Assembly (NCBI RefSeq): GCF_000737065.1
Contig: NZ_AQRC01000002.1
Coordinates: forward strand, 124,001-188,000
Source of the DNA: Thioclava atlantica
GTDB lineage: Bacteria > Pseudomonadota > Alphaproteobacteria > Rhodobacterales > Rhodobacteraceae
Direction of reading: 5' to 3'
Length of the DNA stretch: 64,000 bases
Made by a program: the position numbers and the translations under genes. The notes beneath the pieces were generated by a model. That model ran no database searches, was not told the origin of the DNA, and saw only the letters and a list, made by a program, of their open reading frames with translations. The first letter of the stretch is position 1. The number at the start of each line of letters is the position of its first letter. Positions 1 to 64,000 of this stretch are shown here, piece by piece.

Positions 1-61
1 AGGCGCCGTCGAGCGCGACATGCTTGCCATAGGTGATCCGCAGATCCGTGACCTCAAGCAT
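1..61 (-). CDS. livF: Liv-type ABC transporter ATPase (LivF family), 5' fragment
   Basis: Only the first 20 codons are in the window; the gene runs off the left edge. The reading starts at ATG (59-61) with MLEVTDLRITYGKHVALDGA, the usual N-terminus of a LivF ATPase just before the Walker A loop. It overlaps the stop of the upstream livG by 8 nt, which is normal for livG-livF pairs. Its place at the end of a SBP-livH-livM-livG series supports the call. No catalytic motif is visible in the fragment, so the assignment rests on N-terminal similarity and context. Confidence 0.8.
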   Translation of the reverse strand, partial: MLEVTDLRITYGKHVALDGA

Positions 62-782
62 CGGTCCCCTCCCCCAGATAGGCCGCGATGACATGCGGAT
101 CCCTCAGCGCGGTCTCGGTCGCCTCGTCCGCGATCAGCCGCCCCGAATTCATCACCACCACGCGCGAGCAGAGCGCCCGCACCGCTTCCATGATATGTTC
201 GACGATGAGGATCGTGATCCCGCTTTCCGACAGCGAGCGGATCAGCGCGATCCCCTCGGCCAGTTCGGTCGGGTTGAGCCCCGCGAGCCATTCGTCGAGC
301 AGGAGAAGCCGCGGCTCGGCGGCCAGCGCACGCGCCAGTTCGAGCCGTTTCTGGTCGATATAGGTCAGCGCACCGGCGCTGGTCTCGGCCCGCCCCGCGA
401 GTCCGACCCGCTCGAGAGCGTCCCGCGCGACCGCGCGCGCCTCCGCGCCCCAATGGGATTTCGCGCCGAAGACCGCGGGGATCATCACGTTCTCGGTGAG
501 GCTGAGCGAGGGCAGGATCCGCACCAGCTGGAACGTGCGCGCCACCCCGGCCCGCGCGACCTGGTCGGGCCGACGCCCGGTCAGGGTCTCGCCCGCCAGC
601 GTGATCCGTCCCCCATCGGCCGCGAGATCGCCGGAGATCAGGTTCACCAGCGTCGTCTTGCCCGAGCCGTTCGGCCCCAGAAGCCCCACCACCTCGCCTT
701 GCGCGAGGGTGAAGGACAGCTCGTTCACCGCCGTCAGCCCGCCGAACCGCTTGGTGACATGGTCGATCGCAAGCAGCGTCAT
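54..782 (-). CDS. livG: Liv-type ABC transporter ATPase LivG
   Basis: This is a 242-residue ATP-binding subunit of a branched-chain amino acid/amide family importer, acting on the cytoplasmic face of the membrane. Walker A (GPNGSGKTT) lies near residue 36 and Walker B (LLLLDEWLAGLNP) near residue 160, and the length suits LivG. The ATG at 780-782 overlaps the livM stop in an ATGA arrangement, so I chose it over an upstream in-frame ATG inside livM. It belongs to a five-gene unit (binding protein, livH, livM, livG, livF) transcribed leftwards. The substrate is not readable from the ATPase; the neighbouring creatinase makes creatine or a related compound a candidate. Confidence 0.9.
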   Translation of the reverse strand: MTLLAIDHVTKRFGGLTAVNELSFTLAQGEVVGLLGPNGSGKTTLVNLISGDLAADGGRITLAGETLTGRRPDQVARAGVARTFQLVRILPSLSLTENVMIPAVFGAKSHWGAEARAVARDALERVGLAGRAETSAGALTYIDQKRLELARALAAEPRLLLLDEWLAGLNPTELAEGIALIRSLSESGITILIVEHIMEAVRALCSRVVVMNSGRLIADEATETALRDPHVIAAYLGEGTDA

Positions 783-1690
783 GCCCTGTCCTCCGTCTTG
801 CGCGTCTTCAGCCGCTCCAGCCCGGCAAGGATACCGTCGGGCAGCGCGAAGACCACGAGAATGAACAGAAGCCCCAGGAAGATCGGGTAGGTGTCGGGAA
901 ACCGTGCCGAGAGCCATTCGAAGGCGAGAAACAGCGGCACCGCGCCCAGAACCGGCCCCCAGAGCCGGTTCGCCCCGCCCAGCAGCGCCATGATCACGGT
1001 CAGGAAGCTGACGGTCGGATTGAACACGATCGAGGGCTCGACATAGACCCAGCGGGGGCTCGCGATCGCGCCGGCCAGCGTCAGGATCGTGGCCGAGAGC
1101 ACGAAAGCGGTGAGTTTCGTACGCGCGAGCGGAATGCCCGAATGCGCCGCCACCACCTCGTCATCGCCGATCACCCGCAGCGCAAGGCCCAGCCGGTGAC
1201 GCTGGATCCAGGCGGTCAGCGCGATCGTGGCCGCCCCGAGCGCGAGCATCTGCCAGTAGATCTCGCGCGCGCTCACATCGAGGAAGATGTAGCGCCCGAG
1301 GGTGCCGGTGACATTGACCTCGTACCAGGTGATGAGCTGGCGCACGAGTTCGGACAGGCCGAAGGTGAAGATCACGAAATAGACCCCGGCAAGGCGCAGG
1401 GTCGAGAGCCCGACCACCAGCGCGATCGCGGCCCCGATCAGCCCGGCGACGATCAGCACCAGCCAATAGGGCATCGCCTCGTTGAGCACCGCGACCGTGT
1501 AGGCGCCGGTTCCGTAGAAAGCGACCGTGGCGAGAGAGACATAGCGCGTATGGCCCGAGAACACGGCCCAGCCGCTGGCGAGCGTGACATAGGTGACCGC
1601 GCCGATCAGCAGTCCGAGCCCGTAATCGGAGACCCCGAAAGGCGCGAGCGCGAGGGCCACGAGGGCGGCAAGCGAGAGAGCGATCTTCAT
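779..1690 (-). CDS. livM: Liv-type ABC transporter permease LivM
   Basis: This 303-residue, highly hydrophobic protein has about eight to ten predicted membrane segments and the LivM/LivH-family signature region (GLALRVIGDDEVVAAHSGI), where the cytoplasmic loop contacts the ATPase. The N-terminus (MKIALSLAALVALALAPFGV) is the first membrane helix. It starts one base after the livH stop and overlaps livG by four bases, so it is translationally coupled in the operon. The pair LivH+LivM forms the membrane pore. The substrate is unknown from sequence. Confidence 0.9.
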   Translation of the reverse strand: MKIALSLAALVALALAPFGVSDYGLGLLIGAVTYVTLASGWAVFSGHTRYVSLATVAFYGTGAYTVAVLNEAMPYWLVLIVAGLIGAAIALVVGLSTLRLAGVYFVIFTFGLSELVRQLITWYEVNVTGTLGRYIFLDVSAREIYWQMLALGAATIALTAWIQRHRLGLALRVIGDDEVVAAHSGIPLARTKLTAFVLSATILTLAGAIASPRWVYVEPSIVFNPTVSFLTVIMALLGGANRLWGPVLGAVPLFLAFEWLSARFPDTYPIFLGLLFILVVFALPDGILAGLERLKTRKTEDRA

Positions 1691-1691
1691 C

Positions 1692-2558
1692 TCAGCGCCT
1701 CCCGAACAGGCCCTGCGGGCGCCACAGAAGGACCACGAGGAAGATCGCGAAGGTCGCCGCCAGCGTCAGTCCCGGGTCGATCGCGGTCGCGACGAAGGTC
1801 TCGACCAGCCCGAGCGCGAGCCCCGCGATCAGCGTGCCCGCGACATTGCCGACCCCGCCCATGATCACGATGACCAGCGCCTTCATGGTGAACACCACGC
1901 CATCGGTCGCCGAGAAGGTCTGGTGCATCGCGATGCTCGCCCCGGCAATCGCCGCGAGCGCCGTGCCGAGCGCGAAGCCCTGCCGCGCCACCCGGTTCAC
2001 GTCGATCCCCACCAGCGGCGCCGATCCCGGCGTCTGGGCGACCGCGCGCAGCGCAAGCCCCCAGCGGGTGCGGCCGAGCGCGAGCACCAGCCCTCCGCCC
2101 GCGACGACGCAGATCGCGAAGGCGATGAGACGGTTGAGCGCGACCGGCACGCCCAGCACGTTCACCCCCTGATCGAGATAGGTGATCGAGGTGAAATCCG
2201 CGCCGAAGGTGACCAGAAGGCCGCCCTGGATCAGGAACATCAATCCGAAGGTCGCAAGAATGGAGGCGACATCGAGCCGGCCGGCATCGCCCGCGCGCGC
2301 CACCAGCGGGCGCATCATCACCGCGTAGAGAATCCAGCCCACCGCATAGCCCAGGGGCGCGATGAGCACGATCGCAAGGAGAGGCGGCACGCCTGCCCCC
2401 TTGAAGAGCGCGACGAGGGCGAAGGCCGAGACCAGGGTGAACTCGCCATAGGCGAGGTTCATGATCCGGCTGATGCCGTATTGCAGGGTCAGGCCGAGGG
2501 CGAGCAGCGCATAGGTGCCGCCCAGGACGAGCCCGAGAATCAGGGTCGTGACAAGCAT
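1692..2558 (-). CDS. livH: Liv-type ABC transporter permease LivH
   Basis: This 288-residue inner-membrane permease has the LivH N-terminal pattern (GLVLGGTYALLALGLTLQYG followed by IMNLAYGEF) and the conserved cytoplasmic loop (GLALRAVAQTPGSAPLVGID). The length is normal. It follows the substrate-binding-protein gene after 71 bp that contain a hairpin with a T-run, which probably lowers permease expression relative to the binding protein. It is the first of four tightly packed membrane and ATPase genes. Confidence 0.92.
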   Translation of the reverse strand: MLVTTLILGLVLGGTYALLALGLTLQYGISRIMNLAYGEFTLVSAFALVALFKGAGVPPLLAIVLIAPLGYAVGWILYAVMMRPLVARAGDAGRLDVASILATFGLMFLIQGGLLVTFGADFTSITYLDQGVNVLGVPVALNRLIAFAICVVAGGGLVLALGRTRWGLALRAVAQTPGSAPLVGIDVNRVARQGFALGTALAAIAGASIAMHQTFSATDGVVFTMKALVIVIMGGVGNVAGTLIAGLALGLVETFVATAIDPGLTLAATFAIFLVVLLWRPQGLFGRR

Positions 2559-2579
2559 GGGATCCGTCGAGAAAAAGAG

Positions 2580-2605
2580 GCGCGGGCCGGGCTTTCGGCC
2601 CGCGC
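2580..2605 (-). terminator. Hairpin with T-run between binding protein and livH (attenuator)
   Basis: A 9-bp perfect stem (GCGCGGGCC/GGCCCGCGC) with an 8-nt loop lies just after the binding-protein stop. Read leftwards it is followed by CTCTTTTTCTC. It looks like a leaky Rho-independent terminator inside the operon. Confidence 0.65.
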
Positions 2606-2629
2606 AAGGTCAGCTCGCCTGGAGTGGGG

Positions 2630-3844
2630 TTACCAGGCGGGCTTGGGGATGATCGGGGCCGAAGCGCCCGGCTTGTCGGCCGGGTCGATCGCGCGGAAGG
2701 CGCCGCCCTGCCACTGCCCGACCCACCACAGATCACGCAACTGGTTGTCCTCGAGCTTCACGGTTCCGATCACGGTGTCGAAACTGCCGGTCGAGAGTTC
2801 ATTGGCGAGCGCCTCGTGATCGAGCCCGACCCGCGCCACCGCCTGTTCGAGCATCTGCAACGAGGCATAGGTGATCGCGCTGGCCCAGCTGTCGGGCGGA
2901 TTGCCGATCTCCTTGGTGTGGCGGGCGAAATATTCCTGCATCGCGGGGCTGTCGGCATTGACGCCACCGATCGCCATCACGCCCTCGGCCTTGCCATCGG
3001 CGATGCCCGGATAGATCGGGAAGGCGCCGCCCACCGAGAGGTAGAAGACTTTCGGATTGAACCCCATCGACTGCGCGGTCTTGGTCATGCCGAAGCTGCC
3101 CGGCGGGTAGGAGAACGCGACGAAACTGTCCGCGCCCGACGCTTTCGCCTCGCTCAGGATCGCGGAGAAATCCGAGGTGCCGAGCGGGTAGGACTTGTCG
3201 TAGACCAGATCGAACCCGGCCTGTTTGAAGGCGGGGCGCGCGCCGCTGATCAGGTCGATGCCGAACCCGTCGGCGACCGACACGGCGGCGATCTTGTTGT
3301 TGATCGTGCCCGCGTCGCGCGCCGCCTTGAGCACGTCGACCAGCCCCTCGGCATAGTCATGTCCGCCGCCCAGCAGCCAGAAGCTGCGCTTCCAGCGCTT
3401 GACGAAATCGGGCGCCTTGTCGGTCACTGCGGTGACGGCAAGCTGGGGATAGCCGAAGCGGTCGAACAGGGGCGCGACGGCGAGGTTCGGCCCGGTCCCC
3501 CAGGGCGGCAGGATCAGATCGACCTTGTCCTGGCTCGCGAGCCGTTCGATCGAGCGCACCAGATCCTCGTTCGAGGAGCGGTTGTCATATTCCACGACCT
3601 CGATCATCCGCTGCGACCCGTCGGGCATCTTCAGCCCGCCTGCCGCGTTCACCGTCTTCACCCAGAGCTCGTAATTGGGGATCGTGGTGATCCCTGCCCC
3701 GGTGGCATTGGCCCCGGTGCGCGCCACCGCGTAGCCGATCCGCACCTTGTCGCCCTCGGCGAGGGCGGGCCCACCGATCAGCGTGCTCGCCGCGGTCCAT
3801 AAGGCAATTGCGCGCAGCGCCGCGCGCCGCGAAAAATTCGTCAT
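2630..3844 (-). CDS. Periplasmic substrate-binding protein of Liv-type ABC transporter
   Basis: This 404-residue protein begins with a twin-arginine-like signal (NFSRRAALRAIALWTAAS...ALA) followed by the start of a type I periplasmic-binding fold (KVRIGYAVARTG). It matches the peripla_BP_6 family that feeds LivHMGF importers. The ATG at 3842-3844 has a strong ribosome site (GGGAGG) seven bases upstream; longer in-frame starts lack one. A terminator-like hairpin follows. The ligand cannot be read from sequence. The divergent AraC gene and the creatinase beyond it suggest creatine, creatinine or another guanidino/amide compound, which is inference from context only. Confidence 0.9.
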   Translation of the reverse strand: MTNFSRRAALRAIALWTAASTLIGGPALAEGDKVRIGYAVARTGANATGAGITTIPNYELWVKTVNAAGGLKMPDGSQRMIEVVEYDNRSSNEDLVRSIERLASQDKVDLILPPWGTGPNLAVAPLFDRFGYPQLAVTAVTDKAPDFVKRWKRSFWLLGGGHDYAEGLVDVLKAARDAGTINNKIAAVSVADGFGIDLISGARPAFKQAGFDLVYDKSYPLGTSDFSAILSEAKASGADSFVAFSYPPGSFGMTKTAQSMGFNPKVFYLSVGGAFPIYPGIADGKAEGVMAIGGVNADSPAMQEYFARHTKEIGNPPDSWASAITYASLQMLEQAVARVGLDHEALANELSTGSFDTVIGTVKLEDNQLRDLWWVGQWQGGAFRAIDPADKPGASAPIIPKPAW

Positions 3845-3950
3845 GATTTCCTCCCTTCGGGCCCTGTGCGGGCGCCTTTTCTCGGCATGGGGCACGGGTG
3901 TGAACCCGACCCTGCCTTCTCCTCCGAGGACACGGTAATCCGAAGTCTGA

Positions 3951-3978
3951 GATATATAAAATGCACATATGAGGCCAA
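3951..3978 (-). promoter_or_regulatory. Candidate sigma-70 promoter for the Liv operon
   Basis: Reading leftwards there is TTGGCC (3978-3973), a 16-bp spacer and TATATC (3956-3951), about 107 bp before the binding-protein start. The block is AT-rich against a very GC-rich background. A divergent promoter for the AraC gene may share it. Confidence 0.4.
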
Positions 3979-4031
3979 GTTTTGGACTTTTGCTTGATTT
4001 CGCGCCCGCAGGAGCCCAGACAGAACGGACG

Positions 4032-4907
4032 ATGCGCGACCAGTTCAACGCCCTGCCCGCCCGCCGCAGCGCGGCGACCGTCCTCCACGTCCGGAGCCCG
4101 CTGACCTCGGTCGGCTACACGCTGGCGACGGGGTCGGCGCATCTCGTGCTGGTGGCCGCCGGTCAGGTGCGGCTGCGGGCGGGATCGCAGGAACCCTATC
4201 TCGGGGTCGATGCACCCCGGCTGGCCTGGCGCGCGGATGGCGCGGGCGATGAGCTCGTCGCCGAGGGCGGCACGCGGGCCACGATCCTGACCCTGTCGCG
4301 GCTCGCGCTGACGGGCGCGCTGCCCGTCACGCCGCTGGGCGAACAGATGCAGCGCACGCTCGGCCAGAACCTTTCGCTGCCCTACGAGCCCGGATCGCGG
4401 ATCGACACGCTGGTCGCGGGCTTCGAGGCGGAACGCACGGCCGCGGAGCCGGGTGCCGATGTCGCGATGGGGCATTACCTGTCGCTGCTTCTGGTGCAGC
4501 TCTGGCGGCTCGCGCGTGGCGATCTGGTCGCGCATGGACGGGCCCCGCAGGGGCTCGCGGAACGCTTCGTCCTGCTCGCGGGGCAGCGGCTGCGCGAGCA
4601 TCTCACCGTGGGCGCCTATGCCCGCGCCCTCGGGGTGAGCCGCGACCGGCTCGGTACGGCGGTGCGGCGCGCGACCGGCTATTCGCCGCAGGGCTACCTG
4701 CATCTTCTGCTGATCCGCGAGGCCTCGGAACTTCTGGCCGATACCGGGATGCCGGTCGGACAGATCGCGTTCCGGCTCGGCTTCTCCGACCCCGCCTATT
4801 TCAGCCGCTTCTTCACCCGCCACCGCGGCGAGACCCCGGCGCAGTTCGGGCGCACCGCGAAGGCGCGGCTGGCCAAGGGGGACCAGTCCTACGCGGCCTG
4901 GCCCTGA
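4032..4907 (+). CDS. AraC-family transcriptional regulator
   Basis: This protein (291 residues from the ATG at 4032) has a variable N-terminal ligand-sensing half and a C-terminal AraC/XylS DNA-binding domain with two helix-turn-helix units. Visible motifs are VGAYARALGVSRDRLGTAVRR and IAFRLGFSDPAYFSRFFTRH followed by GETPAQFG, the family hallmark. An upstream in-frame ATG at 3969 overlaps the candidate promoter of the divergent operon and has no ribosome site, so I prefer 4032, though its ribosome site is also weak. It sits between a Liv operon and creatinase and is the obvious candidate regulator of both. Confidence 0.85.
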   Translation: MRDQFNALPARRSAATVLHVRSPLTSVGYTLATGSAHLVLVAAGQVRLRAGSQEPYLGVDAPRLAWRADGAGDELVAEGGTRATILTLSRLALTGALPVTPLGEQMQRTLGQNLSLPYEPGSRIDTLVAGFEAERTAAEPGADVAMGHYLSLLLVQLWRLARGDLVAHGRAPQGLAERFVLLAGQRLREHLTVGAYARALGVSRDRLGTAVRRATGYSPQGYLHLLLIREASELLADTGMPVGQIAFRLGFSDPAYFSRFFTRHRGETPAQFGRTAKARLAKGDQSYAAWP

Positions 4908-4929
4908 CCGCCCGCACCCCGAACCCCCT

Positions 4930-6132
4930 TCAGCCGACGATGTTGTATTCCGGGCCGTAGGGAAAACCGGTGATGTTCTCGGCGCCCTCCGGGGTGATAA
5001 CGAGGATATCGTGCTCGCGGTAGCCCCCTGCGCCAGGACGGCCCTCCGGGATCGTCAGCATCGGCTCCATCGAGATCACCATGCCTGGCTCAAGCACCGT
5101 CGCGATATCCTCGCGCAGCTCCAGCCCCGCCTCGCGCCCATAGTAATGCGAGAGGAGACCGAAGCTGTGCCCATAGCCGAAGGTGCGGTATTTCAGAAGA
5201 TCACGATCGGCGAGGAACGCATTGATCTTATGCGTAATCTCGGCGCAGCTTGCGCCCGGGCGCAACAGGCTCATCCCGTAGACATGGGCGGCGACATTGG
5301 CCTCCCAGATCTCGCGCGAGGCCGCATCCACCTCGTCCAGGAAAAGCGTGCGTTCGAGCGCGGTGTAATAGCCGGAGATCATCGGAAAGGCGTTGAGCGA
5401 GAGAATGTCGCCGCGCTGCAAGACCCGCCCCGTCACCGGGTTATGCGCCCCGTCGGTGTTGATCCCGGACTGGAACCAGACCCAGGTATCGCGATATTCG
5501 GCCTCGGGAAAGCGCTTCGCGATCTCGAGCTCCATCGCGTCGCGCCCGGCCATCGCCACGTCGATCTCGCGAACGCCCTCGCGGATCGCCGCGCGGATCG
5601 CGCCCCCTCCGATATCGGCGACCTGTGCGCCATGCCGGATCAGCGCGATCTCGGCGGCCGACTTGTGCATCCGCTGGCGCATCGTCGCGGGAGCGATGTC
5701 CTTCGTCGCGGCGGGTTGAAGAAAGGCCTCCATCAGCCCCTTTTGCGCGAGCGTGAGGTGATCGGCCTCGTAGCCCAGCACCCTGCCCGTACCGCTCACC
5801 GAGGCGATCGCGCGCCAGTAATTGTTCCGCGCCCAGTCGGTATAGGTGATGTTGTCGCCATGGCCGCGCCGCCACGGCTGACCCGCGTCAATACCCGCGC
5901 TGATCGTGACGCTCTGGCTCGGCGTGACGACGAGCCCGTAGGGCCGCCCGAAGCTGCAATAGAGAAACCCCGAGTAATAGGCGATATTGTGCATGGAGGT
6001 GAAGATGCAGCTCTCCACCCCCTCGGCCGCCATCGCAGCGCGCAAACCCGCGAGGCGCGCCTCATATTCCTCGGCTGCGAAGGGCAGGACGCGCGTGCCC
6101 TGGTGGAAGCTGTAGGTTTCGGGACGGCCCAT
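4930..6132 (-). CDS. Creatinase (creatine amidinohydrolase)
   Basis: The enzyme would hydrolyse creatine to sarcosine and urea (EC 3.5.3.3) in the cytoplasm. It is a 400-residue pita-bread-fold protein of the M24 family. From memory it matches Pseudomonas putida creatinase (403 residues) along its whole length, including YYSGFLYCSFGRPYG near residue 52, DNITYTDW near 93, FQSGINTDGAHNPVT near 220, and the C-terminal GYREHDI and NITGFP blocks. His230, Glu260, Arg333 and Glu356 fall where P. putida His232, Glu262, Arg335 and Glu358 lie, so the active site looks intact. It lacks the metal ligands of true aminopeptidases. The ATG at 6130-6132 has a GGAG ribosome site. It converges with the AraC gene. 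Confidence 0.92.
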   Translation of the reverse strand: MGRPETYSFHQGTRVLPFAAEEYEARLAGLRAAMAAEGVESCIFTSMHNIAYYSGFLYCSFGRPYGLVVTPSQSVTISAGIDAGQPWRRGHGDNITYTDWARNNYWRAIASVSGTGRVLGYEADHLTLAQKGLMEAFLQPAATKDIAPATMRQRMHKSAAEIALIRHGAQVADIGGGAIRAAIREGVREIDVAMAGRDAMELEIAKRFPEAEYRDTWVWFQSGINTDGAHNPVTGRVLQRGDILSLNAFPMISGYYTALERTLFLDEVDAASREIWEANVAAHVYGMSLLRPGASCAEITHKINAFLADRDLLKYRTFGYGHSFGLLSHYYGREAGLELREDIATVLEPGMVISMEPMLTIPEGRPGAGGYREHDILVITPEGAENITGFPYGPEYNIVG

Positions 6133-6387
6133 CGAGGCACTCCTTCTCGAAGACGCGGCCACGAGAAGGGTGATCTCCCTTCGCCGCGGCCCGCGGCAAA
6201 GCAGGATCCCGGCGTTCAGGACGGATGATCGGGCACGCTTTTCGCGTCGGCGACGCCATCGCCTCCCCTCACCCGTCAAGCTGGCGCAAATGCCGCGCCC
6301 TGTCCAGACATCCCGCACGCAAAGATCCGGCCTTGACGGCACCGCCGCGCGGACCGATCTATCGGGGCAGACGAGAAAGGACCTTCG

Positions 6388-6909
6388 ATGTATCCGATCG
6401 CGAGCCTGCGCTGCCCCGGCCGGGGCGACACCGACCTCCTGCTGTCGCGCTTCGCGCAGGAGGCGATGGAAGCGGGGCTGCGGGTCCGCGGCACCGTCCA
6501 GATCAATACCGAGCGCGCGAAGAACCATGCCTGCGACATGGATATCAAGGTGCTGCCCGACGGGCCGGTTCTGCTGATCTCGCAGGCGCTCGGTTCCGGA
6601 TCGCGGGGATGCCGGCTCAACCCGGAAGCGCTCGAGACGGCTGTCGAAGCGGTGGCGCGCACGCTCGATGACGGGGCGGATCTGCTGATCATCAACAAGT
6701 TCGGGAAGATGGAGGCGGAGGGGCGCGGCTTTCGCGAGGTGATCGCGCATGCGATCGCGCGGGAGATCCCGGTTCTGGTGGGGCTCAACGGGCTCAATCA
6801 GGACGCTTTCGCCGAGTTCACCGGCGGGGCGGTCGAGCCCCTTTCTCCCGAGATCGGCGCCCTGCATCGCTGGATCTCCGCGATCCGCGAAACCGCGCCC
6901 ACCTCCTGA
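6388..6909 (+). CDS. DUF2478 family protein (nucleotide-binding-like)
   Basis: This 173-residue cytoplasmic protein resembles the DUF2478 family, often found near molybdenum or tungsten transport genes. The N-terminal loop (LRCPGRGDTDLLLSRFAQ) looks like a degenerate P-loop, and the block DDGADLLIINKFGKMEAEGRGF is the family signature. The ATG has an AAAGGA ribosome site. No molybdate transporter or cofactor gene is present nearby, so its partner is not evident here. The function of the family is not established to my knowledge. Confidence 0.7.
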   Translation: MYPIASLRCPGRGDTDLLLSRFAQEAMEAGLRVRGTVQINTERAKNHACDMDIKVLPDGPVLLISQALGSGSRGCRLNPEALETAVEAVARTLDDGADLLIINKFGKMEAEGRGFREVIAHAIAREIPVLVGLNGLNQDAFAEFTGGAVEPLSPEIGALHRWISAIRETAPTS

Positions 6910-6916
6910 GGGGGAT

Positions 6917-7801
6917 CTAGCCGAGGGCTTCGGCGAGAAAGTCGAAGACGAAGCGCAGGCGCCGGTTGCGAAGCACCTCGCGATGCGCGACGAGCCAGAC
7001 CGGGAAGGTCAGCGGCACGAAATTGGGCAGCGCGCGGGCGGCACGGGGGTCCGCGTCCCCGATCCGGGCGTCGACCAGCATCAGCCCCAGATCCTGCTTC
7101 ATCATTTCCCAGGCCGCCATGAAGCTCGAACAGCGGAACGGGAAATTCTCGCGGCTCAGCCCCAGGCCGAGACCGTCGAGCCGGGCCAGGTACGGATCGG
7201 GGTCCCCGGGCGCGATGATACTCGCCCGCGCCAGATCGCCCGGCCTGCGCAGCGGGCCGATCCGGCCCAGATAGCCCGGCATGCCGTAGAACCGCGCCTG
7301 AGCCTCGCGCAGCTTGCGCGCGATCAGGTCGGGCTCTTCGGGGCGGAAATTGCGGATTGCGATATCGGCCTCGCGCCGCATGAGGTCGGACGGCGTATTC
7401 TCGGCGATCACGGTGATCGCGATGCGCGGTTCGGCGGCGTGCAGCCGCGTGAGGATCGGCGGCAGAAGCAGCCCGGCATAGAGATCGGAGGCCGAGATCG
7501 TCACCTCGCCCGCCATCGCCGCACTCTGTCCATGCGCCGCAAGCGAGAGCGCATGCGCCCCCGCCCCCATCGCCCGGACATGTTCGAGAAGCGCCTCGCC
7601 TGCCGGGGTCAGCTGCAATCCGCGCCCGAAGCGCTCGAACAGCACCACCCCGAGTTCCCGTTCGAGCCCGTCGACCTGCCGCCCCAGCGTCGGCTGCGCC
7701 AGCCCGAGCGCACGCGCGGCCGCCGACAGCGAGCCTTCCTCGGCGGTGACGAGAAAAGCCCGCGCGCGGTTCCAGTCGAAGGTCACGGAACGCCAATCCA
7801 T
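6917..7801 (-). CDS. LysR-family transcriptional regulator
   Basis: This 294-residue protein has an N-terminal winged helix-turn-helix (FLVTAEEGSLSAAARALGLAQPTLGRQVDGLE, about residues 14-45) and a LysR substrate-binding domain. The start at 7799-7801 (MDWRSV) is typical of the family. An alternative ATG four codons upstream overlaps a palindrome, and neither has a clear ribosome site. It is divergent from an NAD(P)-binding protein gene across an 80-95 bp gap and probably controls it and itself. The inducer is unknown. Confidence 0.88.
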   Translation of the reverse strand: MDWRSVTFDWNRARAFLVTAEEGSLSAAARALGLAQPTLGRQVDGLERELGVVLFERFGRGLQLTPAGEALLEHVRAMGAGAHALSLAAHGQSAAMAGEVTISASDLYAGLLLPPILTRLHAAEPRIAITVIAENTPSDLMRREADIAIRNFRPEEPDLIARKLREAQARFYGMPGYLGRIGPLRRPGDLARASIIAPGDPDPYLARLDGLGLGLSRENFPFRCSSFMAAWEMMKQDLGLMLVDARIGDADPRAARALPNFVPLTFPVWLVAHREVLRNRRLRFVFDFLAEALG

Positions 7802-7811
7802 GCGTTTGTGC

Positions 7812-7829
7812 ATATCAGAATGACGATAT
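7812..7829. promoter_or_regulatory. Inverted repeat in the LysR intergenic region
   Basis: ATATC-N8-GATAT (7812-7816 and 7825-7829) lies between the two divergent start codons. LysR proteins bind dyads of this general type, so it is a candidate autoregulatory site. The evidence is only symmetry and position. Confidence 0.3.
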
Positions 7830-7894
7830 CAGTCAATTTTCTCGAGCATGGCCCGACGGTAACCTTGTGGTACTTTCCTGTCAGGAGGCTCCCC

Positions 7895-8593
7895 ATGAAA
7901 CGGGTCTGCATCATCGGCATTTCCGGCAAGCTCGGGCAGTACATGGCCGAGCTCGCACTCGAGCGCGGCTACGAGGTGGTCGGGGTCTGCCGCCCCGAGA
8001 GCACGGGCAAGCTGGCGCGGTTCGGCGAGCGGATCACCCTTCATCCGGGGCGCACCAATGACCGCGAGGTGATCCGCAAGGCATTGCGGGGCTGCGACGG
8101 GGTGCTCACGGTGCTCGTGCCCTGGGGCGTGGAGGGCTATGCCACCGGCACGGCTCAGGCAGTGCTCGATCACGCCGAGCCCGACGCGCGGCTCGTCTTC
8201 TCCTGTGGCTGGCACATCTCCCGCGACGGGAAGGATCGCCACCCGTGGAAGCTGCGCGCCTTCGTCGCCGTGTTCGGCCGTATCGCGCGCCTGCTGCGCT
8301 TTGCCGATCTGGAGGATCAGGTGGAGGCGGCGCGGCGGATCTTCGCCTTGGATCGCGACTGGACGGTGGTGCGCGGATCCGATCTCGAGGAAGGGCCGAG
8401 CGAGGGCCTGCCGGTCTGGGCACGCCATGTGGGCGATCCGGTGCTCTCCTCGAACCGCACCCGCCGCATAGATTTCGCGCGCTTCATGGTGCATGCGCTG
8501 ACCGATCCGGCCCTGATCCGCGAAGCCCCCGCCATCGTCGGCTGCAACACCCCCTCGGCGCGCGCCGCCGCAGGCAAGGACGCGGATGCCTGA
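7895..8593 (+). CDS. NAD(P)-binding Rossmann-fold protein (atypical SDR / NmrA-like)
   Basis: This 232-residue protein opens with a beta strand and a glycine-rich loop (VCIIGISGKLGQYMAELAL), the dinucleotide-binding motif of atypical short-chain dehydrogenases. The rest fits NAD(P)H-binding proteins of the NmrA/SDR type (GCDGVLTVLVPWG near residue 68, WTVVRGSDLEEGP near 160). No classical YxxxK catalytic pair is obvious, so it may be a sensor or an unusual reductase. The ATG follows a perfect AGGAGG ribosome site. It is divergent from a LysR regulator, its likely controller. Its substrate is unknown. Confidence 0.7.
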   Translation: MKRVCIIGISGKLGQYMAELALERGYEVVGVCRPESTGKLARFGERITLHPGRTNDREVIRKALRGCDGVLTVLVPWGVEGYATGTAQAVLDHAEPDARLVFSCGWHISRDGKDRHPWKLRAFVAVFGRIARLLRFADLEDQVEAARRIFALDRDWTVVRGSDLEEGPSEGLPVWARHVGDPVLSSNRTRRIDFARFMVHALTDPALIREAPAIVGCNTPSARAAAGKDADA

Positions 8594-8611
8594 GTTAAGC
8601 CGTTGCCGGTC

Positions 8612-9682
8612 TCAACCCTCGGCGGGGAAGAGATGCGCCTGAGCAGGGTCGAATTCGAGATCGACGCGCTGGCCCGGCTCGAAGACCAGATCCTCGCCGA
8701 AGGCCGCGATCATCGTCGTGCCGTCGCGCATGGTCAGATCGACCACCGTCTCGCTGCCGAGCCGCTCGACGAGCGCGACCGTGCCATGCAGGCTTCCCTG
8801 ATCCGGGGCGCAGGCGGTGACATGCTGTGGCCGGATGCCGAGCTCCGCGGGCGCGCCCGCGACCAGCCTCTGCCCCCGCAAGGGCACGGTGACCGGCTCC
8901 ATCGCGGTCGCGGCGACCTTCGCGTGATCGCCATCGGCCTCGAGCACCTCGACCGCTAGGAAATTCATCGAGGGCGCGCCGAGGAACCCGGCGACGAACC
9001 TGTTGGCGGGGTTGTGATAAAGCTCCATCGGAGCGCCCGCCTGCATCACCTTGCCATCGCGCAGCACCACGATCTTGTCGGCCAGCGTCATCGCCTCGAC
9101 CTGATCGTGGGTGACGTAGATCATCGTCGCTCCGAGCTGCTTGTGCAGCTTGCCGATCTCCATGCGCATATCCATCCGCAGCGCCGCGTCGAGGTTCGAG
9201 AGCGGTTCGTCGAACAGGAAGACCGAGGGGCTGCGCACGATGGCACGGCCGATCGCGACGCGCTGGCGCTGACCGCCCGAAAGCTGGCTCGGCCGCCGAT
9301 CGAGCAGATGCTCCATCTGCAGGATTTCGGCGGCGCGCTGCACCTTCTCGGCCTTCTCCGCCTTTGACGCGCCCGCGATGGTCAGGCCGAAGGCCATGTT
9401 CTCGCGCACGCTCATATGCGGGAAGATCGCGTAGCTCTGGAACACCATCGCAACGCCCCGCTCGCGCGGCTGAACGTCGTTGACGCGCTTGCCGTCGATC
9501 TCGAGCGTGCCGCCGGTGATGTCCTCGAGCCCCGCGATCATCCGCAGAAGCGTCGATTTCCCGCAGCCCGAAGGGCCGACGAAGACGCAAAACTCGCCAT
9601 CCGCGATGTCGATATCGACGCCCTTGATGACCTCGTGCCCGCCATAGGATTTGTGCAGGTTGCGCAGCGTGATCGCGCCCAT
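8612..9682 (-). CDS. Sugar ABC transporter ATPase (MalK/UgpC family)
   Basis: This 356-residue ATPase energises the sugar importer encoded upstream. It has Walker A (GPSGCGKST, near residue 38), the signature LSGGQRQRVAIGRAI (near 134), Walker B (VFLFDEPLSNLDA, near 154) and the H-loop (YVTHDQVEAM). A C-terminal OB-type regulatory region follows, giving the length of MalK, UgpC and AglK proteins. It starts just after the hydrolase stop and is the last gene of the LacI-headed operon. No other gene follows in this direction, so it probably ends the transcript. Confidence 0.93.
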   Translation of the reverse strand: MGAITLRNLHKSYGGHEVIKGVDIDIADGEFCVFVGPSGCGKSTLLRMIAGLEDITGGTLEIDGKRVNDVQPRERGVAMVFQSYAIFPHMSVRENMAFGLTIAGASKAEKAEKVQRAAEILQMEHLLDRRPSQLSGGQRQRVAIGRAIVRSPSVFLFDEPLSNLDAALRMDMRMEIGKLHKQLGATMIYVTHDQVEAMTLADKIVVLRDGKVMQAGAPMELYHNPANRFVAGFLGAPSMNFLAVEVLEADGDHAKVAATAMEPVTVPLRGQRLVAGAPAELGIRPQHVTACAPDQGSLHGTVALVERLGSETVVDLTMRDGTTMIAAFGEDLVFEPGQRVDLEFDPAQAHLFPAEG

Positions 9683-9683
9683 C

Positions 9684-10676
9684 TCAGCGCCCTCCCCGTT
9701 CGCTGCCCGCGCCGAGCGACAGATAGCCTTCCGCATCGACCAGAACCGGTTCCGGGTCGCGCACATGGCCTACGAAATTCTCGCGCCCGTTATCGTCGAA
9801 ACCCATGATCACGAGCCCCTCTTCGGTCTCGAGGATCCGCGCGGCATAGCGGCGGCAGGGCAGCGCCCCGTCGAGGAAGCCCGGCGCGATGCGCCACGGC
9901 CCGCGCGGGTTTTCCGCCATCAGGTAGTGATTGCCGGTCACCGGGGTCATTCCGGTCTCGGCGATCCGGCCCTCCGACCAATGCTCGGCCGCGGTGCAGA
10001 ACAGGCAATACCAGCGTCCCTTCGCCTCGAAGACCTGCGGCACTTCGAGCTGGCCGTAGCCGCCGACGAAAACCGGCGGCTGCAGGTCCCAGTGGATCAG
10101 GGCGGACGAGGTGGCGAAACCGACCGCGCCCGCCGCGTTCGCCTCTTCGATCCCGGCGGCGCGGGCGGTGAAATACATCAGCCACCCGTCGCCCTCGGGA
10201 TCGCGCATCACCCAGGGGTCGCGCATCGCCCGGTCGTGCCAATGGCCGCGCATATGCTCGGCCTCGTAATATCTCGCATTGGGCCCGGTCAGATCGAGAC
10301 AGGGCCCGTCCCCCACACGCTCCCAGTTGTGCAGATCGTGCGAGGTGGCGTGGCCGATGCGCTGATAGAGCCCCTGCTCGGCGCTGCCGCCGCCGGTATA
10401 GAACAGGTGCCACAGCCCCGCATCGTCGCGCATCACCGACCCGGTCCATGTCACCATGTCGTCCCAGGCGGGCGCGGGCGCGGGCGCCAGCGAGGTGCCC
10501 AGATGCTGCCAGCTGACCAGATCGTCCGACACGGCATGACCCTGGCGGACGTTGAAATGGCGCAGGTCCGGATCGCCCAGGGATTTGTCCGCCTTGAGAT
10601 AGAAGGCATGCCAGCGTTCGCCGTCATGGGCGTACCAGCTGTCCCAGATCCACTGTTTGTCGAGTGCGAGAACCAT
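9684..10676 (-). CDS. GH32/GH68/GH43-like five-bladed propeller glycoside hydrolase
   Basis: This 330-residue protein carries motifs of the GH-J/GH-F beta-propeller clans. It has an N-terminal Asp in WIWDSWY (D12), the transition-state RDP (residues 152-154) and a Glu in LEVPQVF (E211), which would be the acid/base. No signal peptide is seen, so it likely acts in the cytoplasm on an imported oligosaccharide, for example a fructoside. That substrate guess rests on the GH32-like motif pattern. It lies between the permease genes and the ATPase gene, where rhizobial agl operons carry their glucosidase. GH43 is an alternative family. Confidence 0.65.
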   Translation of the reverse strand: MVLALDKQWIWDSWYAHDGERWHAFYLKADKSLGDPDLRHFNVRQGHAVSDDLVSWQHLGTSLAPAPAPAWDDMVTWTGSVMRDDAGLWHLFYTGGGSAEQGLYQRIGHATSHDLHNWERVGDGPCLDLTGPNARYYEAEHMRGHWHDRAMRDPWVMRDPEGDGWLMYFTARAAGIEEANAAGAVGFATSSALIHWDLQPPVFVGGYGQLEVPQVFEAKGRWYCLFCTAAEHWSEGRIAETGMTPVTGNHYLMAENPRGPWRIAPGFLDGALPCRRYAARILETEEGLVIMGFDDNGRENFVGHVRDPEPVLVDAEGYLSLGAGSERGGR

Positions 10677-10682
10677 GTCGAG

Positions 10683-11561
10683 TTATCCTTTCACGCCGGT
10701 CGAGGCGATGGAGGCAATGAATGCGCGTTGAAGAACGAGGTAGAAGGCGAGGACCGGCACCGTGATCAGCGTCAGGTAGGCCATGATCTCGCCCCAGGCG
10801 GGGCTGAGCTGGAAGAAATACTGCAGCCCCACCATCACCGGCCGGTAGGTCTCCTGCTGGACCACGATCAGCGGCCAGAGATACTGGTTGTACATCACGA
10901 GGAACTTGAGGATGGCGGCGGTGGCGATGACGGGGCCCGAAAGCGGCATCACGACCCGCAGGTAGATCTGGAACCAGCTGGCCCCCTCGACCCGCGCGGC
11001 CTCGATAAGTTCGCCCGGCAAACCCTTGAAGTACTGGACGAACAGGAAGATCGTCAGCCCGTCCGCGATCCACGGGATGATCTGCACGCGGTAGCTGTCG
11101 AGCCAGCCCCATTCGAGCCCGTTGAGCCCGATCCAGGGCAGCTTCGACACTTCCAGCAGCAGCGGGATCGCGATCGTCTCGAAAGGCACGATCAGCGTCG
11201 CGAGGATGAGCGAGAGCACCACGTTGCGCCCGCGCCAGTGCAGAAAGACGAAGGAGAACCCGGCCATCGAGCAGACCAGCAGCGACAGCAGCACCGTGGT
11301 TCCGGTGACGAAGACCGAATTGAACACGAAAAGCCCCACCGGCGCGCGCTCGAAAGCGCCCGCGTAGTTCTTCAGGCTCAGATCGCCGACAGGCAGGAAG
11401 GCGCGCAGGCTCGAGGTGTCGGCCAGAAGCTGGTGGTCGGATTTCAGGCTCGACATCACCATGAAGAGCAGCGGAAAGATGAAGATCACCGCGATCAGGA
11501 TCAGCACGAGATAGCGTACGATCAGGCGCAGGCGGTGCGTGTCGGATTGGATCGCAGCCAT
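10683..11561 (-). CDS. Sugar ABC transporter permease (MalG/AglG type)
   Basis: This 292-residue inner-membrane protein has about six membrane helices. It begins with a cytoplasmic tail and a long first helix (LVLILIAVIFIFPLLFMVMSS). The EAA loop for ATPase contact (ELIEAARVEGASWFQIYLRV) is near residue 187. It ends in the typical QRAFIASIASTGVKG. The ATG overlaps closely with the end of the upstream permease. With its partner it would form the sugar channel. Confidence 0.92.
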   Translation of the reverse strand: MAAIQSDTHRLRLIVRYLVLILIAVIFIFPLLFMVMSSLKSDHQLLADTSSLRAFLPVGDLSLKNYAGAFERAPVGLFVFNSVFVTGTTVLLSLLVCSMAGFSFVFLHWRGRNVVLSLILATLIVPFETIAIPLLLEVSKLPWIGLNGLEWGWLDSYRVQIIPWIADGLTIFLFVQYFKGLPGELIEAARVEGASWFQIYLRVVMPLSGPVIATAAILKFLVMYNQYLWPLIVVQQETYRPVMVGLQYFFQLSPAWGEIMAYLTLITVPVLAFYLVLQRAFIASIASTGVKG

Positions 11562-11562
11562 G

Positions 11563-12630
11563 TCAGCGCTCCCGGGTCAGCCAGCGTTGCAGAAGCGAGA
11601 TCGTGAGCACGATCACGAAGAGGATCACCGAGATCGTCGAGCCGCCCGCGATATCCTGCAGCCCGTAGCCGCGCTGCACCGCCTGGAAGACCAGCGACTG
11701 GGTGGAATCGAGCGGACCGCCCTTGGTCATCACGTCGATCTGGGTGAAGAGCGCGAAGGCCTGCATCGTGATCACGATCAGCACCAGAACCGCGGCATGG
11801 CGCAGCCCCGGCCATGTCACGTAGCGGAAGGTCTGCCATTTCGAGGCCCCCTCGATCGCCGCCGCCTCGTAGAGCGTGGGCGAGATCGTCTGCAGCCCGG
11901 CGAGCCAGATCACCATATGGAACCCGACCGCCTGCCAGATCGACATCGCGATGATCGACCCGAGCGCGGTATCGGGATTGCCGAGCCAGTCGACGGGCCG
12001 GAAATGCCCCCAACTGAGCGCGGCGAGCATGTTGTTGAGCAGCCCGTCATGGCCGTCATAGATGAACCGCCACAACAGCGAGACGACGACGATCGAGACC
12101 ACGACGGGCATGAAATAGATCGCCCGGAAGATCGTGATCCCGCGAAGCCTCTGGTTGATCAGAAGCGCGAGGCCGAGCGCGAATCCCGCCTGCAGCGGCG
12201 CCACGATCAGGACGAAGAGGCAGGTGTTGAACAGCGCCTTCATGAAGACCACGTCGCTCGCGATCACCACATGCGCCTTGTCGCCGCCGGTCCAGCGGAA
12301 CCATTCCCGCATCCCGCGATATTGCGGGTAGTCGGGATTGCGGGTGACGCTGCGCACGCGGGGAAATTCCGGCCGACCTTCCGCATCGCGTTCGATCGCC
12401 CCGCCCGCGTCGCGCTTGGCATCGAGCGTGACCACCGCGAGCCCCAGCAGATCGCGGTAGTTCTCGAGCCCGACATAACGGGTCGCATTGGGCGAGATCA
12501 GCCGCTGGTTGGTCAGCGAGAAGCCGAAGGCGAGGAAGAAGGGAAGGATGATGAAGGCGAAGATCAGCGTGATCCCCGGCAAGGCGAAAGCCCATCCCGC
12601 CCGGTTGGAGGAGGTCAGCGACGAGCGCAT
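11563..12630 (-). CDS. Sugar ABC transporter permease (MalF/AglF type)
   Basis: This 355-residue inner-membrane permease has an EAA loop (LYEAAAIEGASKWQTFRYVTW, near residue 252). It is longer than usual because a periplasmic insertion of about 70 residues (roughly 60-130, rich in charged residues) follows the first helix. That feature is shared with AglF-type proteins. It is the first membrane gene after the binding protein, separated from it by a stable hairpin. Confidence 0.92.
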   Translation of the reverse strand: MRSSLTSSNRAGWAFALPGITLIFAFIILPFFLAFGFSLTNQRLISPNATRYVGLENYRDLLGLAVVTLDAKRDAGGAIERDAEGRPEFPRVRSVTRNPDYPQYRGMREWFRWTGGDKAHVVIASDVVFMKALFNTCLFVLIVAPLQAGFALGLALLINQRLRGITIFRAIYFMPVVVSIVVVSLLWRFIYDGHDGLLNNMLAALSWGHFRPVDWLGNPDTALGSIIAMSIWQAVGFHMVIWLAGLQTISPTLYEAAAIEGASKWQTFRYVTWPGLRHAAVLVLIVITMQAFALFTQIDVMTKGGPLDSTQSLVFQAVQRGYGLQDIAGGSTISVILFVIVLTISLLQRWLTRER

Positions 12631-12660
12631 GGCTCTGGCTCCCAGTCAGAGGAAAAGCGA

Positions 12661-12684
12661 GGGCCGCCGCGCCAACGGCGGCCC
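12661..12684 (-). terminator. Hairpin between sugar-binding protein and permease genes
   Basis: A perfect 9-bp stem (GGGCCGCCG/CGGCGGCCC) with a 6-nt loop is followed leftwards by CTCGCTTTTCC. It probably stabilises the binding-protein mRNA end or partly terminates transcription before the permease genes. Confidence 0.55.
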
Positions 12685-12701
12685 CGGTTCGTTTGCAGCG
12701 A

Positions 12702-13964
12702 TCAGTGCGTCTTGTAGCCGTCGTTGCGCTTGATATCGGCGTCGATCTGGTCGACCGCGGCATCAAGCGTATCGGCCACGTCGGCCCCGTCCGCGATATC
12801 GGCGGCCGCTTTCTGGAAGACCTTCGATTCAACCACATAGCCAGGCGTGACCGGACGCTTCTTGGCCTGCGCCTGCGAAAGCCCGAAGAACACCGCGAGC
12901 GGACCGCCCTCCTTGTAGTTCTCGGTCATCTGCGCGGCCGATTTCGTGGCCGGGATCAGCCCGATCGCATCGGAGAAGGCCGCCAGATACTTGTCCTGCG
13001 TCGCGAACTTGATGAAATCGGCCGCGCCGTCGGCATGTTTCGAGGCCGCCGAGATCCCGAATTGCCACGAGCCGCCGCCGATGGTGGAGCCGTTGCCGAA
13101 ATCGGGCGCGGGCAGGAATTCGACATCCTCGACCTTGGCCATCGTCTTGACCGCGTTCCAGTTGCCGTTCCACGAGAAGGCGTATTTCCCGTCGATGAAG
13201 CCGTTCTCGTGATCGGCCGGGTCCTCGCTGGTGCCGGGCGCATAGCCGTTCTTGAACATCGACTGCCACCAGTCGCCCCAGGCCAGCGCCGCATCGCCGT
13301 TGAGCACGCCATCCGCGCTCTGGTAGTCGGTGCGGTCGATCAGGTCGCCGCCGAAGGATTGCAGGAAGGGCAGGAAGGCATAGGGATACCATTCGCCCTT
13401 GTCCGACATGCCCAGATCGATCGCGGCGTCGAATTTGCCGCTTTCCTTCGCCGCTTTCATCGCGGCCATGAACTCGTCCTTGCTCCAGGGCTTGTCGAGG
13501 GTCGGCGTGCGCAGGCCCAGCTCCTCCATGGTCGACTTGCGCGCATAGAGCGCCACGGCCGCATCCCACAGCCCGATCGAATAGAGCTTGCCGTCATAGA
13601 TGCCCTTGGTGCCGGGCAGGAAATCCTTGAACTGCGCCGCGTCGATCGGCAGCGGCTGCAGATAGCCCGACCAGGCCCAGTTCGGCATGATCGGGCCGTC
13701 CATGTCGAGGATATCGGGCAGATTTCCGGCCAGCGCCGCCGCGGTCACGGAGTCGTTGTAGCTGTTTTGCGGGAAGCTCTCGAGTTCGACCTTCCAGTCC
13801 GACTGGCTCGCGTTGAAATCGTCGATGATCTGGTTGATCAGCGCGCTCTCCACCTTGTTGCCCGCGCCGTGATACCACATCGTCAGAGTGGTCTGCGCGA
13901 AGGCAGCACTTGAAAACCCGGTGGCGGCGATCAGCGCCCCGGCCGTGAGGTTCAGCATTTTCAT
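12702..13964 (-). CDS. Periplasmic sugar-binding protein of ABC transporter
   Basis: This 420-residue extracellular solute-binding protein (family 1) has a Sec signal (MLNLTAGALIAATGFSSAAFAQ) and the mature start TTLTMWYHG. The ATG at 13962-13964 is six bases from GGAGG; another ATG two codons upstream touches the ribosome site and is unlikely. It comes two bases after the LacI-regulator stop, so regulator and transporter are one transcript. The sugar is unknown; the co-encoded GH32-like enzyme suggests a sucrose- or fructan-like oligosaccharide. Confidence 0.9.
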   Translation of the reverse strand: MKMLNLTAGALIAATGFSSAAFAQTTLTMWYHGAGNKVESALINQIIDDFNASQSDWKVELESFPQNSYNDSVTAAALAGNLPDILDMDGPIMPNWAWSGYLQPLPIDAAQFKDFLPGTKGIYDGKLYSIGLWDAAVALYARKSTMEELGLRTPTLDKPWSKDEFMAAMKAAKESGKFDAAIDLGMSDKGEWYPYAFLPFLQSFGGDLIDRTDYQSADGVLNGDAALAWGDWWQSMFKNGYAPGTSEDPADHENGFIDGKYAFSWNGNWNAVKTMAKVEDVEFLPAPDFGNGSTIGGGSWQFGISAASKHADGAADFIKFATQDKYLAAFSDAIGLIPATKSAAQMTENYKEGGPLAVFFGLSQAQAKKRPVTPGYVVESKVFQKAAADIADGADVADTLDAAVDQIDADIKRNDGYKTH

Positions 13965-13966
13965 TG

Positions 13967-15037
13967 TCATCCTCCCTTGGACGTCTGGCTTTCTGGTTCG
14001 AGATCGATCACGGAGGAGCGCCAGAATACACGTCCCGCCACACGCACCGGGGTGCTCGGACGGGGTGTCTCCTTCGCGATGAGGGACAGCAGAAGCTCGG
14101 CCGCGCGGCGCCCCATTTCGGCGTAGGGCAGCTCGACCGTGCTCAGCGAGGGAAAGAGGGTTTCGGCGATGGCGCGGTAATTATCGAACCCGGCGACCGA
14201 GATTTCCTCGGGCACCCGGATCCCGCGGGTGCGCAGCAACCCGTAGAGACGCATCGCCATCTCGTCATTGCCGCAGCAGATGACCGTGGGGCGCTCGGGC
14301 AGTTGCAGCAGCCGGTCGAGCGCGCCGTCGAGGCAACGGTGCTCGGCATCCTCGGCCAGCTCGTAGCCCTTGCCGACCAGATCGGGATCGAAGGGAATGC
14401 CCGCCGCCTCCAGCGCCTCGCGATAGCCCTCGATGCGCAGCGCGGTCGCGTCCATGACCCGGTCGAGCGTGAGATAGGCGATGCGGCGGTGACCATGCGC
14501 GATCAGGCGCTCGACCAGCGCGCGCTGGCACGTCCGGTCATCGGGGAGCACCGCCGGCGTCCCCGCCCCGTCATAGCAATTGGCCAGAACCAGCGGGCAA
14601 TCCTGCGTGGCGGCCTCGAACGCCACCTTCTTGTGGTGATCCGCGACATAGATCAGCCCCTCCACGCGGTGTTGCTGGAAGGTGCGGATCAGCGAGGGGA
14701 CCTTCTCGACCCGCCCCCCGGTATCGGCGATCATCAGCGTCAGGTCGCGGCTCGCGATCACCTGCTGGATGCCCTGCACGATGAAGAGATCGGGAAGCCC
14801 CTTGGGCTCGACGAGTTCCGGCGTGCGCGAGATCGCCCCGGTGATCAGCCCGATCAGCCCGGAGCGGTTCGAGCGCATCATCCGTGCGGCATTCGAAGGG
14901 ATGTAGCCAAGCTGCGCGATCGCGGCCTCGACCTTCTCGCGGGTCGTCTCGCCCACCGGCGCATCGCCGTTGATCACCCGCGACACGGTCTTGGGCGATA
15001 CGCCCGCCACTTTCGCCACATCATAGATCGTCGCCAT
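13967..15037 (-). CDS. LacI-family transcriptional regulator
   Basis: This 356-residue repressor begins MATIYDVAKVAGVSPKTVSRVING, a textbook LacI DNA-binding head, followed by a periplasmic-binding-like effector domain. The ATG at 15035-15037 follows GAGGAGAG. It is the first gene of the sugar operon, and two near-identical operator-like palindromes lie 62-99 bp upstream, so autoregulation of the whole operon is likely. The gene order matches rhizobial aglR-EFGAK, with a different hydrolase. Confidence 0.93.
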   Translation of the reverse strand: MATIYDVAKVAGVSPKTVSRVINGDAPVGETTREKVEAAIAQLGYIPSNAARMMRSNRSGLIGLITGAISRTPELVEPKGLPDLFIVQGIQQVIASRDLTLMIADTGGRVEKVPSLIRTFQQHRVEGLIYVADHHKKVAFEAATQDCPLVLANCYDGAGTPAVLPDDRTCQRALVERLIAHGHRRIAYLTLDRVMDATALRIEGYREALEAAGIPFDPDLVGKGYELAEDAEHRCLDGALDRLLQLPERPTVICCGNDEMAMRLYGLLRTRGIRVPEEISVAGFDNYRAIAETLFPSLSTVELPYAEMGRRAAELLLSLIAKETPRPSTPVRVAGRVFWRSSVIDLEPESQTSKGG

Positions 15038-15098
15038 TGCCCGGCTCTCCTCCCGCCAAGGGCTGAACGCCTCCGTCCACCCTCGAGACATTCGCTAA

Positions 15099-15136
15099 GA
15101 CATCGATGTCATAACCCAGTCATGACATCGGTGTCA
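15099..15136. promoter_or_regulatory. Tandem LacI-type operators upstream of the sugar operon
   Basis: GACATCGATGTC (15099-15110) is a perfect 12-bp palindrome, and GACATCGGTGTC (15124-15135) differs from it at one base. Their centres are 25 bp apart. The even symmetry with a central CG is what LacI/GalR repressors recognise, and both lie just before the LacI-family gene. They are probably its own operators. Confidence 0.75.
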
Positions 15137-15222
15137 ATTGTCGGGACATGGGTGAGGCTCCGGGCGAGAGACCGGTCCGGGAAAGCCTTGGAACCGGAGG
15201 GGAAACGCCCCGCGGCCGTGGC

Positions 15223-15810
15223 TCAGAAGGTGGGCGGGGTGTTGACCCAGAGGATCCGCGTCGTGCCGTCGAAGGTGTTGCGGTAGCTGTGCGGAAGCTC
15301 GGAGGAGAAATAGAAGGAATCACCCTGGGCGAGCGAAATGAGCTCGCCATCGACGCAGAGTTCCGCAGAGCCCTCGATCACGTAGCCGATCTCCTCGCCC
15401 TCGTGATGGATGTCGCCGCCGCTGTCGGCGCCGGGCTCGAGCGTGTGGATATTCGCGTCGAGCATCGTGCCCGGATAGGTCGGCGAGAGACGCTCGATGA
15501 AGATCGCGGGCTGGTCGCTGCGCCGGCGCACCATCACCGAGGGACGCTCGCCGCTGCGATAGAGGCTGACCCCCTCCCCGCCGGCTTCCGAAAACAGCCG
15601 CACGATCGAGGTGCCGAGCGCCGAGGTGATCTGATGGAGGGACTTGAGCGAGGGCGAGGCCTGCTCGTTTTCGATCTTCGAGAGCATCGAGAGCGAGCAT
15701 CCCGCCGTGTCCGCCAGCGCCCGCAGCGTCAGTCCCTGCCTCTGTCTTTCCGCACGGAGTCTGGCACCCAAATCATTGATCGGCGAAAGCTTCACGGTCT
15801 CTTTATTCAT
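15223..15810 (-). CDS. XRE-family regulator with C-terminal cupin domain
   Basis: This 195-residue protein pairs an N-terminal helix-turn-helix (LRALADTAGCSLSMLSKIENE, about residues 30-50) with a C-terminal cupin (HHEGEEIGYVIEGSAEL, about 130-146) that should bind a small ligand. PuuR-type regulators of amine and amino-acid catabolism share this layout. The ATG at 15808-15810 is favoured over one five codons upstream. It is divergent from the second Liv operon, with a perfect palindrome in the shared intergenic region, and is the likely regulator of that operon. Confidence 0.88.
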   Translation of the reverse strand: MNKETVKLSPINDLGARLRAERQRQGLTLRALADTAGCSLSMLSKIENEQASPSLKSLHQITSALGTSIVRLFSEAGGEGVSLYRSGERPSVMVRRRSDQPAIFIERLSPTYPGTMLDANIHTLEPGADSGGDIHHEGEEIGYVIEGSAELCVDGELISLAQGDSFYFSSELPHSYRNTFDGTTRILWVNTPPTF

Positions 15811-15987
15811 TCGTCTCACTCGCAATCCCCGCAGCTAGAATTAGAGGATTTTCCCTCACCATCCAACAAAAAGCATCCCCGCATGCCGCTCCATGCCGGG
15901 TCAATCCGACGTCATTTACGCGCAAAGCTCGCGCAAAGTTTAATCAAAGTGAAAATCCGGCGCGTTTTTCGGTCGCTCCGCCCCTAA

Positions 15988-16004
15988 TTTGAATGACATT
16001 CAAA
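15988..16004. promoter_or_regulatory. 17-bp perfect palindrome, candidate operator of the XRE-cupin regulator
   Basis: TTTGAATGACATTCAAA has 8-bp arms around one central base. It lies in the 279-bp gap between the divergent XRE-cupin gene and the Liv binding-protein gene, about 86 bp before the latter's ATG. It stands out as AT-rich in a GC-rich region. Assignment to this regulator is inference from position. Confidence 0.6.
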
Positions 16005-16089
16005 CACCCTCCCGAACACTCGCTTCCCAGACAGCCGGGGTCGCGACCGGTGACGTCTCGTGAGCGAACCAACCGAAGGGAGACCTGCC

Positions 16090-17268
16090 ATGACCCGAAC
16101 CGCATCTCGCCGCACTGTCCTCGCCGCCGCTCTGACGGCCGCGCTTTCCATCAGCCTGACCACCCCGGCGCTCGCCAAGGAAACCGTCAAGCTCGGCTTC
16201 ATCGGCCCGCTCACCGGCGGCGTCTCGAATATGGGGCTCGGCGGGCGCAACTCGGCCGAACTGGCCGTGGACCTGCGCAACAAGGATGAAAACGCCAAAT
16301 ATGCCTACGAGCTCGTCCCGCTCGACGACGAATGCAAACCCAATGTCGGCGTTCAGGTCGCGACCAAGCTCGCGACCAATCGCGACGTGGCGGGCGCGGT
16401 GACGCATTACTGCTCGGCCGTCGCGATGGGCACGGTCGACATCTACCACAAGTTCAACCTGCCGATCATCGTCTGGGGCGCCGTCCTGCCCGACATCACC
16501 TATGGCAACGAGTACGCCGAGGTGCACCGTGTCAACGGCACGATGATCAACCAGAACGAGGTCGCCGCCGATTTCATGGTCGCACAGGGCTACAAGAGCT
16601 GGGCGATCATCCATGACACGACCGATTACGGCAAAGGCCACAACACCTATTTCACGAAGTTCCTGACCGAGAAGGGCGGCAAGATCCTGGGCACCTTCGG
16701 GGTGACCTCGGATCAGCAGGACTTCACCGCCGAGCTCACCAAGATCAAGGAGCTCAACCCCGATGTCGTCTATTTCGCGGGCCTCACGCCGCTTGCGGTG
16801 CGGATCCGCCAGCAGATGGACAAGCTCGGGATCGAGGCCGAGTTCCAGGGCGTGTCGGGAATGAAATCGGACGCCTATTTCGCCGGTCTGAGCGGCGATC
16901 TGGCCGAGGGGACCGTGACCTTCCTCGAAGGCGCGCCGGCGGCCAAGCTTCCGGGCGGGGCCTATTTCATGTCGGAATATGACAAGGCGGGCTTCGGCGA
17001 GAATTACGAGGCCTATGGTCCCTTCGCCTTCGCCGCGATGAACCTGCTGATCGACGCGGTGGAAAAGGTCGGCCCCGATCGCAAGGCGGTAACGAAATAT
17101 CTCGCCGACGTGAAGGATCACGAGTCGATCACCGGTCCGATCAGCTTCGACGATCATGGCCAGAACACCGTGGCGCTGATCACCAAATACGTCGCGCAGG
17201 ACGGCAAATGGGTTGTCTGGGAAGACAGCGAATATGCCTCCGGCAAGCGTCAGCTGAAGCACAAGTAA
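16090..17268 (+). CDS. Periplasmic substrate-binding protein of second Liv-type transporter
   Basis: This 392-residue protein has a signal peptide (SRRTVLAAALTAALSISL...ALA) and the type I binding fold (TVKLGFIGPLTGGVSNMGLG), as in LivJ/LivK-like proteins. The ATG has a GGGAG ribosome site. It heads a five-gene Liv operon that continues into an M20 peptidase and an amidase. These suggest the ligand may carry an amide or peptide-like bond, but this is inference. Confidence 0.92.
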   Translation: MTRTASRRTVLAAALTAALSISLTTPALAKETVKLGFIGPLTGGVSNMGLGGRNSAELAVDLRNKDENAKYAYELVPLDDECKPNVGVQVATKLATNRDVAGAVTHYCSAVAMGTVDIYHKFNLPIIVWGAVLPDITYGNEYAEVHRVNGTMINQNEVAADFMVAQGYKSWAIIHDTTDYGKGHNTYFTKFLTEKGGKILGTFGVTSDQQDFTAELTKIKELNPDVVYFAGLTPLAVRIRQQMDKLGIEAEFQGVSGMKSDAYFAGLSGDLAEGTVTFLEGAPAAKLPGGAYFMSEYDKAGFGENYEAYGPFAFAAMNLLIDAVEKVGPDRKAVTKYLADVKDHESITGPISFDDHGQNTVALITKYVAQDGKWVVWEDSEYASGKRQLKHK

Positions 17269-17285
17269 CCCACGCAAACACCGCA

Positions 17286-17323
17286 GGAGCGGCGCGCGCC
17301 TCCCCACCCGCGCGCGCCGCTCC
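17286..17323 (+). terminator. Hairpin between binding protein and livH of the second Liv operon
   Basis: A perfect 14-bp GC-rich stem (17286-17299 with 17310-17323) with a 10-nt loop occupies the 79-bp gap. The tract after it is CCGGCTCTTTCT, not a clean T-run, so mRNA stabilisation or partial termination are both possible. Confidence 0.55.
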
Positions 17324-17347
17324 CCGGCTCTTTCTGGAGGTCTTCCC

Positions 17348-18268
17348 ATGGATATCGGTCTGCTCGGCCAATATCTGGCCAATGGCGTCATGCTGGGCAC
17401 GATGTATGCTCTCGTCGCCGTCGGCTTCACCTTGTTCTTCGGGGTGCTTGACGTGATCAAGTTCTCCCATGGCGACGTTCTGATGATCGGCGCGTTCACC
17501 GGTTTCACCACCTATCTCGGCATTGTCGCGATCGGGATCGAGAACCCCTGGGTCGCGCTCGTGGCGGTGCTCGTCGTCTCGATCGCCACAACCGCGGCGC
17601 TCGGGGCGCTGATCGCGCGCTATCTGGTGCTGCCGCTGAAATCCGCCCCGCCGCTCAACATCCTGCTGATCACCCTGATGCTGGGAACGGCACTGCGCGA
17701 GGGCGTGCGGCTCTTCTATCCCGACGGCTCGAACCCGAAGGCCTTCCCCGCCCTCCTGCCGACCGCATCGCTGGAGCTGGGCAGCTTCTCGCTGCGCGCC
17801 GACAGCGTGATCCTCGTGAGTGCGGGGATCGCGGTCATCATCGGGCTCAACCTGCTGATCAACCGTACCCGGCTCGGGCTCGCGATCCGCGCGGTGGCGC
17901 AGGACGAGGAGACCGCGAAGATCATGGGCATCAATTACACGATGATCGTGCTGGTGACTTTCGCCATCGGCTCGGGCGCGGCCGCCTTCGCGGGGATCAT
18001 GAACGGGCTCTATTACAACGAGGTCAATTTCGGCATGGGGCTGCTGCTCGGGCTGATCGGCTTTTCCGCCGCGATCATCGGCGGGCTCGGCAATATCTAC
18101 GGCGCGATCCTGGGCGGCTTTCTCTTCGCCGGGCTGCAGACCGTGGGCGCCGTCGCCCTGCCCTTCGCCAGTGCCTACAAGGACGTGTTCGCCTTCGGCG
18201 TGGTCATCGCGCTGATGGCCTGGAAACCCACCGGGCTGATCGCCGAACGCAGCAGCGACCGGGTGTGA
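17348..18268 (+). CDS. livH: Liv-type ABC transporter permease LivH (second system)
   Basis: This 306-residue inner-membrane permease shows the family N-terminal block (LANGVMLGTMYALVAVGFTL, then GVLDVIKFSHGDVLMIGAF) and the cytoplasmic loop GLAIRAVAQDEETAKIMGI. A GGAGG ribosome site precedes the ATG. Its stop is followed within 11 bp by livM. Confidence 0.93.
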   Translation: MDIGLLGQYLANGVMLGTMYALVAVGFTLFFGVLDVIKFSHGDVLMIGAFTGFTTYLGIVAIGIENPWVALVAVLVVSIATTAALGALIARYLVLPLKSAPPLNILLITLMLGTALREGVRLFYPDGSNPKAFPALLPTASLELGSFSLRADSVILVSAGIAVIIGLNLLINRTRLGLAIRAVAQDEETAKIMGINYTMIVLVTFAIGSGAAAFAGIMNGLYYNEVNFGMGLLLGLIGFSAAIIGGLGNIYGAILGGFLFAGLQTVGAVALPFASAYKDVFAFGVVIALMAWKPTGLIAERSSDRV

Positions 18269-18279
18269 GGACCAGATTT

Positions 18280-19464
18280 ATGAAAGACGATGTGATGAAG
18301 ACCCCGATCCCGGTGTCCCTGCCGCCGCTCGCGACCGGCCTGATCGCGGTCGCGGCCTGCGCGATCTTCGGCTGGCTGTTCCTGCTCGCGGAATCCGAGG
18401 TCGCGGTGCTCGGGCTCGTCCTGCTCGCGGTGCTCGCGGGCTGGGGCGCGCAGAAGACCGGCCTGAGCGCCACGCTCGGCACCGCGATGCACCAGCATTC
18501 GGGCGCGATGAACGGCGCGATCGTGGCAAGCCTGCTCGCGGTGATCGCGCTTCTGGGCACCGAGCATTTCCCGCTCCTGATGCTTTCGACGATGCTGCTC
18601 TACCTCGTGGCGGCGCTCGGGCTCAACGTGCAGTTCGGCCTCACGGGCATGGTGAATTTCGCGGGCGCGGCCTTCTTCGGGATCGGCGCCTATACCTCCG
18701 CCGTGCTGACCACCCATACCGCGGTTCCCCCGCTGCTGATCCTTCTTGCGGGCGGGCTGATCGCGGCGCTGATCGGCGCCCTGCTGATCGTGCCGGTGGT
18801 GCGCACCGCGGGCCATTACTCGGCGGTGGTGACGATCGCCTTCGGGGTGCTCTTCAAGACCTTCCTCGAGGTGAACGAGGTCCTCGGCGGACCGCAGGGC
18901 CTGATGGTCGGCTCGATGAATGTCTTTGGCTGGGATTTCAACAACGGTCCCGTCCTCATGGGCCACGAGATGTCCTTCTACGTCAACTACGCGCTCCTGA
19001 GCTCGGGTCTCGCGATCCTGGCCTTCGCGCTGACCCGCCGGCTCGAGCGCTCCTGGCTCGGGCTCGCGCTCGACAGCGTGCGCCTCGACGAGACCGCCTC
19101 GGCCTGTTTCGGCATCAACGTGGTGCGCGCGAAGGTGCTCGCCTTCACCTATGGCAATATTCTCGCCGGGATCGCGGGCGCGCTTTACGGCATGATGATC
19201 AGTTTCATCGCCCCCAACAGCTTCACCTTCTCCGACAGCCTGCTGATGGTCTCGATCGTTCTGCTCGGTGGGCTCGGTAGCCTCTGGGGCAGCGCACTCG
19301 CGGCGGTGATCGTGGTGCTGGTGCCCGAAAAGCTCCAGATCCTGCAGGAATACCGCTTCCTGCTGTTCTCCGTGCTCGTGATCGCGATGCTGCTGTTTCG
19401 CCCGCAAGGGCTGCTGCCGCGCGGCGTGCGCAGCTACTTCCCGGGCGGGAGGGCGCAACGATGA
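18280..19464 (+). CDS. livM: Liv-type ABC transporter permease LivM (second system)
   Basis: This 394-residue inner-membrane permease is longer than LivM of the first system because about 90 extra hydrophobic N-terminal residues precede the conserved core (ALGLNVQFGLTGMVNFAGAAFFGIGAY). The conserved loop GLALDSVRLDETASACFGI is present. I prefer the ATG at 18280, which has GAGG eight bases upstream; another ATG is at 18265. The stop overlaps livG by four bases. Confidence 0.92.
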   Translation: MKDDVMKTPIPVSLPPLATGLIAVAACAIFGWLFLLAESEVAVLGLVLLAVLAGWGAQKTGLSATLGTAMHQHSGAMNGAIVASLLAVIALLGTEHFPLLMLSTMLLYLVAALGLNVQFGLTGMVNFAGAAFFGIGAYTSAVLTTHTAVPPLLILLAGGLIAALIGALLIVPVVRTAGHYSAVVTIAFGVLFKTFLEVNEVLGGPQGLMVGSMNVFGWDFNNGPVLMGHEMSFYVNYALLSSGLAILAFALTRRLERSWLGLALDSVRLDETASACFGINVVRAKVLAFTYGNILAGIAGALYGMMISFIAPNSFTFSDSLLMVSIVLLGGLGSLWGSALAAVIVVLVPEKLQILQEYRFLLFSVLVIAMLLFRPQGLLPRGVRSYFPGGRAQR

Positions 19465-20237
19465 GCGAGGTTCTTCTCGAATTCGAAGGGCTCGCCAAGA
19501 GCTTCGGCGGCGTGCGTGCGCTCGACGGGCTCGACATGCGGGTGAAACGCGGCGAGATACTCGGGCTCATCGGTCCGAACGGCTCGGGCAAGACCACCAG
19601 TTTCAACGTGGTCACGGGGATCTACACGCCCACATCGGGCCGGGTCCGCTTCGACGGGCGCGACATCACCGGGCTCGGGGCGCGCAAGGTCTACGAGGCG
19701 GGGATCGCGCGCACCTTCCAGCGCTCGCGGCTCTGCCTCGACCTGTCGATCTTCGACAATGTGATGATCGGCAACCACGCGCGGGTGAATAACGGGCTCT
19801 GGTTCAACCTGATGAACCGCCGAGGGCTGCGCCGCGAGGTCGAGGACGGCTATGCGCGGGCACGTGAACTGGTCGCGGGCTTCTCCGCCGACCTAGCCGA
19901 CCGGATGTTCGCCCCCGTGGGTGCGCTGCCGATGATCGAACGCCGCCGGATCGAGATCTGCCGCGCACTGGTCTCCGCGCCCAAGCTGCTGCTGCTCGAC
20001 GAACCCTCGGCCGGGATGACCCATGACGAGACCGCCCAGCTGATGGACGACATCCTCGCGGTGCGCGACCGGATGGGCGATCTCTCGATCGTCATCATCG
20101 AGCATGAAATGGGGGTGATCGAGCGCCTCACCGATCACTGCGTCGTGCTCAGCTACGGCCGCAAGATCAGCGAAGGCAGCTATGCCGCGATCGCCGCCGA
20201 TCCCGAGGTGCAGACGGCCTATCTGGGAGTGGACTGA
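19461..20237 (+). CDS. livG: Liv-type ABC transporter ATPase LivG (second system)
   Basis: This 258-residue ATPase has Walker A (GPNGSGKTT, near residue 36) and Walker B (LLLLDEPSAGMTHDE, near 176). The signature region is divergent (LPMIERRRIEICRAL in place of a canonical LSGGQ), which is seen in LivG-type proteins. It overlaps livM and livF by a few bases at both ends, so it is translationally coupled. Confidence 0.93.
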   Translation: MSEVLLEFEGLAKSFGGVRALDGLDMRVKRGEILGLIGPNGSGKTTSFNVVTGIYTPTSGRVRFDGRDITGLGARKVYEAGIARTFQRSRLCLDLSIFDNVMIGNHARVNNGLWFNLMNRRGLRREVEDGYARARELVAGFSADLADRMFAPVGALPMIERRRIEICRALVSAPKLLLLDEPSAGMTHDETAQLMDDILAVRDRMGDLSIVIIEHEMGVIERLTDHCVVLSYGRKISEGSYAAIAADPEVQTAYLGVD

Positions 20238-20944
20238 TGAGCAGCATCAAGATCGAAAATCTCTACACCGCCTATGACAAGGCCGATGTGCTGATGGATG
20301 TGAGCCTCGCGGTCGAGCCGGGCCGGATCACCTGCCTCCTGGGCTCGAACGGCGCGGGCAAATCGACGCTGATCCGCTCGATCCTCGGGCTGACGCCGCC
20401 GCGCGCGGGCCGGATCACGGTGGACGGCAAGGACATCACCGGAGCGCCCACCCACAAGGTGATCGGCGACGGGATCGCCTGCATCCCCGAGGGGCGGCGG
20501 ATGTTTCCCAAGATGACGGTGAGCGAAAACCTCCGGCTCGGCGCCTATCAGGTGCGCGACGAGGCGCTGATCCGCGAGCGGATGGAGCGCGTCTTCGAGA
20601 CCTTCCCGCGTCTTGCCGAACGCCGGGACCAGCTCGCCGGCACCATGTCGGGCGGCGAGCAGGCGATGGTCTCGATCGGGCGCGGCCTGATGGCGGGCCC
20701 GCGCATCCTGCTGATCGACGAGCCCTCGCTCGGTCTCTCGCCGCTCTATGTAAAGGAGAATTTCCGCATCATCGAGAGCATTCGCGAGACCGGGATCACC
20801 GTGTTTCTCGTCGAGCAGAACGTGCGCCAGACGCTGGCGATCTCGGATTACGGCTATGTGCTCTCGGGCGGCCATCTGGTCGCGCAGGGTTCGGCCGAAG
20901 ACCTCAGGAACGACAAGGAAGTCTATGCCGCCTATTTCGGATGA
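20237..20944 (+). CDS. livF: Liv-type ABC transporter ATPase LivF (second system)
   Basis: This 235-residue ATPase has Walker A (GSNGAGKST), the LivF hallmark IPEGRRMFPKMTVSENL (near residue 82), the signature MSGGEQAMVSIGRGLMAGP and Walker B LLIDEPSLGLSP. It shares one base with the livG stop. The downstream M20 peptidase gene begins inside its last 20 bases. Confidence 0.94.
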   Translation: MSSIKIENLYTAYDKADVLMDVSLAVEPGRITCLLGSNGAGKSTLIRSILGLTPPRAGRITVDGKDITGAPTHKVIGDGIACIPEGRRMFPKMTVSENLRLGAYQVRDEALIRERMERVFETFPRLAERRDQLAGTMSGGEQAMVSIGRGLMAGPRILLIDEPSLGLSPLYVKENFRIIESIRETGITVFLVEQNVRQTLAISDYGYVLSGGHLVAQGSAEDLRNDKEVYAAYFG

Positions 20945-22073
20945 CCTGAACGCACCAGCCGATGTCGTCGCACTGACGCGCCGGCTGATGCAGTTCGACA
21001 CGATCAACCCGCCGGGCAACGAAGCGCCCTGCGCGCAGGTCCTGCGCGATCTGCTCGACGCGGCGGGGTTCGAGACCCGGCTTTACCCGTTCGGGGCGGG
21101 GCGCGCGAATCTCGTGGCCTGGCTCGGGAATGGCTCGGCTCCGCAGCTGGGTTTCACCGGTCATCTCGACACGGTGCCCCTGGGCGCGCAGGACTGGCGC
21201 CACGATCCCTTCGCGGGCGAGATCGTCGAGGGACGGCTCTACGGCCGGGGCAGCACCGACATGAAGGGCGGGGTCGCCGCTTTGGTGATGGCCTGCCTCG
21301 CCGAGCGCGAGACCTTGCGCGACGGCCCCGGCGTGGTGCTCCTGATCACCGCCGCGGAAGAGACGGGCTCGGAGGGCGCGCGGGCGCTGGCCGCCGAGAC
21401 CGGCTTCCCCCGCCCCGGCGCGCTCGTCGTGGCCGAGCCCACATCGAACCGCCCGCTTTCGGGGCACAAGGGCGCGCTCTGGCTGCGGCTCGTGGCGCAA
21501 GGCGTGACCGCGCATGGCTCGATGCCCGAGCGCGGCGTCAACGCGATCTACAAGGCCGCGCGGCTGATCGAGCGGCTCGAAGGCTTCGACTTCGCAACCC
21601 CATCGCATCCGGTCATGGGTGCGCCCAGCCTCAATGTCGGGACAGTCTCGGGCGGGCTCAACATCAACTCGGTGCCCGACCGGGCCGAGATCGGGGTCGA
21701 TATCCGCAGCGTCGCGGGGCTCGATCATGCGGATCTGCGGGCGCGGCTGGAGGAAATCGTCGGCGACGACGCCAGGATCGAGCCGATGGTCGATCTGCCT
21801 CCGGTCTGGACCGACCCGCAGGACCCGTGGATGCGCTCGGTCTTCGCGGCGAGCGAGGCCGTCTCCGGCACCCCCGCCCGCCCCGAGAGCGTGAGCTATT
21901 TCACCGACGCCTCGATCTTCACCCCGGCCTATGACGGGCTGCCCACGGTGATCCTGGGCCCAGGCGAGCCCGCCCTCGCCCACCAGACCGACGAATATTG
22001 CGAGATCGCGAAGCTCCATGACGCGGTCGAGATCTACAGGATGCTGATCCGCGACTGGAAGGACCGCCCGTGA
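20925..22073 (+). CDS. M20-family metallopeptidase (ArgE/DapE-like)
   Basis: This 382-residue cytoplasmic zinc hydrolase has the M20 motifs GHLDTVPLG (zinc His-Asp, near residue 88), GRGSTDMKGG (bridging Asp) and AAEETGSEG (catalytic Glu-Glu). ArgE, DapE and succinyl-diaminopimelate-type enzymes share them. It deacylates an N-acyl amino acid or cleaves a small peptide; which one is not readable. The ATG overlaps livF by 20 bases and has AAGGAAG upstream. It is probably the catabolic enzyme for the compound imported by the operon's transporter. Confidence 0.88.
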   Translation: MPPISDDLNAPADVVALTRRLMQFDTINPPGNEAPCAQVLRDLLDAAGFETRLYPFGAGRANLVAWLGNGSAPQLGFTGHLDTVPLGAQDWRHDPFAGEIVEGRLYGRGSTDMKGGVAALVMACLAERETLRDGPGVVLLITAAEETGSEGARALAAETGFPRPGALVVAEPTSNRPLSGHKGALWLRLVAQGVTAHGSMPERGVNAIYKAARLIERLEGFDFATPSHPVMGAPSLNVGTVSGGLNINSVPDRAEIGVDIRSVAGLDHADLRARLEEIVGDDARIEPMVDLPPVWTDPQDPWMRSVFAASEAVSGTPARPESVSYFTDASIFTPAYDGLPTVILGPGEPALAHQTDEYCEIAKLHDAVEIYRMLIRDWKDRP

Positions 22074-23353
22074 ATATCGTGACAGCGACGCCGCACCCCC
22101 GGACCGCGCTCGATACCCTGCGCGCCTTCGAGGCGGGCGACCTGACGCCCGAGCGCCATCTGCGCGATCTGCTCGACCTGACGGCACGGATCGAGCCCGA
22201 TCTGCGCGCCTGGGCCCATCTCGACCCGGACGAGGCGCTGAAAAGCCTTGCCGCGGCTGCCCCGACCGGCCTCATGCGGGGGCTGCCGATCGGGGTGAAG
22301 GACGTGATCGCGGTCGCGGGGATGCCGTTGCGCTGCGGCTCGCCGATCCATGCCGATGCGATCGCGGCGAGCGATGCGGCCTCGGTGGCGCTGGCGCGGA
22401 TGGCGGGCGCCTATGTGATGGGCAAGACCGAGACCACCGAATTCGCGACCTACAAGCCCGCGCCGACGCAAAACCCCGCAGCGCCCGGCCATACGCCGGG
22501 TGGATCGTCGAGCGGATCGGCGGCGACGGTGGCGGCGGGGCTCGTGCCGCTCGCGCTCGGCACGCAGACGGCCGGCTCGGTGATCCGCCCTGCCTCCTAT
22601 TGCGGGATCGTGGGCTACAAGCCGAGCTTCGACCTGATCGACCCCTCCGGCACCAAGACCCTCGCGCGCAGCTTCGACACGATCGGAATCTTCGCCCGCG
22701 CGGTGGCCGATGCCGCGCTCTATGTCGAGGCGGTGACCGGGCTGCCGCTTCTCGATGCCGCGCGCCGCGCCGATCCTCCCGTCACGGCCGGGCTCTGCCG
22801 CTCGCCCGCCTGGGAGGAGGCCGCGACGCCCGAGCTTCACGCCGCATGGGACGACCTTGCCGCCCGGCTGCGCGGCAAGACCACCCTGCGCGAGATCACC
22901 CTGCCCGCCGAATACGCGACCGCAGCGCAGGCGCATCCACGGCTGATGGCGCGCGAGGCCTCGCAGGCGCTGGCCGCGGAATGGCGCGCGCATCGCGGTC
23001 AGTTGAGCGCACAGCTTCAGGCGATGCTCGAACAGGGCCGGGAGATGGAGGAACGCGAGGCGGTCGCGATCCGCGCGATGATCGCCCGCCTGCGCCAGCG
23101 TTTCGCACAGGATCTCGGGGGCGTCGATGTGCTCATCACCCCCGCCGCCCCCGGCCCGGCCCCTGCGATCGAGACCGGCACCGGCTCGCCCGTCTTCAAC
23201 CGGCTCTGGACCCTGCTCGGCGCGCCCTGCGTGAGCGTGCCGGGCCTTGCCGGCCCCGATGGCCGCCCGATCGGGATGCAGCTCGTCGGGCCGATGGGAG
23301 CGGATGGGAAGGTGCTTCAGGCGGCGGGCTGGCTCGAAACCATCCTGCGCTGA
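22070..23353 (+). CDS. Amidase (amidase-signature family)
   Basis: This 427-residue enzyme hydrolyses an amide to a carboxylate and ammonia. The Ser-cisSer-Lys triad region is visible: Lys in GLPIGVKDVIAV (near residue 80) and the glycine/serine-rich segment GGSSSGSAATVAAG with GTQTAGSVIRPA (near 145-175). It overlaps the M20 peptidase stop by four bases, so both enzymes are made together with the transporter. A hairpin closes the operon after its stop. The substrate is unknown. Confidence 0.9.
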   Translation: MNIVTATPHPRTALDTLRAFEAGDLTPERHLRDLLDLTARIEPDLRAWAHLDPDEALKSLAAAAPTGLMRGLPIGVKDVIAVAGMPLRCGSPIHADAIAASDAASVALARMAGAYVMGKTETTEFATYKPAPTQNPAAPGHTPGGSSSGSAATVAAGLVPLALGTQTAGSVIRPASYCGIVGYKPSFDLIDPSGTKTLARSFDTIGIFARAVADAALYVEAVTGLPLLDAARRADPPVTAGLCRSPAWEEAATPELHAAWDDLAARLRGKTTLREITLPAEYATAAQAHPRLMAREASQALAAEWRAHRGQLSAQLQAMLEQGREMEEREAVAIRAMIARLRQRFAQDLGGVDVLITPAAPGPAPAIETGTGSPVFNRLWTLLGAPCVSVPGLAGPDGRPIGMQLVGPMGADGKVLQAAGWLETILR

Positions 23354-23361
23354 CAGACGAA

Positions 23362-23390
23362 GGCCCGCGGGGATCCCCTCCCCGCGGGCC
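23362..23390. terminator. Bidirectional terminator between amidase and acyl-CoA synthetase
   Basis: A 12-bp perfect stem (GGCCCGCGGGGA/TCCCCGCGGGCC) with a 5-nt loop lies between two convergent genes, and the flanks AGACGA and CGTCT extend the symmetry. There is no long T-run on either side, so it may act with Rho or simply separate the transcripts. Confidence 0.65.
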
Positions 23391-23414
23391 CGTCTCTTCG
23401 GCCGCAGATGCGGC

Positions 23415-25148
23415 TCAGGCAGTCTCCTCGACCGCGAGCTGCAATTCCTCGATCATCGCGTCGCGCATGACGAATTTCTGCGGCTTCCCGGTGACCGTCA
23501 TCGGCAGTTCGTCCTTGAAGCGGATCACCGCGGGCACCTTGAAATGCGCGATCTGGTCGCGACAGAAGGCCTTGACGCTCTCCTCGGTCGGGGTCGAGCC
23601 CGCACGCGGCACGATCCAGGCGGCGACGATCTCGCCATATCGGTGATCGGGGATGCCGAAAACCTGGACCTGGCTCACGTCGGGATGGGTATAGAGGAAT
23701 TCCTCGATCTCGCGCGGATAGATGTTCTCGCCGCCGCGCAGGATCATGTCCTTCACCCGGCCGGTGATGTTGCAATAGCCTTCGGCGTCGATCCGAGCGA
23801 GATCGCCGGTATGCATCCAGCCCTCTTCATTGACGGCTTCGGCGGTGCGCTCGGGCTCGCCCCAATAGCCGCACATCACCGAATAGCCACGCGTCAGAAG
23901 CTGCCCCTGCTCGCCGACATTCGCGATCGAGCCATCCTCGCGCACGATCTTGACCTCGAGATGCGGCTGGATCCGGCCGACCGAGGAGACCCGCTTCTCA
24001 AGCGGCGTATCGGTGCCCGACTGGAACGAGACCGGGCTCGTCTCGGTCATGCCATAGGCGATCGTCACCTCCGACATGTGCATCTTCGACTGCACCTGCT
24101 TCATCACCTCGATCGGACAGGGCGCGCCCGCCATGATCCCGGTGCGCAGCGACGAAAGATCGTGCGAGGCGAAATCGGGATGTTCGAGCATCGCGACGAA
24201 CATCGTGGGTACGCCGTAGAGCGCGGTGCAGCGCTCGGCCGCGACGCAGGCGAGCGTCGCCGCCGGGTCGAACCCCTCGCCCGGCACGACGATCGCCGCG
24301 CCCTTGGTGACGCAGCCCAGCGTCCCCATCACCATCCCGAAACAGTGATAGAACGGCACCGGGATGCAGACCCGGTCCGCCTCGCTCGCCCGCATCGCCA
24401 GCGTCACGAAATGCGCGTTATTGACGATGTTGCGATGGGTCAGCGTCGCCCCTTTCGGCGCGCCGGTCGTGCCGGAGGTGAACTGGATGTTGATCGGTTC
24501 GTTGGCATCGAGCGTGCCGGTGATCGCGTCGAGCTCCTGCGCGCTCACCGTCTCTCCCATCGCCTCGAGATCGGCGAAACGGTGGCAACCCGGATGGGAC
24601 ACCTCGCCCAGCGTGACGATGTCGCGCAGATCGGGCAGCTTGAGGCATTCGAGCTGTCCCGGCCGCGAGCGCGCCAGTTCCGGGATCAGCCGGTTGATCA
24701 TCCCCACGTAATCGGAGGACTTGAAGCACTCGGCCAGCACCAGCGCCCGGCAGCCCGTCTTCTTCAGCGCGAATTCCAGCTCGTGCAGGCGATAGGCGGG
24801 GTTGATGTTGACGAGGATCACCCCGATCCGCGCGGTCGCGAATTGCGCGAGCAGCCATTCCGAGCGGTTGGGCGCCCAGATCCCGAGCCGGTCGCCATGG
24901 CCGAGCCCGAGCTGCAGCAGACCGCCCGCGAGCCGGTCGACCCGCCCGGCGAATTCGCGCCAGGTCCAGCGGATGCCCTCGCCCGCGAAAATCGCCGCCT
25001 CGCGCTCGGGCCAAGCCGCGGCGGTGCGCGCGAGCACCTGCGGGATCGTCTCCTCGATCAACGGGGTATCGGTCGCGCCCGCCACATGGGCGAGGCCGCG
25101 CATCGGGGCGACGCCGTGATGCGCCTCCCGCTTCGTATCGGTGTCCAT
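23415..25148 (-). CDS. Long/medium-chain acyl-CoA synthetase (AMP-binding)
   Basis: This 577-residue member of the adenylate-forming family activates a carboxylic acid to its CoA thioester using ATP. The P-loop [15 protein letters not shown] is near residue 203, YGMTETSP near 343, and the hinge/C-terminal blocks [28 protein letters not shown] and the catalytic Lys region TVTGKPQKF are intact. The ATG at 25146-25148 has GGGAGG at good spacing; an ATG two codons earlier abuts it. FadD-like enzymes are the closest recognised group. An operator-like palindrome lies upstream. It is single-gene and convergent with the amidase. Confidence 0.88.
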
Positions 25149-25222
25149 CGTCATCCTCCCTGGCAAGTCCCATGGCGAGCGCGCGACGCCCGGCCATCCT
25201 CCGTGGGACCGCCTCCTTTAAT

Positions 25223-25236
25223 TGAACGATGGTTCA
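25223..25236. promoter_or_regulatory. Operator-like palindrome upstream of the acyl-CoA synthetase
   Basis: TGAAC-GATG-GTTCA (25223-25236) sits about 75 bp before the synthetase ATG in an AT-richer patch. TetR-type fatty-acid regulators bind dyads of this style. No such regulator is encoded in the window, so the binder is unknown. Confidence 0.4.
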
Positions 25237-25320
25237 TTTCTTGCAGGTCGGAGTTTTTCTGGCAAGCCCCTCTTTTCGCGGTCTCGCAAGAGTGATCGCG
25301 CCGGGGCACCCGCCCCGCGC

Positions 25321-26172
25321 TCAGCGCGCGCTCAGCCCCGCACTTGCCAATTCCACGATTTCCTCGGTGATCTCCTGCTGGCGCAGCCGCCGCGAGGTCC
25401 TGATCATCTCGTCGAGCGTCTGAGCGGTATTGTCCTGCGCCGCGATCATCGCCCGCATCCGCGCCTCGTTCTCCGCCGCGAAGGACAGCATCACCGCCTC
25501 GGCCAGTTCGGCGAAGATATATTCCTCGACGAGCCGCCGCAGCAGATCCCCGGGCGGCAGGGTGATCCGCGGCGCCACCAGGGTCTCGGGCACCGGGAAG
25601 CGGCCGAAATCGAAGGGCACCAGAACCTTGCGCGCGATCTGCATCTCCTCCGAGAGCGCAGGCACCGCATGGATCAGCGAGACGCGTGTCACGCCCTCGC
25701 GCGCCATGCGCGCGAAGATCGCATCGGCCAGCCGGGTCGCGAGCGTGGCCGCCTGCGCGGAATGCGAGATCATCGGCGCTCTCCAGGCGACCGCGATCCC
25801 CTGCTCCTCGGCCACGGGCAGACCGCGATCGCCGAGCAGGAACAGCAGGTCACCCTCCGCCAGATCGGCCCGCGCCGCCTCGAAGATCTTCTCGGAAAAC
25901 CCGCCCGCGAAGCCCTGCTCGGCCGTGAAGAGGATCAGCGCGTGGCGCTCGGGGACCGCGGCGCCCGCATCGGGAGGCTCGCCCTGTGGCAGGAAGGCCA
26001 GCGCCTCGCCGATGGCGGTGCCGATCGTGGCGGCGAAGGTCCGGATACTGTCGAGATGCCGATGCGCCTCCTGCACCCGCGAGGCGGCGATCCCGCGCAT
26101 CGCACCGATCACCGATCCGAGCTTGTGGATCGTCTCGATCCGCGCGCTGATATCGGCGAAACGCTCGCTCAT
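25321..26172 (-). CDS. atpG: N-type ATPase gamma subunit
   Basis: This 283-residue protein is the central-stalk gamma subunit of an alternative F1Fo ATPase. The N-terminal helix ([24 protein letters not shown]) and the C-terminal helix ([24 protein letters not shown]) are the two halves of the coiled-coil shaft. It diverges from housekeeping AtpG in the middle Rossmann-like region. It is the last gene of the atpDCQRBEFAG unit and overlaps the alpha gene by four bases. Confidence 0.9.
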
Positions 26173-27713
26173 CCGTCCTCCTCGTCGCTTTGCACCACGC
26201 CACGCGCGAAGCCTTTCGCCAAGGCCCGCACCGCCGCGACCAGTTCGGCGCGGCACTCGTCCGACAGTTCTCCGCTTTGCGCGACCTCCCCCACCGCCTC
26301 GGTCGCTTGCGCGTCGAGCCAGCCCGGCAGCTGCGCGCGCAGCTCGGGGATCGCCTCGGGAGAGATCGCGTCGAGCGCCCCATCGGCCAGAGCCGCGAGC
26401 AGCGCCACCTGATCGGCCAGCCGCAACCCGCTGTAGCGCGGCTGGGTCAGCAGGGCCCGGATCCGCGCGCCGCGCGTGATCTGTGCCTTGACGCGGGTGT
26501 TCGAGATCCCGCCGAACCGGGTGAACATCTCCAGCTCGAGAAACTGCGCGTAATCGAGCCGGACCCGCCCCGAGACCGCGCGCAGGGCCGGTTTCTGCGC
26601 CTTGCCGCCGACCCGGCTCACCGAGAGCCCGACATCCACCGCCGGGCGCTGGTTGGCCGAGAAGAGATGGGTGTTGAGCACGATCTGCCCGTCGGTGATC
26701 GAGATCAGGTTGGTCGGGATATAGGCGGAGAGATTGCCCGCATCGGTCTGCGCGATGGGCAGCGCGGTGATCGACCCGCCGCCCAGTTCGGGAGAGAGCT
26801 TGGCCGCGCGTTCGAGAAGCCGCGCGTGAAGATAGAAGATATCGCCCGGATAGGCCTCGCGCCCGGGTGGCTCGCGGGTGAGCAGTGCCAGTTCGCGATG
26901 GGTCGCCGCATGCAGCGTCAGATCGTCGATCACGATCAACACGTCCTGGCCGCGATCGCGGAAGAACTCGGCCATGCTCATCGCCGCGAAGGGCGCGATC
27001 CATTGCAGGCCGGGCGGCGCCGAGGCCAGCCCCGCGACGAAGATGGAACGTTCGGGCGCACCGTGTTCGCGCACTGCGGCGACGACCCGCTCGACCGCGC
27101 TCGCGCGTTGTCCGACCGCGACATAGATGCAGATCACCTCCGAGGATTTCTGGTTGATGATCGCATCGGTTCCGAGCGAGGTCTTGCCCGTCGCGTGATC
27201 GCCCACGATCAGTTCGCGCTGGCCGCGCCCGAGCGCGAAAAGGCTGTCCACCACGAGGATCCCCGTCTCGAGCGGCTCCGCCACCAGATCGCGTTCGATG
27301 ATCTCGGGGGCGGGGCGCTCGATGGGCAAGCGTGCCTCGGTCTTCGGGGCGGGCTGGCCGTCAAGCGGGCGTCCCAGCGGATCGACGACCCGGCCGAGGA
27401 GCGCCTCGCCCACCGGCGCCTGCAGCACCTCGCCGGTATCCGAGACCCGGTCCCCCACCTCGACCGCCGCGCCCTCATCGAGCAGCACCGCGTTGATCAC
27501 CTCGGGATCGAGGCTCTGGGCGAAGGCATAGGCGCCGCTCTCGAGTTGCAGGAGCGCCCCGAGGGCTGCATCGGGCAGCCCCGTGATCTGCACGATCCCG
27601 TCGGCCACCCGCGCGACCCAGCCCACCGGCTCGGCCTGCGGGGAAAGCTCGGCGCGGGCGAGTTTCGCGCGGCTCTCCTCGAGCCAGTTCGACAGCGGCG
27701 CGCGATCACTCAT
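26169..27713 (-). CDS. atpA: N-type ATPase alpha subunit
   Basis: This 514-residue non-catalytic nucleotide-binding F1 subunit has an altered P-loop ([17 protein letters not shown], near residue 170) where housekeeping AtpA has GDRQTGKT. That difference marks the alternative lineage. The nucleotide-fold segment [13 protein letters not shown] and the C-terminal helical domain are present. The gene overlaps atpF upstream by eight bases and atpG downstream by four. Confidence 0.94.
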
Positions 27714-28440
27714 CGGCGGCGAGCTCCTCGCGGATGCGCTCGAAATCGGCGCGGAAATGGTTGCGCACGATCGCGGTGGGCGCGTCGAGCTCGAGCCCCG
27801 CGATCAGGTCGGTATCGGGCGTCACCGCGATCTCGACCTCGCGCCCGAGCACCTCGGAGAGCCGTGCGCGGATCCGGGCGGTTTCCTCCTCGGTGGGTGC
27901 GCGCGCGGCGCGCAATGACAACGGACCCGCCTCCCCCATGCTGCTCCGCACCGTCTCGGGCAACGCGGCGACGGCCTCGGCCAGCCCCTCGATGAACCCC
28001 CCGATGCGCGCGCTCTCGGGCAACCGCGCGAGCAGACGCCCGGCCATGTCGATGGCGAGTGCGCCCGCCTGCCGGGCCATGTCCTGCGCCTCGGCCTGCC
28101 GCATCTGATCGAGCTCTGCGCGCGTCTCGGCGCGGGTTTTCTCGAGCGCGGTCTGCGTGTCGGCGAGTAGGCGTTTCTTCTCGCGCTCGGCCTCGGCACG
28201 GGCCTGCGCGAGCTGCTCGGCATGCTGCTGCTGGATCGTCTCGGCTTCCGCCCTGGCGGCATCGCGCGCCGCGCGGGCCTCGGCTTGCGCAGCCTGCGCC
28301 GCGTCGAGCGCTGCATGGGCCGCGTCCTGGCGTTCGGAGATGATCCGCGCGACGGGGCGGAACAGGAACCGCGCCAGAATCCACAGCAGGACCACGACGT
28401 TGATCGTCTGCAGCGCCAATGTCCACCAGTCGAAATTCAT
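27706..28440 (-). CDS. atpF: N-type ATPase b subunit with delta-like C-terminal extension
   Basis: This 244-residue protein is about 80 residues longer than a usual b subunit. It has one N-terminal membrane helix (about residues 8-30), an Ala/Glu/Arg-rich right-handed coiled coil (about 35-130) and a C-terminal segment (about 175-242) resembling the end of the F1 delta/OSCP subunit ([18 protein letters not shown]...DLIAGLEL...DFERIREEL). The operon has no separate delta gene, so this tail may replace it. That interpretation is inference. It belongs to the group annotated as alternate F1F0 ATPase subunit B. Confidence 0.88.
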
Positions 28441-28456
28441 GCCGCGCGCGCTCCGC

Positions 28457-28705
28457 TCAGACGAAGGGATTGGCGAAGAGCACGAGCAGCGCGATGACCA
28501 GCGTGTAGATCGCCATCGTCTCGATCATCGCGAGGCCGACGAAAAGCGTCCGGCTGAGCGTGCCTGCGGCCTCGGGCTGGCGTGCGATCGCGTCCATCGC
28601 GGCGGCGACCGCGCGGCCCTCGGCAAGCGCCGGGCCGATCGCGCCGAAGCTCACGGCGATCGCCGCGGCCAGGATCGAGACGATCTGGATGAGGTTGTCG
28701 GTCAT
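28457..28705 (-). CDS. atpE: N-type ATPase c subunit (rotor ring)
   Basis: This 82-residue double-helix hairpin forms the rotor ring of Fo. The polar loop RQPEAAG (residues 42-48) contacts the central stalk. The ion site is built from Glu29 in the first helix and Glu62-Thr63 plus Tyr67 in the second. From memory these align with Gln32, Glu65, Ser66 and Tyr70 of the Na+-binding Ilyobacter c subunit. Two carboxylates per hairpin are typical of N-ATPases. Whether the ion is Na+ or H+ cannot be settled from sequence. The ATG overlaps the atpB stop. Confidence 0.93.
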   Translation of the reverse strand: MTDNLIQIVSILAAAIAVSFGAIGPALAEGRAVAAAMDAIARQPEAAGTLSRTLFVGLAMIETMAIYTLVIALLVLFANPFV

Positions 28706-29400
28706 GGGACGGTGTCCTCCTTCTTGGGTCGTTCGGGTCGCGGGGCATCTCCGACCGCGGCCCCGATGAAGACGGTCGCGAGGACCGCGAAGATATAGGC
28801 CTGCACGGCCCCGGTGAGCAGATCGAGCGCCATCAGCGGGATCGGCACGAACAGCCCCGCGAGCGACAGGATGATGCCGACGACGAACACCCCGCTCATG
28901 ATGTTGCCGAACAGGCGCACGATCAGCGAGAAGGTCCGGGTGATCTGCTCGACGATATTGAGCGGGATCATCACCCAGCTGGGCTCCGCGAAGGTCGCGA
29001 GATAGCCCTTGATCCCCCGCGTCGCGATGCCGAAGCCGATCGTGGCGGCGAAGACCACGAGAGCGAGCGCCGCGTCGGTCTCGAGATGCGCGGTCGGCGG
29101 CTCCACCCCGGGGATCAGCGAGGACCAGTTCGCCACCAGCACGAAAAGGAAGATCGTGCCCACCAGCGGGCGGAACGGGGCGGGTTCGCGGTTCATCGTC
29201 TCGCGCACCTGCGCGTCGATCGTGGAGACGAAAAGCTCGAGCACGGTCTGGGTCTTGCCGGGGCGCAGCGAGAGCTTGCGCGTCGAAACGAGCGCGAAGA
29301 GGCTCAGCACCGCGATCAGCCCCCATGTGACGACGACGGGCGCGGTGATCGGCACCGGGCCGAGATGAAAGAGCGGCGCGAGCGAGAGCGGGTTGTCCAT
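28702..29400 (-). CDS. atpB: N-type ATPase a subunit
   Basis: This 232-residue membrane stator subunit supplies the ion half-channels. The essential arginine lies in the block TFSLIVRLFGNIMSG (near residue 165), and the last helix has LTGAVQAYIFAVLATVFIG. It is shorter than housekeeping AtpB. The start shares one base with the atpR stop, and it overlaps atpE by four bases. Confidence 0.93.
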   Translation of the reverse strand: MDNPLSLAPLFHLGPVPITAPVVVTWGLIAVLSLFALVSTRKLSLRPGKTQTVLELFVSTIDAQVRETMNREPAPFRPLVGTIFLFVLVANWSSLIPGVEPPTAHLETDAALALVVFAATIGFGIATRGIKGYLATFAEPSWVMIPLNIVEQITRTFSLIVRLFGNIMSGVFVVGIILSLAGLFVPIPLMALDLLTGAVQAYIFAVLATVFIGAAVGDAPRPERPKKEDTVP

Positions 29401-29672
29401 CACGCCTGCCCTTTCGTGAAGCGCAGCACCACGACGCGCGCCAGGATCAGCCCGAGCGCGGCGGCGAGGAGCGGCAGCGCCCCTTCGCGGGCGAGCCAGA
29501 CCATCACCACCACCAAAAGCGCCAGCCGCGCCAGTTGCAGCGCGATCGCCAGCCCGACCCCGCGCCCGCCGAGATAGAGATCGCTCACCCGCTTGAGCGA
29601 GCCGAAATGAAAGAGCCCGAGAATGAACCCCAGCACGAGGGCGAGCGCGAAGAGAAGGACGGGCGAAGTCAT
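29400..29672 (-). CDS. atpR: N-ATPase accessory membrane protein AtpR
   Basis: This 90-residue protein has three predicted membrane helices, with arginines placed within or next to them (for example LQLARLALLVVVMVW). Its position between atpQ and atpB and its size identify it as AtpR of N-ATPases, thought to help assemble the c-ring. The ATG at 29670-29672 overlaps the atpQ stop by four bases. Confidence 0.85.
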   Translation of the reverse strand: MTSPVLLFALALVLGFILGLFHFGSLKRVSDLYLGGRGVGLAIALQLARLALLVVVMVWLAREGALPLLAAALGLILARVVVLRFTKGQA

Positions 29673-29949
29673 TGTCGGTGCATCCATTTCCATGCGGCGT
29701 GAAACCCGATCGCCGCCCCGATGAAGATCGCGGGCGCGGTGAAGAACACGCCGGTTCCGAAGTGACGGTCGGCAAGACGGCCCAGCACGATCCCCAGAAG
29801 GATCGGGGTCACGATCGCCCAGCCGAGAATGCCGATCTGCCCGAGCCGCGACCCGAGCGAGGGTTCGGGCACGTCCTGCCCAAGTCGCGCGCGCTCGACC
29901 GCGCGGCGCGCGGCCTCCTCGACATCGGCGTGATCGCGGCGCGGCTCGC

Positions 29950-29953
<4 letters not shown>
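29669..29953 (-). CDS. atpQ: N-ATPase accessory membrane protein AtpQ (AtpI-like)
   Basis: This 94-residue protein has a charged N-terminal third and two C-terminal membrane helices (ILGWAIVTPILLGIVLGRLA and FFTAPAIFIGAAIGFHAAW). The AtpI/F0F1-assembly family layout and its place in the operon give the name AtpQ. It is coupled by four-base overlaps to atpC upstream and atpR downstream. Confidence 0.85.
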
Positions 29954-31868
<1,915 letters not shown>

Positions 31869-31892
31869 CTATAGGAACTCGGGACGCTTCCT

Positions 31893-31909
31893 CACACGAT
31901 CTGTGTCAA
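31893..31909. promoter_or_regulatory. Possible control site upstream of the N-ATPase operon
   Basis: Reading leftwards, TTGACA (31909-31904) overlaps a short dyad CACA-N5-TGTG (31893-31905), about 60-75 bp before the atpD GTG. TTGACA matches a sigma-70 -35 box, but no -10 box is found at proper spacing. It could be an activator-dependent promoter. Confidence 0.3.
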
Positions 31910-31988
31910 AACCGATCGGCGCGGATGCAGGGGCCACATGCCGCACCGGATCGCGGCCAAGGCGCGCCCTGGCCGCATGAGACGGGGT

Positions 31989-33050
31989 TTAACGGGCGGC
32001 GGATTGCGCCAGCAGCTCGCCCGCCAGGTGATCCGCGGCGGCGAGCGCGCCTTCCATGTACCCGCCCATCTCGGGGGCGAGTTCGGTCACCGCGAAGCGG
32101 ATCCGCCCCTCGTGAAGCCCGCGCAGCGCCTCGGGGAGCCCGTATTCCGGATGGGTGCGCGGCGGATCGAGATCGAGTTCACTCGCGGTTTCGGGCTCTT
32201 GCGCCCAGTCCTGCAATCGGGTGGCAACCGGTGCGAGCGCCTGCGGCCCGAAGATCCGCCCGAGCTGGGCGAGCGCCGCCTGCTCGACCTCGGCGGCATG
32301 CCCGGCCCGGACCCGCGCAGGCAGGCCCAGGAAGCCGAACAGCGCCGCAGGGGTCCCTTCGGGGCCAGATGCGTCGTGGATTTCCATCAGTGGCCCGCGC
32401 CGGCTCATCGCATCGCCCGAAAGTCCCTCCTCGCGCCAGAACGGGCGGTCATAGACGGCAACGAATTTCGCGTGCCCCGCCATCCAGGTCGGGATCGCGG
32501 CGAGGGCATCGAGTTGCCCGGGCGCGAGCGCGGGGTCGAAGGCGAGCCCCCGCGCCACGCGCGGCGGCAATGCGAAAACGACCGTCTCGGCGGTGCAGCG
32601 CGTGCCATCGGCAAGCGTCACCGACCCCTCCGCGCCGACCCGCCTCACCGGCGCGGAGAGGTGCAAGGACCGGGCCGGAAGATCGGCCACCAGCGCCTCG
32701 ACGAGCCGCACCATCCCGCCCGCGACCCGCAGCGAGCCCTCCATCGAGGCATATCCCATGCCGCGATGCACGGTGCCGCGCTCGTCCTCGAATACCAGCG
32801 CGCCGGTGGCATATTGCTCGAAGACCTCGAGCCCGCAGGCCTCGGCAAGCGCGGCGATGCGCGGCTGCCCGGGCCAGAACCAGGACGGGCCGAGATCGAC
32901 GCGGCCGCCCTGTGCATCGAGCGCGGCGATGCGCCCGCCGAAACGCTCCCGCGCCTCGAAAAGCTCGAACGCCACCCCCGCGCGATGCAGATGCCGGGCA
33001 AGCGCCAGCCCCGCCAGCCCGCCGCCGACGATCGCCACCCCGGTCTTCAT
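31989..33050 (-). CDS. FAD-dependent amine oxidase / flavin monooxygenase-like protein
   Basis: This 353-residue flavoprotein begins with a dinucleotide-binding loop (VAIVGGGLAGLALARHL) and the second flavin motif (GGRIAALDAQGGRVDLGPSWF, residues 38-58), as in flavin amine oxidases. The C-terminal flavin block ELAPEMGGYMEGALAAADHLAGEL is present. There is no signal peptide. The substrate is unknown. It lies 33 bp after the ChrR-like cupin gene in the same direction, so the two may form one transcript. Confidence 0.8.
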   Translation of the reverse strand: MKTGVAIVGGGLAGLALARHLHRAGVAFELFEARERFGGRIAALDAQGGRVDLGPSWFWPGQPRIAALAEACGLEVFEQYATGALVFEDERGTVHRGMGYASMEGSLRVAGGMVRLVEALVADLPARSLHLSAPVRRVGAEGSVTLADGTRCTAETVVFALPPRVARGLAFDPALAPGQLDALAAIPTWMAGHAKFVAVYDRPFWREEGLSGDAMSRRGPLMEIHDASGPEGTPAALFGFLGLPARVRAGHAAEVEQAALAQLGRIFGPQALAPVATRLQDWAQEPETASELDLDPPRTHPEYGLPEALRGLHEGRIRFAVTELAPEMGGYMEGALAAADHLAGELLAQSAAR

Positions 33051-33083
33051 CGCGTCTCGCCCCGCCCTGCCCCGGGCGCGCCC

Positions 33084-33752
33084 TCAAACATCGGGAGCCG
33101 CGACGAAACGAAGATGGCCGGTCTTCATCCAGAGCTTCGCGCCCTCGGCCCCGGCCCGCGCCTCGAGCGCAATTCCCTCGGGCAGGCGCAGCCACGAGCC
33201 CTCGCGCAGCACGTCCTCGCCCTCGCTCAGACTGCCCGCCAGCACCAGCAATTCGATCCCGCCGGGCGCGTCGTGCGAAAGCTCGGCCTCCGGCGCGATC
33301 TCGAAATAGCTGACGGTCTCGCGCGCATCGCGGTGCAGTTCGGCGCGTTCCACCCCCTGCGCATCCGGCCCGAGCCCGTCGGTGACCGCCTTGCTGAACT
33401 GGTTGCGGTCATCGGGCTCGAACTGCCAGAGCTTCACGAAGATCGTGCAGCCCCCGTCCGAGCCGGGCGTGTGCCGCGTCGTGGGCGGGTTTCGCACATA
33501 GCTGCCCGCCGGGTAATCGCCATGCTCGTCCTGAAACACGCCCTCGAGCACGAGGAATTCCTCGCCGCCGCCATGGGTATGGGCCGAGAAGCTGTGCCCC
33601 GGCGCGAAGCGCACGATGCTCGTCGCGCGCGCCACCTCCCCGCCGATCCGGTCGAGCATCCGGCGCTCCACCCCCGCCGAGGGTGAGGCCTGCCAGTCGA
33701 GCTCGTCGGTATGAACGAGAACGCGTTGCGAAAAATCGGTATTGAGTTCCAT
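33084..33752 (-). CDS. ChrR-like cupin protein without zinc anti-sigma domain
   Basis: This 222-residue protein contains two cupin-like halves. The first has the metal-binding pattern [17 protein letters not shown] followed by [19 protein letters not shown], typical of the ChrR cupin. Unlike R. sphaeroides ChrR, it lacks the N-terminal zinc-binding anti-sigma module, and no ECF sigma gene is next to it. It may sense or handle an oxidised small molecule with the adjacent flavoprotein. The ATG at 33750-33752 is preferred over one four codons upstream. Confidence 0.7.
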
Positions 33753-33888
33753 CTTCCACCCCATCGCGGTTGGGTTCTGGAACTATGCCTCCGGCCGCCG
33801 AAATCAACCGCAGTGGCCCGGATTGAGGATTGCGCGAGAGCCGGATGCGCGGCCATACTTCACCATCCCTTTCGTCAGGAGCCGTTCC

Positions 33889-34161
33889 ATGTCGCATCGA
33901 CCCGCAGCTCTCCTTCTGCTCAGCTTCCTCCTGTTTCCCGCCGCGGCCTGCACCGCGGAGGAGCCCGCGGGCGAAGCGGTCTGGTCCAACGCCTGTTCGG
34001 GCTGCCATGCCGACACGGCCGAGATCCGCGAGGCGATCCCGAAAGCGGATGACGAGAACGGGCGCGCGAAGCTCGAAACCTTCCTCACCCGCCACCATGC
34101 CCCCGACGAGGCCGACCGGGCGGCGGTGATCGACTGGCTGATCGCTCAGACGAACCCGTAA
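33889..34161 (+). CDS. Small exported c-type cytochrome
   Basis: This 90-residue protein has a signal sequence ending ...FPAAAC, which could be a lipobox variant, and one haem motif (CSGCH, near residue 37). No methionine follows the haem motif; the paired His in FLTRHHAPDEAD is the best axial ligand. It resembles haem domains of diheme cytochromes and small electron carriers. The ATG follows CAGGAG. Its stop overlaps by 16 bases the end of a convergent ferric-reductase-like gene. Confidence 0.75.
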   Translation: MSHRPAALLLLSFLLFPAAACTAEEPAGEAVWSNACSGCHADTAEIREAIPKADDENGRAKLETFLTRHHAPDEADRAAVIDWLIAQTNP

Positions 34162-35573
34162 CCCGCGATCAGGGCCAGCAGCGCCGCCCAGAGCCCGGCA
34201 TAAGCGAACAGCCTGCGCCGATCCTTGCGGCACATGCATTTCGCCGAATAGCTGAACCGTTCGTATTCGATCCGCCCCATCGGCACCCCGAGCCCCATCA
34301 GCGTGTCGGCGGCGAAGGTCATCATCGGGCCCGGGCCGCAGATCATCACCTCGCATGCGGCCGGATCGAGCCCGTCGAGCAACTCCGCCAGATAGGCCTC
34401 GGTGAGCGGTCCCTTGCGGAACGCCTCCCCCTCCCCGGCGCGATCCGAGATCAGCATCGGCGTGATCCCGAGCCGCGCGCAGGCGGGTTCGTACATCTCA
34501 GGCGGCACCATCGCCTCGGCGCTGCGCGCGGCATAGGCGAAGCGGATCTCGCGCCCCGAACCGTTCTGCGCCGCATCGCGCAGGATCGACAGGATCGGCG
34601 CGATCCCGACCCCGCCCGCGATCAGCAGGAGCGGCCCTTCCCGGCGCGGAACGAAACTGCCATGCGGCGCATCGAGCGAAACCGGCGTGCCCGGCGCGAC
34701 ACTCCCGATCCGGCGGGTGAAATCGCCCACCTCCTGGATCAGCAAGGTCAGGCGCGGCTCGCCCGGGGCGGAGGCGATCGAGAAGGGATGGTCCTGCAGC
34801 GGCAGGCTTCTCGCACCGAAGGCGATCCAGGCGAACTGGCCGGGTTCGAAGCTCAGCGGCGCATCTGGCGGCGGCGCGAGGTCGAGCTTCCACAGCCGCT
34901 CGGCCACCTTCCCGATCTCGGCGACGCGCCATCCCTGCTGGGCCGGGCGGGTCAGGCGGCGGGCATAGACCGAAAGCGCGGGCACGGTGACCGCGATCGC
35001 GAAGAGCAGCCACAGCCAGCCCGCCAGCCCCCAGCCGCCCTCGTCGAGAATATGCCAGACCATCGTGCCCACGAGGCCGAGCGCCGATAGCCCGTGGCTC
35101 GCGCGCCAGATCTCGTAGCGCACGGGCAGCCGGTCGCGAAAAAGCGCGAGCAGCACGAGGATCACGAGCAGGATCAATGCGATGCGGGCATCCCAGAGAT
35201 TGCCGCCGGTCAGGAAGAACTCGATCCGGCGGTAGATCCGTCCCGGACGCTCGGCATCGGGCGGGCCGATCAGGAAGACCACATGGGCGAGCGCGAGGAT
35301 CAGCGCGACGGGCGCGGCCCATTTGTGAAAGGCCATCGTGACGTCGATCCCGATCCGCCCCGAGATCGCCTCGAACCGCCCGCTCGAGACCATCTGCAAC
35401 AGGATCATCGCCCCCGCGACCATCCCCGTCCCGGCCGCGATCTGGACGAACCAGCGCGCATGGCTGGCACCGGTCGCATAGGCCAGAAGCATCGGCCCGG
35501 CCGAGAGCAGCAGATAGATCAGCGCGAGAAGCGGCGAAGGAAGCCCGCGCGGTTTTCGGGAAGTCTTGGCCAT
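34146..35573 (-). CDS. Ferric-reductase-like transmembrane flavocytochrome
   Basis: This 475-residue membrane protein moves electrons from NAD(P)H via FAD to haem across the inner membrane. The N-terminal half is a ferric_reduct-type helix bundle with His residues in FHKWAAPVALILALAH and HGLSALGLVGTMVWH. The C-terminal half has an FAD motif (LPLQDHPFSIASAPG) and an NAD motif (LLLIAGGVGIAPILSIL, then MICGPGPMM). A final membrane helix after a CMC motif (residues about 448-475) is unusual. The ATG at 35571-35573 has TGGAG upstream. The acceptor may be the convergent small cytochrome, which is speculation. Confidence 0.8.
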   Translation of the reverse strand: MAKTSRKPRGLPSPLLALIYLLLSAGPMLLAYATGASHARWFVQIAAGTGMVAGAMILLQMVSSGRFEAISGRIGIDVTMAFHKWAAPVALILALAHVVFLIGPPDAERPGRIYRRIEFFLTGGNLWDARIALILLVILVLLALFRDRLPVRYEIWRASHGLSALGLVGTMVWHILDEGGWGLAGWLWLLFAIAVTVPALSVYARRLTRPAQQGWRVAEIGKVAERLWKLDLAPPPDAPLSFEPGQFAWIAFGARSLPLQDHPFSIASAPGEPRLTLLIQEVGDFTRRIGSVAPGTPVSLDAPHGSFVPRREGPLLLIAGGVGIAPILSILRDAAQNGSGREIRFAYAARSAEAMVPPEMYEPACARLGITPMLISDRAGEGEAFRKGPLTEAYLAELLDGLDPAACEVMICGPGPMMTFAADTLMGLGVPMGRIEYERFSYSAKCMCRKDRRRLFAYAGLWAALLALIAGYGFV

Positions 35574-35718
35574 AAGATGCACTCCAGATTCACGCACATC
35601 CTAAGGGCCGACGACCCGCGCGCCTTGACACGGATCATGGTCGGACGCCCACCGATACATGCCGGTGGACGCCCGCATTTTTCCGCGGCACGCGCCCCGC
35701 TCCGGCGGGGCATACGGA

Positions 35719-37158
35719 TCAGCTCTCGCGCGCGAGCCGCATCGGGACGAGAAGAGGCGTCGCGATCACCACTGCCGCGACGAGGCTCGCATAGGTGATC
35801 GAACCGAGGATCGCCGAACGATAGGCGGCCTGATCGCCCGCCTGCGCGCCCCCGAGAATGGCGAAGAAGATGCCCCCCATGATCGCCACCCCGAAGGCGA
35901 TCCCGATCTGGCGGATCGCCTGCACCGCACCCGAGGCCGAGCCGCTGTCGTTCTTGTCCGCCGCCGAGAGCGCGACCTGGAACAGCGGCGAGACGGTATT
36001 GCCAAGCCCGAAGCCGCCGAAGAAGAACCAAGGCGCCATCCGCATCCACGAGATCTGATCGCCCATTCCGGTCACCGCCCAGGCCTGCCCGAGGTAACCA
36101 GCCGCCAGCAGCACCCCGCCACCGAGCACGCGCCAGCGGATCCAGCGCGCGCCGAACCAACCGGTCACCGCCGAGGCCGCAAGCACGCCGAGCGGGAACG
36201 GCGTCGTCGTCAGCCCCGATTGGAGCGGGCTCAGCCCGTATCCCGCCTGAAGATAAAGCGCGACGGTGAAGAAATAGCTGGGCACAGCGGAGAACAGGAC
36301 CGCATTGAGCACGCTTCCGGTCAGGAACGGGCCGGACCGCGCGAGCCGCATCGGCAGCAATTGCGGTGCCCCGCGCTCCTCCTGGCGCAACTGCCAGCGA
36401 AGGAACAGCCAACCGAGCGGCACGGCCGCGATCACCATCGGCCACATCCACGGTTGCCAGCCGATCGAGGGCGCCTCGACCAGCGGCACGAGCACCGCGA
36501 GCATCGCGAGCGCCGCCAGCGCGATCCCGACATAGTCGATCCCGAGCTTGCGGTTGCCCCCGGCGCGCGGCAGCAGCGTCATCGCGCCGGTGAAGGCGAG
36601 AATGCCGACGGGGATGTTCACCAGGAAGATCGGCCGCCAGGTCAGCCCGTAGATATCCGCATTGATCAGCACCCCGCCGAGGATCGGGCCGGTGACCGAG
36701 GCCAGGCCCGCAGTCAGCGCGAACAGCCCGAAGGCCGAGCCGCGCTGCTCGGGCGGAAAGAGCGCGGGCACGAGGGCGAGCGTCTGCGGCGTCATGATCG
36801 CGGCGCCGATCCCCTGCACCACCCGCGCCGCGACGAGGACGTCGATCCCCGGCGCGAGGCCGCAGACGAGCGAGGCCAGCGTGAAGACCACGATCCCGGT
36901 CGCGAAGAGCCGCCTGCGGCCGAACAGGTCCCCCATCCGGCCCGCGGGCAGCAACAGGAGCGCGAAGGAGAAGGTATACCCCGCGACGATCCACTCGATG
37001 AGGTTCGGCGGCGCGGCGAGTTCGGACTGCATCGAGGGCATCGCGACATTCACGATCGTGATGTCGATCAGGTTCATGAAATTCGCCGTAAGGAGAACGG
37101 CCACGGCCGCCCACTTGTTGACGGAAGGCGCGCTTTCGGCGGTGGTCACATGGGTCAT
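35719..37158 (-). CDS. MFS multidrug exporter (DHA2/EmrB-QacA family)
   Basis: This 479-residue protein has about 14 membrane helices. The first block (LLTANFMNLIDITIVNVAMPSMQ) contains motif D1, and GRMGDLFGRRRLFATG near residue 82 is MFS motif A. Motif C (LTAGLASVTGPILGGVLI) marks a drug/proton antiporter. The closest family is DHA2 (EmrB, QacA). It is divergent from a DMT-type exporter across 233 bp in which I see no clear operator. No membrane-fusion partner gene is adjacent. Confidence 0.9.
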   Translation of the reverse strand: MTHVTTAESAPSVNKWAAVAVLLTANFMNLIDITIVNVAMPSMQSELAAPPNLIEWIVAGYTFSFALLLLPAGRMGDLFGRRRLFATGIVVFTLASLVCGLAPGIDVLVAARVVQGIGAAIMTPQTLALVPALFPPEQRGSAFGLFALTAGLASVTGPILGGVLINADIYGLTWRPIFLVNIPVGILAFTGAMTLLPRAGGNRKLGIDYVGIALAALAMLAVLVPLVEAPSIGWQPWMWPMVIAAVPLGWLFLRWQLRQEERGAPQLLPMRLARSGPFLTGSVLNAVLFSAVPSYFFTVALYLQAGYGLSPLQSGLTTTPFPLGVLAASAVTGWFGARWIRWRVLGGGVLLAAGYLGQAWAVTGMGDQISWMRMAPWFFFGGFGLGNTVSPLFQVALSAADKNDSGSASGAVQAIRQIGIAFGVAIMGGIFFAILGGAQAGDQAAYRSAILGSITYASLVAAVVIATPLLVPMRLARES

Positions 37159-37391
37159 CTGGAGGTCCTGCTCGGGTGTCCCGATCAGTTAGCGGGCGCG
37201 TCGCGGGGGTCAATTCGTCCACCGCACGGGGGGATGTGCGCCAACACGCAACTCATTTCCGCGCGGACGGTGCGGGCACCGGTCCACCCCGTTCGGGCGA
37301 AGGCGAAGCGCAGACCCCGAACCAGAGCGGCTTGGAATGCGGCGGCCTGCGCGCTAGAGATCGCAGGGGCAGCCTTCACTCGGGACCGATC

Positions 37392-38330
37392 ATGACGCGA
37401 CACCCCAGTTTCGGGATATTTCTGGCGCTCTTCGGGGCGCTCGCGATTTCGCCGGATACGCTCTTGATGCGCTGGTCGCAGATGAGCGGCGCGCAGATGA
37501 TCGCCTGGCGCGGCCTGCTGATGGGGACGATGCTGCTATCTGCGTGGCTCGTCTTTCGGCGCGGCCATCTGCACCGCGACCTGCGCCTGGTCGCCACCGG
37601 CGCCGGGATTCTTGTGGTATTCTGCCAATTCGCCAATGCCTCGCTTTTCGCGGTGGGGATCGCCGCGGCGCCCGTTTCGGTGGTGCTCTTCAGCGTCTCG
37701 ACGGTTCCCGTCTTCGCCGCGCTCCTGTCGCGGATCTTCCTCAAGGAGCCCAGCCACTGGTCGACCTGGGCCGCGATCGCGGCGGTGCTGGGCGGGATCG
37801 GGCTTGCGGTCTTCGGCAAGACGCCGGGGATGGCGGTCGGCACGCCCATCCTCGGGGCCGCGGCGGGGCTCGGGGTCGCGCTGAGCCTCGCGCTCACCTT
37901 CGTCACCATCCGCCGCACCCCGGATCTGCCGATCCTCTTGGCGGTGGGCTGCGGCGCGGTGCTGGCCGGAGCGGCGGCGCTGATCCGGACCGGCCCCGAG
38001 ACGATGTTCGACGGCCGGATCTGGGCGATCGCGCTGGCGGGCGGGCTGGTGCTGCCGGTCTCGTTCTTCTCGCTCTCCTTCGCCTCGCGCCATACCCCGG
38101 CGTCGAATGTGAGCCTGGTGATGCTGCTCGAAACGATCCTCGGGCCGATCTGGGTCTGGGCGGGAACCGGCGAGGCCCCGACCCCGGCGATGCTCACGGG
38201 CGGCGCGATCGTCATTGCCAGCCTGATGCTCTACCTGTGGCATTCGGAACGCCGAAAGGCGAGCCACCTCACTCGCGCCGGCACGCTTCCTTTGGAGGGT
38301 AGCGAGACGGCACCCCAGGGCGGAAAATAA
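37392..38330 (+). CDS. EamA/DMT-family exporter
   Basis: This 312-residue inner-membrane protein has ten predicted helices in two EamA repeats (first from about residue 8, second from about 155) and a hydrophilic 30-residue tail. Proteins of this group export metabolites or amino acids. No ribosome site stronger than GGGA precedes the ATG. The substrate is unknown. A chemoreceptor gene converges with it. Confidence 0.85.
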   Translation: MTRHPSFGIFLALFGALAISPDTLLMRWSQMSGAQMIAWRGLLMGTMLLSAWLVFRRGHLHRDLRLVATGAGILVVFCQFANASLFAVGIAAAPVSVVLFSVSTVPVFAALLSRIFLKEPSHWSTWAAIAAVLGGIGLAVFGKTPGMAVGTPILGAAAGLGVALSLALTFVTIRRTPDLPILLAVGCGAVLAGAAALIRTGPETMFDGRIWAIALAGGLVLPVSFFSLSFASRHTPASNVSLVMLLETILGPIWVWAGTGEAPTPAMLTGGAIVIASLMLYLWHSERRKASHLTRAGTLPLEGSETAPQGGK

Positions 38331-38364
38331 GGTCTGGCCACCGGCGGCAGATCCCAGCTCCCGG

Positions 38365-40425
38365 TCAGTTCGCGACCTTGAGCCACTCCGCCTCCTGCTC
38401 CCCCGGAGCCGCGTTCTCGACCGTGAAATAGGAGAGTTCCTGACGGACGTCCTGCATCAGCTCGTCGAGTGCGACGATCGATGCGGTGGTCTCTTCGGCC
38501 ATCGCAGCATTGCTCTGGGTCGCCCCCTCGAGATCGCTGACCGCCGAGTTCAGTTCCTGAAGCGCGTTGGACTGTTCGCTCGCGGCGAGGGCGATCCTCT
38601 CGACGCCTTGCGAGATCTCGTTGATCTGCACATCGATGGATTTCAGCTGCCCGCCGGTTTCCTTCACCAGCCCGACCCCTTTGGTCACATGCGCGCCGGA
38701 GGCCTCGACGAGTTCGGAAATCTCGCGCGACGCCTCGGAGGTCCGCTGGGCGAGCGCGCGCACTTCGGAGGCGACGACCGCGAAGCCCCGACCGGCACTG
38801 CCGGCCCGCGCCGCCTCCACTCCGGCATTGAGCGCCAGGAGGTTGGTCTGGAAGGCGATATCGTCGATCATGACCGAAATCGCCGAGATCTGCTTGGAGG
38901 ATTCCTCGATCGCGTCCATCGCGCTCATGGCGTCCTTCATCGTCGCGCTCGAGCGGGCGGTGTCTTCGATGACGATGGTGGCTTTCTTGCGCGCCTCGCT
39001 CGCATCCTCGGCGGAATGGACGACGGAGGCGGCAAGTTCGTTCAGCGCGGCCGCGCTTTCTTCGAGCGTGGCGGCCTGCCGCTCGGTGCGCTGCGCGAGC
39101 TGGCGCACAGCGCCCGAGACGGCCTCGGTCGAGGAGGCCACCTCGGTCGAGCGATCCGATACGCTTCGGATCACGTCATGGATCTTGCCGACCGAGGTGT
39201 TGAAATCAGCCCGGATCGCGTCGAGTTCGCCGAGTTCCGTATAGAGCCGAACCTCGAGATCGCCGGCCGAGAGCCTGCCGAGCCCCTCGCGCATCACTTT
39301 CGCGGTTGTCTGGAAGACCGTCGTATCGATCGCGAATTTGACGATCTTGACCACTTTCCCGGAGGCGTTGCGGATCGGGTTGTAGCTGGCGCGGATGAAG
39401 ACCTCTCGGCGGTCCTTGCTGACCCTGATGAAATCGCCATCCTTGGCGCGGCCCTCGCTCAGATCGCGCCAGAAGGTGGCATAATCCGCGGCCGCGGCGG
39501 CCTCTTCGGACAGAAAGATGCGGTGATGCTGACCGACGATCTCTTCCTCGCGGTAGCCCAGGGCGTTGCAGAACAGGTCATTCGCCCGGAGGATGACCCC
39601 GTCGGGCGTGAATTCGATCACCGCCTGCACCTTCTGGATCGCGTCGATCTGGCTGAGCGAGTCGGCCTCGATATTCTTGGCCTTGGTGACGTCGAAAGCG
39701 TATTTCACCACCTTGAAGGGACGGCCGTCGGGATCGGACACCGTCTCGTAGGTGGCTTCGAGCCAGATATCGTCGCCCGATTTGCCGACGCGCCGCACCT
39801 GCCCGTTCTCGGACCCGCCTTCACCGAGCCGTTTCCAGAAAGCCGCATATGCCGGCGTGCGATCCTCGCCCTTGGGCATGAAGATCCGATGATGCTTCCC
39901 CACCACCTCGTCGAGAGTGTAACCGACCGTCGTGAGAAAGAGATCGTTCGCGGCGAGGATATTCCCCTCGAGATCGAATTCGATCACCGCCATCGACCGC
40001 TTGACCGCATCGACCTGCCCTCGATTGTCCCGCCGCATGAGGTGGAACTTCGTGATGTCGCGTGCGATGACGACGATCTCTTTCTTTCCGGACGAGCCAG
40101 TCGGGATATAGGTTGCCGAAAGCCACAGTTCCTCTCCGCCGGCGGAGAGGAGCGGGGTGACGCGATAGCTTTCCTCGCCGCGCGAGATCGGATCGAAGAC
40201 CTCGCTCAGCCAGGGGGCGGCCCGGTCCTGCGGGCGCAGGAGGTCGTGAAACGGTTTCCCGATGACCGCCTCGGCCGTGTGGCCCGTCACCTCGCAGAAC
40301 ACGGCATTCGCCGCGCGGATGATGTTGTCGCCATCGAGCCGCAAGATCAGATGGCTGTGACTGATCAATTCGAGATCGCGAGCGTCCTGCGCGTCATTGG
40401 GTGCCCCGCGAGAAAGCTTAAACAT
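38365..40425 (-). CDS. Soluble methyl-accepting chemotaxis protein with three PAS domains
   Basis: This 686-residue cytoplasmic chemoreceptor has no membrane helix. PAS domains lie at about 20-125, 143-248 and 265-368. The second and third are close copies sharing a HHRIF motif and look like an internal duplication. A short HAMP-like linker (about 375-425) leads to a signalling domain whose hairpin tip [32 protein letters not shown] is intact. It probably senses redox state or a small ligand via PAS-bound cofactors and signals to CheA. The ATG at 40423-40425 has GGAG. No che genes are adjacent. Confidence 0.92.
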
Positions 40426-40520
40426 TGTGACCACTCCGTTCCTATCGGCTCTCCTGTCTCGAATCGGTAACCGAAAGAAATTAGGAAGAGGCTAATGCGC
40501 GCAGGTCCGGCGCCGGCTCG

Positions 40521-41291
40521 TCACCTCCCGACTGGCGGCAGACCGATGCGGGCGCGGCCTTCATCTGTCTTGAGCGAGAAATCCGTGCCTGCGAAGTCCG
40601 CGCCCGCCTCGGTGCACAGATAGGCGATGCCGCGCGCCACCCATTCGGGCGGGATATGGGCCGAAGGGTCGAGCTGGCTCACCGGGTTGATGCCCGAGGC
40701 GCGGATCGCCACCTGCATGTCGGTCGCGACCGTTCCCGGGCTGAGCCCCACCACGCGGATCCCCTGCGCTGCGTATTCGAGATCCGCGCAGCGCGTGAGC
40801 GAGAGCACCGCCGCCTTGGTCGCACAGTAATTGCTCCAGCCCTCGAGCACGCCGGTGGCCGCGCCCGAGCTGATATTGACGACCACCCCGGCGCCGCGCT
40901 CCAGCATCGCGGGGATCGCCGCGCGCATCGCGTGATAGACGCCCTTGAGATTGATATCGACGCCGCGGCTCCAGACTTCGGGATCGCTTTCGGCCAGCCG
41001 CGCGATCGGCTCGATCACCGCGGCATTATTGACGAGGATGTCGAGCCCGCCGAAGGTCTCGACCGCTTGCGCAACGGCCGCCTCGAGATCGGCAAACCGG
41101 CTCACATCGCCCGGAAGCGCGAGCGCCCGGCCGCCTGCATCCGCGACCTCGGCTGCGAGCCCGTCGAGCGCCTTCGCATCGCGCGCCAGCATCACCACAT
41201 TGGCGCACGCTTGCGCGAAATGGCGCACGGTGGCGGCCCCGATGCCGCGGCTCGCGCCGGTGATGAGAACGGTCTTGTTGGCGAAATCCAT
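40521..41291 (-). CDS. Short-chain dehydrogenase/reductase
   Basis: This 256-residue classical SDR has the NAD(P) loop TGASRGIGAATVRHFA (near residue 11), the NNAA motif, the catalytic Ser in NISSGAATG (near 142) and the YCATK pair (near 156). It should oxidise or reduce a hydroxyl or ketone with NAD(P). The PGTVATDMQ block after the active site is standard. The substrate is unknown. It stands alone between the chemoreceptor and the pab genes, both on the same strand. Confidence 0.9.
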   Translation of the reverse strand: MDFANKTVLITGASRGIGAATVRHFAQACANVVMLARDAKALDGLAAEVADAGGRALALPGDVSRFADLEAAVAQAVETFGGLDILVNNAAVIEPIARLAESDPEVWSRGVDINLKGVYHAMRAAIPAMLERGAGVVVNISSGAATGVLEGWSNYCATKAAVLSLTRCADLEYAAQGIRVVGLSPGTVATDMQVAIRASGINPVSQLDPSAHIPPEWVARGIAYLCTEAGADFAGTDFSLKTDEGRARIGLPPVGR

Positions 41292-41398
41292 GGTCGGGCA
41301 CCTCCGGGCAGTGAGCTGATGGGAAAGCGATCCGGCGCGGGCGCGCCGTCACCGGGGAACCTAGCAGGTTTTCGTGCCGCGTGTAGGGTGCGAGGCCA

Positions 41399-42049
41399 TC
41401 ACTTCCCGAGGCGCGCCGGGATCAGCCCGCGCAGCGAATTGCCGCAATAGACCGCCTCGGCGGTGCGGAGGACCTCGGGGAAGAGCTCGGCCTCCTCGGC
41501 CTTGCCGGTCGCCAGAAGCTCCTCGCGCAACACTCCCGGCAGCAGGCCGCAGGAGATCGGGGGCGTCAGGAGGCGTCCGTCCTTCTCGATGAAGAGATTG
41601 GTGATCGTGCCTTCGCAAAGCGCGCCGCGCTCGTTGAGGAACACCAGCTCGTCCACCCCCTCGGGCAGCGCCGCCCGCGCCGCATCGTAGAGCGCGCGCC
41701 GGTTCGTCTTGTGGCGCAGCCACGGATCGGTGGAACTCAGCCGCGCCTCGGCGATGCGGATCGTCCAGAACGGCGGATTGGGGGCGAGCGGGGCGGTGCT
41801 GCAGGCGAATACCCCATCCGAGCGCATCGAAAGGCGCACCCGCAGCGGTTGATCGCCGCCGATCCCGGAAAGCGCCGCCTGCGCAGCCTCGAGCCGGAAG
41901 GGCAGCCCGAGCACGCGCGCCGAGCGCGCCATCCGGGCGAGATGCCGGTCGAGACGGACGAACCCCTCCGCCGGATCGAAGCGGAAGGTCTCGATCAGTT
42001 CGAGCGCGCTCAGCTCGGCGTCAGTGAGGTCGCGAAACGGGTCTTCCAC
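41399..42049 (-). CDS. pabC: Aminodeoxychorismate lyase-like class IV aminotransferase
   Basis: This 216-residue pyridoxal-phosphate enzyme would convert aminodeoxychorismate to 4-aminobenzoate for folate synthesis. The PLP lysine lies in LRHKTNRRALYDAA (near residue 108), and DELVFLNERGALCEGTITNLFI is the class IV signature. It starts with GTG (42047-42049) and overlaps the end of pabB by 40 bases, an unusually long overlap supporting linked expression. It is shorter than most PabC proteins (about 270 residues). Confidence 0.8.
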   Translation of the reverse strand: MEDPFRDLTDAELSALELIETFRFDPAEGFVRLDRHLARMARSARVLGLPFRLEAAQAALSGIGGDQPLRVRLSMRSDGVFACSTAPLAPNPPFWTIRIAEARLSSTDPWLRHKTNRRALYDAARAALPEGVDELVFLNERGALCEGTITNLFIEKDGRLLTPPISCGLLPGVLREELLATGKAEEAELFPEVLRTAEAVYCGNSLRGLIPARLGK

Positions 42050-43167
42050 AGGGCCTCCTCGTATTCGGTCTCGGCGGTGCTGTCATACACGACCCCGCCG
42101 CCCACGTTGAGCCGCGCCGTGCCGTCGCCGGGCAGCACGATGGTGCGGATCGCGACGTTGAATTCCATCGCCCCCGAGGGTGCGATCCAGCCGATCGCCC
42201 CGCAATAGGCGCCGCGTGGTCCGGTCTCGAGTTCGCGCAGGATCTCCATCGCGCGGATCTTCGGCGCGCCGGTGACCGAGCCGCAGGGAAAGAGCGCCTC
42301 GAACAGCCCCGCCAGCGTCCAGTCGGGCAGAAGCTGCGCGGTGATATGCGAGGTCATCTGGTGGACGGTCGCGAAGCTCTCGACCTTGAAGAGCTCGGGC
42401 ACCCGGACCGAGCCGATCTCGGAGACCCGCGAGAGATCGTTGCGCAGCAGATCGACGATCATCAGGTTCTCGGCGCGGTTCTTCGGATCGGCGGCGAGCC
42501 AGGCCCGGCGGCGCGCGTCCTCTTCGGGTTCACCCGCGCGCGGCAAGGTGCCCTTCATCGGACGGGTCTCGATCCGGCCCGCCGCATCGACACGGAAGAA
42601 CAGCTCGGGCGAGCGCGACAGCAGCACCGGCCCGCCAAGATCGACGAGCGCGCCATAGGGCACCGGTTGGCGCGCCGCGAGGGCGCGATAGAGCGCCTCG
42701 GGCGTGCCGTCCACCCGGGCCCTGAGCGCAAAGGTCAGGTTCGCCTGATAGATGTCGCCCGCCGCGATCAGCTCCTTCACCTGATCGAAGGCCGCGCGGT
42801 ATCGGTCGAAATCCCAATCGGGCACGAATTCGGAAAAGCCGCTGCCCCCCTGCCCCGGTTCCAGCGGCCCGGTCTGCAGCGGCTCCGGCGCGCGGGGTGC
42901 GTCGAACACACCGAATTGCAGCAGCGGCTCGGGACGGTCCTCCGGCAGAAGCGGCCGCAGCCGGTCGGTCATCAGATAGCCAAGCTCATAGCTCGCATAG
43001 CCCGCGAGCCACTTGCCCGCCGCCCGCGCCGCCTCCATCGCCTCGAAAGCGGGGGCGAGGTCATCGGGAGTCTCGGCGCGGATCACCGCCGCGGCCTCGG
43101 CGAAAAGCGTGCCGCCCGCGCGCGGTCCGTGATCGAAGCGCACGCGCCCGCCCGATCCGGCGCCCAT
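42010..43167 (-). CDS. pabB: Aminodeoxychorismate synthase component I
   Basis: This 385-residue chorismate-binding enzyme makes 4-amino-4-deoxychorismate. Motifs visible are GDIYQANLT (near residue 173), TRPMKGTLPRAG (the PIKGT-type loop, near 235), AENLMIVDLLRNDLSR and CGSVTGAPKIRAMEIL (near 320). The ATG at 43165-43167 is chosen because the protein then begins where PabB homologues do. Its ribosome site is weak. The glutaminase partner is not in the window. It is coupled with pabC. Confidence 0.88.
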   Translation of the reverse strand: MGAGSGGRVRFDHGPRAGGTLFAEAAAVIRAETPDDLAPAFEAMEAARAAGKWLAGYASYELGYLMTDRLRPLLPEDRPEPLLQFGVFDAPRAPEPLQTGPLEPGQGGSGFSEFVPDWDFDRYRAAFDQVKELIAAGDIYQANLTFALRARVDGTPEALYRALAARQPVPYGALVDLGGPVLLSRSPELFFRVDAAGRIETRPMKGTLPRAGEPEEDARRRAWLAADPKNRAENLMIVDLLRNDLSRVSEIGSVRVPELFKVESFATVHQMTSHITAQLLPDWTLAGLFEALFPCGSVTGAPKIRAMEILRELETGPRGAYCGAIGWIAPSGAMEFNVAIRTIVLPGDGTARLNVGGGVVYDSTAETEYEEALWKTRFATSLTPS

Positions 43168-43484
43168 GTCCGACCGTGCCGCGCGACCTCGCTGATCGTC
43201 ACCCCGCTTCAAGCGCTTCTCCCAAGAACCCGTCTTTACATCCGCGCCGAACACCGCTCCCGGCCGCGCGCGCTGGCTCGCTTTATGTTGACCACGCGCG
43301 CGAAAAGCCAGCCCAAACTCGCAGCGAAAGATCGCGTTCCACGCCGGTGACGCGCCGCTTTCTTGCGCGACTCGGCATTCGGGCGCATCCTTTCTCCAAG
43401 GCCCGATTGCGGGGCGGAAATCGGGTTTTCCAGACGCAGGGAGAGCGTCATCGGGTGCCGCCCGGATTCCGAGGGAGGGAAACC
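43168..43484. other. Intergenic region between divergent pabB and cytochrome c genes
   Basis: This 317-bp gap holds the starts of two divergent transcripts. I find no conserved operator, no well-spaced promoter and no plausible small gene. A GAGGGAGG ribosome site ends it on the cytochrome side. Confidence 0.5.
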
Positions 43485-43964
43485 ATGAAACCCGTTCACT
43501 GTATGGCCGCGTGTTGCCTCGCGGCCATTCCCGTCATCGCGGCCGCCCAAAGCGGCGATGTCAGCGCCGCGCGGGGCCTGTATGTCTCGATCATCGGCGG
43601 CTGTCACGATTGCCACACCGGGGGCTACAACGAGTCCGGCGGCAAGATCGACCCCGCGACCGCACTCGCAGGCGTTCCGCTGGGCTATAGCGGTCCGTGG
43701 GGGACGAGCTACGCCTCCAATCTGCGCGACAGCGTCAAGGACATGAGCGAGGAGGAATTCGTCAAATTCGCCAAGACCTTCACGGCGAAACCTCCGATGC
43801 CCGTCTACAATGTCCACGCGATGGAGGAGACCGATCTGCGCTCGCTCTATCTCTACATCAAATCGCTCGGCTCTCCCGGCGCACCGATGCCCGAGGCGCT
43901 GCCGCCCGGCGCGGAGCCCGCCACGCCCTATATCGTGATGGAGCCGGTGATGCCGAAGGGCTGA
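43485..43964 (+). CDS. Periplasmic monohaem cytochrome c
   Basis: This 159-residue exported protein has a signal peptide (MKPVHCMAACCLAAIPVIAAAQ) and one haem motif CHDCH (near residue 40). A methionine in AKPPMPVYN (near 107) could be the sixth ligand. The spacing resembles cytochrome subunits of periplasmic dehydrogenases. No dehydrogenase gene is nearby, so its partner is unknown. It is preceded by an excellent ribosome site (GAGGGAGGG). Confidence 0.85.
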   Translation: MKPVHCMAACCLAAIPVIAAAQSGDVSAARGLYVSIIGGCHDCHTGGYNESGGKIDPATALAGVPLGYSGPWGTSYASNLRDSVKDMSEEEFVKFAKTFTAKPPMPVYNVHAMEETDLRSLYLYIKSLGSPGAPMPEALPPGAEPATPYIVMEPVMPKG

Positions 43965-44279
43965 AGCGGTCCGGCCCGGAGAGGGAAGTGACGCCACCGG
44001 CCATCCGAGCGAAGATCGGCTCGCCCTTCCGCATAGACGGCCTTGCCTGTCTGCATGCCGCGCGTCTCGGCACGGCCGGGCGCGCCGCGAAAAGGCTTGA
44101 CCTGCACGGGACGCGCCCCTATTGGCCGTGGCAGGCCGCAGACGCCCGCCACCCGCAGACGACATGTCCCGGTGAAGTTCTGCCGATTACCGTTTCTCAG
44201 ATTTCCTTCCCGCGTCTCGCGTGGATGGCAATGCGGGTCCCATCTCTCGACGGCGAGACTGGCACGAGGAACGAGAACG
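43965..44279. other. Intergenic region before the MATE gene
   Basis: This 315-bp region has no gene I can support. It holds one candidate promoter for the downstream MATE gene (44097-44125). Confidence 0.5.
44097..44125 (+). promoter_or_regulatory. Candidate sigma-70 promoter of the MATE operon
   Basis: TTGACC (44097-44102), a 17-bp spacer and TATTGG (44120-44125) fit a moderate sigma-70 promoter, 155 bp before the MATE ATG. Confidence 0.35.
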
Positions 44280-45671
44280 ATGGCCGATCTCTCCCGCAAT
44301 CCCTTTCTCTGCGCGCCCCTTGCGGGGCTCTATGCGCGCACCGCCCTGCCGATCATCTTCGTGATGGGGATGAGCGGCCTTCTCACCGTCGTCGATGCAC
44401 TCTTCCTTGGGCATTATGTCGGCGCGCGGGCGCTCTCCGCCGTCACGATGACCTTCCCGCTCTACATGCTGCTCGTCGCCATCGCGACGCTCGTGGGCAG
44501 CGGCATGTCGAGCCTTCTCGCCCGTCACCTGGGCGCAGGACGGCTCGACGCCGCCCGCCAGGTCTATGCGAGTGCGCACGGCCTCGCGCTGGCCGCAGGG
44601 GCTTGCCTGATCGCGCTCTTCGCGCTCTGGGGCGGCGACGTCACCGGGCTCGCGGCGCAGGGCGATGCAGGCCTTGCGGAGATGGCGCTCACCTATCTGC
44701 GCATTCTCGTGCTGAGCGCGCCGGTCCTCTTCATCCTTTCGGTCAATTCGGATGCGCTGCGCAATGAAGGCCATGTCGGGACGATGGCGGCGATGAGCCT
44801 TCTGGTCTCGCTCGGCAATATCCTCTTCGATTACCTGCTGATCGCGGTGATCCCGCTCGGCGTGGCGGGCTCGGCCCTCGGCACGGTTCTGGCGCAGGCG
44901 CTCGCCCTGGCGATCATCCTCGCCTATCGCGGCGCGGGCCGCACGCTGCTGCATCCGCGCGACGTGCTGCGCCACGCCACGACCCGCGACTGGGGCGCGA
45001 TCCTCGCGCTTGGCGCGCCGCAGAGCCTGAGCTTCATCGGCGTCGCGCTGGCCTCCACGGCGATCCTCACCGCGCTGCAGATGATCGGCAGCCCCGATTA
45101 CGCCGTCACCGTCTCGGCCTACGGGATCGCCACCCGCGTCATGACCTTCGCCATCCTGCCGATCCTCGGCCTGTCGCAGGCGATGCAGACGATCACCGGG
45201 ACCAATCACGGCGCGGGGCTCTGGTCCCGGCGGGACCGGAGTTTCCGGGTCGCGGCGGGGGCGGCCTTTCTCTATTGCCTCGCCGTCGAAGCGGGTCTGA
45301 ACGGCTTTTCGGGCAGCCTCGGGCGCGCCTTCGTCTCCGATCCGCAGGTGGTGGCAAAGCTGGCCGGGATCCTGCCGGTGATGGTGGCGCTCTTCGTGGT
45401 CACGGGGCCGCTGATGATGGTCTCCGCACATTTCCAGGCGATCGGCGATGCGCCGCGCGCGGCCTTGCTGGGGCTCGCGAAGCCCTATCTCTTCGTGCTG
45501 CCGCTGACCTTCGCCCTGCCTCTGACCTTCGGCGAGGCGGCGATCTGGTGGGCGAGCCCCGGCGCGGAGGCGCTCTTGCTGGGGCTGACCGGGCTCGTGC
45601 TGTGGCGCGGGGCACGGCGAGGATCGCTTCGCTGGGGGCTCTTCTCGCGCCAGGCGGAGGGACGGACATGA
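44280..45671 (+). CDS. MATE-family efflux transporter
   Basis: This 463-residue protein has 12 predicted helices in two six-helix halves (N-terminal block PIIFVMGMSGLLTVVDALFLG, second half from about residue 235). It should export cationic compounds in exchange for Na+ or H+. The ATG follows GAGGAACGAG. Its stop overlaps the start of the next gene in an ATGA junction, so the two are coupled. Confidence 0.92.
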   Translation: MADLSRNPFLCAPLAGLYARTALPIIFVMGMSGLLTVVDALFLGHYVGARALSAVTMTFPLYMLLVAIATLVGSGMSSLLARHLGAGRLDAARQVYASAHGLALAAGACLIALFALWGGDVTGLAAQGDAGLAEMALTYLRILVLSAPVLFILSVNSDALRNEGHVGTMAAMSLLVSLGNILFDYLLIAVIPLGVAGSALGTVLAQALALAIILAYRGAGRTLLHPRDVLRHATTRDWGAILALGAPQSLSFIGVALASTAILTALQMIGSPDYAVTVSAYGIATRVMTFAILPILGLSQAMQTITGTNHGAGLWSRRDRSFRVAAGAAFLYCLAVEAGLNGFSGSLGRAFVSDPQVVAKLAGILPVMVALFVVTGPLMMVSAHFQAIGDAPRAALLGLAKPYLFVLPLTFALPLTFGEAAIWWASPGAEALLLGLTGLVLWRGARRGSLRWGLFSRQAEGRT

Positions 45672-46123
45672 GCGCGCCCCTCCCCACCCTCACCGAGGCC
45701 AAGGCCGCCGCGAAGCGCCTGCGGGCGGAGCAACGCGCGCAGGGCGTCGAGATCTCGCATGCCAAGGCGCTCGAACGCATCGCCCATCGGCTTGGCTTTC
45801 GTGACTGGAACGCCTGTCATGCCGCCATCGCCGACCGCACGCCGGACGCGTTCACGCCTGGCGCGCGGGTGCGCGGCCGGTACCTCACGCAGCCCTTCAC
45901 CGCCACGGTGCGCAACGCGCAGAACCTCGGCGCGGGCTGGTTCCGGATCGAGCTCGATCTCGATGCGGCGGTGGATGTCGTGACCTCCGCGCATTTCTCC
46001 AATTTCCGCAAGAGGGTGCGGGGCGATGTCGGGCCCGACGGCCATTCGCGCGAGCGCACCTCCGACGGCACCCCGCATCTCGAGATCGTGTTGCGGAGCC
46101 GATCCGAGCGCGCCCCTGATTGA
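45668..46123 (+). CDS. Glyoxalase_8-type small protein
   Basis: This 151-residue soluble protein begins with the motif KAAAKRLRAEQRAQGVEISHAKALERIAHRLGFRDWNACHA (residues about 11-51), which I recognise as the Glyoxalase_8 family domain. The second half (about 60-150) is uncharacterised and predicted mixed alpha/beta. It is translationally coupled to the MATE exporter. The family name implies no proven enzyme activity here. A candidate FnrL box for the next gene begins at its last codons. Confidence 0.65.
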   Translation: MSAPLPTLTEAKAAAKRLRAEQRAQGVEISHAKALERIAHRLGFRDWNACHAAIADRTPDAFTPGARVRGRYLTQPFTATVRNAQNLGAGWFRIELDLDAAVDVVTSAHFSNFRKRVRGDVGPDGHSRERTSDGTPHLEIVLRSRSERAPD

Positions 46124-46133
46124 CCTGCATCAA
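46120..46133 (+). promoter_or_regulatory. FNR/FnrL-type box upstream of sqr
   Basis: TTGACCTGCATCAA matches the FNR half-site pattern TTGAT-N4-ATCAA at nine of ten defined positions. It is 94 bp before the sqr ATG. The site overlaps the last codon of the upstream gene, which is compatible with activation by FnrL under low oxygen. Confidence 0.65.
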
Positions 46134-46227
46134 TCTCATGCCCTGCGCCGGATGGTAGCGTTTCCTAATGCGACACCGGAAATGCGCCTATTCCGGCGCA
46201 ACCCGGGCAAGGAGGAGAACACAGCGC

Positions 46228-47511
46228 ATGGCACATGTCGTCGTTTTGGGTGCGGGGCTTGGCGGGGTGATCATGGCCTACGAGGCCAAGGATCACCTCG
46301 GCGCGCAGCATCAGGTCACCGTCATCAATCAGGGGCCGACCTACAGCTTCGTGCCCTCCAACCCTTGGGTGGCCGTGGGATGGCGCAAGAAGGAGGAGAT
46401 CGAGGTCGACCTGACCAAGGTCATGGCCAAGCGAGACATCGCGTTGCGCCCCGAAGGCGCGGCGCGGGTCCATCCGGCCGAGAACCGCGTCGAGCTGACC
46501 AATGGCGAGAGCGTCTCCTATGATTATCTGGTGATCGCCACCGGTCCCGAGCTCGCCTTCGACGAGATCGAGGGGCTCGGCCCGGAAGCCAATACCCAGT
46601 CGGTCTGCCATGTCGATCATGCCTTGCAGGCCAAGGCGGCCTTCGACGAGCTTCTGAAGAACCCCGGCCCCGTCATCGTGGGCGCGGTCCAGGGCGCGAG
46701 CTGCTTCGGCCCCGCCTACGAGTTCCTGTTCATCCTCGAGACCGCGCTGCGCCGGGCCAAGATCCGCGACCGCGTGCCGATGACCTTCGTCACCTCCGAA
46801 CCCTATATCGGCCATCTCGGGCTCGACGGGGTCGGCGACACGAAGGGCCTGCTCGAAAGCGAGATGCGCGAGCACCACGTCAAGTGGATCACCAATGCCC
46901 GCGTGAGTTCTGTCGAACAGGGCATGATGCATGTCGAGGAAGTCGGCGAGGATGGCGCGGTCAAGAAAACCCATGACCTGCCCTTCGCCTATTCGATGAT
47001 GCTGCCCCCCTTCCGCGGCGTTCCGGCGGTGCGCGACATCGAGGGCCTCGTCAATCCGCGCGGCTTCGTCATCGTCGACAAGTATCAGCGCAACCCGACC
47101 TACCCGAATGTCTTCGGCGTCGGCGTGGGCGTGGCGATCCCGCCGATCGGCCCGACCCCCGTGCCCGTCGGCGTTCCCAAGACCGGCTTCATGATCGAGA
47201 GCATGGTGACGGCCACCGCGGTCAACATCACCGCGCTCATCGAAGGCAAGGAGCCCCACGAAGTCGCGACATGGAACGCGGTCTGCCTGGCCGATTTCGG
47301 GGATTCCGGCGTCGCATTCGTGGCGCAGCCGCAGATCCCGCCGCGCAACGTGAACTGGTCGTCTTCGGGAAAATGGGTGCATTTCGCCAAGATCGGCTTC
47401 GAGAAATACTTCCTGCGCAAGATCCGCATGGGCAAATCCGAGCCGTTCTACGAACGCGCGGCGATGCAGGCGCTCGGCATCGACAAGCTCAAGGACACCC
47501 ATAGCGAATAA
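46228..47511 (+). CDS. sqr: Sulfide:quinone oxidoreductase
   Basis: This 427-residue peripheral membrane flavoenzyme oxidises sulfide and passes electrons to the quinone pool. It begins with an FAD loop (VVVLGAGLGGVIMAYEA). The redox cysteines fall at 127, 159 and 353, the same numbers reported for Rhodobacter capsulatus SQR, whose length it also shares. NPWVAVGW near residue 45 and CLADFGDSG near 353 are family blocks. The ATG has AAGGAGGAG. A strong terminator follows, so it is a single-gene unit downstream of an FnrL-like box. No other sulfur-oxidation gene is nearby. Confidence 0.94.
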   Translation: MAHVVVLGAGLGGVIMAYEAKDHLGAQHQVTVINQGPTYSFVPSNPWVAVGWRKKEEIEVDLTKVMAKRDIALRPEGAARVHPAENRVELTNGESVSYDYLVIATGPELAFDEIEGLGPEANTQSVCHVDHALQAKAAFDELLKNPGPVIVGAVQGASCFGPAYEFLFILETALRRAKIRDRVPMTFVTSEPYIGHLGLDGVGDTKGLLESEMREHHVKWITNARVSSVEQGMMHVEEVGEDGAVKKTHDLPFAYSMMLPPFRGVPAVRDIEGLVNPRGFVIVDKYQRNPTYPNVFGVGVGVAIPPIGPTPVPVGVPKTGFMIESMVTATAVNITALIEGKEPHEVATWNAVCLADFGDSGVAFVAQPQIPPRNVNWSSSGKWVHFAKIGFEKYFLRKIRMGKSEPFYERAAMQALGIDKLKDTHSE

Positions 47512-47550
47512 GCGCCGCCCTACCGGCGATCCGCGCGATTATGCAACAGA

Positions 47551-47584
47551 AACCAGCGCTTGAAGCCCCAAGCGCTGGTTTTTT
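47551..47584 (+). terminator. Rho-independent terminator of sqr
   Basis: A perfect 12-bp stem (AACCAGCGCTTG/CAAGCGCTGGTT) with a 6-nt loop is followed by TTTT in a canonical arrangement, 40 bp after the sqr stop. Confidence 0.92.
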
Positions 47585-47660
47585 CGTCACCTGTCGGGTA
47601 GCACTGTGCCCAGATACGAAAAAAGACCTTATCGGCTTGGCAGGAACGAGGCTCCTTCGC

Positions 47661-49091
47661 GTGCCCGACACATCTCGTGAAATTCTCATCGTCGACCTCG
47701 ACGGTACCCTTTTGCGCAGCAACATGCTGTTCGAGAGCTTCTGGTCGGCCTTCGGCCGGGACTGGCGCACCCCATTCTTCTCGGCGGCCGCGCTTCTGGG
47801 CGGGCGCGCGGCGCTCAAGCGCCACCTCGCCACGGCGGCCGAGGTCGATGCGACCACCCTGCCCTATGATCAATCCGTCGTCGCCTTCATCGAGGAGTGG
47901 CGCCAGGCGGGCGGGCGCGCGGCGCTCGTCACGGCCAGCGATCAGGGATTCGCGGAGGCGATCGCCGCCCATCTCGGGATCTTCGACGAGGTGCATGGCT
48001 CGGACGGCAAGCTCAACCTGAAAGGCGAGAACAAGGGACGCTTTCTTGAGGAACGCTTTGGCACGAAGGGCTTCGCCTATATGGGCGATGCGCCCGCGGA
48101 TCTCCCGGTCTGGAAACGCGCCGCGAGAGCGGTGACGGTGAACGCGAACGGCGGGCTGCGGCGCGGCGCGGAAGGCGTGTGCGACGAAGTCGAACATCTC
48201 ACGACCGGCAAGCGCGCGATCCGACCCTATCTCAAGGCGCTGCGGCCGCATCAATGGCTCAAGAACACGCTCGTCTTCCTGCCGATGCTGGCGGGCCATC
48301 AATTCGACGCCGCGACGGTCCTCGCCTCCGTGCTGGCCTTCATCTGCTTCAGCCTCGTAGCCTCGAGCGTCTACGTGCTCAACGACCTGCTCGATCTGGG
48401 CGCCGACCGCGCCCATCCGCGCAAGCGCAGACGCCCCTTCGCCTCGGGCGACATTCCGCTCGGATACGGGACGTGGCTGGCGGGCACGCTGATCCTGCTG
48501 GGCGTGCTCACGGCGGCGATGATCGGCCGGGAATTCCTGTTCGTGATGGCGGGTTATTACCTGCTTACCACGGCCTATTCGCTCCATCTCAAGCGGCGGA
48601 TCGTGCTCGATATCTGCGTCCTTGCGGGGCTCTACACGATCCGGATCATCGCGGGCGGTGTCGCGACGGGGATCCCGCTCTCGGTCTGGCTGCTCGCCTT
48701 CTCGGTCTTCTTCTTCCTGTCGCTCGCCGCGGTGAAACGTCAGGCCGAGCTGATCGACAGCGCCGAGCGCGGCAAGCTGCAGGCGAGCGGGCGCGGCTAT
48801 CATGTGGACGACCTGCCGATCATCTCGATGATCGCGATCGGGGCGGGTTATGTCTCGGTTCTGGTGATGGCGATGTATGTCAACGCGCCCTCCACGATCG
48901 AGCTCTACGCGCGCCCGGAGGCGCTCTGGGGCGTGTGCATCGTGCTGCTCTACTGGATCTCGCGCACGGTGATGGTCGCCCATCGCGGCCAGATGCATGA
49001 CGACCCGGTCGTCTTCGCGGCCAAGGACCGGACCAGCCAGATCTGCCTGCTGATCATCATCGCCTTCATCGTGGGAGGGGCGCAGGCATGA
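47661..49091 (+). CDS. HAD phosphatase-UbiA prenyltransferase fusion (DPPR synthase-like)
   Basis: This 476-residue fusion has an N-terminal HAD phosphatase domain (DLDGTLL at residues 12-18, GDAPADLPVW near 133) and a C-terminal UbiA prenyltransferase with eight or nine helices (from about 185; NDLLDLGADRAHPRKRRRPFASG holds the NDxxDxxxD motif). UbiA proteins with this partner set transfer 5-phosphoribose to a polyprenyl phosphate, and the HAD part would remove the phosphate. I use GTG at 47661; the ribosome site is distant. It overlaps gtrA by four bases. Confidence 0.85.
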   Translation: MPDTSREILIVDLDGTLLRSNMLFESFWSAFGRDWRTPFFSAAALLGGRAALKRHLATAAEVDATTLPYDQSVVAFIEEWRQAGGRAALVTASDQGFAEAIAAHLGIFDEVHGSDGKLNLKGENKGRFLEERFGTKGFAYMGDAPADLPVWKRAARAVTVNANGGLRRGAEGVCDEVEHLTTGKRAIRPYLKALRPHQWLKNTLVFLPMLAGHQFDAATVLASVLAFICFSLVASSVYVLNDLLDLGADRAHPRKRRRPFASGDIPLGYGTWLAGTLILLGVLTAAMIGREFLFVMAGYYLLTTAYSLHLKRRIVLDICVLAGLYTIRIIAGGVATGIPLSVWLLAFSVFFFLSLAAVKRQAELIDSAERGKLQASGRGYHVDDLPIISMIAIGAGYVSVLVMAMYVNAPSTIELYARPEALWGVCIVLLYWISRTVMVAHRGQMHDDPVVFAAKDRTSQICLLIIIAFIVGGAQA

Positions 49092-49510
49092 CCTTGCACG
49101 GCCTCATCCTGCGCTATGGCGCCTTCGCGGCGATCGCGACGGCGGTCAACCTCGCGATCCAGCGGGCGGTGCTTCAGTTCGGCGAGGAAGGCCTGGTCTT
49201 CGCCGCCGCGATGGGTGCGGGAACCATTGCGGGGCTCGTGGTGAAATACCTGCTCGACAAGCGCTGGATCTTCTACGACCTGTCGGCAGGCGTGAAGGAT
49301 CACGGCCGGAAATTCACGCTCTACACCGCGATGGGAATCGTCACGACCGCGATCTTCTGGGGCAGCGAAACCGCGTTCTGGCTGATCTGGCGGAGCGATC
49401 TCATGCGCGAGCTCGGCGCGGTGATCGGTCTCGCGATCGGCTATGTGGTGAAATACAATCTCGACCGGACCTTCGTTTTCACCGACAGCCGCCTGAGGGC
49501 CGCGGGATGA
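49088..49510 (+). CDS. GtrA-family membrane protein
   Basis: This 140-residue protein has four helices (LILRYGAFAAIATAVNLAIQ, then three more) and the GtrA-family tail FVVKYNLDRTFVF-like pattern (GYVVKYNLDRTFVF). GtrA proteins are thought to flip polyprenyl-linked sugars or to anchor glycosyltransferases. In this operon it would handle the polyprenyl-phosphoryl pentose. It overlaps its neighbours at both ends by four bases. Confidence 0.9.
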   Translation: MTLHGLILRYGAFAAIATAVNLAIQRAVLQFGEEGLVFAAAMGAGTIAGLVVKYLLDKRWIFYDLSAGVKDHGRKFTLYTAMGIVTTAIFWGSETAFWLIWRSDLMRELGAVIGLAIGYVVKYNLDRTFVFTDSRLRAAG

Positions 49511-50832
49511 AGCTCTCGGGCTGGGGACGCTACCCGGTTCTCGAGGCCAGGGTCCACGCGCCGCGCAGCGTCGAAGCGCTGCAGGCACTCGTGCGCAGCG
49601 AACCCAGCGTGATCGCGCGCGGCAATGGCCGGGCCTATGGCGACAGCGCGATCAATCCCGCCGCGACGCTCGACATGCGTCATCTCGACCGGATGATCGC
49701 CTTCGATGCGGGCACGGGGCAGGTCGTGGCCGAAGCCGGGGTCCTGCTGGGCGATGTCATCGCCTCCTTCCTGCCGCGCGGCTGGTTCCCGATGGTCACG
49801 CCGGGAACCAAATTCGTCACCCTCGGGGGCGCGATTGCGGCCGACGTGCACGGCAAGAACCACCACAGGGATGGCAGCTTCCGCGAATGCGTCGACTGGA
49901 TCGACCTGATCGGCGCGGAGGGCGAGATCCGGCGCTGCTCGCGCGAGCAGAACCGCGCCCTGTTCGAACACACGATCGGCGGGATGGGCCTGACCGGGAT
50001 CATCGCGCGTGCGGCGATCCGGCTGCGCCCGGTCGAAAGCGGCTGGATCCGGCAGACCACGATCCCCGCCCCCAACCTGCGCGCGGCGATCGCCACTTTC
50101 GAGGAGTCCCAGGACGCGACCTATTCGGTGGCCTGGATCGACTGCCTGGGGCGCGGCGAGACGCTGGGGCGCTCGCTCGTGATGCTGGGCGAACATGCCA
50201 CACGCGCCGATCTGTCCCCCGTCCAGGCGCGCCGCCCCTTCGAGACCGGCGCCAAGCGCAAGCGCAGCGTCCCCTTCGACTTCCCTTCCTTCACCCTCAA
50301 CCGCCTGAGCGTGACGGCGTTCAACAAGCTCTATTACTGGCAGGGCGCGCGCAAGGCGGGCGTCGAGATCGTCGACTGGGACAGCTATTTCTACCCGCTC
50401 GACGCGATCCTCGGCTGGAACCGGATCTACGGGCGCAAGGGCTTCGCGCAGTTCCAATGCGTCCTTCCCCTCGCGGAAGCGGAACGCGGTCTGTCGGCCC
50501 TTCTCGAAGAGATCGCCGAGACAGGCGCGGGCTCGTTCCTCGCGGTGCTCAAGCGCTTCGGCGCGCAGGAAAGCCCGTTCTCCTTCCCGATGGAAGGCTA
50601 CACGCTCGCCCTCGATTTCCCGATCACGCGCAAGACCCTCGCCCTGATGGAGCGCCTCGACCAGATCACCATCGATTTCGGCGGCCGGTTCTATCTGGCC
50701 AAGGACAGCCGGATGACGGCCGCGACCTTCCGCGCCTCCGAACCGCGCCTCCGCGATTTCCGCACCCAACTCGACGCGCAAGGGGCGGCGCGCCACTTCC
50801 GTTCGGCCCAGTCAGAAAGGCTCGAGATATGA
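49507..50832 (+). CDS. dprE1: DprE1-like FAD-dependent decaprenylphosphoryl-ribose 2'-oxidase
   Basis: This 441-residue flavoprotein of the VAO family matches mycobacterial DprE1. GNGRAYGDSAINPAATLDM (near residue 41) and PGTKFVTLGGAIAADVHGKNHHRDGSF (near 99) bind FAD, and FGGRFYLAKDSRMTAATF (near 395) is the C-terminal block. It would oxidise C2' of a polyprenylphosphoryl ribose. In Mtb DprE1, Cys387 lies in a CVDFP segment; here the same block reads ALDFP, so the cysteine is absent. It overlaps gtrA and the SDR gene by four bases. Confidence 0.88.
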   Translation: MKLSGWGRYPVLEARVHAPRSVEALQALVRSEPSVIARGNGRAYGDSAINPAATLDMRHLDRMIAFDAGTGQVVAEAGVLLGDVIASFLPRGWFPMVTPGTKFVTLGGAIAADVHGKNHHRDGSFRECVDWIDLIGAEGEIRRCSREQNRALFEHTIGGMGLTGIIARAAIRLRPVESGWIRQTTIPAPNLRAAIATFEESQDATYSVAWIDCLGRGETLGRSLVMLGEHATRADLSPVQARRPFETGAKRKRSVPFDFPSFTLNRLSVTAFNKLYYWQGARKAGVEIVDWDSYFYPLDAILGWNRIYGRKGFAQFQCVLPLAEAERGLSALLEEIAETGAGSFLAVLKRFGAQESPFSFPMEGYTLALDFPITRKTLALMERLDQITIDFGGRFYLAKDSRMTAATFRASEPRLRDFRTQLDAQGAARHFRSAQSERLEI

Positions 50833-51566
50833 CACAGCCCCCGGTTCTCATCCTCGGCGCGCGCTCGGACATCGCGAAGGCCACCGCCCGCGCCTTCGCC
50901 GCGCAGGGACATCCGATCCAGCTCGCCGCCCGCAATGCCGAGACCCTCGCCGCCGAGAAGACCGATCTCGAGACGCGCTACGGTGTCGCGGTCACCCTGC
51001 ACGAGTTCGACGCGCTCGAGACCACGCGCCACGAGGCCTTCCTCTCCGCGCTCCCCGAGCTGCCCCGGATCGCCATCTGCGCGGTGGGCCATATGGGCGA
51101 GCAGGAGGAAAACGAGCGCGACACCGCCGCCGCGATCCGCGTGATGCGCTCCAATTACGAGGGCCCCGCGAGCATCCTCGCCCTGCTCGCGAACCGCTTC
51201 GACGAACGCGGCTCGGGGACCCTTGTCGGGATCAGTTCGGTCGCGGGCGAGCGCGGACGCGCGACGAATTACGTCTACGGCTCGGCGAAAGCCGGATTCA
51301 CCGCTTTCCTGTCGGGCCTGCGCAACCGGCTCGCCAAGCGCGGCGTCCATGTCGTGACCGTCCTGCCGGGCTTCGTCGCCACCCAGATGACCGAGGGAAT
51401 GGATTTGCCCGAGAAACTGACCGCGCACCCCTCCGAAGTCGCCGACGCGATCGTGAAAGCGGTCGCGCGCCGCCGCGACGTCATCTATGTCCGCCCGATC
51501 TGGCGCCTGATCATGACCATCATCCGCGCCATTCCCGAGCGGATCTTCAAGGGGATGCGGATTTGA
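50829..51566 (+). CDS. dprE2: DprE2-like short-chain reductase
   Basis: This 245-residue SDR has the glycine-rich loop LGARSDIAKATARAFA (near residue 9), the catalytic Ser in GISSVAGERG and the YGSAK pair (near 151). The C-terminal tail is hydrophobic and basic (VRPIWRLIMTIIRAIPERIFKGMRI), as in DprE2, and probably contacts the membrane. With DprE1 it would complete ribose-to-arabinose epimerisation on the lipid carrier. It overlaps dprE1 in an ATGA junction and ends the operon. Confidence 0.88.
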   Translation: MTQPPVLILGARSDIAKATARAFAAQGHPIQLAARNAETLAAEKTDLETRYGVAVTLHEFDALETTRHEAFLSALPELPRIAICAVGHMGEQEENERDTAAAIRVMRSNYEGPASILALLANRFDERGSGTLVGISSVAGERGRATNYVYGSAKAGFTAFLSGLRNRLAKRGVHVVTVLPGFVATQMTEGMDLPEKLTAHPSEVADAIVKAVARRRDVIYVRPIWRLIMTIIRAIPERIFKGMRI

Positions 51567-51726
51567 TCGCCCCGCGCGGATTTACCGCTCGCGCCCGATC
51601 GCGCCCTTCCAAAATTTGATTCAGGTCCTGTCCGCGCGCTCCGGAATGTGCACACTTGGGGTCGAAGGCCTCCCGGTCGCGGAGGCATTTCACGGCTTGG
51701 GCGCGCAAGGGGGGTCCGGAGAGAAC

Positions 51727-52800
51727 ATGAATTGGTCCTATTCCATCGGCAAGGTCCGGGGCACCGAGCTCCGGGTGCATATCACCTTCTTCATCCTGCT
51801 GATCTGGATCACGGTCGCGGCCTGGACCGCGGACGGGATGCAGGCGGCAGTGACGAACCTCCTCTTCATCCTCGCGGTCTTCGCCTGCGTCGTGCTGCAC
51901 GAGCTGGGCCATGCGACGATGGCCGCGCGCTTCGGCGTGAAGACGCCCGATATCACCCTGCTGCCGATCGGCGGCCTGGCGCGGCTCGAGCGGATCCCGG
52001 AGAACCCGAAACAGGAAATCCTCATCGCCGTCGCGGGCCCGGCGGTCAATGTCGTGATCTGGCTCGTGCTGACGCTGGTGCTCGGCGCGGTCACGCAACA
52101 AGGCGCGCTGCAATCGCTCGAGGACTACACGCAGAATTTCTGGGGCCGGCTGGCGGCGGTCAATCTCCTGCTCGTCGCCTTCAACCTGATCCCGGCCTTC
52201 CCGATGGATGGCGGGCGCGTGTTCCGCGCCGTGCTCGCGCTCTTCATGGACCGGGTGAAAGCGACGCAGGTGGCGGCGCGCACCGGCCAGGTCATCGCCT
52301 TCCTCTTCGGCTATTGGGGTCTCGTCGGCGGCGGCCCGATCCTGGTGCTGATCGCGGTGTTCATCTTCCTGGCCGCAGGCGCGGAAAGCTCCGACGCGAC
52401 GATGCGCAGCCTCGCCCACGGTGCGCGGGCGCGCGATGCGCTCATCACCAGCTATCTCTCGGTCGCCCCCGACGACACGCTGCAGACGGCGGTGAACGCG
52501 ATCCTGCACTCCTCCCAATCCGAGTTCCCGGTTCTCACGCCCGAGGGCCGGTTCGCGGGCATCCTGACGCGCGAGAGCGTCATGGCCCATCCCGAACCCG
52601 AACATCGCCAGCAGCCGGTCTCGGCGCTGATGATCCGCGACCTGCCCAGCGTGACGCCCGAAACCGAGATGGAGACCGTTCTCGACGCCTTCACCGGAAA
52701 ATATGTCCCCGCCGTCGCCGTCATCGACCGGACCGACCGTTTCATGGGATATATCAACCGCGAGAATATCGGCGAGTGGTTCATCCTGTCGCGGAAATAG
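51727..52800 (+). CDS. M50 site-2-type membrane metalloprotease with CBS pair
   Basis: This 357-residue integral membrane zinc protease has HELGH (residues 58-62) in the second helix and the third zinc ligand in [11 protein letters not shown] (near 159). About six helices are followed by two CBS domains (about 240-350) that may sense an adenine nucleotide. It resembles SpoIVFB/Rip3-type proteases. The substrate is unknown. The ATG has GGAGAG upstream. It is not coupled to the preceding operon. Confidence 0.9.
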
Positions 52801-52923
52801 AGCGCAAAGCGAGCGCCGCCCGCGCGCAGCCTTTGGTGCAAGCCGCCATCGCCCGTTCGCGCAGGCGAGCAAGCGCAGCGGAGCTAGGGTGATGGGACGC
52901 AGCCGGGAGAAATCTGGGGGTTG

Positions 52924-53013
52924 TGGCGGAGAGGAAGGGATTCGAACCCTCGAGACGGTTTCCCGCCTACACACTTTCCAGGCGTGCGCCTTCGACCACT
53001 CGGCCACCTCTCC
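52924..53013 (-). tRNA. tRNA-Ser (anticodon GGA)
   Basis: The reverse strand folds as a class II tRNA: acceptor GGAGAGG pairs with CCTCTCC, there is a discriminator G and an encoded CCA, and the T-loop reads GGTTCGAATCC. The anticodon loop CTGGAAA gives GGA, read by UCC and UCU serine codons. The long variable arm (GCGGGAAACCGTCTC region) confirms a Ser type. No integrase or attachment-site repeat flanks it. Confidence 0.96.
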
Positions 53014-53192
53014 GCCGGCGGGTGTAGCCGCAAATCCGGGGCGGATGCAAGAGCCCTTCCCGAGAAATGCTGCGCAGCACGAAAACGGCCCGAACCGGAC
53101 GCCGCGCCGCTTGCGCCGGTGCGGCGGGCCTCCTAGCATGTGAGCGGTGCGGCGTCTCCTTGGGGCCGCGCCAGCGACGGATCAGGAGCGCA

Positions 53193-54290
53193 ATGAAGAT
53201 GAAGGACAATTCCGAACAGGGCAGCCCTGCCCTGCTCGACCAGCCGCCGCGGCAGCTGACCAATGTGCTGCTCGGGATCATCGCCTTCGCGCTGGTGCTG
53301 TTCCTCATGGTTCAGGCGCGGTTCATCCTGATCTCGCTCGCCATCGCGATCATCCTGTTCTCGCTCACCTCCGAGGCGATCAATGCGGTCGGACGGCTCC
53401 GGATCGGCCCGTTGCGCATTCCGCCGCGCCTGGCCTCGCTGGTGGCCCTCGCGCTGATCGCGGCGGGGCTCCTGACGCTTACCGCGGTGCTGATCAGCCA
53501 GGTCAACACGGTGGTGACGATGATCCTCAACTATGCCGGCCCGGCGCAGCGTGCGATTGCGGAGCTGTTCAGCTGGATGGGCCCCGAGGTCGAGCAATCG
53601 GTGCTCGCCTCGATGCAGAGCATCCAGGTCGCGGGCTATCTGACGACGCTGGCGAGCCAGGCCTCGAACCTGCTCTCGGCCACCATCCTGATCATCCTCT
53701 TCGTCGGCTTCCTCTTCGCCGAGCGGATCTGGTTCGACGCGAAGCTGCTGAGCCTGATCGGCGATTCCGAACGGGCCGAACAGGTGGCGCGGATGGTCGG
53801 CACGATCATGCGGCGGGTGAATCACTACCTGCTGGTCAAGGCGATCGTCAGCGCCGTCACCGCGCTCGCGGTCTACGGGGTCTTCCAGGTGGGCGGGTTC
53901 AACCTCGCGGTGCCGGTCGCGATCATCACCTTCGCGCTCAACTTCATCCCGTCGATCGGCTCGATCATCGCCACGATCATCGCCGCGCTCGCGGTCTATG
54001 TGCTCACGCAAAACCCCTATTCCGCGGGATCGGTACTGATCGCGGTGGGGGTGCTGCAATTCGTGATCGGCAACGTGATCGACCCAATGCTGATGGGCCA
54101 CGCGCTGCGGCTCTCGAGCTTCGGGATCATCATCTCGCTGGCCTTCTGGGGCGCGGTCTGGGGGCTGCCGGGGATGTTCCTCGCAGTGCCGATCATGGTG
54201 GCCTTGATGATCATCTGCGCGCAAAGCCCGCGCCTGCGCCCGCTGGCGGTGCTGCTCTCGCGTGAAGGCCTGCCCGAAACCGATCATTGA
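53193..54290 (+). CDS. AI-2E-family (UPF0118/PerM) transporter
   Basis: This 365-residue membrane protein has seven or eight helices and the family blocks FALNFIPSIGSIIATIIAAL (near residue 248) and GNVIDPMLMGHALRLSSFGIIISLAFWGAVWG (near 290). Family members export varied small molecules, and a substrate cannot be named. The ATG follows AGGAGCG. It converges with the cyclophilin genes, and the gap holds a nested palindromic element. Confidence 0.9.
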   Translation: MKMKDNSEQGSPALLDQPPRQLTNVLLGIIAFALVLFLMVQARFILISLAIAIILFSLTSEAINAVGRLRIGPLRIPPRLASLVALALIAAGLLTLTAVLISQVNTVVTMILNYAGPAQRAIAELFSWMGPEVEQSVLASMQSIQVAGYLTTLASQASNLLSATILIILFVGFLFAERIWFDAKLLSLIGDSERAEQVARMVGTIMRRVNHYLLVKAIVSAVTALAVYGVFQVGGFNLAVPVAIITFALNFIPSIGSIIATIIAALAVYVLTQNPYSAGSVLIAVGVLQFVIGNVIDPMLMGHALRLSSFGIIISLAFWGAVWGLPGMFLAVPIMVALMIICAQSPRLRPLAVLLSREGLPETDH

Positions 54291-54301
54291 GGCAGACAGG
54301 A

Positions 54302-54487
54302 GGGGGGCGCTGCCTCCGTCGCCGGACGGCGACAATTAACAGGAAAAGAGGGGGCGCTGCCCCCGTCTCTTGGCAGAGACTCCCCCGGGATATTTTCGTC
54401 AAGAGGAAGGAAAGACAGACTCTTCCTCTTGATCCAAATATCCCGGGGGGTGAATTCGCGGATGCGAAGAGGGGGGCAGCGCCCCCC
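54302..54487. repeat. Nested palindromic intergenic element
   Basis: The convergent gap carries a series of hairpins. GTCGCC-GGAC-GGCGAC is at 54318-54333. GGGGGC-GCT-GCCCCC (54350-54364) and its inverse GGGGGGC-AGC-GCCCCCC (54471-54487) sit at the two ends of an inner block. GTCTCT-TGGC-AGAGAC is at 54365-54380. A 28-29-bp imperfect inverted repeat (CCCCCGGGATATTT...GAGGAAG, 54382-54409, against 54422-54450) forms the core. A degenerate copy of the GGGGGCGCTGCC unit lies at 54303-54317. It resembles REP-type or small mobile palindromic elements and may also end both transcripts. Confidence 0.7.
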
Positions 54488-54495
54488 TGCCCGCG

Positions 54496-55095
54496 TCAGT
54501 TCTGCTCGACCGTCGCCTTGGCGATGTAATCGGGATCGGTCACGACCCCGTTCTTGTTCGCATCGCCCTTCTTGATCTGGTCGACGACATCCATGCCCTC
54601 GATCACATGGCCGACCACCGTGTACTGCCCGTCGAGATAGGGCGCGGGGGCGAACATGATGAAGAATTGCGAATTGGCCGAGTTCGGATCGGCAGAGCGC
54701 GCCATTCCGACGATGCCGCGCTGGAAGGAGCGGTTCGAGAACTCCGCCGGCAGGTCGGGCAGATCCGAGCCGCCCATGCCCGCCATCGAGGTATCGCCGC
54801 CCTTCTTGCCGAACTGCACGTCGCCGGTCTGGGCCATGAACCCGTCGATCACGCGGTGGAAGACCACGTTGTCGTATTTGCCGTCCTTGGCCAGGGTGAT
54901 CAGCCGCTCGGTCGCCTTGGGCGCGACATCGGGGAGAAGGTCGATCACGACCTTGCCCTGGGCCTGACCCTCGATCTGCAGCACGAGCTTCGGCCCCCCC
55001 GTGTCGGGCACGCCGGAATTGCCCTGAGCGAAGGCCGCGGGCGCTGCGAGCGCGAGCGCTGCGGCCAGAACGGTGCGGCGGGCGATGTTACGCAT
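54496..55095 (-). CDS. Exported cyclophilin-type peptidyl-prolyl isomerase
   Basis: This 199-residue cyclophilin catalyses proline cis-trans isomerisation in the periplasm. A signal peptide (RRTVLAAALALAAPAAFAQ) precedes the core, which has VVFHRVIDGFMAQTGD (near residue 77) and NSANSQFFIMFAPAPYLDGQYTVVGHV (near 138). It follows the cytoplasmic cyclophilin gene with an 8-base overlap, so both are made from one mRNA. Confidence 0.92.
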   Translation of the reverse strand: MRNIARRTVLAAALALAAPAAFAQGNSGVPDTGGPKLVLQIEGQAQGKVVIDLLPDVAPKATERLITLAKDGKYDNVVFHRVIDGFMAQTGDVQFGKKGGDTSMAGMGGSDLPDLPAEFSNRSFQRGIVGMARSADPNSANSQFFIMFAPAPYLDGQYTVVGHVIEGMDVVDQIKKGDANKNGVVTDPDYIAKATVEQN

Positions 55096-55594
55096 CGGCG
55101 GCCACCTTCACCGAGATCATCCGGTCGGGAGTCGCCGGCGGCTCGCCGCGCGCGATCTTGTCGACATGTTCCATGCCCGAGATCACGCGGCCATAGACCG
55201 TGTATTGCCCATTGAGGAAATGGTTGTCCTTGAAGTTGATGAAGAACTGCGAATTGGCCGAATTCGGGTTCATCGAACGTGCCGCGCCGAGCGTGCCCCG
55301 GTCATGCGGGAGCTTCGAGAATTCCGCCGGGAGATCGGGATATTGCGACCCGCCGGTGCCGGCGCGGCCGGGATTGTAATCCTTTTCCATATTGGCGTTC
55401 TCGACATCGCCGGTCTGCGCCATGAAGCCTTCGATCACGCGGTGGAAGGCGACGTTGTCATAGGCGCCGTCGCGGGCAAGCTGCTTCATGCGCTCGACAT
55501 GTTTGGGCGCGATATCGGGCAGGAGCTCGATCACAACCGGCCCGTCCTTGAGTTCGATGATGACGGTGTTTTCAGGGTCCTTGATCTCGGCCAT
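55088..55594 (-). CDS. ppiB: Cytoplasmic cyclophilin-type peptidyl-prolyl isomerase
   Basis: This 168-residue cyclophilin lacks a signal peptide. Active-site blocks VAFHRVIEGFMAQTGDV (near residue 48) and NSANSQFFINFKDNHFLNGQYTVYGRV (near 112) are complete. The ATG has AAAGGAGG. Its divergent neighbour is pgk; this pair is a common arrangement in Rhodobacterales. Confidence 0.92.
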   Translation of the reverse strand: MAEIKDPENTVIIELKDGPVVIELLPDIAPKHVERMKQLARDGAYDNVAFHRVIEGFMAQTGDVENANMEKDYNPGRAGTGGSQYPDLPAEFSKLPHDRGTLGAARSMNPNSANSQFFINFKDNHFLNGQYTVYGRVISGMEHVDKIARGEPPATPDRMISVKVAADA

Positions 55595-55776
55595 GAGGTC
55601 CTCCTTTGAGATTTGCGCCCGACCATAGGGACGGGGAAGAAGCGCAGCAAGGACAAAGCGCCGCACTCGGCGGGCTCCCGTTGACGCGACCCATCGCCGC
55701 AGGGCAAGAATGCGGACAAAGACGGTCGGCGGCGCATTTCGCGCCGCGCGCCGCTTCGATTAGGGAGACAGTGAAC

Positions 55777-56970
55777 ATGGCATGGAAAACCCTCGACGAG
55801 GTCGATCTTGCGGGCAAGGTCGTGCTGGTGCGCGTCGACATCAACGTACCGGTGGAAAACGGAAAAGTGACCGACGCGACGCGGATCGAGAAGATCGTGC
55901 CGACGATCCGCGACATCCTCGACAAGGGCGGCAAGCCGGTGCTGCTGGCCCATTTCGGCCGCCCCAAGGGTCAGGTCGTGCCGGAGATGAGCGTGAAGCC
56001 GCTGGTGCCCGCGCTCGAAAGCGCGATCGGCGCGCCGCTCAGGTTCGCCGAGGACTGCGTGGGCGGCCCCGCGAAAGAGGCGGTTCGCGCGCTTCAGCCC
56101 GGCGAGGTTCTGTTGCTCGAGAATACCCGTTTCCATGCCGGCGAAGAGAAGAACGACCCCGAGCTGGCGGCCGGGATGGGCGCGCTCGGCGAGGTCTATG
56201 TCAATGACGCCTTCTCGGCCGCGCACCGGGCCCATGCCTCGACCGAGGGCATCGCACGGGTCCTTCCCGCCGTGGCGGGCCGGCTCATGGAGGCCGAACT
56301 CAAGGCGCTCGAAGCGGCGCTTGGCGACCCCGAGCGCCCGGTCACCGCGGTCGTGGGCGGGGCGAAGGTCTCGACCAAGCTCGACCTGCTGGGCAATCTC
56401 GTGACCAAGGTCGATCACCTCGTGATCGGCGGCGGCATGGCCAATACCTTCCTCGTGGCCCAGGGCATCGACGTGGGCAAATCGCTCGCCGAGCGCGACA
56501 TGGCCGAGACCGCGCGCGAAATCATGGTCAAGGCGAAGGATGCGGGCTGCCAGATCCACCTGCCCTCCGATGTCGTCGTGGCGCGCGAGTTCAAGGCCGG
56601 GGCCGAGAACGAGACCGTTCCCGCCGATGCCTGCCCGGCCGATGCGATGATCCTCGATGCCGGCCCGGATTCGGTCGAACAGATCGCCAAGGTCTTCGGC
56701 AACTCGAAGACGCTGATCTGGAACGGCCCGCTGGGTGCCTTCGAGATCGCACCGTTCGACGCGGCGACCAACGCGGCGGCGGCGAAGGCGGCGGAGCTCA
56801 CCCGCGACGGCAAGCTGATCTCGGTCGCGGGCGGTGGCGACACGGTGGCTGCGCTCAACAAGGCCGACGCGGCGAAGGACTTCACCTATATCTCGACCGC
56901 GGGCGGCGCCTTCCTCGAATGGATGGAAGGCAAGGAATTGCCCGGCGTCGCCGCGCTCGAGCGGGGCTGA
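55777..56970 (+). CDS. pgk: Phosphoglycerate kinase
   Basis: This 397-residue glycolytic/gluconeogenic enzyme interconverts 1,3-bisphosphoglycerate and 3-phosphoglycerate with ADP/ATP. Signature blocks are [21 protein letters not shown] (near residue 17), HFGRPKG (near 60), [23 protein letters not shown] and the nucleotide region GGGDTVAAL. The length is standard. An SDR gene follows after four bases. Confidence 0.97.
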
Positions 56971-56974
56971 GGCG

Positions 56975-57775
56975 GTGAGCGGCCCGCGCGGCTGGGCGCT
57001 GGTGACCGGGGCCTCGTCGGGCATCGGGCGTGAACTGGCGCGGCTGGCGGGGGCCGAGGGCTACAATCTGGTGCTCTCCGGGCGGGATGTGACGGCGCTG
57101 GCCGATCTCGCCCGGGAGATCGAGACCGCCTCGGGGGTGTCCGCCCGCCCCTGCCCGGCCGATCTGTCGCAACCGGGCGCGGCGGCCGCGCTGTGGACGC
57201 GCGCCTGCGAGGCGGCGGACGGGCCGATCCATGTGCTGGTGAACAATGCGGGGCTCGGGCGGCACGGGGCCTTCGCGAGCGACGCGGGGGGCGATGCGCG
57301 CGAGGACGAGGTGATCGCGGTCAATGTGAGCGCCGCGACCGAGCTGATGCGGCTCGCGATCCGCACCATGCGCAAGCGCGGCGCGGGGCGGATCCTCAAC
57401 GTCGCCTCCGCCGCGGGCTACATGCCGGGACCGGGCATGGCGGTCTATCACGCCTCGAAGGCCTATCTGCTGCATCTCAGCGAGGCGGTGTCGGAGGAAC
57501 TCTCGGACACGTCGATCACCGTCACCGCGCTGTGCCCGGGCGTCACCCGCACCGGCTTCTTCGAGCGCGCCGAGATGGGCACGACCTGGCTGATGCGGAT
57601 CGCCCCGGTTCCAGACGCGGCCCGTGTCGCGCGCGCGGGCTGGCGTGCCTGCATGGCCGGACGCCGGGTGGCGGTCACGGGCATCGACAACAAGATCTTC
57701 ACCTTCCTCGCCCGGATCTTCCCGCGCCGCCTCGTGGTCAAGATCACCGGTTTGATGCTGCGCCGGACAGGCTGA
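56975..57775 (+). CDS. Short-chain dehydrogenase/reductase (DltE-like)
   Basis: This 266-residue SDR has the loop TGASSGIGRELARLA (near residue 11), NNAGLGRHG (near 88), the Ser in NVASAAGYMPGPG (near 143) and YHASKAYLLHLSEAV (near 157). It begins with GTG four bases after the pgk stop and is probably translated with pgk. The C-terminal tail is basic and hydrophobic. The substrate is unknown. Confidence 0.88.
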   Translation: MSGPRGWALVTGASSGIGRELARLAGAEGYNLVLSGRDVTALADLAREIETASGVSARPCPADLSQPGAAAALWTRACEAADGPIHVLVNNAGLGRHGAFASDAGGDAREDEVIAVNVSAATELMRLAIRTMRKRGAGRILNVASAAGYMPGPGMAVYHASKAYLLHLSEAVSEELSDTSITVTALCPGVTRTGFFERAEMGTTWLMRIAPVPDAARVARAGWRACMAGRRVAVTGIDNKIFTFLARIFPRRLVVKITGLMLRRTG

Positions 57776-57873
57776 AAGCCGCGAAGTTTCGGCGTGTTAG
57801 CGTCACCAGCGTTGCATCGGCTCCGCGCTGATCCTATGCCTTCGTCCATCCCACATCTCCCAGGAGGACCCCC

Positions 57874-58767
57874 ATGCCCAATGCCAAGCAGACGGAACAG
57901 ATTCGCGAAGGCAACGGCTTCATCGCCGCGCTCGATCAGTCCGGGGGATCGACCCCGAAAGCGCTGCGGCTCTACGGCATCGGCGAGGACGCCTATTCGA
58001 ACGAGACCGAGATGTTCGACCTGATCCATCAGATGCGCACGCGGATCATGAAATCGCCCGCCTTCACCGGCGAGAAGGTCGTGGGGGCGATCCTCTTCGA
58101 ACAGACGATGGACCGCGCGGTCGATGGCGTGCCCACCGCCACCTATCTGTGGGAGACCCGCGGCGTCGTCCCCTTCCTCAAGATCGACAAGGGTCTCGAG
58201 AAGGAAGCGCATGGCGTGCAGCTGATGAAACCGATCCCGGGGCTCGACGATCTGCTCGCGCGCGCGGCGAAGGCCGGCATCTTCGGCACCAAGGAGCGTT
58301 CGGTGATCTCGGCGGCCAATCCGGGCGGGATCAAGATGGTCGTGGATCAGCAGTTCGAGCTGGGCGCGCAGGTGCTCGCGCACGGGCTGGTGCCGATCAT
58401 CGAGCCCGAGGTAACGATCTCGATCGCCGACAAGGCCGAAGCCGAGGAGATGCTGCTGGCCGAGATCGTGAGCCATCTCGACGCGGTGCCCGAGGGCCAG
58501 CAGGTCATGCTCAAGCTGACGCTGCCCGAGCAGCCCAATCTCTACAAACCGCTCGTCGATCACCCCAAGGTGCTCAAGGTGGTTGCGCTTTCGGGCGGCT
58601 ATTCGCGCGACGAGGCCAATGCGAAGCTTGCGCAGAATACCGGGATCATCGCCTCGTTCAGCCGCGCGCTGACCGAGGGGCTTTCGGCGCAGCAGCCGGA
58701 TGCGGCGTTCGACGCCATGCTCGCCGAGGCGATCGACAGCATCTACGCGGCCTCCGTGGCGGGCTGA
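57874..58767 (+). CDS. fda: Class I fructose-bisphosphate aldolase
   Basis: This 297-residue enzyme cleaves fructose-1,6-bisphosphate to dihydroxyacetone phosphate and glyceraldehyde-3-phosphate through a Schiff-base lysine. The block [21 protein letters not shown] (residues about 13-33) is the marker of the bacterial class I type. [17 protein letters not shown] (near 235) closes the barrel. The ATG follows AGGAGG. It is separate from pgk by an SDR, and a UUCG-loop terminator follows. Confidence 0.94.
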
Positions 58768-58809
58768 TCCGGCCCGCGAACGGCCACTATTACCGATCTC
58801 GATCAATCA

Positions 58810-58831
58810 GGGGGCGTTCGCGCCCCCTTTT
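58810..58831 (+). terminator. Rho-independent terminator after fda
   Basis: GGGGGCG-TTCG-CGCCCCC followed by TTTT is a canonical UUCG-tetraloop terminator 43 bp after the fda stop. Confidence 0.93.
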
Positions 58832-58992
58832 GCATATGAAGGCCCTGCACGGCCCATCCCCGGCGGCCGCGGCCGATCAATTTTTGCCAAAATGTAAATT
58901 TTTCTCTCGCTTTCAACACTTTTTCGCGATTTCTATGTGAGGTGGAGGAAGTTCCGAAAATCGCAAGACATACGGAAAAGGGAGGAACACCG

Positions 58993-60090
58993 ATGTCGAA
59001 ACTCATTTCCCGCCGCAAGGCGTTGAGCGGGGTTGCGCTGGCGGGTGCCGCCAGCCTGGCCGCGCCCCATGTCGCGAGCGCTGCGGCCGAAGGCACGACC
59101 TGGAAGATCCAGACCAGCTGGCCCGGCGGCGCCGGCCTGCAGATCTTCAAGGACTGGTGCGCGACGATCCAGGAAAAGTCGGGCGGCGAGCTCGCGTTCC
59201 AACCCTTCGGCGCCAATGACGTCGTGGGCGATTTCCAGCTCTATGACGCGGTGAAGAACGGCGTGCTCGACGCGGTGAACCCGTTCACCATCTATGCGCA
59301 GGGCATCATCCCGGCCGCCACCTTCCTGACCTCGATCCCGCTCGGCATGCGCAACCCGCATGAATTCGACGTGTTCTATTACGGCCTCGGCGGTATCGAC
59401 ATCGCGCGCGAACTCTATGCCAAGCAGGGCATGTATTTCGTGGGCCCGGTCCATCACGGCCCGAACATCATCCACTCGAAGGTGCCGATCCGCTCGATCG
59501 ACGACTTCCGCGGCCGCAAGATGCGCCTGCCCGGCGGCATGGTGGCCGAGGTGTTCAACGAGATCGGCGCCGAAACCACGGTTCTTCCGGGCTCCGAGAT
59601 CTTCCCGGCGCTCGAGAAGGGCACGATCGACGTGGCCGACTATGTGGGCCCGGCGGTGAACTACGCGCTCGGCTTCAGCCAGGTCACCAATTACATCGTG
59701 ATGGGCCCGCCCGGCTTCATGTCGCTCTACCAGCCGGTGGACATCATGGACATCACGGTCGGCCAGACCGCCTGGGACAAGCTCAGCCCGCAGATGAAGC
59801 AATTCGTCGAAATGGAGACCCACGTCTATTCCGACATGCATCACGCGGCGATCCAGAAGGCCGACCAGGAAGCCTGGGGCAAGTTCGAGGCCGATGGCAC
59901 CGAAGTCACCCGCCTGACCCAGGACGACGTGGAGCTGATGACCGAGGTCGCCGTGCCGATCTGGTTCAACTACGCCAACCGCGACCCGGATGCCGCGCGC
60001 GTCTTCAAGATCCAGCTCGACTACATGATGTCGGGTTCGCTCGGCTATGTGGACCCCGCGCTCACCGAAGGGCTCGAACTCAAGCTCTGA
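58993..60090 (+). CDS. TRAP transporter solute-binding protein (DctP family, TakP-like)
   Basis: This 365-residue periplasmic binding protein has a twin-arginine-like signal (SRRKALSGVALAGAASLAAP). Family blocks are MRLPGGMVAEVFNEIGAE (near residue 178) and LPGSEIFPALEKGTIDVADYVGPAVNYALGF (near 198), with the conserved Arg/Glu that bind a carboxylate. TakP-type proteins bind 2-oxo acids, so a related organic acid is plausible. A GGGAGGA ribosome site precedes the ATG. It is separated from the permease genes by a strong hairpin. Confidence 0.9.
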   Translation: MSKLISRRKALSGVALAGAASLAAPHVASAAAEGTTWKIQTSWPGGAGLQIFKDWCATIQEKSGGELAFQPFGANDVVGDFQLYDAVKNGVLDAVNPFTIYAQGIIPAATFLTSIPLGMRNPHEFDVFYYGLGGIDIARELYAKQGMYFVGPVHHGPNIIHSKVPIRSIDDFRGRKMRLPGGMVAEVFNEIGAETTVLPGSEIFPALEKGTIDVADYVGPAVNYALGFSQVTNYIVMGPPGFMSLYQPVDIMDITVGQTAWDKLSPQMKQFVEMETHVYSDMHHAAIQKADQEAWGKFEADGTEVTRLTQDDVELMTEVAVPIWFNYANRDPDAARVFKIQLDYMMSGSLGYVDPALTEGLELKL

Positions 60091-60115
60091 TCTCGGGCTC
60101 CCCGAGTAAGACACC

Positions 60116-60146
60116 CGCCCGGCGCCTTCGAACAGGGCGCCGGGCG
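60116..60146 (+). terminator. Hairpin between TRAP binding protein and permease genes
   Basis: CGCCCGGCGCC pairs with GGCGCCGGGCG (11 bp, 9-nt loop), with no T-run. It probably stabilises the binding-protein mRNA or reduces read-through into the permeases. Confidence 0.55.
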
Positions 60147-60180
60147 ATTGCCGGATTCAGAAAAACAACAGGACGACACC

Positions 60181-61494
60181 ATGCCCGGTCTCAGCTTTAC
60201 GCTGCCACACTGGCTCTACTGGGTCGGGCTGATCGTCTTTCCCCTCGTTGCGATGGTGCTTTCGCGCCGCCCCGCCCCCGAGGAAAGACGCTACAGCCTG
60301 CCCCTGGCCTATCTGATCGCCGTCACAGGCGGCATCCTCGGATTGCACCGTTTCTATCTCAAGAGCCTGCTCGGGCTCGTGTATCTGCCGATCTTCCTTT
60401 TCGTGCTCTACGCGAACGGGCAGGAAAGCGCGGCACGCACGCAGTTTTCCGATTACGCCAACCAGGTCCGCGTGGCCGAGCGCACCGTCGCGCGCGAAGA
60501 GGAGCGGGTCTCCGAAGCCGAGGCCAGCCTTGACGGGCTCAAGGCGGCGGTGACCGAAGCCGAACCGGGCTCCTTCGCGGCCAAGAGCGCGCAGCGACGC
60601 GTCGACCGGGCCGAGGCGGCCATCGAGACCGGCCGCGGCCGCGTCGAGGAGGCGCGCGCCACGCTCGCCGAGTTCGGTCCGATGCAGGGCGAGGCCGCGC
60701 AAGAGCGGCAGTTCTGGAACAACATGGCGGGCTATGCCTTCTATCTCATCCTCGCGCTGCTGCTGATCGACTTCGTGCTGCTGCCCGGCATGGTGCGCCG
60801 CGCCAACGCCGCCCTGCCGGTGCATGAGGAGATGTCCGAGGCCGAACGCGCCCTGCGCGCCGCCGAGGCCGAGGAAGAGCTCAAGCATGACCGCGACTAT
60901 GCCGAGAACTGGATCGACCGGCTGTCGCTCTTCTGCGGCGAATTCGTCAGCTACTGGGCGGTGATCGCGGTCTTCGTCTACTATTACGAAGTGATCGCGC
61001 GCTACGTCTTCAACTCGCCCACCAACTGGGCGCATGAGGCGATGTACCTGATGTTCGGGATGCAATACCTGATCGCGGGCGCCTATGCGATGCTCACCGA
61101 GAGCCATGTGCGCGTGGACATCTTCTACGCGCCGATGTCGCGACGGAGGAAGGCCTGGGTCGATCTCGGGACCTCGATCTTCTTCTTCATCTTCGCAGGC
61201 ACGCTGCTCTTCACGTCCTGGATCTTCGCGATGGACGCGATCGCCGTGCCCTCGGGCAATTCGGTGGTCTCGGACTGGGCGCGCGGCCAGATCGGCTTCG
61301 GCGAGATGCTGGGCTCCTTCGGTTTCAACCAGTGGTCCGATCCGAACATCCGTTGGGGCGAGATCAGCTTCAACGAATGGGAAGTGCCGCTATGGCCGAT
61401 GAAATGGGTCATGGTGATGGGCGGCCTGCTGCTGGTGCTCCAGGGCATCTCGAAGCTGGGCAAAGACATCCGTGAAATCGCGCGGGGGAACTGA
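60181..61494 (+). CDS. TRAP small permease DctQ with N-terminal TM2 domain and coiled coil
   Basis: This 437-residue protein is more than twice the usual DctQ length (about 160-200). Residues 8-27 form a membrane helix, and 38-77 resemble a TM2 domain (GGILGLHRFYLKSLLGLVYLP). Residues about 90-175 are a charged coiled coil, and 182-203 are another helix. From about 250 a normal DctQ four-helix domain follows (FVSYWAVIAVFVYYYEVIARYVFNSPTNWAHEAMYL), with an extra stretch of about 30 residues before the last helix. The large permease lies three bases downstream. The function of the added domains is unknown. Confidence 0.85.
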   Translation: MPGLSFTLPHWLYWVGLIVFPLVAMVLSRRPAPEERRYSLPLAYLIAVTGGILGLHRFYLKSLLGLVYLPIFLFVLYANGQESAARTQFSDYANQVRVAERTVAREEERVSEAEASLDGLKAAVTEAEPGSFAAKSAQRRVDRAEAAIETGRGRVEEARATLAEFGPMQGEAAQERQFWNNMAGYAFYLILALLLIDFVLLPGMVRRANAALPVHEEMSEAERALRAAEAEEELKHDRDYAENWIDRLSLFCGEFVSYWAVIAVFVYYYEVIARYVFNSPTNWAHEAMYLMFGMQYLIAGAYAMLTESHVRVDIFYAPMSRRRKAWVDLGTSIFFFIFAGTLLFTSWIFAMDAIAVPSGNSVVSDWARGQIGFGEMLGSFGFNQWSDPNIRWGEISFNEWEVPLWPMKWVMVMGGLLLVLQGISKLGKDIREIARGN

Positions 61495-61497
61495 GGC

Positions 61498-62853
61498 ATG
61501 GGTATCGAAATCGGAATCGAGTGGCTCACACTCATCATGTTCGGGAGCCTGCTGGTGCTCCTGATGGCGGGGCTGCCGCTGGCCTTCGTCACCGGGGGCC
61601 TGGCCTGCGTCTTCCTGTTCATCCTGGGCGACGCGCGCGCGCTCAACATCGTGCCGAGCCGGATCTTCCCGCTGATGACGAATTATCAGCTATCGGCGAT
61701 CCCGCTCTTCATCTTCATGGCCGCCATGCTCGAGAGGGCCGGGATCATCAACGACATGTTCGATGTGATCTACAAGGTGCTCGGCGGCGTGAAGGGCGGC
61801 CTCGCCTCGGCCACGATCATCGCCTCGACGATCCTCGCCGCGATGGTCGGCGTGATCGGCGCGGCGGTCGTGACGATGGGCATCATCGCCCTGCCGGCGA
61901 TGCTCAAGCGCAAATACGAGCCGAAGATCGCGATGGGGTCGATCATGGCGGGCGGCACGCTCGGCATCCTGATCCCGCCCTCGATCCTCGCGATCATCTA
62001 CGCGGTGGTCGCCGAGCAGTCGGTGGGCGAGCTGTTCATCGGCGCGGTGATCCCGGGGCTGATGCTCTCGAGCATGTATATCGCCTATGTGACGATCCGC
62101 AGCTACATCAACCCCGAGCTCGGCCCGGCGATCCCCGAGGAGGAGCGCGTGACCACCGCCGAGAAGTTCCGCCTCATCGGCAAGATGACCGCGCCGATCA
62201 CCCTCGTGGTGGTCGTGCTCGGGATCATCTTCTCGGGCGTGGCGACGCCGGTGGAAGCGGCCGGCATCGGCACCTTCGGCGCCTTCATCGTCGCGGCGAT
62301 CCACCGCAAGCTGGACTGGCCGACGGTGCGCGAAGCCTGCACCACGACGCTCAAGGCCAGCGCGATGGTCATCTGGATCATGTTCGGCGCGACGATCTTC
62401 GTCGGGCTCTACGTGCTCGAGGGCGGCCAGCAATTCGTGCAGGAGGCGCTCGCCGCGACCGGCCTGGGCCCCTGGGGCATCCTGATCCTGATGCAGATCC
62501 TGCTGGTGATCCTGGGGATGTTCCTCGACTGGGTCGGCATCCTGCTGCTCTGCGTGCCGATCTTCGTGCCGATCATCAAGGCGCTCGGGGCGCAGGCTTT
62601 CGGCCTGTCGAGCCCCGAGGATCTGGTTCTGTGGTTCGGCGTGCTCTACCTCGTGAACATGCAGATGAGCTTCCTCAGCCCGCCATTCGGCTACGCGCTG
62701 TTCTATCTGCGCGGGGTCGCGCCGCCCGAGATCCCGATGGGGGAGATCTTCCGCTCCGCCCTGCCCTTCCTCGGGCTGCAGGTGCTAGGGCTGGTGCTGT
62801 GCATGCTCTTCCCCGAGATCATCACCTGGCTGCCGAGCCTCGTCTACGGTTGA
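61498..62853 (+). CDS. TRAP transporter large permease (DctM family)
   Basis: This 451-residue membrane protein has about 12 helices and the ion-coupled transport function. Blocks MGIIALPAMLKRKYEPKIAMGSIMAGGTLGILIPPSILAIIY (near residue 126) and MFLDWVGILLLCVPIFVPII (near 340) are DctM hallmarks. It forms the transport complex with the fused DctQ three bases upstream. The substrate would be set by the binding protein. Confidence 0.94.
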   Translation: MGIEIGIEWLTLIMFGSLLVLLMAGLPLAFVTGGLACVFLFILGDARALNIVPSRIFPLMTNYQLSAIPLFIFMAAMLERAGIINDMFDVIYKVLGGVKGGLASATIIASTILAAMVGVIGAAVVTMGIIALPAMLKRKYEPKIAMGSIMAGGTLGILIPPSILAIIYAVVAEQSVGELFIGAVIPGLMLSSMYIAYVTIRSYINPELGPAIPEEERVTTAEKFRLIGKMTAPITLVVVVLGIIFSGVATPVEAAGIGTFGAFIVAAIHRKLDWPTVREACTTTLKASAMVIWIMFGATIFVGLYVLEGGQQFVQEALAATGLGPWGILILMQILLVILGMFLDWVGILLLCVPIFVPIIKALGAQAFGLSSPEDLVLWFGVLYLVNMQMSFLSPPFGYALFYLRGVAPPEIPMGEIFRSALPFLGLQVLGLVLCMLFPEIITWLPSLVYG

Positions 62854-62882
62854 TCGTCGCCTCGCGGGCGTGACGCCCCGAG

Positions 62883-62953
62883 CGGCCCCGCCCTCCCCAA
62901 GCCCGCGCAACGCGCGGCGACGGGGTGGCGGGGCCGTTTTCGTTTCGGGGCAT
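62883..62953 (+). terminator. Terminator of the TRAP operon
   Basis: CGGCCCCGCC (62883-62892) pairs with GGCGGGGCCG (62937-62946) over a long GC-rich loop and is followed by TTTTCGTTT. The big loop is unusual but the tail is classic. Confidence 0.75.
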
Positions 62954-63106
62954 GGCATTTGCGACATCGCGCGCGGTTTCGTCGCGATTTGATCGCAAGG
63001 GGGATTCCCTTGGCGAATCGCTTGTGTCATGTTGGTCCCAGAACGGCCCGAAAGAGGCCCCGGCGCGTCCGCGCAATCGGCACGACCGGACAGAACGAGG
63101 CAGGAT

Positions 63107-63403
63107 ATGACGACGCGACGCCCCACGATCGGGCCCCTCATCTTTGTGACCATCGCCGTTGTTCTCGGCGCCTATTTCGCCTTCGCCGCGGTGCAGGGCG
63201 AATACGGCATCCTGCAGCGCGTCCAGATCGAGGCGGAGATCGCGCAGCGCAGCTCCGAGCGCGACGCATTGCGCGCCAAGGTGGACCGGATGGCCAACCT
63301 CACCCGGCGCCTGTCCGACGACTATCTCGATCTCGACCTGCTCGACCAGCAGGCGCGCGAGGTTCTGGGCGCCATGCGCTCGGACGAAATCGTGATCCGC
63401 TGA
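63107..63403 (+). CDS. ftsB: Cell division protein FtsB (DivIC-like)
   Basis: This 98-residue bitopic protein of the divisome has a short cytoplasmic start, one membrane helix (IGPLIFVTIAVVLGAYFAFAA) and a periplasmic coiled coil (about residues 40-70). The C-terminal LDLDLLDQQAREVLGAM motif is typical. The ATG follows CAGGAT. Its position immediately before pdhA is conserved in many alphaproteobacteria; eno is not next to it here. Confidence 0.85.
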   Translation: MTTRRPTIGPLIFVTIAVVLGAYFAFAAVQGEYGILQRVQIEAEIAQRSSERDALRAKVDRMANLTRRLSDDYLDLDLLDQQAREVLGAMRSDEIVIR

Positions 63404-63510
63404 CCCCGCTTTCCAAGCGCCCTCGCCGCCCTAGTTGAAACGTGATCCCCATTCCTGCCCCGTCATGCCGCGGGGTCATTGCCTTCGCCCCGGCTTTGTT
63501 ATAGGGAATG

Positions 63511-63524
63511 GTTTAACGTTGAAC
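63511..63524. promoter_or_regulatory. Near-palindrome upstream of pdhA
   Basis: GTTTAACGTTGAAC is symmetric except for one base pair and sits 26 bp before the pdhA ATG. It may be an operator, but no regulator can be assigned. Confidence 0.3.
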
Positions 63525-63549
63525 TATTCCGGCCAAGGGAGGTCTAGCC

Positions 63550-64000
63550 ATGGCAGCACGGAAAGGCTCGGCGAGCGGCGCCAAAGCAGGCGCGAATGTC
63601 TCTGCCGACGAACTCAAGAGCTACTATCGCGACATGTTGCTGATCCGGCGCTTCGAAGAGAAGGCAGGTCAGCTCTACGGGATGGGCCTGATCGGCGGCT
63701 TCTGCCACCTGTACATCGGGCAGGAAGCGGTGGTCGTGGGCCTCGAGGCGGCGGCGAAAGAGGGCGACAAGCGCGTGACCTCCTATCGCGACCACGGGCA
63801 TATGCTCGCCTGCGGGATGGATCCGAAAGGCGTGATGGCCGAGCTCACGGGCCGCGAGGGCGGCTATTCGAAGGGCAAGGGCGGCTCGATGCACATGTTC
63901 TCGAAAGAGAAGCATTTCTACGGCGGCCACGGCATCGTCGGCGCGCAGGTGCCGATCGGCGCGGGCCTTGCCTTCTCCGACAAGTACAAGGGCAATGACA
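63550..64000 (+). CDS. pdhA: Pyruvate dehydrogenase E1 component alpha subunit, 5' part
   Basis: The first 150 codons are present; the gene runs off the right edge. It is the thiamine-diphosphate-dependent E1 alpha subunit that decarboxylates pyruvate. YYRDMLLIRRFEEKAGQLYG (near residue 26), GFCHLYIGQEAVVVG and the HGHMLACG block (near 82) are standard, as is GKGGSMHMF. The ATG has AAGGGAGG. The following genes are expected to be pdhB and the E2 gene, which lie outside the window. Confidence 0.95.
   Translation, partial: MAARKGSASGAKAGANVSADELKSYYRDMLLIRRFEEKAGQLYGMGLIGGFCHLYIGQEAVVVGLEAAAKEGDKRVTSYRDHGHMLACGMDPKGVMAELTGREGGYSKGKGGSMHMFSKEKHFYGGHGIVGAQVPIGAGLAFSDKYKGND

Follow-up and report, generated by a model that had tools for sequence, protein, structure and literature searches.

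What would a bacterium from a group in which a mycolic wall is not expected make with genes resembling those of the mycobacterial DPA pathway, and which enzyme would use the product? The question is raised by a compact cassette in a stretch of 64,000 nucleotides from Thioclava atlantica (Rhodobacteraceae), hereafter called the window. At 47661-51566 the open reading frames give four genes on the + strand, in the order HAD-UbiA, GtrA, DprE1-like and DprE2-like SDR, and three successive 4-base overlaps (ATGA) join all of them, exactly as an earlier note on this DNA had described. Starting from the gene order, the homologies and the co-occurrence with a GT87 gene, which were directly observed, we propose that the cassette would supply an arabinofuranose (Araf) donor and that a GT-C enzyme, with GT87 as the candidate, would transfer the sugar to a surface acceptor. 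We give this explanation as a whole a probability of roughly 0.65.

The cassette and the identities of its proteins

The features of the cassette and of the sequence before it are as follows.

47548-47583, + strand: hairpin with a T run, 3' of the upstream gene (RNA fold -23.9 kcal/mol, z -6.4)
47661-49091, + strand: HAD phosphatase-UbiA fusion, putative polyprenyl-phosphate phosphoribosyltransferase with its own 5-phosphatase (NF006088, 8j8j, HAD motifs)
49088-49510, + strand: GtrA-family small membrane protein, presumed flippase for lipid-linked sugar (NF037976, PF04138)
49507-50832, + strand: DprE1-like FAD oxidase (PDB match to DprE1; NF053785 under cut-off)
50829-51566, + strand: DprE2-like short-chain reductase (SDR) (PDB 21gq_C; NF053786 under cut-off; YGSAK)

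The HAD-UbiA gene has a GTG start preceded by AGGAACGAGG. Since a strong hairpin, equalled in folding by 0 of 200 shuffles, follows the preceding gene and sets the cassette apart from it, the four genes probably form a transcription unit of their own; the hairpin was missing from the output of the consensus scan, which did not list a promoter before the cassette either.

In the fusion protein, residues 10-150 match the HAD family PF12710 (2e-11, 45.1 bits against a cut-off of 27) and the UbiA part matches PF01040 (1.3e-19) in Pfam. Its top equivalog in NCBIfam is NF006088 (642.7 bits, cut-off 351), and it stays under the cut-offs of all three NCBI DPPR synthase equivalogs (184.2 against 207, 146 against 234 and 143.2 against 474). 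The best PDB match of the UbiA half is the DPPR synthase 8j8j (1.5e-35), and the two share in their alignment an Asp-rich motif, NDxxDxxxDRxHPxKRxRP. Also found in the sequence are DLDGT, TAS and GDxxxD, which we take to be HAD motifs with their customary roles. The GtrA protein scores well above both of its cut-offs (NF037976, 169.6 bits against 50; PF04138, 42.3 against 26.1) and is the sole GtrA match in the genome at E 0.01.

The DprE1-like protein has DprE1 itself as its best match in the PDB (2.6e-77, residues 2-425 of 441), and this nearly full-length alignment contains the conserved blocks GRxYGD, HGKNHH and AKDSR. For the SDR the best solved relative is DprE2 (21gq_C, 1.1e-29), ahead of the next SDR (1.5e-15) by 14 orders of magnitude in E-value; the protein carries the YxxxK motif as YGSAK and reaches 357.8 bits with the SDR profile NF005489 (cut-off 267). 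The PDB matches of the DprE1-like, UbiA and SDR proteins are, as sequence matches, far above chance level. Both epimerase proteins remain under their NCBI equivalog cut-offs (NF053785 for DprE1, 408.5 bits against 500; NF053786 for DprE2, 201.4 against 250), and they are called DprE1-like and DprE2-like for this reason. The comparison of profiles and structures envisaged in the earlier note was thereby borne out with respect to the top solved relatives, and fell short at the NF053785 and NF053786 cut-offs. Its assignments to DprE1, DprE2, UbiA and GtrA and its DPA-like logic, with the HAD domain as phosphatase, are supported as far as sequence can support them.

Taken together, these enzymes would make polyprenyl-phosphate-D-arabinofuranose, a product that we consider highly probable from the protein comparisons. 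The HAD domain fused to UbiA would perform the phosphatase step of the pathway, and GtrA would act as flippase of the lipid-linked sugar.

In GYTLALDFPI of the DprE1-like protein (50596-50625) an Ala aligns with the Cys of WNVCVDFPI in mycobacterial DprE1, which is presumably the target of benzothiazinones. With this replacement the enzyme should not, judging from the alignment, react with benzothiazinones in the same way.

Candidate transferases for the acceptor

The earlier note had stated that no acceptor transferase is encoded nearby, and a Pfam scan of all 15 window ORFs with at least five crude membrane spans agrees in that no glycosyltransferase was found among them. The genome-wide search for GT-C enzymes that it proposed was more rewarding: besides three PMT_2 genes, a single GT87 gene was detected, adjoining carB and outside the window. 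The GT87 protein matches PF09594 (45.5 bits, cut-off 25) and, by profile, the GT-C structure 9dm5 of PimE (3.9e-13); its single-sequence search of the PDB returned just four unrelated chains. GT87 members may, like PimE, be mannosyltransferases. In the proposed mechanism a GT-C enzyme would move Araf onto the surface acceptor, and this orphan gene beside carB would be the candidate.

GT87 is present in 19 of 120 genomes, drawn from 120 genera. HAD-UbiA occurs in 19/19 of these as against 47/120 overall, and DprE1 in 17/19 as against 38/120, leaving two GT87 genomes without DprE1; these counts are uncorrected for phylogeny, and the one control for the co-occurrence shows a mild association with HAD-UbiA of its own. 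GT87 is missing (1e-10) from 6/8 genomes with the DprE1 type of the window and from 15/30 with a second type described below, as well as from two of the six cassette carriers in the genus. Since so many cassette genomes are without it, GT87 is not the sole user of the donor, and we hold the chances to be even that the carB-side protein is a user of it in the first place.

It is somewhat unlikely, and yet has to be weighed, that the donor is correctly identified and GT87 unrelated to it, the acceptor transferase being instead a PMT_2 protein, of which the genome has three, or a GT-C enzyme that escaped detection, and the two genes co-persisting in the same lineages. The frequent absence of GT87 from carriers of the window-type DprE1 agrees with this reading, as do the finding that beside one of the three PMT_2 genes, on contig C13, no sugar-lipid synthase was seen and the lack of a Pfam match in 16 of 20 scanned multi-span neighbours of the cassette in relatives. 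However, the other two PMT_2 genes are accompanied by a GT2 of their own, and the orphan PMT_2 tracks the cassette far less than GT87 does.

GT87 proteins are also encoded beside cassettes elsewhere. BLAST of the carB-side GT87 against the cassette-side ORFs gave no match at 1e-3, and the two groups are linked by profile comparison only; with the profile of the cassette-side group, relevant PDB chains were matched by fold and not by sequence.

In one relative a 518-aa multi-span protein without a Pfam match (L010:8446-9999), which has a relative in L063, lies between GtrA and DprE1 and is possibly a new acceptor transferase. Its profile found nothing in the PDB, and a structural model was discarded (pLDDT 37.8). 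Large multi-span ORFs without a Pfam match also stand beside or near the four genes in L005, L008, L009, L012, L024 and L038; such ORFs, which were picked by length, possibly represent unrecognised GT-C families. In L135 (8510-11809), GT2 and PMT_2 genes assigned by Pfam stand in a row with genes of lipid-A N-terminal and PAP2-like type (by eye), after rpoB and rpoC (by eye). This row is a separate unit for lipid-linked sugar transfer.

Known arabinofuranose systems and the nature of the sugar

By homology the cassette has the same activities as the mycobacterial DPA pathway (Rv3806c, Rv3807c, DprE1, DprE2 and Rv3789), and its UbiA, DprE1-like and DprE2-like proteins match the solved structures. 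It differs in that the phosphatase is a fused HAD domain and GtrA lies inside the operon, and in that the window is without an Emb/Aft-type enzyme.

A DPA-like pathway outside mycolate-walled bacteria, which the earlier note presented as surprising, is already known. The relevant passages of Kelly et al. 2024 (PMC11127046) describe polyprenyl-phosphoribose synthases of HAD-UbiA type, which carry a phosphatase domain of the HAD family, and report homologues of DprE1/E2 from systems that are candidates for making glycans with Araf. Excerpted reports on P. paraeruginosa identify its pilin glycans as D-Araf (PMC12369383, PMC11841053), and arabinosylation of the pili is said there to give resistance to pilus-specific phages (PMC12369383). 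That noeCHOP adds arabinose to Nod factors (PMC2443382, PMC5080398, in the parts concerned with these genes) agrees with the statement in the earlier note that related genes in Azorhizobium do so. Since it has been described for Araf-containing glycans, P. paraeruginosa pili and Nod factors, and HAD-UbiA systems for O-antigens, the pathway is of a known kind. Taken alone, the operon is an unremarkable representative of a widespread class, and its value lies in the partner that it exposes: GT87 becomes a named candidate for the transferase that uses lipid-linked arabinose, in a large bacterial family.

The three-component pentofuranose system of Citrobacter youngae, as summarised in PMC11127046, likewise has HAD fused to the UbiA synthase and an expected GT-C step. 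It employs a MATE flippase and GT136 and yields Ribf/Xylf, whereas GtrA, DprE1/E2 and an unlinked candidate transferase are found here. By analogy with Citrobacter, a MATE gene at 44286-45668 was considered as flippase and rejected, being 2 kb off and without a match (1e-15) beside the other cassettes compared. In the type IVa pilin system of P. paraeruginosa (PSPA7_6245-6251, TfpW) the D-Araf donor genes are likewise apart from the GT-C user gene; TfpW is presented as a new GT-C enzyme, and the acceptor is type IV pili, of type IVa and not Tad (PMC12369383, sections on this locus). Azorhizobium noeCHOP and Rhizobium noeCNHOP, also of alphaproteobacteria, combine UbiA and DprE1/E2-type genes with a proposed phosphatase, noeN. 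Unlike the cassette here, this operon includes its transferase NoeP, with the Nod factor as acceptor (PMC2443382, PMC5080398, from the parts on noe genes). Among the papers listed, none appeared to deal with Araf donors in this family, and we do not claim that the subject is absent from print.

These systems bear on whether the sugar could be other than arabinose, that is, some different lipid-linked pentose, or lipid-linked ribose used as such. The position of the DprE1-like and DprE2-like scores below the NCBI equivalog cut-offs speaks for this reading, 11 of 47 HAD-UbiA genomes are without DprE1 at the threshold used, and Citrobacter derives both Ribf and Xylf from the same lipid (PMC11127046, in the passages on that system). 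We nevertheless judge another sugar to be decidedly unlikely, given that DprE1 and DprE2 themselves are the closest solved relatives by a wide margin and that for Xylf in Citrobacter the same passages name a single SDR epimerase, ORF13 (PMC11127046).

Mobility of the cassette and a second type beside Tad genes

At least 588 stretches matched in a contig scan for related loci, and the best 80 were kept. Among these best 80 of at least 588, some of them clipped by contig ends, 44 have the same four-gene order HAD-UbiA, GtrA, DprE1, DprE2; 52 have the HAD-UbiA fusion, 17 a UbiA that is partial or without HAD, and 11 none. The full order is present in 34 of the 36 nearest of them (L005-L040). In a quick DprE1 tree of 107 rows, with 35 of 103 inner branches open, the nearest rows to the window were Lutimaribacter (Roseobacteraceae) and Ancylobacter (Xanthobacteraceae), and this intermingling of families within one clade indicates that the cassette is mobile. 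At least one genome of the family of this bacterium has a cassette identical to a Lutimaribacter record. None of the other loci compared had a match to the flanks of the cassette in the window.

A DprE1-type gene (at least 290 bits; other matches were generic flavoproteins under 34 bits) is present in 6/16 genomes of the genus, and HAD-UbiA in the same six. Two carriers, the window genome and G011, have the window type and four (G001, G002, G004, G015) the second type. The cassette is accessory in the genus. An empty-site search by way of the M50 flank gene, which is present in 10/16 genomes of the genus including the window genome, gave no clean empty site; the other window flank genes were found in none of nine stretches beside the M50 of relatives, which cover mostly the upstream side and in one case only 3.5 kb.

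It is very improbable that the cassette was acquired and is now silent or decaying, with no working acceptor system in this genome, since its patchy presence, flanks that stand beside no other cassette among the loci compared and an operon without a transferase gene are set against four intact frames that overlap tightly and have conserved blocks in alignment, a hairpin separating it from the preceding gene, and a retained GT87.

Three records named Nocardioides, an actinobacterium and Thermosynechococcus (L012, L021 and L025) have DprE1 placed among alphaproteobacteria in the tree; they are misassigned contigs or transfers.

Two clades of DprE1 separate with an SH-aLRT of 100. The second, for which all the samples come from this family, accounts for 30 of the 38 DprE1 genomes in the set of 120. 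Here a PF03706 membrane protein is followed by DprE1 and DprE2, and HAD-UbiA faces them. Rows were typed by the better-scoring DprE1 query; some are short, some are overlapping stretches from a single genome, and three further rows fit neither type. On this basis GtrA is present in 0/22 second-type rows as against 58/90 first-type rows, and PF03706 in 18/22 as against 1/90. PF03706 stands in the place of GtrA in 14 second-type loci outside the genus. As this split follows the cassette type, PF03706 may be an alternative flippase.

In these 14 loci (L174-L187), Flp-type pilin genes follow in every case, CpaB is present in 13, the 14th stretch ending early, and a lytic transglycosylase lies alongside HAD-UbiA in 13. 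The pilin was also seen in two of the four second-type loci of the genus, the other two stretches hitting contig ends, and none of the 90 first-type rows has these Tad genes. The small pilin, which had no Pfam match above cut-off, was called Flp from size, sequence and position. In one second-type locus Pfam identified RcpC/CpaB, a secretin, OmpA, an AAA_31 ATPase (CpaE type by position) and the start of a T2SSE ATPase. An account of the Tad genes of Rhodobacterales (PMC8383342) mentions neither glycosylation nor a prenyltransferase. The opposite flank, scoA and scoB (named by eye), is kept in the same 14/14 loci; adjacency to Tad genes was for this reason dropped as proof of a pilus function, and it may be inherited order only. 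We regard it as unlikely that Tad/Flp pili are the acceptor.

The window genome, G011 and G127 combine GT87 with the window-type (GtrA) cassette and have no second-type match, so that their donor module may be an acquired replacement. Replacement of the donor module by an acquired one, with the transferase kept, is the simplest account of these three genomes, and suggests an exchange of donor modules from two origins around a transferase that stays. One may speculate that the family of this bacterium arabinosylates its Tad/Flp pili by a split system of an ancestral Tad-side donor cassette and a fast-evolving carB-side GT87, and that the GtrA-type cassette of the window is a horizontally acquired replacement feeding the same GT87; this fuller scheme is doubtful. 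If the Tad pilus were the acceptor, it would add to the known examples of pilus arabinosylation, and such modification would be common well beyond mycobacteria.

In G011 the cassette is split, with HAD-UbiA, GtrA and a DprE2-like gene on one contig and DprE1 and DprE2 on another (L129, L165). This genome has two DprE2-like genes, one of which follows GtrA without a DprE1.
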